This document shows positions 1-42,676 of a stretch of DNA of 42,676 nt, piece by piece; within the stretch, counting starts at the first letter, position 1; every line of letters begins with the position of its first letter. The stretch comes from Gemmatimonadaceae bacterium. Its GTDB lineage: Bacteria > Gemmatimonadota > Gemmatimonadetes > Gemmatimonadales > Gemmatimonadaceae. The stretch covers positions 1 through 42,676 of the forward strand of contig JALHNZ010000029.1 of assembly GCA_022843265.1 (NCBI GenBank). The letters run 5' to 3'. A model generated the notes under the pieces. It was not told the origin of the DNA. It saw nothing but the letters and a program-made list of their open reading frames with translations, and made no database searches. Position numbers and translations under genes: made by a program.

Positions 1-178
1 GTTACTCAGACTGGGGTCGCCCAATAAGAGACGTCTGCACGTCATTGAGCAAGGGCTGTCTCGTACGGAGTCGAAGGAATCTATTGCTGTCTGCAGGGCC
101 ACACCCCAACTTACACTGGGCTTTCACGGGCCCTTCCCTCCTCGTTCGCCCTCCCGCCGTGCCCCGGAGATCCTCGGG
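1..178. other. Non-coding leader of the first operon
   Basis: I see no convincing gene in this stretch. It ends with a Shine-Dalgarno-like CGGAG at 165-169, nine bases before the ATG at 179, so it probably carries the promoter and 5' leader of the operon that follows. I could not pick out a clear -35/-10 pair. Confidence 0.4.
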
Positions 179-2764
179 ATGAAGTCATTGGCCGTTGCAG
201 GTGCAGGTGCATTGTTCGCCGTACTCGGCTACGCCGTAGCCGGATTCGATATGGCCGAAGGTGACGCACGACCGCTCGCAGCAGAAGTTGCCGCTGAGCG
301 AGTCCGCGACGAGCGTTCGCCTGCTGCGTCGCCGCTTGGTGTGCACACGGCGCAGCTCAAACGCGTGACTCGTGATCTTCCAGCGGGCGTGCACGAACCG
401 CTCACGCGAACCGCCACTGAAATTTCAAATGACGAGTTGACCGCGGTTGTAAAGTCCACGTGCCTCACCTGTCACAGCGAGACGCGCAAACAGGGCAACC
501 TTTCGCTGGCCGCGTTTGATCTTGGAACCGTTGCCTTCGCGGCGCCTGAAGTCGCGGAGAAAATGATTGGCAAGTTGCGCTCTGGTATGATGCCGCCGCC
601 AGGCCGACGGCGCCCGGGTGGTGACACGCTCGATGTGCTGGCCAACACGCTTGAACGTGTCATGGATGCGCGTGCCAAGGCCGAACCCAATCCCGGCGTA
701 CGTGCCTTTCAACGACTGAATCGCGCCGAGTATGAGCGCTCCGTGTACGAGCTGCTTGGACTGGAAGTGAATGCCGAGTCGTGGCTGCCGCTCGATACAC
801 GCAGTGCAAACTTTGACAACATTGCGGACGCACAAACGCCGTCTGCGACCGTGCTTGATGCCTACCTCGACGCAGCCAGTGAAATCAGTCGACTGGCGGT
901 CGGTGATCCGACGGCCAGCACGGTGTCGCGTGCGTACCGTGTGCCGCGACTCGCGTCACAACTGGAACCTCTGAGCGGCGCACCGCAGGGCACGCGTGGT
1001 GGTGTGGCCGTGATGCACACCTTTCCGGCCGACGGCGAGTACGCGTTTACCATCACGCTGCACGCCACGCCCACCGGTCAGTTGTACGGTCAGACCGCAC
1101 CGTTTGAGGAAAAGATCGAAGTGTCAGTCGACGGCGCACGCGTCGCGCTGCTGGACATCGATCGCGGCATGTCGCAGGCCGATCCCAATGGCATGGACGT
1201 GCGCACACCAGCCATCCCGCTGCGTGCGGGACAGCATCGAGTGGCGGTGACGTTTGTGCGGCAGTTTGAAGGCCCGGTAAACGATGTGATCTCGCCGATT
1301 GGCCATAGCATTGCGGATACCCAGATTGGATTGCAGCACGGCATCACGATCCTGCCACACCTGCAAAGTTTTGCGGTCACGGGACCGTTCAATCCGACAG
1401 GCGTCTCTGACACGCCGTTGCGTCGACGCATTTTCTCGTGCCGCCCCACGACGCCAACGGAAGCACGCCCGTGCGCCGAGCAGATTGTCAAAAGGCTCGC
1501 CGGTGCCGCGTACCGTCGCGACGTCTCCAAAGACGATGTCGCGTCATTGATGGCGTTCTACGATGACGGCGCGGCTGATGGTGGTTTTGAAACAGGTGTG
1601 CGTACGGCGCTCGAAGCAGTGCTCGCCAGCCCGCACTTCATTTTCCGCATGGAGCGCGTGCCAGCCGGGAGCAAGGCGGGCACGCCCAGCGTGGTGTCGT
1701 CTGAAGACATGGCCACGCGTCTATCGTTCTTTCTCTGGGGCGCGCCACCCGATTCAGCGCTGATTGCACTCGCTCGCCGGGGTGTACTCACGGACTCCGT
1801 CGTACTCGAACGCGAAACACGACGCATGTTGCGCGATCCTCGCGCGGAGGCGCTGGCAACACGATTCGCGGCGCAGTGGATGCGCCTCCAGGACATTTCA
1901 AAAGTGCATCCCGATGCGCTGCAGTTCCCTGACTTTCACGAGCAACTCGGCGATGATATGCGTCGAGAAACAGAACTGTTCTTTTTTGGATTGGTGCGCG
2001 AAAATCGCAGCATACTGGAGCTGTTGACCGCGAACTATTCCTACATGAATGAAGCGCTGGCGCGGCACTACGGCATTCGAGGCGTGGTTGGCAACGAGTT
2101 CCGCCGTGTGATGTACCCGGATTCCACGCGCACGGGAGTGCTCGGGCATGCGAGTGTACTCACACTCACATCGCACGCCAATCGTACCTCGCCGGTGCTA
2201 CGGGGCAAATGGGTGATGGAAGTGCTCATGGCATCACCACCGCCACCGCCGCCACCAGACATTCCCGACTTCGAGGAAACCAAGGCGTCGGAAGACGGAC
2301 GCTTTCTCACGACGCGCGCGCGCATGGAGATGCACCGCGACAACGCCTCGTGCCGCTCGTGCCATCAGTTCATTGATCCCATCGGATTGGCGCTGGACAA
2401 CTTTGATGTGACCGGACGTTGGCGCATTCGCGAGAATGGCGCAGCGCTCGATACGCGTGGCGATTTTTATGACGGCACCAAGATCGCGAGTCCGGCCGAA
2501 CTCCAGCGTGCCCTGCTCAAGCGGCCAACTCCGATTGTGCGTGCGTTCACACAGAATCTCATGGCGTACGCCATTGGTCGTCGCGTCGAGTACTTCGATC
2601 AGCCGGCCATTCGCCGCATCGAAGCGTCCGCCAAATCGCGCGAGTACAAGATCAATGAGTTCATCGTCGGTGTGGTAAAGAGTGACCCGTTCCGCCGCCG
2701 GCTTGCCTCTACGGTCAGTCAGGATCCTGCAGCAGCGACTTCACCCAGCACGCGCGGCCGTTAA
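179..2764 (+). CDS. DUF1592/DUF1588 cytochrome-like secreted protein
   Basis: Large exported protein with two c-type haem-like motifs. The N-terminus is hydrophobic (residues 1-22), consistent with a signal peptide or anchor. A CLTCH motif sits at residues 95-99 and a CRSCH at 725-729. In order I read an N-terminal cytochrome-like region, a DUF1587 segment (from about 178), a beta-rich carbohydrate-binding-like insert (about 274-395), a DUF1595-like region (about 395-495), DUF1592 (about 507-640), DUF1588 with a polyproline run (about 640-750) and DUF1585 (about 760-840). This order is the usual one for the family known from planctomycetes and related phyla. The biochemical role is unknown; an envelope redox function is inferred from the CxxCH motifs. 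It is first in a three-gene operon, with a DUF1552 gene 31 bases downstream, a pairing I recognise as recurrent. The start at 179 is supported by CGGAG at 165-169. Confidence 0.9.
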   Translation: MKSLAVAGAGALFAVLGYAVAGFDMAEGDARPLAAEVAAERVRDERSPAASPLGVHTAQLKRVTRDLPAGVHEPLTRTATEISNDELTAVVKSTCLTCHSETRKQGNLSLAAFDLGTVAFAAPEVAEKMIGKLRSGMMPPPGRRRPGGDTLDVLANTLERVMDARAKAEPNPGVRAFQRLNRAEYERSVYELLGLEVNAESWLPLDTRSANFDNIADAQTPSATVLDAYLDAASEISRLAVGDPTASTVSRAYRVPRLASQLEPLSGAPQGTRGGVAVMHTFPADGEYAFTITLHATPTGQLYGQTAPFEEKIEVSVDGARVALLDIDRGMSQADPNGMDVRTPAIPLRAGQHRVAVTFVRQFEGPVNDVISPIGHSIADTQIGLQHGITILPHLQSFAVTGPFNPTGVSDTPLRRRIFSCRPTTPTEARPCAEQIVKRLAGAAYRRDVSKDDVASLMAFYDDGAADGGFETGVRTALEAVLASPHFIFRMERVPAGSKAGTPSVVSSEDMATRLSFFLWGAPPDSALIALARRGVLTDSVVLERETRRMLRDPRAEALATRFAAQWMRLQDISKVHPDALQFPDFHEQLGDDMRRETELFFFGLVRENRSILELLTANYSYMNEALARHYGIRGVVGNEFRRVMYPDSTRTGVLGHASVLTLTSHANRTSPVLRGKWVMEVLMASPPPPPPPDIPDFEETKASEDGRFLTTRARMEMHRDNASCRSCHQFIDPIGLALDNFDVTGRWRIRENGAALDTRGDFYDGTKIASPAELQRALLKRPTPIVRAFTQNLMAYAIGRRVEYFDQPAIRRIEASAKSREYKINEFIVGVVKSDPFRRRLASTVSQDPAAATSPSTRGR

Positions 2765-2795
2765 GGCAGCGCAGCGTTCTCTCCGGAGCCAGACC

Positions 2796-4187
2796 ATGGA
2801 GTTTTTGAGCGGCAAGGCGATCCCACGCCGGCGTTTTTTACAGAGCATGAGCGCAACCGTTGCGCTGCCGTATCTCGACGCGATGTTGCCCACTGGTCGC
2901 GGTGCGTGGCGCAGCGCGGTTGACGCGCCACGACTCGTGGCCATTGAAATGGTGCACGGTGCCGCGGGCTGCAACGAGCTCGGCGCATCGCTCAACATGT
3001 GGTCACCCGCCGCCACCGGTCGGGCGTTCGATCTGGCGCCAACCGCGCTGCAGGCGCTCGACCCATGGCGCGAATATCTGACCATCATCAGCAACACCGA
3101 TGTGCGCGCGGCCGAGCCTACGTCACCCATGGAAATCGGTGGCGATCACTTCCGCTCAAGCGCCACCTTCCTCACGCACGAGCATCCCAAGCAGACCGAA
3201 GGATCGGACGTGCTTGTGGGCACATCCCTGGATCAGCTGTACGCCAACCGATTCGGACAGGATACGCCGATTCCGTCGTTGCAACTGTGCATTGAGAACG
3301 TGGATCAGGCCGGTGGATGCGCGTACGGATACGCGTGCGTGTACACCGATTCCATCAGCTGGGCGTCACCCACCGATCCGCTGCCGGTTATTCGTGATCC
3401 GCGCGTGGCGTTCGAAAAGTTGTTTGGTGTTGGTGGCAGCTCGGCCGAGCGCGCCGAGCGTCGTCGCACTCGCCGCAGCATTCTCGATTTCATGACCGGC
3501 CAGATGGCATCGCTTCGTGCCGAGCTGGGTCCGGAAGATCGTCATCGCCTCGGCCGCTACCTCGATGACATTCGCGAGGTGGAACGCCGTATTCAGCGCG
3601 TGGAAGCGCGCAACATGAGTGGCGATCCGCGTGAGCTGCCGGAGGCACCGGCGGGCGTGCCCGATTCGTTCAAGGAACATGTTGAACTCATGTTTGACAT
3701 TCAGGCGCTCGCATTTGCCGCCGATGTCACGCGCGTATTCTCGTTCAAGATGGGGCGCGATGGTTCTGCCCGCACGTATCCTGAGAGTGGCACGGACAAA
3801 CCGTTCCACCCGGCGTCGCATCACGGCGGCACGGAACGTGGCGTGAAGGACTTTCAGATGATCAACAAGTACCACGTAGGCATGTTGCCATACTTTTTGC
3901 AGAAGCTGAAAGACCTGCAGGATGGTGACAGCAACATGCTCGACAAGACGATGATCATTTACGGATCACCCATGGGTGATTCCAACTTGCACAACCACCG
4001 GCGCTGCCCGTTGGTGCTGCTCGGCAAGTCGCAGGGCCGACTCGCCGGCAACTTGCATATCAAGGCGCCCGATGGCACACCGATGGCAAATGCGATGCTG
4101 AGCATGATGCATACGCTCGGCATGAACGATGTGAGTTCGTTCGGCGACAGCACCGACGCGCTCAATCTGATTGCGGCGGCCAACTGA
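2796..4187 (+). CDS. DUF1552 family protein, Tat-exported
   Basis: About 463 residues, typical for DUF1552, a family distantly resembling DUF1501/sulfatase-fold proteins. The start is placed at ATG 2796 because CCGGAG lies just upstream at 2783-2788 and because translation from here gives a clean twin-arginine signal: RRRFLQS at residues 11-17 followed by a hydrophobic stretch. The frame is open further upstream into the previous gene, but that extension lacks a signal. C-terminal landmarks include GSPMGDSNLHNHRRCP and a closing FGDSTDAL, both characteristic of the family. Tat export implies that it folds, perhaps with a cofactor, before crossing to the periplasm, where the preceding cytochrome-like protein should also be. 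Function is unknown. Its stop codon overlaps the ribosome-binding site of the next gene, so the three genes are very likely co-translated. Confidence 0.88.
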   Translation: MEFLSGKAIPRRRFLQSMSATVALPYLDAMLPTGRGAWRSAVDAPRLVAIEMVHGAAGCNELGASLNMWSPAATGRAFDLAPTALQALDPWREYLTIISNTDVRAAEPTSPMEIGGDHFRSSATFLTHEHPKQTEGSDVLVGTSLDQLYANRFGQDTPIPSLQLCIENVDQAGGCAYGYACVYTDSISWASPTDPLPVIRDPRVAFEKLFGVGGSSAERAERRRTRRSILDFMTGQMASLRAELGPEDRHRLGRYLDDIREVERRIQRVEARNMSGDPRELPEAPAGVPDSFKEHVELMFDIQALAFAADVTRVFSFKMGRDGSARTYPESGTDKPFHPASHHGGTERGVKDFQMINKYHVGMLPYFLQKLKDLQDGDSNMLDKTMIIYGSPMGDSNLHNHRRCPLVLLGKSQGRLAGNLHIKAPDGTPMANAMLSMMHTLGMNDVSSFGDSTDALNLIAAAN

Positions 4188-4189
4188 GG
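4186..4189 (+). promoter_or_regulatory. Ribosome-binding site deciding a TTG start
   Basis: GAGG formed from the last bases of the DUF1552 stop codon, eight bases before the TTG at 4198. It favours that TTG over the GTG at 4189, which lies inside the site, and over a TTG at 4171 inside the upstream gene. Confidence 0.55.
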
Positions 4190-4197
4190 TGCTGCCC

Positions 4198-6078
4198 TTG
4201 AAACAGTCTCGCGCACGGAGTCGCCTCACGCAGCTGGCGTTCACCGCGCTCGCTGCGGTGCTGCTGACGGCGGCCACACCGCATGCGGAATCGGTTGCGT
4301 CCGCCCGGTACTCGGACTCTCCCGTGGCCGATGCGGCGATGGTGGGTGACAGCGCACGGATTCGTTCGCTGTTGCGAGACGGGCTCGATGTGAATGCGGC
4401 GCACGCCGACGGGATGACCGCCTTGCATTGGGCCGCGTCGCGCGGCGATGCATCGTCGGTGCAGATGCTCACGTTTGCCGGCGCACGAGTGGCGGCCGTT
4501 ACGCGCAACGGCAACTACACCCCGCTGCATCTGGCCGCACGCTCGGGGCGGGCCGCTGCGGTGAAGGTGTTGCTCGAGCGTGGCGCTGATCACGCCGCCG
4601 TGACGTCGAGTGGCGGCGCGACGGCGCTGCACTTTGCCGCCGGCCACGGTGATTCGCTCACCGTAACACACCTGGTGTCGGCCGGCGCAAAAGTGGACGC
4701 GCTCGATGCCGCCTACGGACAGACGCCGCTGATGTGGGCCGCGGCGTACGATCGTGTGGCGGCGATTCGTCTGCTGCTCGCCGCCGGCGCCGATATCGAA
4801 GCCAGCTCAAAAGTTGAAGACATGGCCGAACGCGAGCGTACGGATCGCGCCGTGCTCACGCTACGCTCACGTCGTGTTGCAGCGCTCAAAGCGGTGAACA
4901 ACCCGCCGCCGCCAGCCGCCGCGCGCGCGGCGGCACCGGCGGCCAGAACGGCTGAGCCAAACGCGCGCCCTGGAGCGCGCCCGGCAGGTGATGCAAACGC
5001 CGCACGGAGTGCCAGCACGCCTGCCAGTGGAGACTCCGCCTCTCGCGCGGCAACCGCGGCGGAGGGTCGGGCGCTGTCGTACGGCGAACTGATCGGCGGC
5101 AAGGGTGGACTCACAGCATTACTCTTTGCGGTTCGCGACGGACATGATCGTGCCGTGATGACCTTGCTCGAAGCGGGCGCGAACATCAACCACGTCAGTG
5201 GTGGTGACAAAACAAGCCCGCTGTTGATGGCCACCATCAACGGTCGATTTGATCTCGCGAAAGTGTTGCTGAGCCGTGGTGCGGATCCCAAGCTCAGTTC
5301 GAGTGCGGGCACAACACCGTTGTATGCGACCATCAACATTCAGTGGGCCGCGAAGTCACTCTACCCGCAGCCCACCGCGCAGGCGCAACAGCACACCACA
5401 CATCTCGAACTTATGAAGGCGCTGCTCGACGCTGGCGCCGATGTAAACGCGCGACTGACCAAACATCTGTGGTTCATGTCGTACAACTTCGATCTGCTGG
5501 GCGTCAATACCATCGGCGCGACGCCGTTCTGGCGCGCCGCGTACGGACTTGATGTGCCGGCCATGCGCTTGCTCAAGCAGTACGGCGCTGATCACACGCT
5601 GCCCACACTAAAACCGTCGGGTCGCATTCGTACAGAAGATGCACCGAGCGAAGAAGCGGGGCCGCGTGTTGATCCGTCAGGGCTGCCACCGGTCGCGGTT
5701 GGAGGACCCGGTGTGTTCGCGCTGCACGCGGCGTCGGGTGTGGGCTACGGTGAAGGCTTTGCCGCCAACTCACATCGCCACGCGCCGGGCGAATGGATTC
5801 CGGCGGTCAAGTATCTGATTGAAGAGTTGGGCGTCGATGTGAATATGCGCGATATGAACGGCTACTCGGCGGTGCATCACGCCGCAGCGCGCGGTGACAA
5901 CGCACTCATTGAGTATCTGGTGAGCAAGGGCGCTGACGTCACGTTGCTCAGTCGTCGCGGGCAGACCACGGCCGACATGGCCAACGGCCCGGTGCAACGC
6001 GTGCCTCCGTTCCTGGAAACGGTGGCGCTGCTCATGAAGCTCGGCTCCAAAAACAGTCTCAAGTGCCTTTCGTGCTGA
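4198..6078 (+). CDS. Secreted ankyrin-repeat protein
   Basis: About 626 residues from the TTG start. A basic N-terminus (MKQSRARSR) and a hydrophobic core ending in an AxA-like site near ATPHA give a plausible signal peptide, so the repeats should act in the periplasm or at the surface. Ankyrin repeats are recognisable from phrases such as GMTALHWAASRGD, YTPLHLAARSGR and GATALHFAAGHGD. Two or more blocks are present: about residues 35-205, and from about 300 to the C-terminus. They are split by an Ala/Pro/Arg-rich linker (about 230-290) that is probably disordered. The C-terminus ends in KCLSC. As the last gene of the operon it is a candidate binding partner or scaffold for the cytochrome-like and DUF1552 proteins; this is inference from context. 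Ankyrin repeats only say protein-protein binding. Confidence 0.88.
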   Translation: MKQSRARSRLTQLAFTALAAVLLTAATPHAESVASARYSDSPVADAAMVGDSARIRSLLRDGLDVNAAHADGMTALHWAASRGDASSVQMLTFAGARVAAVTRNGNYTPLHLAARSGRAAAVKVLLERGADHAAVTSSGGATALHFAAGHGDSLTVTHLVSAGAKVDALDAAYGQTPLMWAAAYDRVAAIRLLLAAGADIEASSKVEDMAERERTDRAVLTLRSRRVAALKAVNNPPPPAAARAAAPAARTAEPNARPGARPAGDANAARSASTPASGDSASRAATAAEGRALSYGELIGGKGGLTALLFAVRDGHDRAVMTLLEAGANINHVSGGDKTSPLLMATINGRFDLAKVLLSRGADPKLSSSAGTTPLYATINIQWAAKSLYPQPTAQAQQHTTHLELMKALLDAGADVNARLTKHLWFMSYNFDLLGVNTIGATPFWRAAYGLDVPAMRLLKQYGADHTLPTLKPSGRIRTEDAPSEEAGPRVDPSGLPPVAVGGPGVFALHAASGVGYGEGFAANSHRHAPGEWIPAVKYLIEELGVDVNMRDMNGYSAVHHAAARGDNALIEYLVSKGADVTLLSRRGQTTADMANGPVQRVPPFLETVALLMKLGSKNSLKCLSC

Positions 6079-6094
6079 GGCACGGTTAAGCAGA

Positions 6095-6137
6095 CAAAAA
6101 CGGCGCGTACACTGCAATCGTGTACGCGCCGTTTTTG
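6095..6137. terminator. Bidirectional rho-independent terminator
   Basis: A perfect 18-bp inverted repeat (6095-6112 with 6120-6137) around a 7-base loop. The arms carry A and T runs at their outer ends, so a T tract follows the hairpin on both strands. It lies between the convergent ankyrin (+) and zinc-ribbon (-) genes and can serve both. Confidence 0.9.
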
Positions 6138-6139
6138 TA

Positions 6140-6385
6140 TCAGTCGTCGTGGCTGGCTTCGTACTTTGCCTGTTCCACCATGCGCTCCGTGCCTTGCGCC
6201 TTGTCACGACGCTTGGCCGCTTGCATGGCGCGGTCGTGTGTGCCCGATGTTTTGAGCAACGGCACCGAAAAGAGTTTGTCTACGTCGGCCGATGCGCACG
6301 CCGGGCAATGCGGAACGTCGCCGCTACGCACGAGGAGTTCGAAACCGTGTGCGCACGCACGACAGGAAAAATCAAACGTGGGCAT
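6140..6385 (-). CDS. FmdB-family zinc ribbon protein
   Basis: Small 81-residue protein starting MPTFDFSCRAC. Two CxxC pairs, C8/C11 and C27/C30, should bind one zinc ion, as in the FmdB (CxxC_CxxC_SSSS) putative regulatory family, whose members commonly start MPxYxFxC. The tail (about 45-81) is charged and rich in Lys, Arg, Glu and Asp. The function of the family is poorly defined; a nucleic-acid or regulatory role is only suggested. It lies 20 bases downstream of the next leftward gene and ends just before the shared terminator, so the two may be co-transcribed. Confidence 0.85.
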   Translation of the reverse strand: MPTFDFSCRACAHGFELLVRSGDVPHCPACASADVDKLFSVPLLKTSGTHDRAMQAAKRRDKAQGTERMVEQAKYEASHDD

Positions 6386-6405
6386 GGTGCTTGCCTCGCG
6401 CGCGC

Positions 6406-6792
6406 TTACTTCTCGCGCTTGCCTGTAAACGTGGCGCCGCCCATACCGCCAAAATCCACGTTGCCTTTCAAATTGTCCTTGTCAACGACCACACCGCGAA
6501 AGACGAGCGCCACACCATCTGCACCGTTGGCTTCCAGCGTGAGCGTGACCGAATCGCCCTTGACGGTGCCGTTGAAGGCGCGCGAACCCATCATGCGCGA
6601 TTCATACGTACCGGTGAGCTTGTCACCCTCCTGCTTGAGCACCACCGCGGGTGTGCCCGTTCCGTTCTCTGTGATCACGGCAAAGGCCCACTTGCCGGTG
6701 AGATCGTGCAGCGCCTGCTGAGCCGCAGCTACAGTCGCAGACAAGACAACAACGGCACTGACCGCGGTGAACATCTGGCGAAGTCGAGTCAT
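6406..6792 (-). CDS. Small secreted protein, member of a local paralogue family
   Basis: 128 residues starting MTRLRQM, with a signal peptide ending near VAAAQQ. The mature part reads as repeated beta-strand phrases: LTGKWAFAV, VVLKQEGDKLTGTYES, FNGTVKGDSVTLTL, VVDKDNLKGNVDF and GGMGGATFTGKR. This looks like a small beta-barrel or lipocalin-like fold, but I do not recognise a named domain. A paralogue of exactly the same length lies at 17024-17410. The frame is open upstream to 7047, but that part runs into the ornithine aminotransferase gene, so ATG 6792 was chosen because it gives the signal peptide. No good Shine-Dalgarno sequence is visible. Function unknown. Confidence 0.8.
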   Translation of the reverse strand: MTRLRQMFTAVSAVVVLSATVAAAQQALHDLTGKWAFAVITENGTGTPAVVLKQEGDKLTGTYESRMMGSRAFNGTVKGDSVTLTLEANGADGVALVFRGVVVDKDNLKGNVDFGGMGGATFTGKREK

Positions 6793-6935
6793 GATCAGGG
6801 TTGGACAAAAGACGATGTAGGCAGCAGCCAGCCAACGACTGCGTAATGCGCTCGTGGTACCACCGGCGTGAGCAAAAGTTATCGGTTCCGCGCCATGGCT
6901 TCCAGCCGCACAAATACGGGGAGCAACGCCGGCCT

Positions 6936-8150
6936 TCAGCTCACGCTGAATACTGCCCGAAGCTGCTCCACAGCCCAAGCCAGATCTTCCTTTCGTACGA
7001 CCAGCGGTGGCGCGAGGCGAATCACCGTGTCGTGCGTCTCTTTGCACAACAGGCCGCGTTTCATGAGCGCCTCGCAGTACGCGCGTGCAGGCACGTTCAG
7101 CTCAATGGCCAGAATAAGCCCGCGTCCGCGCACCGCCACAATGTGAGGATGCTGCAACGTACGCAGCTCCTCGAGCAACCAGGCGCCCAGGTCTGCAGAG
7201 CGTTCGATCAACCCTTCGTCATTCATGACCTCCAGCGCCGTGCGCGCCACGGCACATCCGAGCGGATTGCCGCCATACGTACTGCCGTGCGTGCCCGGCC
7301 CGAACACGCCGAGCACCTCGCGGCTCGAGACCACAGCCGAAACAGGATAGAACCCGCCGGAGAGCGCCTTGCCGAGCACGTACATATCCGGTGTAATGTC
7401 TTCGTGATCACACGCGAACCGACGTCCGGTGCGCCCCAAACCTGTCTGAATTTCATCCGCAATCAACAGCACATTCTCTTCAGCGCACAGCGCCGCCAGA
7501 TCGCGCAGGAAACCATCGGGCGGAATAATCACACCAGCTTCGCATTGGATCGGCTCGAATAGCACGGCGCATGTGTTCGCGTTTATCGCCGCGCGAACGG
7601 CTTCGATGTCGCCAAACGGTACACGCACGAATCCCGGCGCGAACGGACCAAACCCTTCGCGATAGGCCGCGTCAGACGAAAAGCCAACGATCGTGGTGGT
7701 GCGACCGTGAAAGTTGCCGTCAAAGACAATGATCTGCGCCGCGTCAGCGGGAATGGACTTCGTGGTGTAACCCCAGCGCCGTGCCGCTTTGATCGCGGTC
7801 TCCACCGCTTCGGCTCCGGTGTTCATGGGCAACACCATCTCCATGCCGCACAGCTGCGCGAGCTCCTCACAGAAGAGCGGCAACTGTTCATTGCGAAACG
7901 CCCGCGAGGTGAGCGTGACGCGCGCGGCCTGCTCGGTCAGCGTCGCGAGCAAGCGCGGATGGCAATGCCCCTGATTCACGGCCGAGTACGCGCTGAGGCA
8001 GTCGAGATAGCTCCGTCCCTCCACGTCCATCACCCACGCACCGTCGCCTCGCACAATCACCAGATCCAGCGGGCGATAGTTGCGCGCGCCCCACTCGGCT
8101 TCGAGAGCAATCAGTTCTTCGCTGGTGTGCGTAGCGAGGGAAGTCGACAT
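6936..8150 (-). CDS. rocD: Ornithine aminotransferase
   Basis: 404 residues, the normal length for PLP-dependent class III aminotransferases of the ornithine delta-aminotransferase group (ornithine plus 2-oxoglutarate to glutamate semialdehyde plus glutamate). Visible landmarks are the opening NYRPLDLVIVRGDGAWVMD, the MNTGAEAVETAIKAAR loop (from 109), FDGNFHGRT (from 143), the PLP-binding Asp in ADEIQTGLGRTG (D232), and the Schiff-base Lys in LGKALSGGFYPVSAV (K261). GGAG lies 8 bases before the ATG at 8150. The divergently transcribed Lrp/AsnC gene 174 bases away is the obvious regulator, as such regulators often sit beside amino-acid catabolic genes. Probable role: arginine/ornithine catabolism or proline supply. 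Confidence 0.95.
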   Translation of the reverse strand: MSTSLATHTSEELIALEAEWGARNYRPLDLVIVRGDGAWVMDVEGRSYLDCLSAYSAVNQGHCHPRLLATLTEQAARVTLTSRAFRNEQLPLFCEELAQLCGMEMVLPMNTGAEAVETAIKAARRWGYTTKSIPADAAQIIVFDGNFHGRTTTIVGFSSDAAYREGFGPFAPGFVRVPFGDIEAVRAAINANTCAVLFEPIQCEAGVIIPPDGFLRDLAALCAEENVLLIADEIQTGLGRTGRRFACDHEDITPDMYVLGKALSGGFYPVSAVVSSREVLGVFGPGTHGSTYGGNPLGCAVARTALEVMNDEGLIERSADLGAWLLEELRTLQHPHIVAVRGRGLILAIELNVPARAYCEALMKRGLLCKETHDTVIRLAPPLVVRKEDLAWAVEQLRAVFSVS

Positions 8151-8257
8151 AGAGAGCTCCAGATACAGGAACAGAACGACGTTGCCGTGCCGCTCACGGC
8201 ATAACGTCCAGACCCCTTCAGAATGCTACAGATCCACTGCCAGCAACAAGTCAGCGA

Positions 8258-8320
8258 AATTGGCATAATGTTGCTGCCATTTATACATTATGTCATATCA
8301 TGCTGACAAATTGCCAATCG
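8258..8320. promoter_or_regulatory. AT-rich operator region between rocD and the Lrp-type gene
   Basis: This short stretch is strikingly AT-rich against the GC-rich surroundings. An 11-bp inverted repeat with one mismatch pairs 8261-8271 with 8286-8296. A second, TGTCA-N8-TGACA, spans 8292-8309. A third arm pair, ATTGGCA (8259-8265) and TGCCAAT (8313-8319), brackets the whole block. Lrp/AsnC proteins bind partly palindromic AT-rich sites, usually beside their own gene, so this is a likely operator for both divergent genes. The binding itself is inferred. Confidence 0.6.
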
Positions 8321-8324
8321 ACCC

Positions 8325-8747
8325 ATGGATAGCACCGATCTCAGGCTCATCGCCCTCCTGCGGGAGAACGCACGGTTTCCGGTCTCTCGGCTGGCTGATC
8401 TGCTCGGCGTCTCACGCGGCACGGTGCAGAACAGAATTGACCGGCTGCTCGAGCAGCGAGTGCTGCTTGGTTTTACGGTGCGTACCACGCCAGAGGCCGA
8501 ACCACAGCGCGTTCGAGCGGTGATGATGATCAGCGTGGAGGGCGATCGTTCTGATGCGATTATTTCCGCACTGCGCGGATATCCGGAAGTGCGAGCGTTG
8601 CACACCACCAATGGCCGGTGGGACATTGTGGCGGAGTTGGGAACAGATAGTCTGGAAACATTCGACGCTGCGTTGCGCAGCATTCGCACGATCAAAGGTG
8701 TGGGCAACTCTGAAACCAGCTTGCTGCTGTCCACACACAAACTGTAG
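8325..8747 (+). CDS. Lrp/AsnC family transcriptional regulator
   Basis: 140 residues. The N-terminal helix-turn-helix is clear (LRLIALLRENARFPVSRLAD, then LLGVSRGTVQNRIDRLLEQR, residues 6-46). It is followed by the ligand-binding RAM/AsnC domain (about 60-135) with the phrase ALHTTNGRWDIVAEL. Members of this family act as dimers or octamers that sense an amino acid. Here the divergent neighbour is ornithine aminotransferase, so ornithine, arginine or a related amino acid is the likely effector. That is inference from location only. The start at 8325 has no obvious Shine-Dalgarno but matches the usual N-terminus of the family. Confidence 0.93.
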   Translation: MDSTDLRLIALLRENARFPVSRLADLLGVSRGTVQNRIDRLLEQRVLLGFTVRTTPEAEPQRVRAVMMISVEGDRSDAIISALRGYPEVRALHTTNGRWDIVAELGTDSLETFDAALRSIRTIKGVGNSETSLLLSTHKL

Positions 8748-8869
8748 TGGTGCGTGTGGGGCACGTCACGGAACGCATGAATTATGCGCCAGCTGTGATA
8801 CCTGCGTCACTGCCACCGCGTCATGTTCTTCGCAGATTGATTAAGTCACCCCAATCTTCTGGAGCTCAT

Positions 8870-9535
8870 ATGACCGTTGTCCGGCCTTCTTTTGTGCGTC
8901 CGCTCGCCACGCTTTTGTTGGCGACATCACTTGTTGCCTGTGGCGACGATGGTGTCTCGCCTGGTAATGAGAACAACGGCACGCTACAACTTCGCTTGAG
9001 TCAGTCTTCAAGTGCGGCGAGCGTGTCGCCTGCCATTCAGGTGGCGCAGGGCAACGTGTTGCGTAGCAATATTTCGGAAGTTCGTGTTTCCCTGACCGAA
9101 GTTTCCGCACTTCGGGTGGGAGCAAACGAAAATGACGAATCGTCATGGGTGCGGTTCCCGATTGTGCCAGCCGCTTCGCTTGACTTGATGAATCTGCCGA
9201 CCACCGCGCAGACGCCGCTGGTGCTACCCATTGGTGATCTGCCCGCGGGCACGTATCAGAATCTTCGACTGCATGTGACGAACCCGACGATCACCTTCTC
9301 GCAGCAGGTAGAAGTGGGTCAGCGCACATGGGCCGCGGGTCAGGCGCATCCCCTGCGCATCCCAGGCTCTGACGCAACCGCCATCAAGATTCCCACGGCG
9401 AGTTTTGTCGTCCTGAACAATGACGCGAGTGAAATTGATCTCGTGCTGCAGGTAGGCACGACGGTGCAGACGATTGCTGCGACGCCGAACTTTATTCTGA
9501 TGGCGCCCGTCCTGCTGGCGAACAATCGCCGGTAA
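8870..9535 (+). CDS. DUF4382-like lipoprotein
   Basis: 221 residues. GGAG at 8861-8864, five bases before ATG 8870, fixes the start. The N-terminus is a lipoprotein signal with lipobox LVAC, cysteine at about residue 24, followed by GDDG. The body begins NGTLQLRLSQ and continues with SEVRVSLTEVSAL, SLDLMNLPT and LPAGTYQNLRLHV. These match the general plan of DUF4382 proteins: a beta-sandwich with a linear part on lipid-anchored surface proteins. The role of the family is unknown. It is separated by about 120 bases from the Lrp gene and is probably transcribed independently. An open frame reaches back to 8747, but the extension has no signal peptide. Confidence 0.8.
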   Translation: MTVVRPSFVRPLATLLLATSLVACGDDGVSPGNENNGTLQLRLSQSSSAASVSPAIQVAQGNVLRSNISEVRVSLTEVSALRVGANENDESSWVRFPIVPAASLDLMNLPTTAQTPLVLPIGDLPAGTYQNLRLHVTNPTITFSQQVEVGQRTWAAGQAHPLRIPGSDATAIKIPTASFVVLNNDASEIDLVLQVGTTVQTIAATPNFILMAPVLLANNRR

Positions 9536-9581
9536 TCGGTAACTCGAAGGCACTCAGCGTCGCGTGGCGCGACTTGTAGCG

Positions 9582-10565
9582 TTAGCCGTGGCTTGCGATC
9601 AGTCGCGCAAGTTCAGCCAGTGTACGCGGCGCTGACCCTTCGGCCTTGTTGTTCGCGATCACGATCATCTGTTTGCCATCGGCGATCAGCGCCTGCAACA
9701 GCTCCGCAACCTCCGCGCGACGCGTAATGTCGGGCGCAACGAGCTGATCGAACGGCGCGTATTCTTCACGCGCCGTTTCGTACTGTTGATCTGTCCGTAG
9801 CATCCATCGCACCGCCACCGGCCCAGCCGCGCGTACCGCATCGCCAAGCAACTGCCACTGCTCGAGCACGCTCGGCATACGCGGATGTACCGTGTAACAG
9901 TGCGTCGCGCCGCCGTCGCGCAGCGCCTGTGCGTATTCCGGCGAGAGCTGCGAACTGTCCCGAATCTCCACCGCGTACGGCACATGGCGCGGCAGCTCGC
10001 TCAGAAAACGATACAGCTGTTCAGCAAATGCTGCGGCATGCTTGGGCGGGAGCGCCAGTGGTGGAAACTGAAAGAGCAGTACGCCGAGCTTGTCTCTCAA
10101 CCCGTCCACAGCTGGGGCAATCACCCGCTCCGTTGCGTACGCGCTGTCGAGAAAGACCGGTCTGTCTGTTGTTTCGCCAATCGCGCGTTGCCGATCCGTA
10201 GTAGTGATTGCGGCATGCGCCTTGACCAGAAAGCGAAAATCATCCGGCACATCGGCCGCGTAGGCGGCGAACTCTGACGCGGCAATCGGCGCGTAAAATG
10301 TGCGATCGAGTCCCACCGCACGAAAGAGCGGATGCTGCGCGTACGCGTTGAGCCCATCGTGCGAAAGCCGGGTCGCCGTTTCACGTGCGGCGTAAACCAA
10401 GCCCCGCCACCCGGGAAACGCCCAGCTTGATGTACCGAGCCTGAGCACCGACGGAAGCTGGCTCCCAAGCAACGTCAGCTCGACATCGACCACGGCAGGC
10501 GCCACACGTGCAGCACCCGGCTCGGCAAAGAGATCAACCTGTTGCGCTCGCGTACGCTTGACCAC
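9582..10565 (-). CDS. DUF72 domain protein
   Basis: About 327 residues from a GTG at 10565, eight bases after the stop codon of the upstream methyltransferase gene. The DUF72 core opens with LRLGTSSWAFPGWRGLVY and continues with DDFRFLVKAHAAIT, LGVLLFQFPP, PYAVEIRDSSQL and a C-terminal IVIANNKAEGSAPRTLAEL. These are landmarks of this TIM-barrel-like family (YecE-like), whose activity is unknown. The first roughly 30 residues, before the core, contain no recognised motif. The frame is open further upstream into the methyltransferase gene, but overlap makes that unlikely. Last gene of a leftward three-gene operon. Confidence 0.85.
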   Translation of the reverse strand: MVKRTRAQQVDLFAEPGAARVAPAVVDVELTLLGSQLPSVLRLGTSSWAFPGWRGLVYAARETATRLSHDGLNAYAQHPLFRAVGLDRTFYAPIAASEFAAYAADVPDDFRFLVKAHAAITTTDRQRAIGETTDRPVFLDSAYATERVIAPAVDGLRDKLGVLLFQFPPLALPPKHAAAFAEQLYRFLSELPRHVPYAVEIRDSSQLSPEYAQALRDGGATHCYTVHPRMPSVLEQWQLLGDAVRAAGPVAVRWMLRTDQQYETAREEYAPFDQLVAPDITRRAEVAELLQALIADGKQMIVIANNKAEGSAPRTLAELARLIASHG

Positions 10566-10573
10566 GCCTGACT

Positions 10574-11422
10574 CTACCGCTTGACGCCAACCACCGACAC
10601 CATGGTCGGTGTGATCAGATACGCGGACGGATCGGCACTGCGCGCTTTCCAGACGGATTGGAAGTCGGCAGCATCTTGTGCGGTGATGAGCGACATCTGG
10701 ATGAGCGTGCTGAGATAGTTTGCGAAAAAACTCTCCGGCCACGCCCAGAGTGCGCTTCCCGGTCGAGCAATGCGAACTACCGGTTCCAGGTATTCAACAT
10801 CCAGCCCTGCGTCGTGCATGTAGTGCGGCAGCATGCGTCCCACAGCAAACGTGCCGCCACGAATGCGCACAGATTCCCCCGTCGCGTTGAGCACACGATC
10901 CACCACGTCACTTGCCGGCGCCATGGACAGCGCTTCGTAGTTCGCGTAGTCAAGCACAGCAAACCGGCCGCCGGGTGCCAGCACACGCGCCACTTCCTTG
11001 ACAACAGCGCCTGGATCCGGTGTGAAGCACAAGAGCCAGCGAGCGAAAACGCCATTGATGGAGGCATCAGGAAGGTCGAGCGCCGCGGCGTCGTTTTCCT
11101 GCCAGCGAACATTATGTAAATCGCGCGCCGCCACCAACGCTTCCAGCGCGCCAAGAAAACGTTTTGACATATCCACGGCCACAACGGATCCACTGCGACC
11201 TACGCGCTGCGCGAGATCTACCGTGGCGTAACCGGGACCACTGCCGAGATCGAGTAAACGATCGCCCGGCGCAAATCGCGCGGCCTCCCAGAGTTTGGCC
11301 GTTTGCTCGGCCCACACCTGATGTTGAAAGCCGAGTCGACGCAGCTCATCGTCGTGCGTACCCAGGACGTATTCGTTCTCGTCAGTCACCGTCGATTTTT
11401 CCAGTGAAGTGGTCGTCGTCAA
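10574..11422 (-). CDS. Class I SAM-dependent methyltransferase
   Basis: About 282 residues. Motif I is LLDLGSGPGYATVDLA (about residues 56-71), followed by an acidic motif II region SVVAVDMSKR and a motif with LDLPDASINGVFARWLLCF. These identify a Rossmann-fold methyltransferase resembling the UbiE/Methyltransf_11 group. The substrate cannot be read from sequence. The upstream-most start is a TTG at 11422, overlapping the MOSC gene stop by four bases (TTGA). A GTG at 11392 is an equally good alternative and would shorten the protein by 10 residues. Either way it is translationally coupled to the MOSC gene. Confidence 0.9.
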   Translation of the reverse strand: MTTTTSLEKSTVTDENEYVLGTHDDELRRLGFQHQVWAEQTAKLWEAARFAPGDRLLDLGSGPGYATVDLAQRVGRSGSVVAVDMSKRFLGALEALVAARDLHNVRWQENDAAALDLPDASINGVFARWLLCFTPDPGAVVKEVARVLAPGGRFAVLDYANYEALSMAPASDVVDRVLNATGESVRIRGGTFAVGRMLPHYMHDAGLDVEYLEPVVRIARPGSALWAWPESFFANYLSTLIQMSLITAQDAADFQSVWKARSADPSAYLITPTMVSVVGVKR

Positions 11423-11880
11423 ACCAGCGCGACGGCATCGCCCACGCGCACCATGCCCTCAGTCAGCACGCGGGCATACACGCGCGACGAGCCTGGATGT
11501 GTTTTCTGTGAAATGCGCCCGAACTTGTGGTCAGCGAATGCACGCTGAATGGTGCGACAGGGTACGGTGTAACTGACAATCTCGAGTACCACGCGTTCGC
11601 CAAGTAGAAGCTGCGTTCCGGGCACCACGAGCGTCCAGTCCAATCCAGCGGTTGTGATGTTTTCTCCAACACTGCCCGCCACAATCGGGTGGCCTTCGCG
11701 CTGCAGTGACTGGATCAGCTCATGTGGAAACAGGCACACGGCGCGATCGGGACCACCGTGATGCACACGATTCGACTGCCAGTCGCCGTTCAGTCCGGAG
11801 GTGCGAATCATCACTTCTGGCACGGCAAGCTTGGGCACACCACCGTTCGAACGCGATATCTGAAAAATGCTCGCCGTCAT
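11419..11880 (-). CDS. MOSC domain protein
   Basis: 153 residues covering one MOSC domain (molybdenum cofactor sulfurase C-terminal), similar in plan to YiiM. Landmarks: GDWQSNRVHHGGPDRAVCLF, SVGENITTAGLDW, the LLLGERVVLEI strand, and the conserved cysteine region YTVPCRTIQRAF. Stand-alone MOSC proteins are linked to moco-dependent enzymes or detoxification of N-hydroxylated bases; the precise role here is unknown. It is the first gene of the leftward operon with the methyltransferase and DUF72 genes. Its start lies about 20 bases beyond the terminator of the neighbouring peptidase gene, so its promoter must overlap that region. Confidence 0.9.
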   Translation of the reverse strand: MTASIFQISRSNGGVPKLAVPEVMIRTSGLNGDWQSNRVHHGGPDRAVCLFPHELIQSLQREGHPIVAGSVGENITTAGLDWTLVVPGTQLLLGERVVLEIVSYTVPCRTIQRAFADHKFGRISQKTHPGSSRVYARVLTEGMVRVGDAVALV

Positions 11881-11900
11881 TGCGCACGATTCATGGTTTC

Positions 11901-11937
11901 AAAACAAACGCCCCGGACACACAAGGTATCCGGGGCG
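11901..11937 (-). terminator. Rho-independent terminator of the M14 peptidase gene
   Basis: Nine-bp perfect inverted repeat, 11909-11917 with 11929-11937 (CGCCCCGGA arms), followed on the minus strand by a TTTGTTTT tract. It sits 31 bases past the stop of the peptidase gene. Confidence 0.85.
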
Positions 11938-11967
11938 CTCGTGTGACGGAATGCGACACCGTATCGA

Positions 11968-14900
11968 TTACTTGCCCGCGCCGAGGTCGTTCCAGTGCAT
12001 GATCGCGTTGAAGCCCATCATGAACGTGCCCTGCGTCTGCCAACGCCAGAACGGCCGTGTGGTGAACATCACCACGTGCCCTTCACCCAACTGCTGATTG
12101 ATGACGGTAGGCCGATTGGAGAGGTGCTCTCCGCCCTCAAGCACACCCGAGAGCAGCATGTCGCGGGGGCTGGCCGGGAACTGCACGATCACGCGCGGCG
12201 CCATGCCGGGCAGCGTCATCATGCCACCGCCACCCGCACCACCACCAAAGCCGCCGCCAGTGGCCGCGCGCGGTGCCGAACCAATGGCGCTCGCGGGCCA
12301 CTGCTGCGTGGGATTCCAACGCGAGTGTTCGACCCAGGTGGCCATGGGCGTCGTGTTCTGATACACGCTGCTACGACGCGCGGCTGCACCGATGCCACCG
12401 CCGCCCGCGGCCGCGCCAGACAACGCCGCCGAGCTTCCCGGACGGAACACATCGATGTCACTTACCGGCTTGGCTTCGGCCATCGCTGGTGCACCAGCGT
12501 CGAGCAGCGTACCGCCGCTAAAGTAGATCGGCAGCTGATTCACGTTGTAGCCGTAGACCACGGGGCTCTTCATGTCTGCGATGACGCCACGCAGCAGGGT
12601 GCCGCGGTTTACCAGCCCCGGTGCCGTGGTCGTGCGCAGGCCAGGTGTGAGGCTGTAGGTGGGGAAGATTGCGGAGGTGCCACCTTCCGTGATCAGCGTG
12701 CCACCCGCGCGCACAAACTCATGCAGCTTTTCGAGCCCATCGGTGCCCAAACCACCACGCACATCATTGGTGGAGTCGGGGTAGCCCAGGTCGGGATATT
12801 CTGCGGTCCGTTTGTACGGAATCGGTGCTCCTGTTGTTGGCGCACCCTGACCAACACTACCACCGTGCGGCCACAGAATCACATCAAAGCGCTGCTTAAG
12901 TGACGCGATCTTGCGCACTTCGTTTTCGCCGAAGTACGTGTATGGAATGTTGTAGTGATCAAGCGCCGCGCGCACCCATCCTTCGTCTTGCGTATTGGTC
13001 CAGCTATGGATGTACCCAATGCGCGGAATGTCGAGATCGTGCGACTTCACCGTAGGCACCGCGCTCACGGCCAATGCTGACAAACCAAGTTCACGCAGCA
13101 GTGGCTCAACGCGGGCGCGATTGGCGTTGCGAATAATGAACGCGCCCGGGCCAAAGGAGCGACCGCCCGCGGTAAATGAATCTTCCGCCGCCGTCATCGC
13201 TACGTCGGACAACCGGTAGCGCAAACGCACCAGATTATTATCGCCGGTGTGTTCCACAATGATCGTGTTGCCGGTTCCTGACACGCCACCCGCAGCGGTG
13301 ACATGGCCGGCGGCTTTGGTCATGGCCGAGGTGAAGAGTTTCTCGTTCTTCACTTCTTTCACGATGATGTTGCGCATCATCGGATACGTCCAGCCGGTGT
13401 CATCGTACGGCGATGGATTGGTCGTCGGATAGTTCTGCACCGCGAAATACATGTCGGCAATTGTGCGCAGCGGCTGGTCACCACGAATGATCCAGTCACC
13501 CTTCTTCACCGACACCGAGTCGAGCGTCACATCGGCATCTGCAATGTGAAACTCCAGGCCCTGATCCATGAGCTGATTCACGGCGTCGGCCGCGTTCTGC
13601 TTGGAGTGCTGCGATGCGGGAATGACCCAGCCCTTGAGGGGACCCAGCTTGCCGCGATTGATCGCGTTCTTGTTCTTGATCCAGTAGTTCTCGAGGAAGC
13701 GATCGCGCTCCTTGCCCATATTCCAGAGCGAGAGCAACAAGGCCGACTGCTGAATGTTGGTGTTCGCACGAGAACCCCAACGAATGTCATTCGGCGTCGG
13801 ATTCGGACGGAACCACTCGCGGCTCTGATTGTAGTTGGTGCCGCCAAGCACGCGCGTCAGCTCGGCTTCGTTGGCGCGCGTTGGCGCCGTGGGTGCACCG
13901 CCCCGCGCGTTCGCCGCAGTGCCGTTGCAGCCGCCACCAAAACTCTGCACTTCGTAAAAGCGACCGATCGCATTCACGGTGTGCATCATGAAGAACATGT
14001 AGTTCGGCACCCAGCCATCATAAAAGCCGTACGTCCACACGCCCGGCACGCCACGCTTCGTCATTTCCATGACTTCATTCTGCGCCATCCACCACCACTC
14101 ATTGATGGTGATGGGGTCAATCTGCTCGTTGTAGGGGCCCGTGCCGGTTGACACGTAGAGCAACGTGGCCTGCTCGTGCAGGTCGTGCATGACCACAGGA
14201 CGCCACTCGAGATTTGTGTTTCGAACGTGTTGCGTGAGCTTGAGGAACTGCCCCATGCCGTCGCGGTTGTTGTCGTGCGCGACGTACTTGCCCCAATACG
14301 GCGTGGGCAACGGCTGTCCCGTTTTCACGCGATAGCAGATGCCGTCAAGAATTTTTTCGCGACCGTCCACTTCGATCACCGGTGTAATCATGGTGATCAC
14401 GTTCTTGCGAATGCTCGCGATTTTTTCCGAGTCATCAACCACAAGACGGTACGCCATCTCCATCAGCATTTCGGGACCACCGGTTTCGGTGGAGTGCATG
14501 CCGCTGGTGATGTAGTACACCGGCTTCGCAGATTTCACGAGCTCCTGCGCGCGCGGTTCGCTCGTTTTGCGCGGATCCGCCAACTCCTGCATGTAGCCTT
14601 TGTACTTGTCGAGATTGGCGATCGTTTCTTCGTCGCTCACCACAAACGCGACCATGTCACGCCCTTCCTCCGACTTGCCCATCACCCAGAACTTCGCGCG
14701 TGTTGGCGCGGCCTTGGCCACCGCTTCGAGATAGCGGTGAATATCCTTGGCTTTCGTGAGATAGCCGGGCTGACCAATGACCCGTTCAATGCCGGGAAAC
14801 TTGAGCGGTGTTGGCACCACATCAGAGGCCGGCAAATAGTTCACCAGCTCGGTGCTGATGCGAGGATCGGTGAGAATTTCGCGAATCCGACGCGTGTACT

Positions 14901-15018
14901 CTTCGTCGATCTTCTGGGTGGACTGGGCTGCTGCCGTTGTGGCCGCAACGGCGGTCGCAACGAACAGCACGAGCGCCGATTCAGACAGGCGGCGCATCGA
15001 TCCGCTCAGGCGTGACAT
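11968..15018 (-). CDS. M14 family zinc carboxypeptidase-like protein
   Basis: 1016 residues with a signal peptide (cleavage near AAAQS, residue 32), so it acts in the periplasm or outside. The M14 domain occupies roughly residues 75-400. The zinc ligands appear as MHSTE (H175, E178), followed by NNRDG (about 250) and the HDLHE region (H278/H281). After the peptidase domain comes a second globular part (about 640-800) with IPRIGYIHSW, FDVILWPHGG and RAGGTLITEGG, which resembles a class I glutamine-amidotransferase/DJ-1-like domain. Two glycine-rich loops follow near residues 890-960. This long form is common in phyla such as Gemmatimonadota and Acidobacteriota. Start supported by AGGAG just upstream of ATG 15018. 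Probably degrades peptides for nutrition or modifies cell-wall peptides; the substrate is unknown. Confidence 0.9.
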   Translation of the reverse strand: MSRLSGSMRRLSESALVLFVATAVAATTAAAQSTQKIDEEYTRRIREILTDPRISTELVNYLPASDVVPTPLKFPGIERVIGQPGYLTKAKDIHRYLEAVAKAAPTRAKFWVMGKSEEGRDMVAFVVSDEETIANLDKYKGYMQELADPRKTSEPRAQELVKSAKPVYYITSGMHSTETGGPEMLMEMAYRLVVDDSEKIASIRKNVITMITPVIEVDGREKILDGICYRVKTGQPLPTPYWGKYVAHDNNRDGMGQFLKLTQHVRNTNLEWRPVVMHDLHEQATLLYVSTGTGPYNEQIDPITINEWWWMAQNEVMEMTKRGVPGVWTYGFYDGWVPNYMFFMMHTVNAIGRFYEVQSFGGGCNGTAANARGGAPTAPTRANEAELTRVLGGTNYNQSREWFRPNPTPNDIRWGSRANTNIQQSALLLSLWNMGKERDRFLENYWIKNKNAINRGKLGPLKGWVIPASQHSKQNAADAVNQLMDQGLEFHIADADVTLDSVSVKKGDWIIRGDQPLRTIADMYFAVQNYPTTNPSPYDDTGWTYPMMRNIIVKEVKNEKLFTSAMTKAAGHVTAAGGVSGTGNTIIVEHTGDNNLVRLRYRLSDVAMTAAEDSFTAGGRSFGPGAFIIRNANRARVEPLLRELGLSALAVSAVPTVKSHDLDIPRIGYIHSWTNTQDEGWVRAALDHYNIPYTYFGENEVRKIASLKQRFDVILWPHGGSVGQGAPTTGAPIPYKRTAEYPDLGYPDSTNDVRGGLGTDGLEKLHEFVRAGGTLITEGGTSAIFPTYSLTPGLRTTTAPGLVNRGTLLRGVIADMKSPVVYGYNVNQLPIYFSGGTLLDAGAPAMAEAKPVSDIDVFRPGSSAALSGAAAGGGGIGAAARRSSVYQNTTPMATWVEHSRWNPTQQWPASAIGSAPRAATGGGFGGGAGGGGMMTLPGMAPRVIVQFPASPRDMLLSGVLEGGEHLSNRPTVINQQLGEGHVVMFTTRPFWRWQTQGTFMMGFNAIMHWNDLGAGK

Positions 15019-15194
15019 CCTGACTCCTGGGAGGGTGGGAAGTGGCGCGGCTGCAGGCCACGCCGGTGGGGCGAACGTCGCACGTTATCGACGAGGGTTC
15101 AACCTCGCCATGGCGTGTACGGCAAAGCGCTTACGCTGTGTACGCGCCAGTCCACGCTGCCGCTGCAGGGTGCCGCTGCCCACCCGCGGATCCT

Positions 15195-16907
15195 TTACGG
15201 GGCCGCTAGTCGCTCCATGGCGCCCGCCAGAAACGCCGCGCGCCACGCGTCCAGCTCAGCCCTGGTCAGCCCCGTCTCCGTTATCAGGGTCTCCACCGTT
15301 TCGCCGCGCAGGAGACGCAGCACGAGCGTGCTCTTGGCCGCTGCGTCCAGCGGCTGTGGCCTGGATGCACTGGCCACCTTCCGTCGTTCCTCGATCGCGC
15401 GCATCACGAGCTCGACCAACTTGGCAACATAGTGCAGCGTCTCGCGATCAGGCACCGACGCCATTGTGCGACGGTCGCAGTACAGACATCCAATCACCGT
15501 CCCACTGACCACAATCGGGAACACGCCAAACTGGGCGATACCAGCGCCGAGTGTCCAGCGAAGCTCCACCAGGTTCATCGCTCGATCAATCGGCAGATAC
15601 AGCGCGCCGCGCTGGTCTAACACGGCGGTGATCGGGCCACCACGCGCGGTCATCGGAAAGTCGAACTTGGCCATCAAGGCTTCGACATCAGCGCCAAGCC
15701 CCGCGCGTGCCGTAAGGCGCGTTCGATCCGCATTCAACACGCACGCAATCGCCCGGTCAAACGGTGCGCCACGTAGCACGGCTTCGAGTGCCAGCAAGAG
15801 TACCGCGCCCACATCGCGTCCGGACGCCGGATCAACGCTTGCCGCAAGTTCCTGTGCCAGACGTGTGCGCAGCATGTTCCGACATTCCACATCATCGGCG
15901 TTGCTCACGGAAGCAGCCAATTCAACAGGAGGCGACTCGACACCCAACGCGTCGTGTGCCGCTTCGCTCAGCTGCTGCATACGCAGCGCATCAATCGAGA
16001 CATGCGCAGACAGGAACAGTTCGCGCGTTTCGGCCAGTGCAGCCTCCACGATCTCACGCGCCTGATCCTGCGTCAGCTTGAGCCGCGGTGCGTAGCGCTC
16101 CAGAACCTCAACCACCGATGCATTCGGATTTGCCCCCGCACCATCGCGACGGTACAACGCGTTCGTCAGATCATGACTGAATGATGTGATCGCGGATAGC
16201 GGCGACGACGCCGCCGTTGCGCGCGCTCGCATTCCTTCGGCCACCGATGCTGGCATCCCCCACTGACGGCACACTTCGACGCCCAGCTCCACGAACTGGA
16301 ACCCGAGCACCCGCGCACACGCGCGCGATTCTCCGTCAACGGCCGACGTGATGCGTTCGTGAATCTGCGCGTACTCGGCCGTTGCATGACACGCGACCAG
16401 AACCTCGCCAAGGTTGCGGAACATGCCGCACAGATGCGCCTCACCGGGATCAGCCACCCCAAGTTTGATCGCTGTCTCACGCGCGTGATTGGCCGTGAGC
16501 AACGACAGGAGCATGAGCTCGCGCAGCCCTGCTGATCGCCCCTGGTAGTTCTCAAACAACAGCAGTCCCGTTGCCAGTTCACGAACGGTACGGGCGCCGA
16601 GCAACATCATGGCGTGCGTGGCACTTTGCACCGGCCGACCGCTGCGTCGATAGTGCACGCTATTGGCTGTGCGCACCACACTCACCGTGAGACTGTATTC
16701 CCGCAGCACCACATTGGCGAGGCGCTGGAGCGAACTCGCGTCGTCATCAAGCGCAGAGATCGCATCAATGATCTGTCGTGACAGCGCGGGCAGATCACTG
16801 CCTTCAAGAATGCGGGACAAAAACGCGCGAACCGCGACGTCACTGTCGTCGGCGTTCAGCGGGCTTGGCGGCGTATGAAATTTTTCGGCGGGCGTGGCGG
16901 AAGACAT
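15195..16907 (-). CDS. HDOD-GAF signalling protein with HTH-like tail
   Basis: 570 residues. The HDOD domain (about 30-245) is recognisable from LPALSRQIIDAIS, VVRTANSVHYR and MMLLGARTVRELATGLL. HDOD is an HD-like domain usually lacking phosphodiesterase activity and common in signalling and motility proteins. A middle helical region leads to a GAF-like domain (about 345-505) with GAPFDRAIACVLN, ALYLPIDRAMN and GVFPIVVSGTVIGCLYCDR. The last ~45 residues (VLRLLRGETVETLITETG, then LTRAELDAWRAAFL, about 528-560) resemble the helix-turn-helix segment of transposase-type proteins rather than anything usual in HDOD proteins. No membrane segment or signal peptide, so cytoplasmic. It is transcribed alone, with the peptidase gene beginning 176 bases downstream. 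I see nothing but a presumed promoter in that gap. Confidence 0.88.
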   Translation of the reverse strand: MSSATPAEKFHTPPSPLNADDSDVAVRAFLSRILEGSDLPALSRQIIDAISALDDDASSLQRLANVVLREYSLTVSVVRTANSVHYRRSGRPVQSATHAMMLLGARTVRELATGLLLFENYQGRSAGLRELMLLSLLTANHARETAIKLGVADPGEAHLCGMFRNLGEVLVACHATAEYAQIHERITSAVDGESRACARVLGFQFVELGVEVCRQWGMPASVAEGMRARATAASSPLSAITSFSHDLTNALYRRDGAGANPNASVVEVLERYAPRLKLTQDQAREIVEAALAETRELFLSAHVSIDALRMQQLSEAAHDALGVESPPVELAASVSNADDVECRNMLRTRLAQELAASVDPASGRDVGAVLLLALEAVLRGAPFDRAIACVLNADRTRLTARAGLGADVEALMAKFDFPMTARGGPITAVLDQRGALYLPIDRAMNLVELRWTLGAGIAQFGVFPIVVSGTVIGCLYCDRRTMASVPDRETLHYVAKLVELVMRAIEERRKVASASRPQPLDAAAKSTLVLRLLRGETVETLITETGLTRAELDAWRAAFLAGAMERLAAP

Positions 16908-16961
16908 TGATCCACGGATGAGGTGTCCGTGGGAGTTTCGGCCGTGAACCCGGCAACTTTA

Positions 16962-16999
16962 CAAAAAACAGCCGGCGCGAGATCGTCTCGCGCCGGCTG
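16962..16999 (-). terminator. Rho-independent terminator of the small secreted protein gene
   Basis: Fourteen-bp perfect inverted repeat (16969-16982 with 16986-16999) with a 3-base loop, followed on the minus strand by TTTTTTGT. It lies 25 bases beyond the stop of the gene at 17024-17410. Confidence 0.9.
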
Positions 17000-17023
17000 C
17001 CGTCCTGCAGGTGTCGCCGTTGC

Positions 17024-17410
17024 TTACTTCGCGCGAGCCGCCGTGAACGGCATGTTGCCCATACCCGACACATCCATCGAGCCGGACATGTTGTCCTTGT
17101 CCTTCAGCAGCGCGGACGCCGAAATGCTCAGCGCCTGTCCGCCCATATCGAGCGTGAATACAAAGTTGACCGTATCACCCTTGACGGCGCCCTTGAGCGG
17201 AGCCGTGCCAAGTTCCGACTGCAGCGAGCCGGAGAGTGAATCACCCTTCTGCTGAACAATCAGGGTGGACGTCACGGACTGGTCCGGCGTCTGCACGCTC
17301 ACGTTCCAGGTACCACTGAGATCGGCAATGAAACGGTCGGCGGCAGAGCTGAAGGCCGACAGCGAAAGCAGCACGGCAGCGGCTGAAATAAAGGCGCGGG
17401 TCTTGGACAT
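17024..17410 (-). CDS. Small secreted protein, paralogue of the 6406-6792 protein
   Basis: 128 residues starting MSKTRAFISAAAVLL, with a signal peptide ending near SSAAD. The mature part mirrors the other copy block by block: DLSGTWNVSV, LIVQQKGDSLSGSLQS, LKGAVKGDTVNFVFTL, LLKDKDNMSGSMDVSGMGN and PFTAARAK. Shared features are the GTW/GKW opening, two GD.L.G turns, the VKGD turn, the KDKDN/DKDN loop and a basic C-terminus. It has its own terminator and appears monocistronic. The frame is open upstream to 17581, but the ATG at 17410 gives the signal peptide. No named domain is recognised. An extracytoplasmic beta-rich protein is all I can claim. Confidence 0.85.
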   Translation of the reverse strand: MSKTRAFISAAAVLLSLSAFSSAADRFIADLSGTWNVSVQTPDQSVTSTLIVQQKGDSLSGSLQSELGTAPLKGAVKGDTVNFVFTLDMGGQALSISASALLKDKDNMSGSMDVSGMGNMPFTAARAK

Positions 17411-17587
17411 TGGTCGTAGTCTCGATGCGAAGTTGAGAGGCGGGACTCCTCCGGGAGCACCGGAATCCCTAAAAGTGCACAGACACGCCGTTCGGGAGCA
17501 ATAGCCGACACGCCACTCGTCCCTGAAAAGCGCCTCGGCCTTGTACCCGGCTGTGCCGCGATGGGTCGCCCTCGGGGGCACCAGTCG

Positions 17588-18154
17588 CTATCGATGCCAG
17601 AGTGAGCTGAGCGGCAGCAAGTATGTGAGCTGTCCGATCTCTGCCCCGGGGTTGATCTCGCCCAGGCCGGCGTTCGAGAAATGACCGAACCGCAAGCGAA
17701 GTCCCTTTCCGCTCGGTGATCGCCACGCGAACTCCGCAAACGAGTAGAACTCCATGGCGGAGCCGAGGTCGGAGTCACCGCGCGCCGTGTGCCATGACGG
17801 AGCGAAGCCGGCCGCGACTTCCCAACGCTGGCCGAGGGGGATCACGCTGGTGATGCCGAGCGAGGTGAACGTGGCCCCGCCGCCGGCGCGGCCGAACGCC
17901 GCCGTGGGGCTCAGAGTCCAGCGCGTAACCGGCGCCCGGTATTCAACAGAAACGAACGTGCGGTCCTGATCGCCCCCGTCGAGCACATTGAACACGCCCG
18001 CGCCGAACAGCAGTGATCCGGCGTTCGACGCATTGGGTTGCGCCGCAACGGAACCTGCGTGGCACGACAGCAGCGCCGCCACACACAGTCCGACAATTAG
18101 TTTGGAGTGAATCGTGTCCACCTCAGTGGAACGCAAGTTTGCACTGGAATGCAT
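17588..18154 (-). CDS. PagL-like lipid A 3-O-deacylase (acyloxyacyl hydrolase)
   Basis: About 188 residues from ATG 18154, or 177 from GTG 18121, which leaves a shorter and more standard signal peptide (KLIVGLCVAALL...SVAAQP). The mature protein alternates short amphipathic strands, as expected for a small outer-membrane barrel. The decisive motif is near the C-terminus: RLRFGHFSNAGLGEINPGAE matches the PagL active-site strand, in which His and Ser form the catalytic dyad and NPG follows. The enzyme removes the 3-O-linked acyl chain of lipid A at the outer membrane. It is divergent from an MsbA-like exporter gene, which would transport lipid A or phospholipids, so the two may share regulation. 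A related acyl-chain hydrolase specificity cannot be excluded. Confidence 0.72.
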   Translation of the reverse strand: MHSSANLRSTEVDTIHSKLIVGLCVAALLSCHAGSVAAQPNASNAGSLLFGAGVFNVLDGGDQDRTFVSVEYRAPVTRWTLSPTAAFGRAGGGATFTSLGITSVIPLGQRWEVAAGFAPSWHTARGDSDLGSAMEFYSFAEFAWRSPSGKGLRLRFGHFSNAGLGEINPGAEIGQLTYLLPLSSLWHR

Positions 18155-18209
18155 TTCAATCTCGCTCGCGGCGCTGTTGGCGCCAGTCCCACTTGATGCC
18201 GTTGACCAG

Positions 18210-20003
18210 ATGACCAGCACCGCCGCTCCGATCAGATCGCCACTGTCGCGCCTGCTCACCTTCGCTCGGCCGTATCGCGCCGATGTGGTGTGGGCCACGA
18301 CCTACTCGGTACTGAACAAGTTCTTCGATGTGCTGCCGGAGTTGCTGATCGGTGTCGCGGTCGACGTGGTGGTGAACCGGAAAGACTCGTTTCTGGCCAA
18401 GCAGGGGTTGGTCGAACCCACGCATCAACTCTACGCACTGGTCGTGCTGACCATCGTGGTCTGGATCTCCGAATCGTTTTTTGAATATCGATACGCCGTG
18501 AAGTGGCGCGGGTTGGCGCAGAATCTGCAGCATCAGTTGCGTCAGGCGGCGTACACACACATTCAGCGACTTCCGCCCAGTTATATCGAGCGTGAGCGCA
18601 GTGGACGATTAATGGCGGTGCTGAACGAAGACGTGAATCAGATCGAACGGTTTCTCAACACCGGCGCCAACGATCTCATCCAGGTGTTCTGTTCATCGCT
18701 CATGGTAGGCGCCGTGTTCTTCGTGATTACGGCCAAGCTGGCGGTGCTCGCGCTCGTGCCCATTCCACTCATTCTGTACGGTGCATTCTGGTTTCAGCGT
18801 CGACTGGCGCCGCGCTACTCGGCCGTTCGTGAGGCGGCCGGCACACTCTCCGCGCGATTGAACAACAATCTGTATGGCATGGCCACGATTCAGGCCTACA
18901 CCGCCGAAGCATTTGAGGCGGAGCATTTACGCGATGCGTCAGAGCGATTTCGAGCGAAGAACGACGACGCGATTCGATTTTCTGCCGCCATCACGCCGGT
19001 TATTCGCATGGCCATTCTGGCGGGCTTCGTGGCTACGCTGTTGTACGGCGGGCTGCTCGCGCTCCGCGGTGAAATTGGCGTAGGCAGTTACTCGGCGCTG
19101 GTGTATCTCACGCAGCGACTGCTCTGGCCGCTCACACGTCTCGCCGATATGACGGACCTTTACAATCGCGCGATGGCGTCCGTCTCGCGCGTGATGGCGC
19201 TGCTTGATGAACCGTTGCCTGCGCGTGCATCACAGCCGCTGCCGTCCGATGCCATCGCCACGCTCACCTTTGATCGTGTGCACCTGTCGTATGAGGGACG
19301 TCCCGCACTTTCGGATGTGAGCTTTACCGTGCCGGCGGGCAGCACAGTGGCGCTCGTGGGCGCAACGGGCGGCGGCAAGAGTTCGCTGCTCAAACTGCTC
19401 ATGCGCTTTCTTGACGCCGACAGTGGCCGCATTCTGCTCGACGGAACGGATATTGCGCGCTACGATCCAGCGTCGCTGCGCAAGCGCATTGGCTATGTCT
19501 CGCAGGACGCCTATCTCACCGATGGCACGATCGCGGACAACATCGCCTATGGTGATCGCGCGCCGAATCGCGATCGCGTGCTCGACGCCGCGCGCGCCGC
19601 AGAAGTGCACGCATTCGTCGCGGATCTACCCGATGGGTACGACAGTGTGGTTGGCGAACGTGGCACCAGTCTGTCAGGAGGCCAACGGCAGCGCATTGCA
19701 CTGGCGCGTGCGTTCTATCGCGATCCGTCCATTCTGGTGCTGGATGAAGCCACGAGCGCCGTTGACAACGAAACCGAAGCCTCGATCCAGCGGTCGTTGG
19801 CGTTGGCCTCCCGTGGACGCACAACACTCGTGGTGGCGCATCGCCTTTCAACCGTGCGACACGCTGACATGATTCATGTGATGGAGTTCGGTCGCGTGGT
19901 TGAAAGCGGCACGCACGACGCGCTGGTTGCCGCGGGCGGTGTGTACGCCTCGCTATGGCGTTTGCAGACGGGTGAACTCCAGGCGGTTGATGCGGGGAGG
20001 TAG
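18210..20003 (+). CDS. ABC exporter, fused membrane and ATPase domains (MsbA-like)
   Basis: About 597 residues from ATG 18210, the usual size for a half-transporter that works as a dimer. The membrane domain (about 15-320) has six predicted segments. The ATPase domain shows Walker A GATGGGKSS (384-392), signature LSGGQ (488-492), Walker B ILVLDEATSAVD (from 508) and the H-loop VVAHRLSTVRHAD with H544. The family exports lipids, drugs or peptides. An MsbA-like lipid role is suggested only by the divergent PagL-like neighbour. The frame is open back to 18114, overlapping that neighbour, but the first 32 residues of the extension do not resemble the family. Confidence 0.92.
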   Translation: MTSTAAPIRSPLSRLLTFARPYRADVVWATTYSVLNKFFDVLPELLIGVAVDVVVNRKDSFLAKQGLVEPTHQLYALVVLTIVVWISESFFEYRYAVKWRGLAQNLQHQLRQAAYTHIQRLPPSYIERERSGRLMAVLNEDVNQIERFLNTGANDLIQVFCSSLMVGAVFFVITAKLAVLALVPIPLILYGAFWFQRRLAPRYSAVREAAGTLSARLNNNLYGMATIQAYTAEAFEAEHLRDASERFRAKNDDAIRFSAAITPVIRMAILAGFVATLLYGGLLALRGEIGVGSYSALVYLTQRLLWPLTRLADMTDLYNRAMASVSRVMALLDEPLPARASQPLPSDAIATLTFDRVHLSYEGRPALSDVSFTVPAGSTVALVGATGGGKSSLLKLLMRFLDADSGRILLDGTDIARYDPASLRKRIGYVSQDAYLTDGTIADNIAYGDRAPNRDRVLDAARAAEVHAFVADLPDGYDSVVGERGTSLSGGQRQRIALARAFYRDPSILVLDEATSAVDNETEASIQRSLALASRGRTTLVVAHRLSTVRHADMIHVMEFGRVVESGTHDALVAAGGVYASLWRLQTGELQAVDAGR

Positions 20004-20057
20004 TCGCGGCGGCGTTGTCTCAGGGGCAGGTGGAGGGCACGGGAAGGCGCGAGTCTG

Positions 20058-22373
20058 TCAGAACTCCCAGTTGAGCCCGATGGTGGGGAGCAGGCCAATA
20101 CCATCCCCCTGCTCCACCGCACGCAGTCTGGGATTCCACTGCGGCGCTGACTGGTTCGCACGCGCGGTCACGTTCTGCAGATCAAGAAAGGCAATGAACT
20201 GATTGCCGCGCAGCAGGAAACGCCGGTCCACACGCACATCGGCAGCAAAGAACGCACTGAGTCGTTCCTGATTGAATCGCGTGAAGTCCAGCGAGCCCGC
20301 ACGTTCGCCGTTGAGAATGAATGGCGTCAGCGGCAGTCCCGATGCACCGCGTACTCGCGTGGCAAACTCCCATCGCGCATTGGGGCGCCAGCCGAGCACG
20401 GCGTTGGCAATCACCGGCGTATCAAAGGAGCCTCGACGACTCGTACCATCAAGACCGGTGAATCGTGTGCGATTCACGCTCGCGCTGAGCTGACCGTAAA
20501 ACGGCGTAAGGCCGAGCTTCTTCTGCAGAAACACCTCGGCGCCGTACGACTCACCCGTTCCCGTTGAGGTGAGCGGTTCAAGACCGAACGGAATGTCCGA
20601 CGTGGCGTCGTCGAAACCGCTCGGACTCAGCACTGCTTGCGGCCGGAACGGGCGCGTTGGATAGGCGCTGTACTGTTTTCCGTACACTTCGAACTGCAGC
20701 TTGAACTCCTCACCGATCAGGCGCGTAACACCAAGGACGGCATGATCGGCGCGAAACGGCTTGAGCGTTTCCGCATTCGCGGGCGCTCCAACCAGCCAGA
20801 TAAAACTTGGTGCCTGCCAGTAGCGACCGCCCGCCACCGTGAACGTGGTCGTCTCCGTTGCCCGGAAAGATGCCGACGCGCGCGGTGCAATCCGCACGGC
20901 ATTATTCAGAAATCCATACCAATCACCACGCACGCCCAACGACAGTCGCACGCGCGGCGCGGCTTGCCAGGTGGCTTGCGCGTACGTTCCGTTGCGCAGC
21001 GCGGTGAAGCTCGTGTCAATGCGCAGCGCCTGCGGGTCGCCGTTCTGATCCTGTCGCGCGAATCCCGCTAGCGTCGCATCGTATTGCAGCTGACTGGCGT
21101 ACTTCAAAATTGTGCCGGCTTCTACTTCAAGCGTTCGCGTGGGCGTGAATGACACATCGGTACGCAGCGATGTCTCGCCTTCGGTACTCCGGCTCTCGAA
21201 GATCGGAACCAGCAAACTGTCTCGCTGCGCGGTCACAAACCGGGTCCAGGTTCGGCCGAGCGTGGTGGTGACCACGCCGTTCGACAACAGTCGCTTCCAG
21301 GTGAGACCGCTAAAATACTGATCCTGGGCCGGCGCCAGCACCTGCGCGTTGGAGACGCGATCTTCCGCGCTGTCGTTGTTGAACGTGACCGTGCCGCGCG
21401 CACCGATCACTAGCGCGCTCACCGCATCGCGCGTGGTTGGACGCCACACGGCTTTGGCCGTGGCATCGGTGTATGCCGGTATGAAGCTGAGGCCGATTGC
21501 CTTGAACAGGAGATCCAGATAACTCTGCCGCACGTTCACGAAGAACGACGCATTGTTGCCGATCGGCCCTTCCAGTACGGCGCCAACTTGCGTGGCGGCC
21601 ACGTTGACTTCGCCCGCAATGCGTTCCCGATTGCCTTCGCGGAGTGTGAGCGATGTGGCAGACGACGCGCGATCACCAAAACGCGCGCCAAAACCGCCCG
21701 CGCTCAGTGTGACATTCTCGATGAAGCGAATGTTGATGAGCGAAATCGGTCCACCCGTTGACCCCTGCGAACCGAAGTGATTGATGTTCGGCACTTCGAT
21801 GTTGTCTACAACGAACAGGTTTTCAAACGGCGCGCCACCGCGAATCACCAGATCGTTTCGCGCGCCGCTGGTGACACCAACGCCCGGTGCAACGGACACG
21901 GCGCGCAGCACGTCTTCCTGTGCACCAGGTTGACGGCGCACTTCTTCGGCGCTGTACGTCTGCGCGGAAACGGGGGTCAGCACCGGGAGTTGCGGTGGAA
22001 ACGCTTCGGGGCGCACCGTGACCGACTGCAGCTGTGTGCTTACAGGACGCAACACCACGAGCACTTCGGCGGGTTTGGCCGGTGATACCGCGATGTCGCC
22101 TCGCGTGACGGGTGCGAAGCCCAGAGCGCGGATTTCGAGGGTGGCGATGCCGGTGCTCACTCCGCGCAGCGTGAATCGCCCCTGATCATCCGTTGCCGTG
22201 GTCACGTCCTGCCCGCGCACACGAATGTTCGCGTTGGGGATCGGTGCTTCCGTTACGGCGGTCACCACACGGCCCACGATGGTGCCGGTCGGCGGCGTAG
22301 GCTGTTGCGCGAACAACTGCGGAGCGACAAGCGAAAAAAACGCCGCGCAAACGACTTGAGCAATGGAACGCAT
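20058..22373 (-). CDS. TonB-dependent receptor with carboxypeptidase-regulatory-like N-domain
   Basis: 771 residues. Signal peptide (MRSIAQVVCAAFFSLVAPQL, cleaved near FAQQ), then a carboxypeptidase-regulatory-like beta-sandwich (about 28-110: GTIVGRVVTAVTEAPIPNAN, TDDQGRFTLRGV), a plug domain (about 125-240, VAPGVGVTSGARNDLVIRGG) and a 22-strand-type barrel to the end. The last residues, GLNWEF, carry the aromatic C-terminus recognised by the outer-membrane insertion machinery. Such receptors import siderophores, vitamins or glycans using TonB energy. No neighbouring uptake gene identifies the substrate. It converges on the ABC exporter gene, leaving a 54-base gap. Confidence 0.92.
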   Translation of the reverse strand: MRSIAQVVCAAFFSLVAPQLFAQQPTPPTGTIVGRVVTAVTEAPIPNANIRVRGQDVTTATDDQGRFTLRGVSTGIATLEIRALGFAPVTRGDIAVSPAKPAEVLVVLRPVSTQLQSVTVRPEAFPPQLPVLTPVSAQTYSAEEVRRQPGAQEDVLRAVSVAPGVGVTSGARNDLVIRGGAPFENLFVVDNIEVPNINHFGSQGSTGGPISLINIRFIENVTLSAGGFGARFGDRASSATSLTLREGNRERIAGEVNVAATQVGAVLEGPIGNNASFFVNVRQSYLDLLFKAIGLSFIPAYTDATAKAVWRPTTRDAVSALVIGARGTVTFNNDSAEDRVSNAQVLAPAQDQYFSGLTWKRLLSNGVVTTTLGRTWTRFVTAQRDSLLVPIFESRSTEGETSLRTDVSFTPTRTLEVEAGTILKYASQLQYDATLAGFARQDQNGDPQALRIDTSFTALRNGTYAQATWQAAPRVRLSLGVRGDWYGFLNNAVRIAPRASASFRATETTTFTVAGGRYWQAPSFIWLVGAPANAETLKPFRADHAVLGVTRLIGEEFKLQFEVYGKQYSAYPTRPFRPQAVLSPSGFDDATSDIPFGLEPLTSTGTGESYGAEVFLQKKLGLTPFYGQLSASVNRTRFTGLDGTSRRGSFDTPVIANAVLGWRPNARWEFATRVRGASGLPLTPFILNGERAGSLDFTRFNQERLSAFFAADVRVDRRFLLRGNQFIAFLDLQNVTARANQSAPQWNPRLRAVEQGDGIGLLPTIGLNWEF

Positions 22374-22467
22374 TGTGTGGCGAAAAGTGAGGGGAACGGG
22401 CGTCTCAGCTCAACGCCACCAGCGCAGCGAGTGTTTCTTGCACGCGTCCGGCTGTTCACCCCAAAGA

Positions 22468-23658
22468 CTACACCGGCGCGAGCCTCAGGCCCACCGATCT
22501 GAAACGGCGCAGCAGCGGACCATGCGTGAGCCGGGGGCGCGGACGCCGCGTTTCTCCGCAGCGAAGCACGCGCGCCGCGATCTGCGCCGACGCATGCGGG
22601 CGAGCCATCTCCACGGCGGCGGAGACCGCGGCGGCGTGGAGCGTTGTGGCCTCGCTCCCCTGCAACCACGTGCGCAGCCCCTCCACAACCTTGGGCGCGT
22701 CAGGCGCCCAAACACCGGCTCCGGACTGTGTGACATACTCCACGTTCCCTGATTCCTGCCCTGGAATCGCGCCCGTGAGTATCAGGGGGCAGGCCGCCGC
22801 GAACGCCTCGGCAATTGTGCCGGGACCGGCCTTCGTCACAATGGCGTGTGCGGCGCGCATCATCTCATTGAGATTCTGCACGAACTCGTACACATGCACC
22901 GTACCAAACCACTCGCGCTCCTTGAGGCGTTTGGCCAACGCACTGTTTCGTCCACACACCACGGCGATGTCACAGGGGAGCCTCGCTTCATCAATGGCGA
23001 TGGCGTTGCGTTCCAGCGGACCAACACCATCGCCACCGCCCACGAGCAACACCGTCGGGCGTAATGTGCTCCATCCGAGTCGCTCCGGCAGCCACGCATC
23101 GTGCGGCGTGCGTTCGCACCCGGGTGGCAGCGGCAGTCCAAGTTCCTCAACGATAGACGGCGCCAGTCCGCACTCAATCGCTCGTGCACGCGCCACCGCC
23201 GTGGGTGCGATGAGCAAGTCCGCGCGGCGGTTGTACCATGACACATGACCGCTCACGAGATCGGTGACCACCACCACGAGTGGCGTGTTCGGAAATACGC
23301 GTCGCAGCGGTGTGGTCAACAACGGGTGTGTCGACACAATGACGTCTGGATTGATCTCGTTGCGAATGCCGCGAAATGTCGCGCGCAATGCCGGCCATGC
23401 GAGTGTCTGCAGCGTGTGCGTGCACGACGAGCTGTTCGTGAGCGCAAACCCACTGCGCCACAACCAGGACGCATTGTCAACCACGCGGGGATACGCGGCC
23501 GACAATCGATCAAACGGCCAGCGATCACTCATCGCGTACGGATCCACCATCGTCACCTCTACCGCCGCCGAGTGACGCTGTAGTGCTTCGCGAATAGCAT
23601 TGGCGGCCGCGCGATGCCCACCGCCGGTATCCGCGAAGGCGATCAGTACTTTGGTCAT
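22468..23658 (-). CDS. GT28-family glycosyltransferase (MGDG synthase / UgtP type)
   Basis: 396 residues. The N-terminal half begins KVLIAFADTGGGHRAAANAI, the characteristic opening of monogalactosyl/glucosyl-diacylglycerol synthases, and contains DVIVSTHPLLTTPLRR. The C-terminal half has the GT-B nucleotide-sugar site, VLLVGGGDGVGPL, followed by VTKAGPGTIAEAFAAACPLI and PGQESGNVEYV. These enzymes add a sugar from a UDP-sugar to diacylglycerol in the inner membrane leaflet, giving glycolipids. The C-terminal ~30 residues are basic and may attach to membrane. Its ATG overlaps the stop of the upstream phosphodiesterase-family gene by four bases (ATGA), so they form one operon. Donor and acceptor are not readable from sequence. 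Confidence 0.88.
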   Translation of the reverse strand: MTKVLIAFADTGGGHRAAANAIREALQRHSAAVEVTMVDPYAMSDRWPFDRLSAAYPRVVDNASWLWRSGFALTNSSSCTHTLQTLAWPALRATFRGIRNEINPDVIVSTHPLLTTPLRRVFPNTPLVVVVTDLVSGHVSWYNRRADLLIAPTAVARARAIECGLAPSIVEELGLPLPPGCERTPHDAWLPERLGWSTLRPTVLLVGGGDGVGPLERNAIAIDEARLPCDIAVVCGRNSALAKRLKEREWFGTVHVYEFVQNLNEMMRAAHAIVTKAGPGTIAEAFAAACPLILTGAIPGQESGNVEYVTQSGAGVWAPDAPKVVEGLRTWLQGSEATTLHAAAVSAAVEMARPHASAQIAARVLRCGETRRPRPRLTHGPLLRRFRSVGLRLAPV

Positions 23659-24575
23659 GCGACGTATTCCCGCAGAAGTTGAAGTTCAGGCGTGTCAGCA
23701 CGCACATCGGTACGCCGGGCCGCCGTTGGCGCGGCAAATGCCGCCGTGATTGGCTCGCCGGCCCATTGCGCAGGCACCGGCAGACCAAGCGCCCACAGCA
23801 CCGTGGGCGGTGCATCAAGAAGCGTGTGCGTATTCGGCAGTTCTTGTGGATGCACACCCGGACCGCTGAGCAACAACGGAATCGTGCAGTCGAGCGGATG
23901 TGCGCTATCGTGTGCGTTGGGCAACCGACCACCACCGCCGTGATCAGCGAGCGCCAGCAACAACGTCTCCGTGCGAGCATCGGCCATGAGCTCACGCGTG
24001 GTACCGAGGGCGGCATCCATGCGCGCCACCGCGTCCAGATACGGCTCGGACATCCAGCCGTGCGTGTGTCCGATGGCATCGCAGTCTGGCCAGTGCATCA
24101 CAATCAGACCGTCCGTCTGTGTGCGCAGAGCGGGCATCGCGGCGCGCAGGAGCTCGCGCACGTTCGCGGGTGCAAAGTGCGCCTGCTGCATGCCGAGCTC
24201 TCGCACAATCCGGCGCGCCAGTGGTCGCAGTGGCCACGGGACCTGCCGAACGACGCCGGTACTTGGCAGCCCGTGCAATGCCACCTCACGAGGCATGGGA
24301 CGCAGCCGTGCGAGGTATTTCGGCACGCCGAAACGATCGCTCACAATGCCGTGATCGTTCGGCGCCACGCCGGAGAACAGCGAGGTCATCGCCGCCGCCG
24401 TCACACTCGGAAGCACTGTCGTGGCGTCGAGTGTATAGGCGCTCTCCTGTCGGAGCGCCGAGAGATGCGGATACCGCGGACTCCCGATCAGGTCCGCACG
24501 CAAACCATCAAGTACCAGCAGGACCACCCGACGAACCCGCCGTGCGTCTTCGCACCATCGCTTGTCAGCTGACAT
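23655..24575 (-). CDS. Alkaline-phosphatase-superfamily phosphodiesterase-like protein
   Basis: 306 residues matching type I phosphodiesterase/nucleotide pyrophosphatase proteins. The metal-binding LLVLDGLRADL (D23) is followed by the nucleophile region LPSVTAAAMTSLFSG (T59 likely), then VMHWPDCDAIGHTHGW (second-metal Asp/His) and ALADHGGGGRLP (Asp-His). There is no signal peptide, so it is probably cytoplasmic. It opens an operon with the glycosyltransferase, overlapping by ATGA. GAGGTG lies close upstream of the ATG. The context suggests it hydrolyses a phosphate ester in lipid or nucleotide-sugar metabolism; this is inference. The substrate is unknown. Confidence 0.88.
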   Translation of the reverse strand: MSADKRWCEDARRVRRVVLLVLDGLRADLIGSPRYPHLSALRQESAYTLDATTVLPSVTAAAMTSLFSGVAPNDHGIVSDRFGVPKYLARLRPMPREVALHGLPSTGVVRQVPWPLRPLARRIVRELGMQQAHFAPANVRELLRAAMPALRTQTDGLIVMHWPDCDAIGHTHGWMSEPYLDAVARMDAALGTTRELMADARTETLLLALADHGGGGRLPNAHDSAHPLDCTIPLLLSGPGVHPQELPNTHTLLDAPPTVLWALGLPVPAQWAGEPITAAFAAPTAARRTDVRADTPELQLLREYVA

Positions 24576-24708
24576 CGCACCTCACGCGTGATGTACGCGT
24601 GAACATCGCACCACGTGCGTTGTGAGCCGGTGACAAACACGTCGCGGTTGCGTCACACGAAAAGGTGGCGAGCGTCCGGATCAATGTGTGAGACGGTGCG
24701 CTACAAAC

Positions 24709-24745
24709 ACGAATCGCCGGCCCCGCAACGGGACCGGCGATTCGT
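24709..24745 (-). terminator. Probable terminator hairpin of the LVIVD gene
   Basis: Inverted repeat with 12-bp arms, 24709-24720 and 24734-24745, loop of 13 bases that itself has a short GGG/CCC pairing. On the minus strand it is followed by TGTTTGT, a weak T tract. It lies 17 bases beyond the stop of the LVIVD gene. The rest of the 187-base gap up to the phosphodiesterase-family gene shows nothing I can name. Confidence 0.6.
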
Positions 24746-24762
24746 ACACGTGCGTACGCGAA

Positions 24763-26763
24763 CTATCGCGTTGCTGACGCCAGGTCGCGCACCGCAGCGG
24801 CGAGCATCCGAACTTTGGCCGCATCGCGCGCTCGGCCAGCATCACCGTCCAGCTGCGAAGCGAGCTGCGTGAGTGCGTCGCGACGCGCCGCGCCCATGGC
24901 ACGCTCGGCGGCACTGAGCGAGGTCCGCACGGCATTGATGCGTGACGACTCCAGCCCGTTTGAACGCTGCAGCTGATCTACGTACGCCAGCGCCAACGGG
25001 AATGACGGCGGCCACACGTACTTGGGCTGACCCTGCGGGTTCAGATACTCAAGTCGGACAGTCTTCGACGCATCAATCTCGTTCTGCGTCAGATGCGCAC
25101 TTGGCGCGAGCTCGAAAATGTCGAGACCACGCGCGATCTCAGAACTCACCAGCAGTCCGTTGTACCAGTACACCGACCACGTGCCACCCGTCTCCATCTT
25201 GGACGCGTCGATCGGGCCACGATCCTGATACGCAATTTCTACCGGATTCTTGATGTCGGTGAAATCAAAGATCGAGATGCCGCCCTGATACCACGACTGC
25301 ACCATGATGTCGCGGCCCGGCACCGGAATCATTGAACCGTTGTGTGCGACACAGTTTTCGGTGGCCGTCTGTGCAGCGGGCAGCTTGTAGTAGCTCTGGA
25401 ACTTGAGTGCACCGTTCTCGATCGTGAAGAGCGCGTTGGCACCCCACTCCCTGGGATCGCTTTCACGGCACTTGGGCGCTGTACCACCGCCCCACTCGTC
25501 CGTGAACAACACCTTGGTCGCGTCATTGTTGAACGTGGCGGAGTGCCAGTAGGCAAAGTTCGAATCAGAAACGGCGGTAATGCGCTTGGGATTGGCCGGA
25601 TCCTTGATGTCGAGCAGCAAGCCGTAGCCTTCGCACGCGCCGCCGGCGATTCCCTGCTCCGGATACAGCGTGATGTCATGGCACTGGTTGGGCCCCGGGG
25701 CCGGTCCGTCACCACCGGCCGCCGGTCCCACCATCTGGGCAATCATGGCGGGTAGCGATTCGCGAAGCTTCGCGCTGTCCGCAGCCGTTGCCGCGCCTGT
25801 GCCACCACGCGAGCGCACCACATTGGCCAACTGCGCCGCCGCAAATGCATCGGGCAGTACCATCGTTTCGCCCTGAACCTCAACAATGAATGCACCACGT
25901 GCACGGGCGCGATCGATCTCAGCCTTGTCATCCGGCGCCAGTCCATGTGACTTCGGAGCAACCAGGCCTTCGAAAATGCGCGGTGAGTTCACGATCGCGG
26001 CTTGCGTGGGATTCGCGAGCGGCACCTTGATCACTTCAATGCGGAAGAGTGCCGACTTGGGGTCAGCACTCGGCGGCGCGCCGGAGCAGCCGTCGAGTTC
26101 CGTGCTGGGGCGGACGGGCGCCGAGCCGGAGACGTACACGTACACGTTCTGCGCGTCCTTCGGATCCACGAGCACAGAGTGCGTGTGTGAACCTCGGCAG
26201 GTTTGCACGTTCGTGATGTATTTGGGATTGCGAACGTCGCTGATGTCAAAAATGCGAATGCCGCGCAAGCGATCCTTGCTTGAAGCGGCGGTCACCCCTT
26301 GTTCGCCGCAGTCCAGACGCCCTTCGAGTCCTTCACCCGACACAAACAAAAGGTTCTTATAGACCGACACATCACTCTGCGACGCGGGACACACGAGCTC
26401 TTTGACGATCACGGGCCGAGACGGAGTGGAGATGTCCCATACCTGGAAGCCGGCAAAGTTTCCCTGAAACACATAATCGCCGCGGAAAGCGAGATCGGAA
26501 TTCCACTTGCCAAGGAACGCCTGCGGTGGCTGCGTAAACGACACGCGCTTCATGTTCCACATGGCTTCGCCGGCATCGAACAGTCCGGCCTTGAGTCCTA
26601 CGCGCGGGTCAGGCGTGGGTGCCCCCGACGCCATGCGCGGGCTGGGAGCAGTACTGGTAGACGTTGCCGGCGCGCACGCCGCAAAGACGGCGAGCACGGC
26701 GACTGCACTCGCGGCAGCGCGCGGTGCACCTAAAACACGCGAAGAAAGCATCTCAAAGGCCAT
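24763..26763 (-). CDS. LVIVD-repeat lipoprotein
   Basis: About 666 residues from ATG 26763. The N-terminus is a lipoprotein signal ending in FAACAPA. The body contains repeated propeller-like phrases of the LVIVD type: FAGFQVWDISTPSRPVIVKE, GIRIFDISDVRNPKYITNV, LLLDIKDPANPKRITAV, ISIFDFTDIKNPVEIAYQD and GLDIFELAP. Conserved cysteines and histidines occur around CRGSHTHSVLV, QCHDITLYPE and CVAHNGSMIP. The last ~100 residues are helical and charged. The family is predicted to be extracellular and its function is unknown. The next gene upstream, a DUF305 lipoprotein, ends 43 bases before, so both are probably one transcript. ATG 26751 (five codons in) is an alternative start. The frame is open upstream to 26940, but that part overlaps the DUF305 gene. 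Confidence 0.85.
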   Translation of the reverse strand: MAFEMLSSRVLGAPRAAASAVAVLAVFAACAPATSTSTAPSPRMASGAPTPDPRVGLKAGLFDAGEAMWNMKRVSFTQPPQAFLGKWNSDLAFRGDYVFQGNFAGFQVWDISTPSRPVIVKELVCPASQSDVSVYKNLLFVSGEGLEGRLDCGEQGVTAASSKDRLRGIRIFDISDVRNPKYITNVQTCRGSHTHSVLVDPKDAQNVYVYVSGSAPVRPSTELDGCSGAPPSADPKSALFRIEVIKVPLANPTQAAIVNSPRIFEGLVAPKSHGLAPDDKAEIDRARARGAFIVEVQGETMVLPDAFAAAQLANVVRSRGGTGAATAADSAKLRESLPAMIAQMVGPAAGGDGPAPGPNQCHDITLYPEQGIAGGACEGYGLLLDIKDPANPKRITAVSDSNFAYWHSATFNNDATKVLFTDEWGGGTAPKCRESDPREWGANALFTIENGALKFQSYYKLPAAQTATENCVAHNGSMIPVPGRDIMVQSWYQGGISIFDFTDIKNPVEIAYQDRGPIDASKMETGGTWSVYWYNGLLVSSEIARGLDIFELAPSAHLTQNEIDASKTVRLEYLNPQGQPKYVWPPSFPLALAYVDQLQRSNGLESSRINAVRTSLSAAERAMGAARRDALTQLASQLDGDAGRARDAAKVRMLAAAVRDLASATR

Positions 26764-26806
26764 TTCAGAATCCGTGTGGAAAGCGGAGTACGTGGTGCGC
26801 GACGAA

Positions 26807-27502
26807 CTAACGATTGTTGCTCGTCGATCCCATCGCGTCGAGCATTTGTTGCATGCGTGCAACTTCGGTGCGCTGATCAACCTGCACATCAGACGCGAAC
26901 TTGAATACCGAATGATCCTGTCCAGCACCATCGGTGGCAAAGAGTGTGTCGACCATAACGACCGCGCCTCGATGATGCTGAATCATGAACGTCAGAAAGA
27001 GGCGGTCAAACTCACGGCCCTTCGCTGCGGCCAGCTCTGCAAGCTGTGCCGCAGTCAGCATGCCCGGCATGTTCGCGTGTGCTGCGTGCGAGACATCGCC
27101 GCCGTGCGCCGCGTGATCCGTCTGGAGCGCGGGCACGGGCTGCCGGCGATCGGAGAGCCAACGCTGCATGATGCGGATTTCGTCCGATTGTGCATTCACA
27201 ATGCGCGACGCAAGCGTTTGAATGGTCGGACCCGCGTTGTTCGTCGGCGCAAGATTCGACATGACAAGCGCCTGCGCGTGATGTCCGATCATGTCGGTCA
27301 TGAATCGCACGTCGGCGGGAGTGAATCGAAGCAGGGCCGAGTCCGTGCGGGCCCGCCAGATGGCCTCGGCTTCGGCTAGCGCCGGTGGTAATGTGGCCGG
27401 CTGCGGCGGCCCCGCTGGAGGTGCGGACGTTGCGCACGCGCTGGTGACGAGCAACACCAGCGGCAACACGCCTGACAGCGGAATAGAGCGACGAGCGTTC
27501 AT
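26807..27502 (-). CDS. DUF305 lipoprotein
   Basis: About 231 residues starting MNARRSIPLSG, with a lipoprotein signal (LVTSAC). Two DUF305 (ferritin-like) His-rich repeats are clear: FMTDMIGHHAQALVMSNLA and FMIQHHRGAVVMVDTLF. Each gives HH plus Met residues suited to binding a metal such as copper. Family members are thought to act in metal handling at the envelope; that is established only for a few. A Pro/Ala linker follows the lipobox. The start at 27502 was chosen over the open frame to 27565 because it gives the lipoprotein signal. It is first in the operon with the LVIVD gene and divergent from the MBL-RidA fusion gene. Confidence 0.87.
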   Translation of the reverse strand: MNARRSIPLSGVLPLVLLVTSACATSAPPAGPPQPATLPPALAEAEAIWRARTDSALLRFTPADVRFMTDMIGHHAQALVMSNLAPTNNAGPTIQTLASRIVNAQSDEIRIMQRWLSDRRQPVPALQTDHAAHGGDVSHAAHANMPGMLTAAQLAELAAAKGREFDRLFLTFMIQHHRGAVVMVDTLFATDGAGQDHSVFKFASDVQVDQRTEVARMQQMLDAMGSTSNNR

Positions 27503-27541
27503 AGCACGAAGTGTAGCAGACTTGAGGGGCGAAGCAGAGAG

Positions 27542-27563
27542 GAGCGGCCACCCTCGGCCGCTC
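27542..27563. promoter_or_regulatory. Inverted repeat in the divergent intergenic region
   Basis: Perfect 8-bp arms GAGCGGCC/GGCCGCTC (27542-27549 and 27556-27563) with a 6-base loop. It lies in the 209-base gap (27503-27711) between DUF305 and the fusion gene, near the DUF305 start. No T tract follows on either strand, so it is not a terminator; it could be an operator or leader hairpin. GC-rich palindromes also arise by chance in this genome. No clear promoter boxes are visible in the gap. Confidence 0.3.
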
Positions 27564-27711
27564 ACCCGTCATTACACCAAAGCCTTTGCATCGGTCTTTG
27601 TTCGGCCGCGAGTTCTCGTTGGGGATTCTTGAGCGCTGGGTATAGCGCGTCGATGCCGCGAACGGCACATATAGGGCGCGCTGCCCTCACCATACCCCGG
27701 ACGTTCTCCAG

Positions 27712-30165
27712 ATGACCGTCGCTCCCGCCCATCGCCTCGCCCTCGGCGCCGCCTCTCTGTTTGCCCTCAGCGCGCGTGAACTACCGCGTTACGATCGCAC
27801 GCTGCTCCTTGAGACCACCTCCGAGACCTCCGCCAACGCAAGCTTCGGCGACCTCGACGGCGACGGACACCTCGACATCGTCCTGGCCAAGGGTCGACAC
27901 TGGCCGCTTGTGAGTCGCGTGTTGCTCGGCGATGGTCGCGGCGGGGTCAGGGCAGCATACGATCTCGGACCAACGGCAGAGAAGACCTACTCGGCGCGCC
28001 TCGTGGACCTCGATGGCGATGGCGATCTCGACGTCGTGACGAGCAATGATGCGCCGAGTCGGAAGCTGGTGTATTTGAACGATGGCAAAGGCAGGTTCTC
28101 CGTCGGCTCGGAGTACGGGCGCCCCGACTGGCCGATGCGCAATGCCACTGTCGCCGATATGAACGGCGATGGACGCCCGGACATCATCGCCGCCAATCGT
28201 TACGGCCGCACCGCGGGCTCCAACTACATCTGCCTCAACCGCGGCGCAGGGCGGTTTGATGCCGAGTGCATTCCGTTCGCGAGCGAGCCTGCGACAACCA
28301 TCACGGCGGCGGATTTCAACGGAGACGGCTTCACCGACCTGCTGGTGCCACATCGCAATGGCGGTCAGAGTCGCCTCTACTTTGGTGCAGTCTCAGCGGA
28401 TCTCAGCAAGCTACGCAGCGTACCCTTCGGCCCGGCGGACGCACAAATTCGCATCGCCGAAGCAGCTGACCTGAATGGCGACGGACGCATGGACGTGGTG
28501 ACGATTGATGAAACGCGCGGTGTTGCCGTGTACGAAGGGCGCGGCGATGGCAGCTTCGCCGCGCCTCGCGCCGTTGGAGAGCGCGGCGTTGTGCCCTACG
28601 CACTCGCCGTGGGCGATCCCAACTGCGATGGCAAAGCGGATTTCATCGTCGGCAACATTCGCGCGCAGACCACCGTGTACTTCAACGATGGCAACGGAGA
28701 GCGCTTTACCCCGGTCACGATGGGTGATGCGCAAGGCGCCGCCTACGGTATCGGCATCGGTGACTTCGATGGAGATGGTCGCCCCGACATTGCCGTTGCA
28801 CGCTCGGAAGCGCCGAACGCGCTCTACTTTGGCGCTGGCAGCATGCCCTGCGCGCGCAACGCTGCCGCGGCGCCAGTTCAGGGCGCGATGAAAGCGGGCG
28901 AACTCCGTCTGGCCTACCTCGGCAACGCCGGCTGGGAGATCACGGACGGACAGACCGTGGTGTTAGTTGATCCCTTCGTGACGCAATTCAATCGCTGGAA
29001 CCGCGGTGGTACGGAGCGCGTGATTGCCCCGACCGATCCGTATCCCGCGGACACCGCGCTCATCAACCGTCACATCCAGCGCGCCGACTACATCCTGATT
29101 ACGCATGGTCACTCCGATCACGCGCTCGACGCGGGCCCGATCAGCAAGCGCACCGGTGCGGTGATCATCGGCACGGAGACCGCCGCCAATCTCGCGCGTG
29201 CGTACGACGTTGCCGAAGACAAGCTGATTACGGTTGTTGGCGGCGAGGACTACGACTTTGAGACCTTCTCGCTGCGCGTGATTCCCAGCATCCACAGCGC
29301 GCTCGACGACAAGCGTTACTTCGGTAACGGGCGAGGCATCGCCGGCACCGCACCGCGCGGACTGCGCGCGCCGTTGCGCCGCAACGAGTATCAGGAAGGT
29401 GGAAGCCTTGCCTACCTGATTCGCATCGGTGGCCACGAAGTGCTGGCCATGGGCTCCATGAACTTTCTCGAGCGCGAGATGGAGGGGCTGCGGCCAGACA
29501 TCGCGCTCGTGGGAGCCAATAGCCAACGATTGGAGATCTTCAACTACACGGGGCGCTTGATGCGCGCGCTTGGCTACCCGGCCGTCGTCATTCCTTCGCA
29601 TGCAGACGGTTATGGGAATCCGAATCCACCGGCGGCGGCGTTGGCAGACCGCGAGAAATTTCTCGGTGAAGTCGCTGCCGCATCGCCCATGAGCCGGACG
29701 ATCGTGCCCGTTTGGTTTGAACCGATCGTGATACCGGCGCGCGATATGACGCGCGAGGCCGCGATTCGCCGGAGCGCCGAACGGCGGCGCATCGACCCGC
29801 CCGGACTCGCCCCGCTGGTGCCGGCGTACTCCGTGGCCATTCGCGACGGCGACTTCGTTTTTGTGTCCGGCATGACAGGCGTCGTGCCGGGCACGCAAGA
29901 CATCATCGACGGTGGTGTGGCTGCTCAGACTCGGCAAACGTTGGAGAACATTCGCGGCTCGCTCGAGGCGGCTGGTGCAACGATGGCAGATGTGGGCGAA
30001 TGCACCGTGTTCCTCACGAGCATGGCGGACTATGCGGCGATGAACGCGGAATACATCCGATTCTTCCCTGTTGATCCACCGAGCCGCGCGACGCTCGCGG
30101 TCACGTCGCTGCCGCGACCAGCGGCGCGCGTCGAAATCAAATGCAGTGCGCGCTTGCGGCGGTGA
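27712..30165 (+). CDS. FG-GAP propeller - MBL-fold - RidA fusion protein
   Basis: 817 residues in one uninterrupted frame. The N-terminus (about 1-22) looks like a signal peptide. Residues about 40-385 hold seven FG-GAP/VCBS repeats with Ca-binding loops (FGDLDGDGHLD, LVDLDGDGDLD, ADMNGDGRPD, ADFNGDGFTD, ADLNGDGRMD, GDPNCDGKAD, GDFDGDGRPD), enough for a seven-bladed propeller. Residues about 395-690 form a metallo-beta-lactamase-fold domain of the UlaG-like type with HGHSDH (465-470) and later HADGYGNP. Residues about 699-813 form a RidA/YjgF domain with FVFVSGMTG, TRQTLENIRGSLEAAGA, R792 in PSRATLAV and E808 in RVEIK. RidA proteins hydrolyse reactive imines and normally act in the cytoplasm, so export would be odd. 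The ATG at 27712 lacks a strong Shine-Dalgarno. A stand-alone gene. Confidence 0.9.
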   Translation: MTVAPAHRLALGAASLFALSARELPRYDRTLLLETTSETSANASFGDLDGDGHLDIVLAKGRHWPLVSRVLLGDGRGGVRAAYDLGPTAEKTYSARLVDLDGDGDLDVVTSNDAPSRKLVYLNDGKGRFSVGSEYGRPDWPMRNATVADMNGDGRPDIIAANRYGRTAGSNYICLNRGAGRFDAECIPFASEPATTITAADFNGDGFTDLLVPHRNGGQSRLYFGAVSADLSKLRSVPFGPADAQIRIAEAADLNGDGRMDVVTIDETRGVAVYEGRGDGSFAAPRAVGERGVVPYALAVGDPNCDGKADFIVGNIRAQTTVYFNDGNGERFTPVTMGDAQGAAYGIGIGDFDGDGRPDIAVARSEAPNALYFGAGSMPCARNAAAAPVQGAMKAGELRLAYLGNAGWEITDGQTVVLVDPFVTQFNRWNRGGTERVIAPTDPYPADTALINRHIQRADYILITHGHSDHALDAGPISKRTGAVIIGTETAANLARAYDVAEDKLITVVGGEDYDFETFSLRVIPSIHSALDDKRYFGNGRGIAGTAPRGLRAPLRRNEYQEGGSLAYLIRIGGHEVLAMGSMNFLEREMEGLRPDIALVGANSQRLEIFNYTGRLMRALGYPAVVIPSHADGYGNPNPPAAALADREKFLGEVAAASPMSRTIVPVWFEPIVIPARDMTREAAIRRSAERRRIDPPGLAPLVPAYSVAIRDGDFVFVSGMTGVVPGTQDIIDGGVAAQTRQTLENIRGSLEAAGATMADVGECTVFLTSMADYAAMNAEYIRFFPVDPPSRATLAVTSLPRPAARVEIKCSARLRR

Positions 30166-30228
30166 TCGGCGCGACGCAGAACCAACTCACCTCAGCAGCG
30201 GTGGTGTGATTTGAACTCGCAGGCCCGT

Positions 30229-30579
30229 TTAGCGCAGTAGCAGATACTGACCAAGCGTGCCCAACACCGACATCACCAACGCGGCGATCAGCGACCAGCG
30301 GAAGCCGTCAATGGAAATCGCGTCGGTAATCGATGCGGTGATCGACAGCATGATCGCGTCAATGATCCACCGGGTGATGAACGCAAGCAGCCACGCCAGA
30401 CCGAGCGTCGCGATCGTGAACACGGTAAAGAACAGCCATCCAAGCAGGGCGTTCAGCACGCCCAAAATGGCCGCGACCAAAAACGCGCTGCCGAAGCTCT
30501 TGACCTTGACGCCGGGGAGCAGATACGCCGTGAGCCACACGCTCACGGTGAGGATGAGCCAGGAAAGGAGAAAGTTCAT
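30229..30579 (-). CDS. Phage holin family 4-like small membrane protein
   Basis: 116 residues starting MNFLLSWLILTV. Four hydrophobic segments span nearly the whole length (about 3-20, 29-50, 52-72, 85-115). It fits the Phage_holin_4_2 / YvlD-like family, which despite its name is widespread in bacterial chromosomes and not linked to phage. It starts 70 bases beyond the stop of the next leftward gene, so the two may be co-transcribed. The frame is open to 30639 but the first 20 codons lack family similarity. Confidence 0.8.
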   Translation of the reverse strand: MNFLLSWLILTVSVWLTAYLLPGVKVKSFGSAFLVAAILGVLNALLGWLFFTVFTIATLGLAWLLAFITRWIIDAIMLSITASITDAISIDGFRWSLIAALVMSVLGTLGQYLLLR

Positions 30580-30648
30580 ATGCTGTTCTACGCACTGGCC
30601 AGGGTAAGGTTTCGTTTGCCGCAGACAACGCGACGTCATTCGGAAGGA

Positions 30649-31131
30649 CTACGCCTGCAGCGCGCTCACCTGCTCGCCAATGCCGGGCCATCCATTGGCG
30701 CTGTATCGGACGAGTGCATGCAGATAGCGCATGCCATCCTCGCCAAACGCCGGATACACGGCCTGGACGCCACGCACGACGGCGTCCGCGTCTGCGAACG
30801 GTGGCTCGAGTTCTTCTTCGATGACGCCGTTGCTGTGTTTGACACCAGCGGCTTCGAGAAACGCAATCTGGATGGCCGGTTCCAGCTCCACGTACAACAG
30901 CTGCAGCAACTCGAGCTCATCGGTCGCGTTTTCGGCATTCAGACGTACCACTTCCTTCGACAAACGATCAACCGGCCACGTCTGCACCGCAGACGCGCGA
31001 AACCCACCGCCACGTGAGGCGAGGCGCAGCGCGAACTTTGCGCGAACGTCCTTGTGATTGGTGATCGCGTGTGCGACAAGTGCCGCACGCTTGGCGGCGG
31101 GAAGGGATCGGTAAGGAGAGAGGTTGGCCAT
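30649..31131 (-). CDS. Unknown protein, divergent from polyphosphate kinase
   Basis: 160 residues beginning MANLSPYRSLPAAKRAALVAH. It is mostly helical and soluble, acidic in the middle (residues about 60-120, ELELLQLLYVELEPAIQIAF and EEELEPPFADADAVVRGVQ), with no signal peptide, membrane segment or cysteine. I do not recognise a family. Its ATG lies only 36 bases from the likely start of ppk on the opposite strand, so the two promoters must overlap the genes or each other. A link to polyphosphate metabolism is possible from position only. Confidence 0.75.
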   Translation of the reverse strand: MANLSPYRSLPAAKRAALVAHAITNHKDVRAKFALRLASRGGGFRASAVQTWPVDRLSKEVVRLNAENATDELELLQLLYVELEPAIQIAFLEAAGVKHSNGVIEEELEPPFADADAVVRGVQAVYPAFGEDGMRYLHALVRYSANGWPGIGEQVSALQA

Positions 31132-31167
31132 GCCGGAAAACTATTGCGCGGCGGGATAAGTTGCACC

Positions 31168-33279
31168 ATGCTCGGAGCCGAACCCGCCACGATGCTCGAT
31201 CCGGAACTCAGCCTGCTGGCCTTTCAGCGCCGCGTGCTGGCGCTCAGTGGCGATCCGCGTGTGCCGCTGCTTGAACAGCTCCGATTCCTTGGCATCGTTA
31301 CCAGCAACATTGACGAGCTGTACATGCTGCGCATGGCCGAACTTCGCCGCGGCGCAGTGGAAGGTCCGGACGACGGCCCAGCGCGCGCCAAACTCGATGT
31401 GGTGGAGTCGACCGTGCGGGCGCTCATGCAGGAGCACTGGCGTGTTGCCGATGCCTGTCTTCGCGCGGCTGAACTCCATGGTGTGCACGTCAGACGATGG
31501 GCTTCGCTCTCCGACCAGCAGCAGGCCGCGCTGCGCGAAGAATTTGCGCGTGAGATGCAACCGGCGCTTCGCTCACACGCCATCACGTACAGTCCCGGGC
31601 ATCCGCTTCCGCACTTGCCTCATCTGGGACTCTCGTTGGCCGTTGTCTACCGGGAAGCCGCCGACTCTCGTTTGCGACTGGCTGAGCACGAGTTGCCGGG
31701 TGATGTGCCTCGCATGTGGCGTGTACCGCTCACAGCAGCAGACGTCATTCCGGTGGAAGAGGTGCTGCGCGCCAATGTGACGACGATGTATCCGGGCGTG
31801 CTCGTTGAAAGCGCGCATCTCTTCAGGGTCACGCGCGGTGGTGATCTGCGCATCGACGACGACCCGGCCATCGATCTGCTTGGCGCCGTGGAGCGCGCAA
31901 CGGCGCTGCGCCCGCTGAATCCGGCCGTGCGCGTTGAAGTGGAACGCGACACGCCAGCGCATGTCAGCGCGCTGATTCTCGATACGTTGCGGCGCGACGC
32001 GGTAGGGCGCGATCTCGAACTCACCGTGACCGATGTGCAGCGTGTTGACGGCCTGCTCGATTTACGATGTCTCGCCAACCTGCCGCTGCCTGGCGGCGGA
32101 ACGCTTGAATATGAGCCGTTCCAGGGACGTGTGGTGGTTGACCCTTCCGCGTGCATGCTCAACGCAATCCGTGAATGCGACCTGCTGCTGCATCACCCCT
32201 TTGACAGTTTTGACGACTCCGTGTCGCGCCTCTTTGAAGAGGCGGCAGTCGACGAGGCGGTGACGGAAATTTGCGTCACGTTGTATCGCGTGGGCACACC
32301 ATCGCGCATTGCGGCGGCGCTGGTGCGCGCTGCGCAGAGCGGCAAGTCGGTGTTTGCGCTGGTGGAGCTGCAAGCCCGCTTTGATGAAGCACACAATGTG
32401 AACTGGGCGCGTGCCATTGAGCGTGCCGGCGGGCGCGTGGTGTACGGCTTGCCCGGACTCAAGGTGCACGCCAAAGCGGCGTTGATTGTACGCAACGAAG
32501 CCGATGGTGAGCGCGTGTACGCACACGTTGGGTCGGGCAACTACAACAGCCGGAGCGGCCGACAGTACACCGACGTGAGCCTGTTCACCGCTCGCGCCGG
32601 TATCACCAATGATCTGCGCACATTTTTCGCCGCGCTTTCAGGTGCGCGGACCGGCGTGCCCGAGGCGCCGGCTCCGCTCACCGGCGACGGGCTTGTGGCG
32701 CCGCACCAGTTGCGCGAAGCGCTGCTCGCCAGCATAACACGCGAAGCCGAGCATGCACGTGCCGGGCGCCCCGGACGCATCGACTTCAAGATGAACGCGC
32801 TGGCTGATCGTGAAATGGCGCAGGCGCTTCGCAGCGCGGCAGATGCTGGTGTGCAGGTCACGTTGATGGTGCGCGGCATTTGTATTCTAGCGCCGCTTTC
32901 ATCGGATACTCCGCACGGTTTCCGCATCATCTCCGTTGCCGGGCGTTATCTCGAGCACTCACGTGTGTATCGCTTTGAGAATGGCGGTGCGCCCGAGTTC
33001 TGGATTGGCTCATCAGATTTGCGTCCGCGCAATTTGCGGCGTCGTGTTGAGTTGCTGGTGCGCGTGCATGATGCGAACGCGCAGCGCACACTGGACACCT
33101 TGCTCTCGCGTTACGCGGACGACGCAACGGCCTGGGAGCTGCGTGCCGATGGCGAGTACTACCAGCGGAGCGGCGATACGAGCGCGCAGGACTTGTACGC
33201 GCGGGATGTGAGCTATGATCAGGGAGCGACGCGTTTGCATTCAACCACCGGTCTGGTGCAACGAACGCCCAGGTCGTGA
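31168..33279 (+). CDS. ppk: Polyphosphate kinase 1
   Basis: About 703 residues from ATG 31168, normal for PPK1, which reversibly makes polyphosphate from ATP. Landmarks run through the whole length: LAFQRRVLALSGDPRVPLLE, then LGIVTSNIDELYMLRMAELR (N domain), HHPFDSF, EICVTLYRVG, the catalytic GLKVHAKAALIVR (H434, equivalent to E. coli H435), GSGNYNSRSGRQYTDVSL, FKMNALAD, and YLEHSRVYRF with the second His (H597). All the key residues appear to be intact. The frame is open back to 31054, into the divergent gene, but the family N-terminus starts at about residue 8 of this model; ATG 31192 is an alternative. No exopolyphosphatase or phosphate-transport gene is adjacent. Confidence 0.95.
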   Translation: MLGAEPATMLDPELSLLAFQRRVLALSGDPRVPLLEQLRFLGIVTSNIDELYMLRMAELRRGAVEGPDDGPARAKLDVVESTVRALMQEHWRVADACLRAAELHGVHVRRWASLSDQQQAALREEFAREMQPALRSHAITYSPGHPLPHLPHLGLSLAVVYREAADSRLRLAEHELPGDVPRMWRVPLTAADVIPVEEVLRANVTTMYPGVLVESAHLFRVTRGGDLRIDDDPAIDLLGAVERATALRPLNPAVRVEVERDTPAHVSALILDTLRRDAVGRDLELTVTDVQRVDGLLDLRCLANLPLPGGGTLEYEPFQGRVVVDPSACMLNAIRECDLLLHHPFDSFDDSVSRLFEEAAVDEAVTEICVTLYRVGTPSRIAAALVRAAQSGKSVFALVELQARFDEAHNVNWARAIERAGGRVVYGLPGLKVHAKAALIVRNEADGERVYAHVGSGNYNSRSGRQYTDVSLFTARAGITNDLRTFFAALSGARTGVPEAPAPLTGDGLVAPHQLREALLASITREAEHARAGRPGRIDFKMNALADREMAQALRSAADAGVQVTLMVRGICILAPLSSDTPHGFRIISVAGRYLEHSRVYRFENGGAPEFWIGSSDLRPRNLRRRVELLVRVHDANAQRTLDTLLSRYADDATAWELRADGEYYQRSGDTSAQDLYARDVSYDQGATRLHSTTGLVQRTPRS

Positions 33280-33322
33280 ACGCCTGAGCGCTGCCTCGCG
33301 TGGGAGCGGTGGGCGCGCTCGC

Positions 33323-33628
33323 CTATTCGACGCTCGGCAATACGCGCGTCAAAAGCGATTCCCACACCGCATCAACCGCATCAATGGCAGCGGTATCGAT
33401 CGACGCACTATCAAGGCGCGTCATCAGTCGACGACGGTTGCGATGGTAGTACTTGGCGTAGCGCTCTTCCGCCTCACCACGCGATTGATTCTTCGCGTAC
33501 CAACCCGCGACCACAGCGAGCGTCGCTTCGTTCCATGCCTTCGCCGGAATTGAGCCCTCTTCGAACTGCATGACCAGATCCCATTCCCAGGACCGGTGCT
33601 CGGCGGTGTGCGAATCGTTGTGTGACAT
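33323..33628 (-). CDS. Unknown small soluble protein
   Basis: 101 residues starting MSHNDSHTAEHRSWEWDLVM. It is rich in Trp, Tyr, Arg and Glu (FEEGSIPAKAWNEATLAVVA, then RYAKYYHRNRRRLMTRLDS), with no signal peptide or membrane segment. I do not recognise the family, but the dense aromatic and charged pattern looks like a real folded protein. It converges on ppk with a 43-base gap. The 217-base gap upstream to the next rightward gene (33629-33845) presumably holds both divergent promoters; I see no clear boxes in it. The start at 33628 was preferred over the longer frame to 33721. Confidence 0.65.
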   Translation of the reverse strand: MSHNDSHTAEHRSWEWDLVMQFEEGSIPAKAWNEATLAVVAGWYAKNQSRGEAEERYAKYYHRNRRRLMTRLDSASIDTAAIDAVDAVWESLLTRVLPSVE

Positions 33629-33845
33629 GAGACGTTTCCGGACGTGAGGCGCGTGAGAGGTCGCGAAGGCCAGCGGGCTCGGTGCCGTGCAAGTTACTCC
33701 GCGGGACACCTCCGCGGGCATGCTACGTCATGCGGCCACCACGCCTACGTCAGCTGCCCTATATCGCGGACTGAGAGGCGGGCGAATATTTGGGGGGCAT
33801 CAAGGCAGGCGCTCTCTCATCACTGCTACCGCGGAGCAGCATGAC

Positions 33846-34493
33846 ATGTGTATCGCACCCATGGTTCGGCTCGCAGCACGCATCGGGTCGCTCGCCATCG
33901 TGTGGCTCGCCATCGCGCCAATCGTACACGCGCCCCTCGCGGCGCAGTCCGTGTCGATCTGGTCATTGGAAAAGGGCGACCGAATTCGTCTGGTACCGAT
34001 CGATCCGCTCGGGGCATCCGGTCCGCCTACGATCGGCCAGTTTAGCACCTTCGCTCGGGACACCGTACATATCGCGCTTGAAAATGGCGGTTCGAGCGCC
34101 TTCGCGCTGCGTGATGTGTCGCGATTGAGTCGCAGCCGCGGTCGCACACGCGCTACAAAGTATGGCGTGGGAATCGGTCTCGCAGTCGGTGCGGTGGTCG
34201 GGCTTGCCAGTGGCAATCAGCGAGACCGAAATCGTGGCACGTGTGATCCCAACGTGGACCCTCGCTGCGACTTCAAAGTCGGTCCGGTCACCGTTCCTCC
34301 GGGAGCGGTGACCGCCACCATCGCCGGCCTGGCGATCGGCGGCATTGTCGGCTCCTTGATCCAATACGAAGCGTGGAACGATGTGAAGTTTGAGCTCAGC
34401 CCTCAGGGCTTCAGCTTCACACTTTCGATGGAATCGAGGGCAGGAAATCGCGTGCGAAAGAACGCGTTGCCGTCGCGCAATATGCGACGCTGA
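33846..34493 (+). CDS. Unknown secreted or membrane protein with glycine-zipper segments
   Basis: 215 residues. GGAG at 33833-33836, nine bases before ATG 33846, supports this start. The N-terminus is a signal peptide ending near PLAAQS. The first domain (about 35-95: IWSLEKGDRIRLVPIDP, FARDTVHIALENG, FALRDVSRLSRSRG) looks like a small beta-barrel of unknown role. Two glycine-rich hydrophobic segments follow, GVGIGLAVGAVVGLASG and ATIAGLAIGGIVGSL, separated by a segment with CDPNVDPRCD, whose two cysteines may pair. Such zippers suggest membrane association. The last ~30 codons overlap, antisense, the end of the cyclophilin gene (34403-34493), so the true C-terminal tail deserves checking. 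Confidence 0.72.
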   Translation: MCIAPMVRLAARIGSLAIVWLAIAPIVHAPLAAQSVSIWSLEKGDRIRLVPIDPLGASGPPTIGQFSTFARDTVHIALENGGSSAFALRDVSRLSRSRGRTRATKYGVGIGLAVGAVVGLASGNQRDRNRGTCDPNVDPRCDFKVGPVTVPPGAVTATIAGLAIGGIVGSLIQYEAWNDVKFELSPQGFSFTLSMESRAGNRVRKNALPSRNMRR

Positions 34494-35068
34494 AGATTGG
34501 ATTCTTCTTGATACTCGGGATTGATGCGATCCACAACGTCCATTCCCTGCACCACTTCACCAACCGGCGTGAAGCCCTGGTCGTCGAGATAATCGTTGTC
34601 CACGAGGTTGAAGAACAGTTGCGTTGAGCGTGTGTTGGGCCCCGACGTTGCAAACACCAACGTGCCGCGTCGATTGCTCACCTTCACAGGCTCATCCTCG
34701 AACTCGAGCTTCTCAAACACCGCATCAACATCTGGCCGTCCGCTCAGACCAAACTGCACGGCGAACCCGGGCACCACGCGAAAAAAGCGCGCGCCGTCAA
34801 AAAACCCGTGCGACGCGAGGTAGTGGAGACGATCAGCGCCGAGCGGTGACCAACGCCGGTGTACACGCACGTCAACGGCGCCAGCGCTTGTGACAAAGGT
34901 TACGGTAAACGAATCCGGCGCCGTGGCAGTGAGTGCCGCCGCGTCAGGGTTGAGAAGCGCCGCGTCGGCCGGATTCACGTCGCGCTGCGCGGTGTCGGTT
35001 TCTGCGGAGCCGCACGCCGTCGTAACAACGCACGCGAGGGCCAGCAGCGGGAGCATGATTGGACGCAT
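34403..35068 (-). CDS. Cyclophilin-type peptidyl-prolyl isomerase, lipoprotein
   Basis: 221 residues. Lipoprotein signal with lipobox VTTAC, then a linker, then a cyclophilin domain (about 55-205). The active-site phrase FFDGARFFRVVPGFAVQFG contains the catalytic Arg. GTLVFATSGPNTRSTQLFFN and a closing FTPVGEVVQGMDVVDRIN are typical. It should catalyse proline cis-trans isomerisation on exported proteins at the inner or outer membrane. It is divergent from the DUF456 gene across a 72-base gap and overlaps the unknown glycine-zipper gene tail-to-tail by 91 bases. Confidence 0.93.
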   Translation of the reverse strand: MRPIMLPLLALACVVTTACGSAETDTAQRDVNPADAALLNPDAAALTATAPDSFTVTFVTSAGAVDVRVHRRWSPLGADRLHYLASHGFFDGARFFRVVPGFAVQFGLSGRPDVDAVFEKLEFEDEPVKVSNRRGTLVFATSGPNTRSTQLFFNLVDNDYLDDQGFTPVGEVVQGMDVVDRINPEYQEESNLQRRILRDGNAFFRTRFPALDSIESVKLKP

Positions 35069-35140
35069 CTCGCAACTTATCGCCGCGCCGCGCCAGCTGT
35101 CGACTGAACCCGCTGGCGTCCGGCGTACGTAGGTTTATTC

Positions 35141-35674
35141 ATGGACGCGCTCTCAACACTCTCGTTTGGCGTGGCACTCACCCTGCTTGGTGTGAGTCTC
35201 TTCGGCGCGCTGCTGCTCGTGCCGATTGGCTTGCCGGGGCTATGGGTAATGCTCGGCGCCGGACTGTTGTATTGGATTCTCGTGCCAACCGGTGGCATTG
35301 GTCTGGTCACATTTTGTCTCGCGGCATTGCTCGTGGTGTGTGCGGAAGTCGTCGAGTTCACGGTATCGGGTCGCTACACACGCAAATACGGCGGTTCGAA
35401 ACGCGCCGCGTGGGGCTCCATCATCGGCGGTATTGCTGGCGCGATGATTGGTGTGCCCGTGCCAGTGCTTGGTTCGCTGGTTGGCGCGTTCATTGGCACG
35501 TTCGCTGGCGCTTTTGTTGGCGAGTGGCTCACCGATCGTGCCACACGCGGCAATCCGACGCGCGCCGCCACCGGTGCGTTGCTCGGCCGTGCCATGGCGT
35601 CCGCAATCAAGAGTGCCATCGGTGTGTTCGTGGCGATTCTCCTGTTTGCCGCGGCCGCGTTCGGTGGGGCGTAG
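35141..35674 (+). CDS. DUF456 membrane protein
   Basis: 177 residues with at least four hydrophobic segments (about 10-30, 32-48, 53-70, 90-130 and 155-175). Landmarks of DUF456 are GLPGLWVMLGAGLLYWI, the amphipathic loop TRKYGGSKRAAWGSIIGG and the glycine-zipper run GVPVPVLGSLVGAFIGTFAG. The family is of unknown function in the inner membrane. AGG lies 8 bases upstream of the ATG. Short divergent spacing to the cyclophilin gene suggests overlapping promoters. Confidence 0.9.
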   Translation: MDALSTLSFGVALTLLGVSLFGALLLVPIGLPGLWVMLGAGLLYWILVPTGGIGLVTFCLAALLVVCAEVVEFTVSGRYTRKYGGSKRAAWGSIIGGIAGAMIGVPVPVLGSLVGAFIGTFAGAFVGEWLTDRATRGNPTRAATGALLGRAMASAIKSAIGVFVAILLFAAAAFGGA

Positions 35675-35739
35675 ACGCGCACGTCGGCGACGTACTCGCG
35701 TTCAGGCAAGAAACCGGAAACAATGCTAGGTTTCGTGGC

Positions 35740-35997
35740 ATGTCCTCTTCCCGCGTGTCGAAAGAACGAGTTTCGCTTGATGACGTGTACGGCGAAGAGA
35801 CGGCTAGCTGGATGCGACTCAGCCCACAGGAGCGGTGGACAGAGACCATTCGACTTGCCGCCTGGTTTCACGCGTTAGGAGGCACGAGTGATCCCGATCC
35901 AGATCCTTCGAGTCCTTTCTACGATCCAGCAGTTCGACGCGGCCGCCCTGTTGATGGGGGGACAGGCCTGCGTGTTGTACGGCGCGGCCGAGTATAG
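35740..35997 (+). CDS. Small conserved acidic protein, first gene of a nucleotidyltransferase module
   Basis: 85 residues starting MSSSRVSKERVSLDD. The central part, RWTETIRLAAWFHALGGTSD, is followed by PDPDPSSPFYDP and a basic tail GGTGLRVVRRGRV. I recall the same order (helical segment, LGG, acidic DPDPxSPF, RVVRRG tail) in small proteins encoded just before a nucleotidyltransferase-fold gene in many genomes. No function is known to me. It overlaps the downstream gene by 110 bases in another frame, a compact arrangement that suggests coupled expression. It may be an antitoxin or binding partner; this is inference. AGG at 35728-35730 could serve as its Shine-Dalgarno. Confidence 0.7.
   Translation: MSSSRVSKERVSLDDVYGEETASWMRLSPQERWTETIRLAAWFHALGGTSDPDPDPSSPFYDPAVRRGRPVDGGTGLRVVRRGRV
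35877..35882 (+). promoter_or_regulatory. Strong Shine-Dalgarno that fixes a GTG start
   Basis: Perfect AGGAGG, five bases before GTG 35888, inside the coding region of the small upstream gene. It supports translation of the nucleotidyltransferase-fold gene from within the first gene. Confidence 0.8.
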
Positions 35998-36649
35998 TCG
36001 AGACCTCGATCTTGCCGTTCTCGCGGACAGCACCTCGCTTGCTCGCATTGCGGAGGCGATGCAAAGTCTTGATGCGTCTGTAATTGCCGTGCCGCAATTC
36101 TCGCTCGACGTCCTCTCTCGAGGGCATGCCGTCCACTTTAGCGTGCCGGACCCGCACGCACCACCGTTGCGTGTGGACATCATGAGTCGGATGCGCGGCG
36201 TCGATAGCTTCGAAGTCTTGTGGAGTCGCCGCACTTCAGTAGCACTCACTGACGAGGCGCGCGCGCAGGACGTAGTTGTGGAAATGATGGCGCTCGAGGA
36301 TCTGGTGGCGGCCAAGAAGACGCAGCGGGATAAAGACTGGCCAATGATTCGACGGCTCGTGGATGCGTCGTACGTGAGTGCACGCGACGAGGAGGCAAGG
36401 CCTGAACAAATCTTCTTCTGGCTCGACGAATTACGATCACCCGAGTTCTTGATCGAAGCGATTGATCGTTTCCCGGATTCCGCTCGCAGCTCCACGCGCG
36501 GCGCGGTGCTCGCTGCAATATCGGGCGGGAACGTTGAGGAAGCGCTCGCCGTCGAACAGTCGGAAGAAATGCAGCAGGATCGCGCCTATTGGGCGCCGCT
36601 GCGAAGGGAACTGGAGTTGCTGCGCCACGAGGCCAGAAAAGGCGGATAG
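35888..36649 (+). CDS. Nucleotidyltransferase-fold protein
   Basis: 253 residues from a GTG with a perfect AGGAGG. The N-terminal half has the minimal nucleotidyltransferase signature: GGQACVLYGAAEYSRDLDLA (GG at 24-25, D39 and D41) with a third carboxylate in LRVDIMSRMRGV (D97). A conserved basic stretch, LVAAKKTQRDKDWPMIRRLV, follows near residue 140. The C-terminal half is helical and acidic. Related folds occur in MNT/AbiEii-like toxins and in tRNA- or antibiotic-modifying enzymes, so an NMP-transferase activity is plausible but not shown. The upstream overlapping small gene is its probable partner. All three acidic residues appear to be present, so the fold is likely active. Confidence 0.82.
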   Translation: MIPIQILRVLSTIQQFDAAALLMGGQACVLYGAAEYSRDLDLAVLADSTSLARIAEAMQSLDASVIAVPQFSLDVLSRGHAVHFSVPDPHAPPLRVDIMSRMRGVDSFEVLWSRRTSVALTDEARAQDVVVEMMALEDLVAAKKTQRDKDWPMIRRLVDASYVSARDEEARPEQIFFWLDELRSPEFLIEAIDRFPDSARSSTRGAVLAAISGGNVEEALAVEQSEEMQQDRAYWAPLRRELELLRHEARKGG

Positions 36650-36757
36650 CGGACCGTGCGCCACATCAGGCAGCGTGCCCCACGGTCACACCTCCATCCC
36701 TTCCCACCATCGAAGTGTTGAGGGTACTATATCGCGCATGCCCTCCGCACCTCCTGC

Positions 36758-37339
36758 ATGACCGACTCCACCGACGACCTCACCGAGCAGGTGCTCTCAC
36801 TGGGACTCGATCCGGCGCTGGCGCAGGTCGTGTTCCCGCTCGTGTACGACGAGCTGCGTCGCATTGCACGACAGGCACTCAGCAACGAACAGACGGGCCA
36901 CACACTCGACACCACCTCGCTGGTGCACGAGGCCTATTTGCGACTGGTCGATTCGTCGCGCGTCCCGTGGGAAGACCGGAGCCGCTTCCTGGCCGTGGCC
37001 GCCACCGCCATGCGACACATTCTGGTGGACCACGCGCGCCGTCGACATGCCCTGAAGCGCGGTCATGCGCCAATCGCCGTCGACCTCGAAAAGGTGCCGT
37101 TGTCAGTTGATGAGTCGGCCGACACACTCATTGCGCTCGACGATGCACTCACGCGGCTCGGTGCGCTGTCGCCGCGCCTGGTGCAGGTGGTGGAATGTCG
37201 CTTCTTCATTGGCATGACCGAAGAAGAAACCGCCGTCGCACTCGGCGTGACCGCGCGCACGGTGCGCCGCGACTGGACCAAAGCCAAAGCCTGGCTGGCG
37301 GTCGTGATGTCCGGAGACACGCCTGATCACACGCCTTAA
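36758..37339 (+). CDS. ECF-type RNA polymerase sigma factor
   Basis: 193 residues of the Sigma70_ECF type common in Planctomycetes and Gemmatimonadota (regions 2 and 4 only). Region 2: FPLVYDELRRIARQAL, then TTSLVHEAYLRLVD and RFLAVAATAMRHILVDHARR. Region 4 helix-turn-helix: FFIGMTEEETAVALGVTART followed by VRRDWTKAKAWL. The gene lies 58 bases upstream of a transmembrane Ser/Thr kinase with a TPR-like C-terminal part. This pairing is typical; the kinase may control the sigma factor. No anti-sigma factor is present. The 108-base gap upstream shows no clear promoter. Confidence 0.93.
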   Translation: MTDSTDDLTEQVLSLGLDPALAQVVFPLVYDELRRIARQALSNEQTGHTLDTTSLVHEAYLRLVDSSRVPWEDRSRFLAVAATAMRHILVDHARRRHALKRGHAPIAVDLEKVPLSVDESADTLIALDDALTRLGALSPRLVQVVECRFFIGMTEEETAVALGVTARTVRRDWTKAKAWLAVVMSGDTPDHTP

Positions 37340-37397
37340 CAGCAACCGATCAGCAATCGATCAACACTCGTTTCTCACGCCACGTCGCTCTGACCAC

Positions 37398-39755
37398 ATG
37401 AGTCACCCGCTGGAGTCGCCAGACCTCTGGGCACGTCTTGAACCGGCGCTTGATACGGTGCTCGAGTTGACGGGTGCCGATCGTGACACCTGGCTCGCAC
37501 GATGCGCACGTGACGATCCCGCGTTGTATCACGCCACGCTGCAAATGCTCCGTCAGGACGACCAGATCTTTACGGGCACCGCGATGGATCTGGCCGCACC
37601 GCTGCTGCCGGTGTTTGCCGAACAGGGTCGCAGTGAGTTGCTTGAGGCCGGATCACTGGTTGGCCCGTATCGCATTATGCGCCGCATCGGTGATGGTGGC
37701 ATGGGCGTGGTGTACTATGCCGAGCGTGCGGACGGCCAGTTCGACATGCCGGTTGCGCTCAAGGTGGTGCGACAACACACACGTGCGAACCACAACTTTG
37801 CGCAGCGCTTTCTGAGCGAACGTCAGACGCTCGCACGGCTCGTGCATCCCAATATCGCGCGTCTCCTCGACGGCGGTGTCGCGCAGGACGGACGTCCGTA
37901 CTTCGCCATGGAGTACGTGCAGGGACTTCCGCTTGTAGAACACGCAGCGCAACGCACACTGTCGCTCACGGCGCGACTGCAGCTGTTTCTGCAGACATGT
38001 GCCGCCGTACAGTACGCGCACGAAAATCTGGTCATTCACCGCGATATCAAGCCATCGAATGTGTTGGTGACCGCTGGTGGTGAGGTCAAGTTGCTCGACT
38101 TTGGCGTGGCCAAGGTGCTCGCTGACGCAGACAGAGACACCAACAGCGCCGGAGCCTCGGGTGGTGATGCACCCGCTACCATGCTTATCACGCCAGCGTA
38201 CGCGAGTCCCGAACAGCTGCGTGGGGAATCCGTGACCACGGCGAGTGATGTGTATTCACTCGGTGTGGTGCTGTACGAACTGCTCACTGGCCGTCGACCC
38301 GTTGAACTCGGTAACGTGCCACCGCATCGGTGGCTTGATGTGCTGGCACGTGATGCGGTCGTACCTGCGTCGCAGGTGCGCAGTACGGGACTCAACATCA
38401 CCAGAGATCTCGACGCAATCCTGTCCACCGCGCTGCGTTATGAGCCGAGCGGACGCTATCGCACGGTCGACGCGCTGGCGAGTGATGTACAACGATACCT
38501 CGCCAATCGACCGGTGCGCGCGAGGCCCGCCACGTTGGGATATCGACTCGCGCGATTCTGGACCCGACATCGTACTGCGGTAGTGCTCGGCGCCGTGGCG
38601 TCTGTTGTGTTGGTGTCTTTCACCGCGGTCACGGCACTGCAATCGCGGCGCATTCAATCCGAAGCCATGACCGCGATTGCGCAGAGCACTCGTGCGGAAC
38701 GCGTGAACAGTTTTCTGTTGAGCATGTTTGGCTCGTTGTATCCGTACGCCACAACAGGTGGTGTGCCAACACCCAGTCGAATGCTCGACAGTGCGGTGGC
38801 TCGCATTGAACGGGACTTTGCGGGTGCACCGGTAGACGCGGCGCGGCTGCTTTCGCAGATCAGCTCCGCCTACTTTGGCGTGGGCGACTTTGGCGGCGCC
38901 GAACGCGCTGCGCGCCTGGCGCTGGCGTACGAAGGTCAGAGCGATCGCCCCGACTCACTCATGATGGCGGCGCATCTGCAAAACCTTGGGCTTGTGCTGA
39001 GTTATGCTGGCGGTGGCAAGGACGGTGAGCTGGAGCTGCGACAGAGTCTTGCCCTCTGGCGTCAGCTCAAAGGCGACACCGCGACCAGTGTTGCACGCGG
39101 CCTGAACGCACTTGGTGTGCATCTGGTGCGGCGTGGATACACCGACGAACCCGACAGCCTGATTCGTGTAGCGCTCGTCATGGATTCATCATTTCGTGCC
39201 ACGCAGCCCATGTTCCTGGCACAGAGCCGTCGCAACCTCGGACACGCGCTGCGTGAACGCCGGGCGTATTCAGAAGCGAAGACACAATACGAGTTGGCGC
39301 TCGCTATTCTGCGTGCACGCGTTGGCGACGATAATCCGGAAGTGGGCAACGGCTACATCAATCTCGGCCTGACCATGCACGGCCTTGGGCATAGCGATTC
39401 GGCACGCACATTGGTTCGGGAAGGACTCGCGCTTCGCTATCGACTGCTCGGCCGCGAACATGACGACATTGCGGCCGACGAAGTGCACTACGCGCGACTG
39501 TTGATAGAATCACAGCAGTGGGCGCCCGCAGAGTCGCTTCTGGTGCACGCGCTTGAGATTCAGCGCCGCGGTCCCGCGCGCAGTTCGAACCTGGCTGCCA
39601 CGTTGCGCGCGCTTGGCACGCTGCGTTTCGAGCGCGGCAATCGTGACGAGGCGTGCCGCATGCTGCGCGAGCAAGACCAGATCATCCGCGGGACAGATGG
39701 CTACGCGGAACCCGTGCGGCAGGAGGCGGAGGCAGCGGCGCGGGTGTGTGCGTAG
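37398..39755 (+). CDS. Transmembrane Ser/Thr protein kinase with TPR-like sensor
   Basis: 785 residues. A short N-terminal helical region is followed by a Hanks-type kinase domain (about 91-370): glycine loop IGDGGMGVVYYAE (97-109), ATP-binding K122, catalytic HRDIKPSN (H214-D216), DFG (D234-G236) and APE-like SPEQLRG. A single membrane segment (about 394-413) puts the C-terminal part, about 430-785, outside. That part has TPR-like helical repeats (NLGLVLSYAGG, RRNLGHALRERRAYSEAKTQ, YINLGLTMHGLGHSDSA). The kinase should transduce an external or periplasmic signal to cytoplasmic proteins, possibly the sigma factor encoded just before it. All catalytic residues appear intact. Confidence 0.94.
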   Translation: MSHPLESPDLWARLEPALDTVLELTGADRDTWLARCARDDPALYHATLQMLRQDDQIFTGTAMDLAAPLLPVFAEQGRSELLEAGSLVGPYRIMRRIGDGGMGVVYYAERADGQFDMPVALKVVRQHTRANHNFAQRFLSERQTLARLVHPNIARLLDGGVAQDGRPYFAMEYVQGLPLVEHAAQRTLSLTARLQLFLQTCAAVQYAHENLVIHRDIKPSNVLVTAGGEVKLLDFGVAKVLADADRDTNSAGASGGDAPATMLITPAYASPEQLRGESVTTASDVYSLGVVLYELLTGRRPVELGNVPPHRWLDVLARDAVVPASQVRSTGLNITRDLDAILSTALRYEPSGRYRTVDALASDVQRYLANRPVRARPATLGYRLARFWTRHRTAVVLGAVASVVLVSFTAVTALQSRRIQSEAMTAIAQSTRAERVNSFLLSMFGSLYPYATTGGVPTPSRMLDSAVARIERDFAGAPVDAARLLSQISSAYFGVGDFGGAERAARLALAYEGQSDRPDSLMMAAHLQNLGLVLSYAGGGKDGELELRQSLALWRQLKGDTATSVARGLNALGVHLVRRGYTDEPDSLIRVALVMDSSFRATQPMFLAQSRRNLGHALRERRAYSEAKTQYELALAILRARVGDDNPEVGNGYINLGLTMHGLGHSDSARTLVREGLALRYRLLGREHDDIAADEVHYARLLIESQQWAPAESLLVHALEIQRRGPARSSNLAATLRALGTLRFERGNRDEACRMLREQDQIIRGTDGYAEPVRQEAEAAARVCA

Positions 39756-39797
39756 CGCCTCTCGACAAAGGATCCCGGGAGCGGTAGCGTCTACCTG

Positions 39798-40064
39798 ATG
39801 AAGCCATCCTGGCGGGTCGTGCTCAAGGGCGTTCAGTTCGTGATCGTCGGCGCGCTCATAGGCGCCGCGGTGGGATTCCTCGCGTTCCTGCCGGGCTCAA
39901 TCCCCACCACCGAGGCTGGCCATCCCACCCGCATGCCCTGGTCCATTGCCATGGGCGTCGCCTTCTGGTGCGCGCGTATGGGCGGACTGGTCGGGCTGCT
40001 CGTGTACTTTCTGTACCGCACCCTTACCGGGCAGACGCCGGATCCGCGGGTTGGCCGTCGTTAA
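39798..40064 (+). CDS. Small two-segment membrane protein, unknown
   Basis: 88 residues, MKPSWRVVLKGVQFVIVG, with two hydrophobic segments (about 9-32 and 48-75) and short charged ends. I do not recognise a family. GGGAG lies upstream of the ATG at 39798, though at a longish distance. It overlaps tail-to-tail with the DinB-family gene by 41 bases (40024-40064). Confidence 0.6.
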   Translation: MKPSWRVVLKGVQFVIVGALIGAAVGFLAFLPGSIPTTEAGHPTRMPWSIAMGVAFWCARMGGLVGLLVYFLYRTLTGQTPDPRVGRR

Positions 40065-40563
40065 GCGAGCGCACGACGCGTACCGTCACTGAGAGCTGTC
40101 CAACGTGACGCATGCTGTGTTCTGCGCCGTGCACAAGACAACCAATCACCGTTGACGGCAACTTTGCCCGTCCAACCGCACGATACTCGGCGAGTTGATC
40201 CGGGTGCGTCGCGCGCAGTTGTTCCAATGCCGTTTCGATTTGAGCATGAAGCGCCAGCAAGAGCGCCGGAACATCCTGCGCATCGACTTCGTGTGATTCA
40301 AGCTTGAGCGCGTCGAACTGCGCGTCGGTGAGCATCTCGCCGCGGGCGTATGTGAACAGTCGATCGATCACACCGATGATGTGGCGCACATGAAACGCCG
40401 CGGACGCGACGCCGGCCGGGCGCGCGTTCCATTTTGCAACGCTGAGATCGTGCACCATGTCTGACACACTCTCGCCGACCTGCAAGAGGATGTGTGCAAC
40501 GGGCTGCAGCAGGTCGGGGACGAGCGGAACAGGTCCGCGTTGCCACCATTCGGTCGAGGGCAC
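40024..40563 (-). CDS. DinB-family protein
   Basis: 179 residues from a GTG at 40563. It shows the DinB/YfiT four-helix-bundle pattern with the metal-binding histidines: FHVRHIIGVIDRL (H58, H61) and CLVHGAEHSMRHVGQL (H145, H149, H153). Family members include metal-dependent thiol transferases such as bacillithiol transferases, and many are uncharacterised. The gene starts three bases after the stop of the HigA-type antitoxin gene, so it may be co-transcribed with it. The substrate is unknown. Confidence 0.85.
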   Translation of the reverse strand: MPSTEWWQRGPVPLVPDLLQPVAHILLQVGESVSDMVHDLSVAKWNARPAGVASAAFHVRHIIGVIDRLFTYARGEMLTDAQFDALKLESHEVDAQDVPALLLALHAQIETALEQLRATHPDQLAEYRAVGRAKLPSTVIGCLVHGAEHSMRHVGQLSVTVRVVRSLNDGQPADPASAR

Positions 40564-40566
40564 GAG

Positions 40567-40869
40567 TCAGGATGCCTGCTTCAAGACGAGGACTTCATCG
40601 ACGAGCCGTGACCCGAGTCGATCGCGCTCCACTTCCAGATCAAAGCGCGACTGCAGGTTCAGCCAGAATTGCGGCGACACACCGAAATACCGTCCGAGCC
40701 GCAGCGCCGTGTCCGCGGTGATCGCTCGTTTGCCGTGCACGATCTCGTTGATTCGGCGAGGTGGCACCGAGATATCGTGCGCCAGCCGATACTGCGAGAG
40801 TTCGAATGGCACAAGAAACTCGGCCATGAGAATCTCACCGGGATGGATTGGTTCGAGTCGTTTGGGCAT
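40567..40869 (-). CDS. higA: HigA-family antitoxin / XRE-type regulator
   Basis: 100 residues starting MPKRLEPIHPGEILMAEFLV, the standard opening of HigA antitoxins. The helix-turn-helix follows, with RINEIVHGKRAITADTALRL, RYFGVSPQFWLNLQSRFDLE near the middle and a helical tail. HigA binds DNA and neutralises the RelE-like ribonuclease HigB. The upstream 101 bases to the photolyase stop cannot encode HigB, whose gene normally precedes or follows closely, and the next gene is DinB-like. So this is an orphan antitoxin, probably a solitary regulator. The frame is open to 40929, but the ATG at 40869 matches the family. Confidence 0.88.
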   Translation of the reverse strand: MPKRLEPIHPGEILMAEFLVPFELSQYRLAHDISVPPRRINEIVHGKRAITADTALRLGRYFGVSPQFWLNLQSRFDLEVERDRLGSRLVDEVLVLKQAS

Positions 40870-40970
40870 AAGTCTCAGTGTAATCGTGCGGCGCTCATAA
40901 CGGCAGGCGTTACGGTATCCACGGATCATTCCATTTCCGCCGCCATCAAAGCGGCCCGGGGCAAGCGCTG

Positions 40971-42485
40971 CTACTCCCGCCTCGCCCGCCGAGACCCATG
41001 CCGCTCCAGCACGACTGCGGCCTGCGTGCGCGCCGCCACCGTCTCCCGCAACGCAAACATCTTCTCCTTTGCGTCGCGATACGCCGTAGCATGATCAACA
41101 ATCGGATGCGGATAGTCACGCCCTAATCGCAACCCTGACATCTGCGCAAACAGCGCCGGCATTTCATGCGGTGCGTGCACATCATCACTTGAAACATCCG
41201 TCAGCTCCGGCACCCATCGCTTGATGAAGACGCCCGCGGGATCCTGATCTCGTCCCTGCTTGTACGGATTGTAGATGCGCACCGTGTTGATGCCCGTGGT
41301 GCCGGACTGCATTTGAAACTGCGAGTAATGAATACCCGGCTCGTAGTCCAGGAAATGCGGCGCAAGTGCTTTGGCGGTGACCTGCCACGGCAACCACAGG
41401 TGATACGACGCGAATGACACGAGCATGGCGCGCATGCGAAAGTTGATCCACCCTTCGGCACGCAGGGCACGCATGCACGCGTCAACGAACGGATATCCCG
41501 TGCGACCTTCGAGCCACGCGGCGAGACGCTCCGGGTCGGCTTCGCGCGGACGCAGATTCGCATACGCACGCGCAAACGGTTCGTACTCAATGCGTGGTTC
41601 ACTCTCCAGCTTTTGCATGAAGTGATCACGCCACGCGAGGCGCGCCGCAAATGATGTCATCGCCCCACGCCAACGCGGATCGGCATCGGGCAACGCTTTT
41701 AGCTCCGCCGCGCGGCGCTGCGCCGCCTGCCACGCTTGCCGGCCAGAGAGCGTGCCGAACGCCAGATGCGGACTGATGCGCGAACACTCGGTGAACGCCG
41801 TGAGCGGCGACGACATGGCGCGACGATAGTCCACACCACGCAGCGCGAGAAACGACGCCAGCGTATCGTGCGCCGCACGCTCGCCACCGCGCACGACATG
41901 CACCCGCGCTGCGTAGCTCTTGACGCACAACTCGGTGGCGCTCGGCGGATCGCCGGCCAATGGCGCATCAACACCCGACGCAGCATCAGCCCACGGCAGC
42001 GCCGCAAACCGTTCTGGCGCACGCGCTCTCGGTGCGCGCATCACCTGCTCCCATCGCTCGGCCCACCCGTCGCGCGAATCGAGCCGGCGCACAACACCAC
42101 CGGCTTGTAGTTCATGGAACGGCAGCGGCCGCTGCTTCGCCCAGGCGCGCACACGTCGATCACGCGCGTAGGTGAGGCCGTTGCCGGTCTCCTCGTGCGC
42201 CCACAACGCGCCCACAGGTAACGCATGCACGAGCCGCTCCAACTGCTCCTGCGCATCACCGGTACGCAGCAACAGCTCGCTGCCGCGTTTGCGCAAACGT
42301 GAACGCAACTCAGTCAGACATTCGACAATGAATGTCAGGTGCTGCGCATCGGCGTCCGGCGCGCTGAATACCTCGGGTTCGAATATGTAGATGCCGAGCA
42401 CAGGGCCACGGCTCGCCGCGGCCGCGAGCGGCTCGTGATCATGCAGGCGGAGGTCGCGTTTGAACCAGACGAGTTGGAGGGACAC
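40971..42485 (-). CDS. Cryptochrome/DNA photolyase family protein
   Basis: 504 residues from a GTG at 42485. The N-terminal photolyase (antenna) domain starts LQLVWFKRDLRLHDHEPLAA. The FAD-binding domain carries EGRTGYPFVDACMRALRAEG, INFRMRAMLVSFASYHLWL and the long motif with DYEPGIHYSQFQMQSGTTG and INTVRIYNPYKQGRDQDPAG. The INFRMR and DYEPGIHYSQ forms differ from classical class I CPD photolyases (HNRVRM and DxDxANN) and point to another subgroup of the family, but I cannot assign it. It should use blue light and FAD for UV-lesion repair or light sensing. It is the only DNA-repair gene seen here. Confidence 0.9.
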   Translation of the reverse strand: MSLQLVWFKRDLRLHDHEPLAAAASRGPVLGIYIFEPEVFSAPDADAQHLTFIVECLTELRSRLRKRGSELLLRTGDAQEQLERLVHALPVGALWAHEETGNGLTYARDRRVRAWAKQRPLPFHELQAGGVVRRLDSRDGWAERWEQVMRAPRARAPERFAALPWADAASGVDAPLAGDPPSATELCVKSYAARVHVVRGGERAAHDTLASFLALRGVDYRRAMSSPLTAFTECSRISPHLAFGTLSGRQAWQAAQRRAAELKALPDADPRWRGAMTSFAARLAWRDHFMQKLESEPRIEYEPFARAYANLRPREADPERLAAWLEGRTGYPFVDACMRALRAEGWINFRMRAMLVSFASYHLWLPWQVTAKALAPHFLDYEPGIHYSQFQMQSGTTGINTVRIYNPYKQGRDQDPAGVFIKRWVPELTDVSSDDVHAPHEMPALFAQMSGLRLGRDYPHPIVDHATAYRDAKEKMFALRETVAARTQAAVVLERHGSRRARRE

Positions 42486-42530
42486 GGTAGTTGAACGCGA
42501 CTCCTTCGCTCCGAGTGCCGCAATCGTTCC

Positions 42531-42676
42531 CTATCGCGCAGCAGTTACCGGCAGGTTCATTTGCCGCAAGATCGACGACCACCGAGGATCATTATGCAAC
42601 GACATCAGCGCTGGTTCCACGGGCACGCCAACCATAAATGACGCGCGCAGCGCCAGGCCGCGGTCCAGCCACGTAA
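42531..42676 (-). CDS. C-terminal end of a truncated gene, probably TPR-type protein
   Basis: The window edge cuts this leftward gene. The last 47 codons and the stop (complement of 42531-42533) are present. The end reads LDRGLALRASFMVGVPVEP, then ALMSLHNDPRWSSILRQMN and LPVTAAR. The pattern L..DPR...ILR.M.LP is familiar at the C-terminus of TPR-containing kinase or winged-helix regulators in these phyla. Product identity is tentative, as nothing upstream is visible. It ends 45 bases before the photolyase start. Confidence 0.55.
   Translation of the reverse strand, partial: TWLDRGLALRASFMVGVPVEPALMSLHNDPRWSSILRQMNLPVTAAR

Follow-up and report, generated by a model that had tools for sequence, protein, structure and literature searches.

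Each of the three domains of the protein described here is known from other proteins. The VCBS/FG-GAP propellers of CRTAC1, integrin alpha, the PVL lectin and aldos-2-ulose dehydratase (AUDH) have seven blades and carry DxDGDG calcium-binding motifs, as our propeller does, and they are secreted, as it very probably is. It differs from them in having a conserved polar set of its own (GRHW ... NR ... RS), and propellers of its type have enzyme partners at their C- or N-terminus. The second domain has the metallo-beta-lactamase (MBL) fold, and the subclass B3 metallo-beta-lactamases, which are exported, have as their ligand set an HxHxDH motif and two further His residues, with a Ser at motif IV. 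RidA proteins, which represent the third domain, have been studied as cytoplasmic guards against reactive imines. The RidA/YjgF/YER057c/UK114 (Rid) family, including 3x-RidA, shares its fold and an active-site Arg and Glu with our domain, and tandem or fused Rid domains are already known (3x-RidA, PMC4433059). The RidA domain reported here differs in that it is very probably exported and is fused to an MBL domain and a propeller.

The fusion gene

The gene is located in a contig of a Gemmatimonadaceae bacterium, of which a 42,676-nucleotide stretch, referred to here as the window, was analysed (Table 1). The frame is open from the ATG at 27712 to the stop codon at 30163-30165 and has zero internal stops. 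Pfam matches to the fusion are FG-GAP_3 (PF13517; 164 bits, E 9e-49, 6 stretches), FG-GAP (PF01839; 101 bits, 7 stretches), Lactamase_B_3 (PF13483; 33.4 bits against a cut-off of 24), Lactamase_B (PF00753; 29.4 bits against 22.7) and Ribonuc_L-PSP (PF01042; 90.4 bits against 27.3, E 1e-25, residues 705-814). The AlphaFold model, a monomer built from a 65-row alignment, has a mean pLDDT of 87; residues 26-375 form 28 strands, that is, seven four-stranded blades, and the MBL and RidA parts follow. The linker at residues 382-390 has low confidence, and the placement of the domains relative to each other is unreliable (pTM 0.54). Thus, the preliminary description of a single intact frame joining seven FG-GAP repeats, an MBL domain and a RidA domain is borne out, and because the MBL and RidA profiles both match, a protein without one of these two domains is excluded. 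Nothing of relevance came out of scans of the window for Rfam families, tRNAs and promoters.

Table 1. Coordinates of the fusion gene and of its features in the window
Feature	Position	Strand	Evidence
Whole fusion gene, 817 aa (predicted signal peptide, propeller, MBL, RidA)	27712..30165	+	Open frame, Pfam, AlphaFold model
Predicted N-terminal signal peptide, residues 1-21 (MTVAPAHR-LALGAASLFAL-SA)	27712..27774	+	Crude Sec-signal scoring, homologous N-termini included
Seven-bladed FG-GAP/VCBS propeller, residues 23-376, repeated DxDGDG motifs	27778..28839	+	Pfam, model, structural matches
Invariant GRHW of propeller, residues 61-64	27892..27903	+	Alignment A4, 19 propellers
MBL-fold domain, residues 396-682	28897..29757	+	Pfam, relatives' alignment, model, Foldseek
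HGHSDH metal motif (H465, H467, D469, H470); further ligands H528, H630	29104..29121	+	Invariant, 18 aligned relatives
Motif IV GSMN, residues 581-584; Ser582 replaces the Asp of UlaG/UPF0173 (GDT)	29452..29463	+	Relatives' alignment
RidA domain, residues 690-816	29779..30159	+	Pfam, alignment
RidA Tyr706	29827-29829	+	Alignment
RidA active-site Arg792 (E. coli RidA Arg105)	30085..30087	+	Alignment A3
RidA Glu808	30133-30135	+	Alignment

The same propeller-MBL-RidA order occurs as a single frame in two other Gemmatimonadaceae assemblies (L008 and L009, the latter with the G126 gene), and this recurrence in related species, which had been named as the check on a real fusion, confirms it. The dN/dS ratios between the window gene and L008 are 0.09 for the propeller, 0.05 for the MBL part and 0.08 for the RidA part; against the L009/G126 gene they are 0.13, 0.20 and 0.09. 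Judged by these ratios, purifying selection acts on each of the three domains and keeps them functional. Although the window comes from a 211-contig draft and homologues occur as separate genes, there is hardly any chance that an assembly or sequencing error merged separate genes, and we rule this out, because two independent assemblies share the order, dN/dS is low and the frame is unbroken. Relatives do have separate genes that split near residues 390 and 695, the points named in the preliminary description; these are natural variants found elsewhere and not a sign of an error here.

Export

The N-terminus of the window protein scores as a Sec signal by the crude rule with which export signals were scored, and by the same rule signals are present in 56 of 64 propeller-first, 27 of 30 MBL-first and all 12 RidA-first proteins. 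Many of the MBL-first and RidA-first signals carry a lipobox, and textbook signals are found in L016 (Sphingomonas) and L010. Since each part usually has its own export signal when it is encoded separately, the module very probably acts outside the cytoplasm. The fusion protein is therefore very probably exported, as had been proposed from its hydrophobic N-terminal stretch, at least so far as N-terminal sequences can tell. A Cys pair in the propeller (C174 and C186) is conserved in the closer relatives and would suit an oxidising compartment.

A second Cys pair, in the RidA domain (C764 and C811), was considered as a mark of export and rejected; all of the exported clade has it, but so do homologues with no detected signal. 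Most of the RidA controls have no signal, and three (L002, L004 and L059) have one, so exported RidA paralogues also exist outside the module. Two of these, L002 (G000:C22:51916-52281) and L004 (C16:30395-30736), are from the window's own genome; the N-terminus of each resembles an export signal, and the Cys pair recurs at the same two positions.

The three domains

Conservation in the propeller was read from 19 propellers from at least three phyla, with 36-78% identity to the window. Besides the Asp residues of the calcium loops, G61, R62, H63, W64, Y93, N112, D113, R143, N162, R163, I197, R215, R247, Y345 and S365 are invariant. The invariant polar residues occur at like positions in successive blades and therefore probably line one face, so that GRHW and the invariants from Y93 to S365 would form a probable conserved polar face. 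The propeller had been suggested to be a calcium-stabilised scaffold; with so many invariant polar residues outside the calcium loops, it is probably more than that. The VIA-align rows are all propeller and are silent on the MBL and RidA parts.

The MBL part has the fold of its superfamily and the HxHxDH motif plus two further His by Pfam, model and Foldseek, and all of the ligands in Table 1 are the same in the 18 relatives. Its best structural matches are the TM1162-type UPF0173 protein (3x2y), Igni18 and UlaG, the L-ascorbate-6-phosphate lactonase; UPF0173 and UlaG also have the HxHxDH motif. Compared with these two, our domain has about 20% identity, is very probably exported, has a Ser at motif IV (GSM in place of GDT) and scores below the cut-offs of the UPF0173 model PRK00685 (55.9 against 144 bits) and the UlaG equivalog model PRK11709 (16.1 against 306 bits). 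Among the 18 relatives motif IV is GSMN, or GGMN in one, and never contains Asp. UlaG has two bridging aspartates, Asp121 and Asp226 (PMC3219644), and because the position of the second is occupied by Ser582, a defining feature of UlaG is absent. The HGHSDH motif noted earlier is at residues 465-470. The earlier term UlaG-like holds for the fold only; membership in the UlaG-type lactonases or UPF0173 is ruled out on motif IV, and a lactone-hydrolysing enzyme of the ascorbate-6-phosphate type is not indicated. The ligand set, with its motif-IV Ser, recalls that of the B3 enzymes, and the metal site is probably dinuclear. Despite the similar ligand pattern, a true B3 beta-lactamase is ruled out by scores far below the family models (12 against 240 bits for the NCBIfam subclass B3 model and 13.8 against 560 bits for the L1 model), and the closest fold is that of UPF0173/UlaG.

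In the RidA part, Arg792 and Glu808 align with the active-site Arg and Glu of E. coli RidA, the Arg is invariant in the alignment and Tyr706 is kept; the usual Arg and Glu are thus intact, as first noted. The active-site Arg is considered to determine whether a Rid protein has imine deaminase activity, and Rid proteins that have it are active in vitro (PMC5619798). With 86.9 bits against a cut-off of 106.25 for NCBIfam TIGR00004 (Rid detoxifying hydrolase), the domain belongs to the Rid family outside that curated subfamily. The terms "lactamase", "periplasm" and "signal peptide" are absent from the main text of a survey of Rid proteins (PMC4433059).

Arrangements in relatives

The fusion is real, as had been claimed, and it represents one layout among several for a conserved module of three parts. 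In what follows, P is the VCBS propeller, M the MBL-fold metallohydrolase and R the RidA, and PMR, MRP and RP give the order in a fusion. The opposite order, MRP, occurs in one frame at three loci (L011, L014 and L036) and in a broken frame in L015; RP occurs in one frame in G039 and L146. An MBL-RidA gene is followed by a separate propeller gene in L013 and L017 and is convergent with the propeller in G230 and G236. Separate MBL and RidA genes lie beside a divergent propeller in G263, G189 and G173, RidA and propeller are convergent in G249, and the parts are also neighbours (tandem, convergent or divergent) in G294. In another family, MBL and propeller genes overlap or abut (G069, G082, G154, G256 and G277), and G122, also from another family, has a co-directional operon of three genes, propeller, MBL and RidA, in the order of the window fusion.

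The RidA that adjoins the MBL is a tandem triple RidA in G226 and G122. Such a 3x-RidA is taken as a covalent trimer unit (PMC4433059) and would suit a Rid trimer as the core of a particle. At three loci, L055 (1083-2579), L151 (9234-10574, minus strand) and L182 (8282-9763), an MBL of the same kind carries an N-terminal domain from another Rid family (PF14588, YjgF_endoribonc), and therefore the MBL-Rid pairing arose more than once.

Three other observations concern these genes. The RP fusion at L146 / L157:7603-9420 (G039) has a signal sequence and no MBL part. The exported protein of G122 (L148:8102-10120, minus strand), which adjoins the MBL and propeller genes, has three tandem RidA domains followed by an Amidohydro_2 amidohydrolase. 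In a member of the Chitinophagaceae (L021:4971-7979), a propeller of the same family runs on, in one 1003-aa frame, into what resembles a second propeller and an esterase.

A tree of 49 propellers places the PMR propellers in a clade (100/99) near Bacteroidota propellers, the MRP and RP propellers in a distinct clade (100/100) and the unfused Gemmatimonadaceae neighbour propellers in a third, while the MBL parts of all of the fused forms group together. Different propeller lineages therefore joined the same enzyme at opposite ends and, by these trees, PMR and MRP fusions go back to separate propeller lineages.

Co-occurrence of the parts

At E<=1e-40, the MBL and/or the exported RidA are present in 42 of 298 Gemmatimonadota genomes. 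A propeller is encoded by 35 of these 42 and by 33 of the remaining 256 (Fisher p 6e-20, without correction for kinship), and by our own count it is fused or adjacent in 18 of the 35 genomes that have both, where well under one chance adjacency would be expected in genomes of some thousands of genes. Because order and orientation vary, this linkage is not mere conserved synteny. Some genomes have only the RidA or only the MBL, and no conserved operon partner emerged from clustering the neighbours of the loci, nor was a substrate, transporter or regulator gene conserved beside the module.

One explanation for these patterns is that fusion serves only the export, stability or co-regulation of domains whose substrates have nothing to do with each other. 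Where a genome has both, the parts are distant or on different contigs in about half of the cases, and in Bacteroidota and Acidobacteriota the propeller is present with no close MBL or RidA and therefore can serve other partners. However, fusion has occurred repeatedly and independently in opposite orders, and the genes are neighbours in many orientations; without a joint function this is difficult to account for, and we consider such a loose association unlikely. Because relatives fuse, reorder or cluster the same three parts, propeller, MBL and RidA very probably share a single task, carried out outside the cytoplasm.

Two genes divergent from the fusion gene, a DUF305 gene (26807-27565, minus strand) and beside it a 725-aa gene with no Pfam match (24763-26940, minus strand), are found close to M or P in two further genomes as well and were considered as module members. 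They were rejected; the recurrence of the 725-aa gene is uninformative because homologues occur in 252 of the 298 Gemmatimonadota genomes. An ECF sigma factor gene followed by a Ser/Thr kinase gene with TPRs is found at 36758-39755 (plus strand) in the window.

Possible functions

We give about an even chance to the reading that the fusion is an exported hydrolase with two or three functions, in which a conserved extracytoplasmic P-M-R module that carries out coupled steps is built as a single chain; the two-step hydrolase of the preliminary description remains the best reading. The RidA part would trimerise like other Rid proteins, whose active sites lie between subunits, and so display three MBL sites and three propellers. 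The polar face of the propeller would bind the substrate, and the MBL site would cleave an acyl, lactam, lactone or similar bond. Most conjecturally, the product might carry or collapse to an enamine or imine, which the RidA in the same particle would hydrolyse to a carbonyl compound and ammonia before it reacts. The likely use is the scavenging or detoxifying of an environmental nitrogen compound. A bolder version, tentative and rather doubtful, is an as yet undescribed extracytoplasmic imine-metabolism system of the Gemmatimonadota in which the propeller is itself catalytic and combines with MBL and Rid in a single substrate-channelling particle, giving three active sites. Repeated independent fusions, in both orders and with two Rid families, would have brought RidA chemistry known from the cytoplasm to the periplasm or outside.

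The imines could also come from an exported flavin amine oxidase or dehydrogenase that acts on amines such as spermidine; RidA would clear them, the MBL would open lactams or lactones derived from the aldehyde products and the propeller would be a scaffold. In G235 a flavoprotein (L170:5482-7377) with a Pfam FAD/NAD-binding domain and a twin-arginine-like start, which we take to be spermidine-dehydrogenase-like, is encoded directly upstream of an MBL-RidA-propeller gene; G226 has an amine oxidase two genes upstream of its MBL and 3x-RidA, and the MBL frame of G165 starts with an amine-oxidase fragment. Rid proteins also accelerate D-arginine dehydrogenase in vitro (PMC5619798). However, these are only three of about 40 loci, their oxidases differ and no oxidase was found beside the window gene, which makes this origin of the imines improbable.

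Similarly small odds attach to an amino-sugar pathway in which a catalytic, AUDH-like propeller makes an unsaturated amino compound that RidA deaminates, and the MBL is a sugar lactonase acting on oxidised amino sugars. In comparisons of overall fold, AUDH is among the best propeller matches (Z 33, 347 aligned, 14% identity), and the invariant GRHW, ND, NR, R and Y residues could be catalytic in such a propeller. Yet the propellers of integrins, LGI1 and CRTAC1 match about as well, 14% identity shows no common function and the surroundings of the loci contain no conserved carbohydrate genes. Pseudoalteromonas cannot use oxidised-chitin amino sugar without a certain RidA protein, which is cytoplasmic and of unknown role (PMC9537276). 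It is a precedent for Rid in amino-sugar breakdown and no proof for the window protein.

Significance

The preliminary description knew of no protein with this domain order, and we found none in the literature searched, with subscription journals mostly outside it; with the same scope, we found no description of the combination, the two orders, the MBL-Rid pairing, the exported Rid clade or RidA enzymes outside the cytoplasm. A conserved, exported RidA that is repeatedly fused to the same metallohydrolase and propeller implies that imines or enamines are formed by a reaction outside the cytoplasm, and that this reaction matters enough to be coupled within a single particle. The fusions in both orders are a natural "Rosetta stone", which points to one shared, testable function for the propeller clade, the GSMN-type MBL and the exported Rid, all three of them uncharacterised families.
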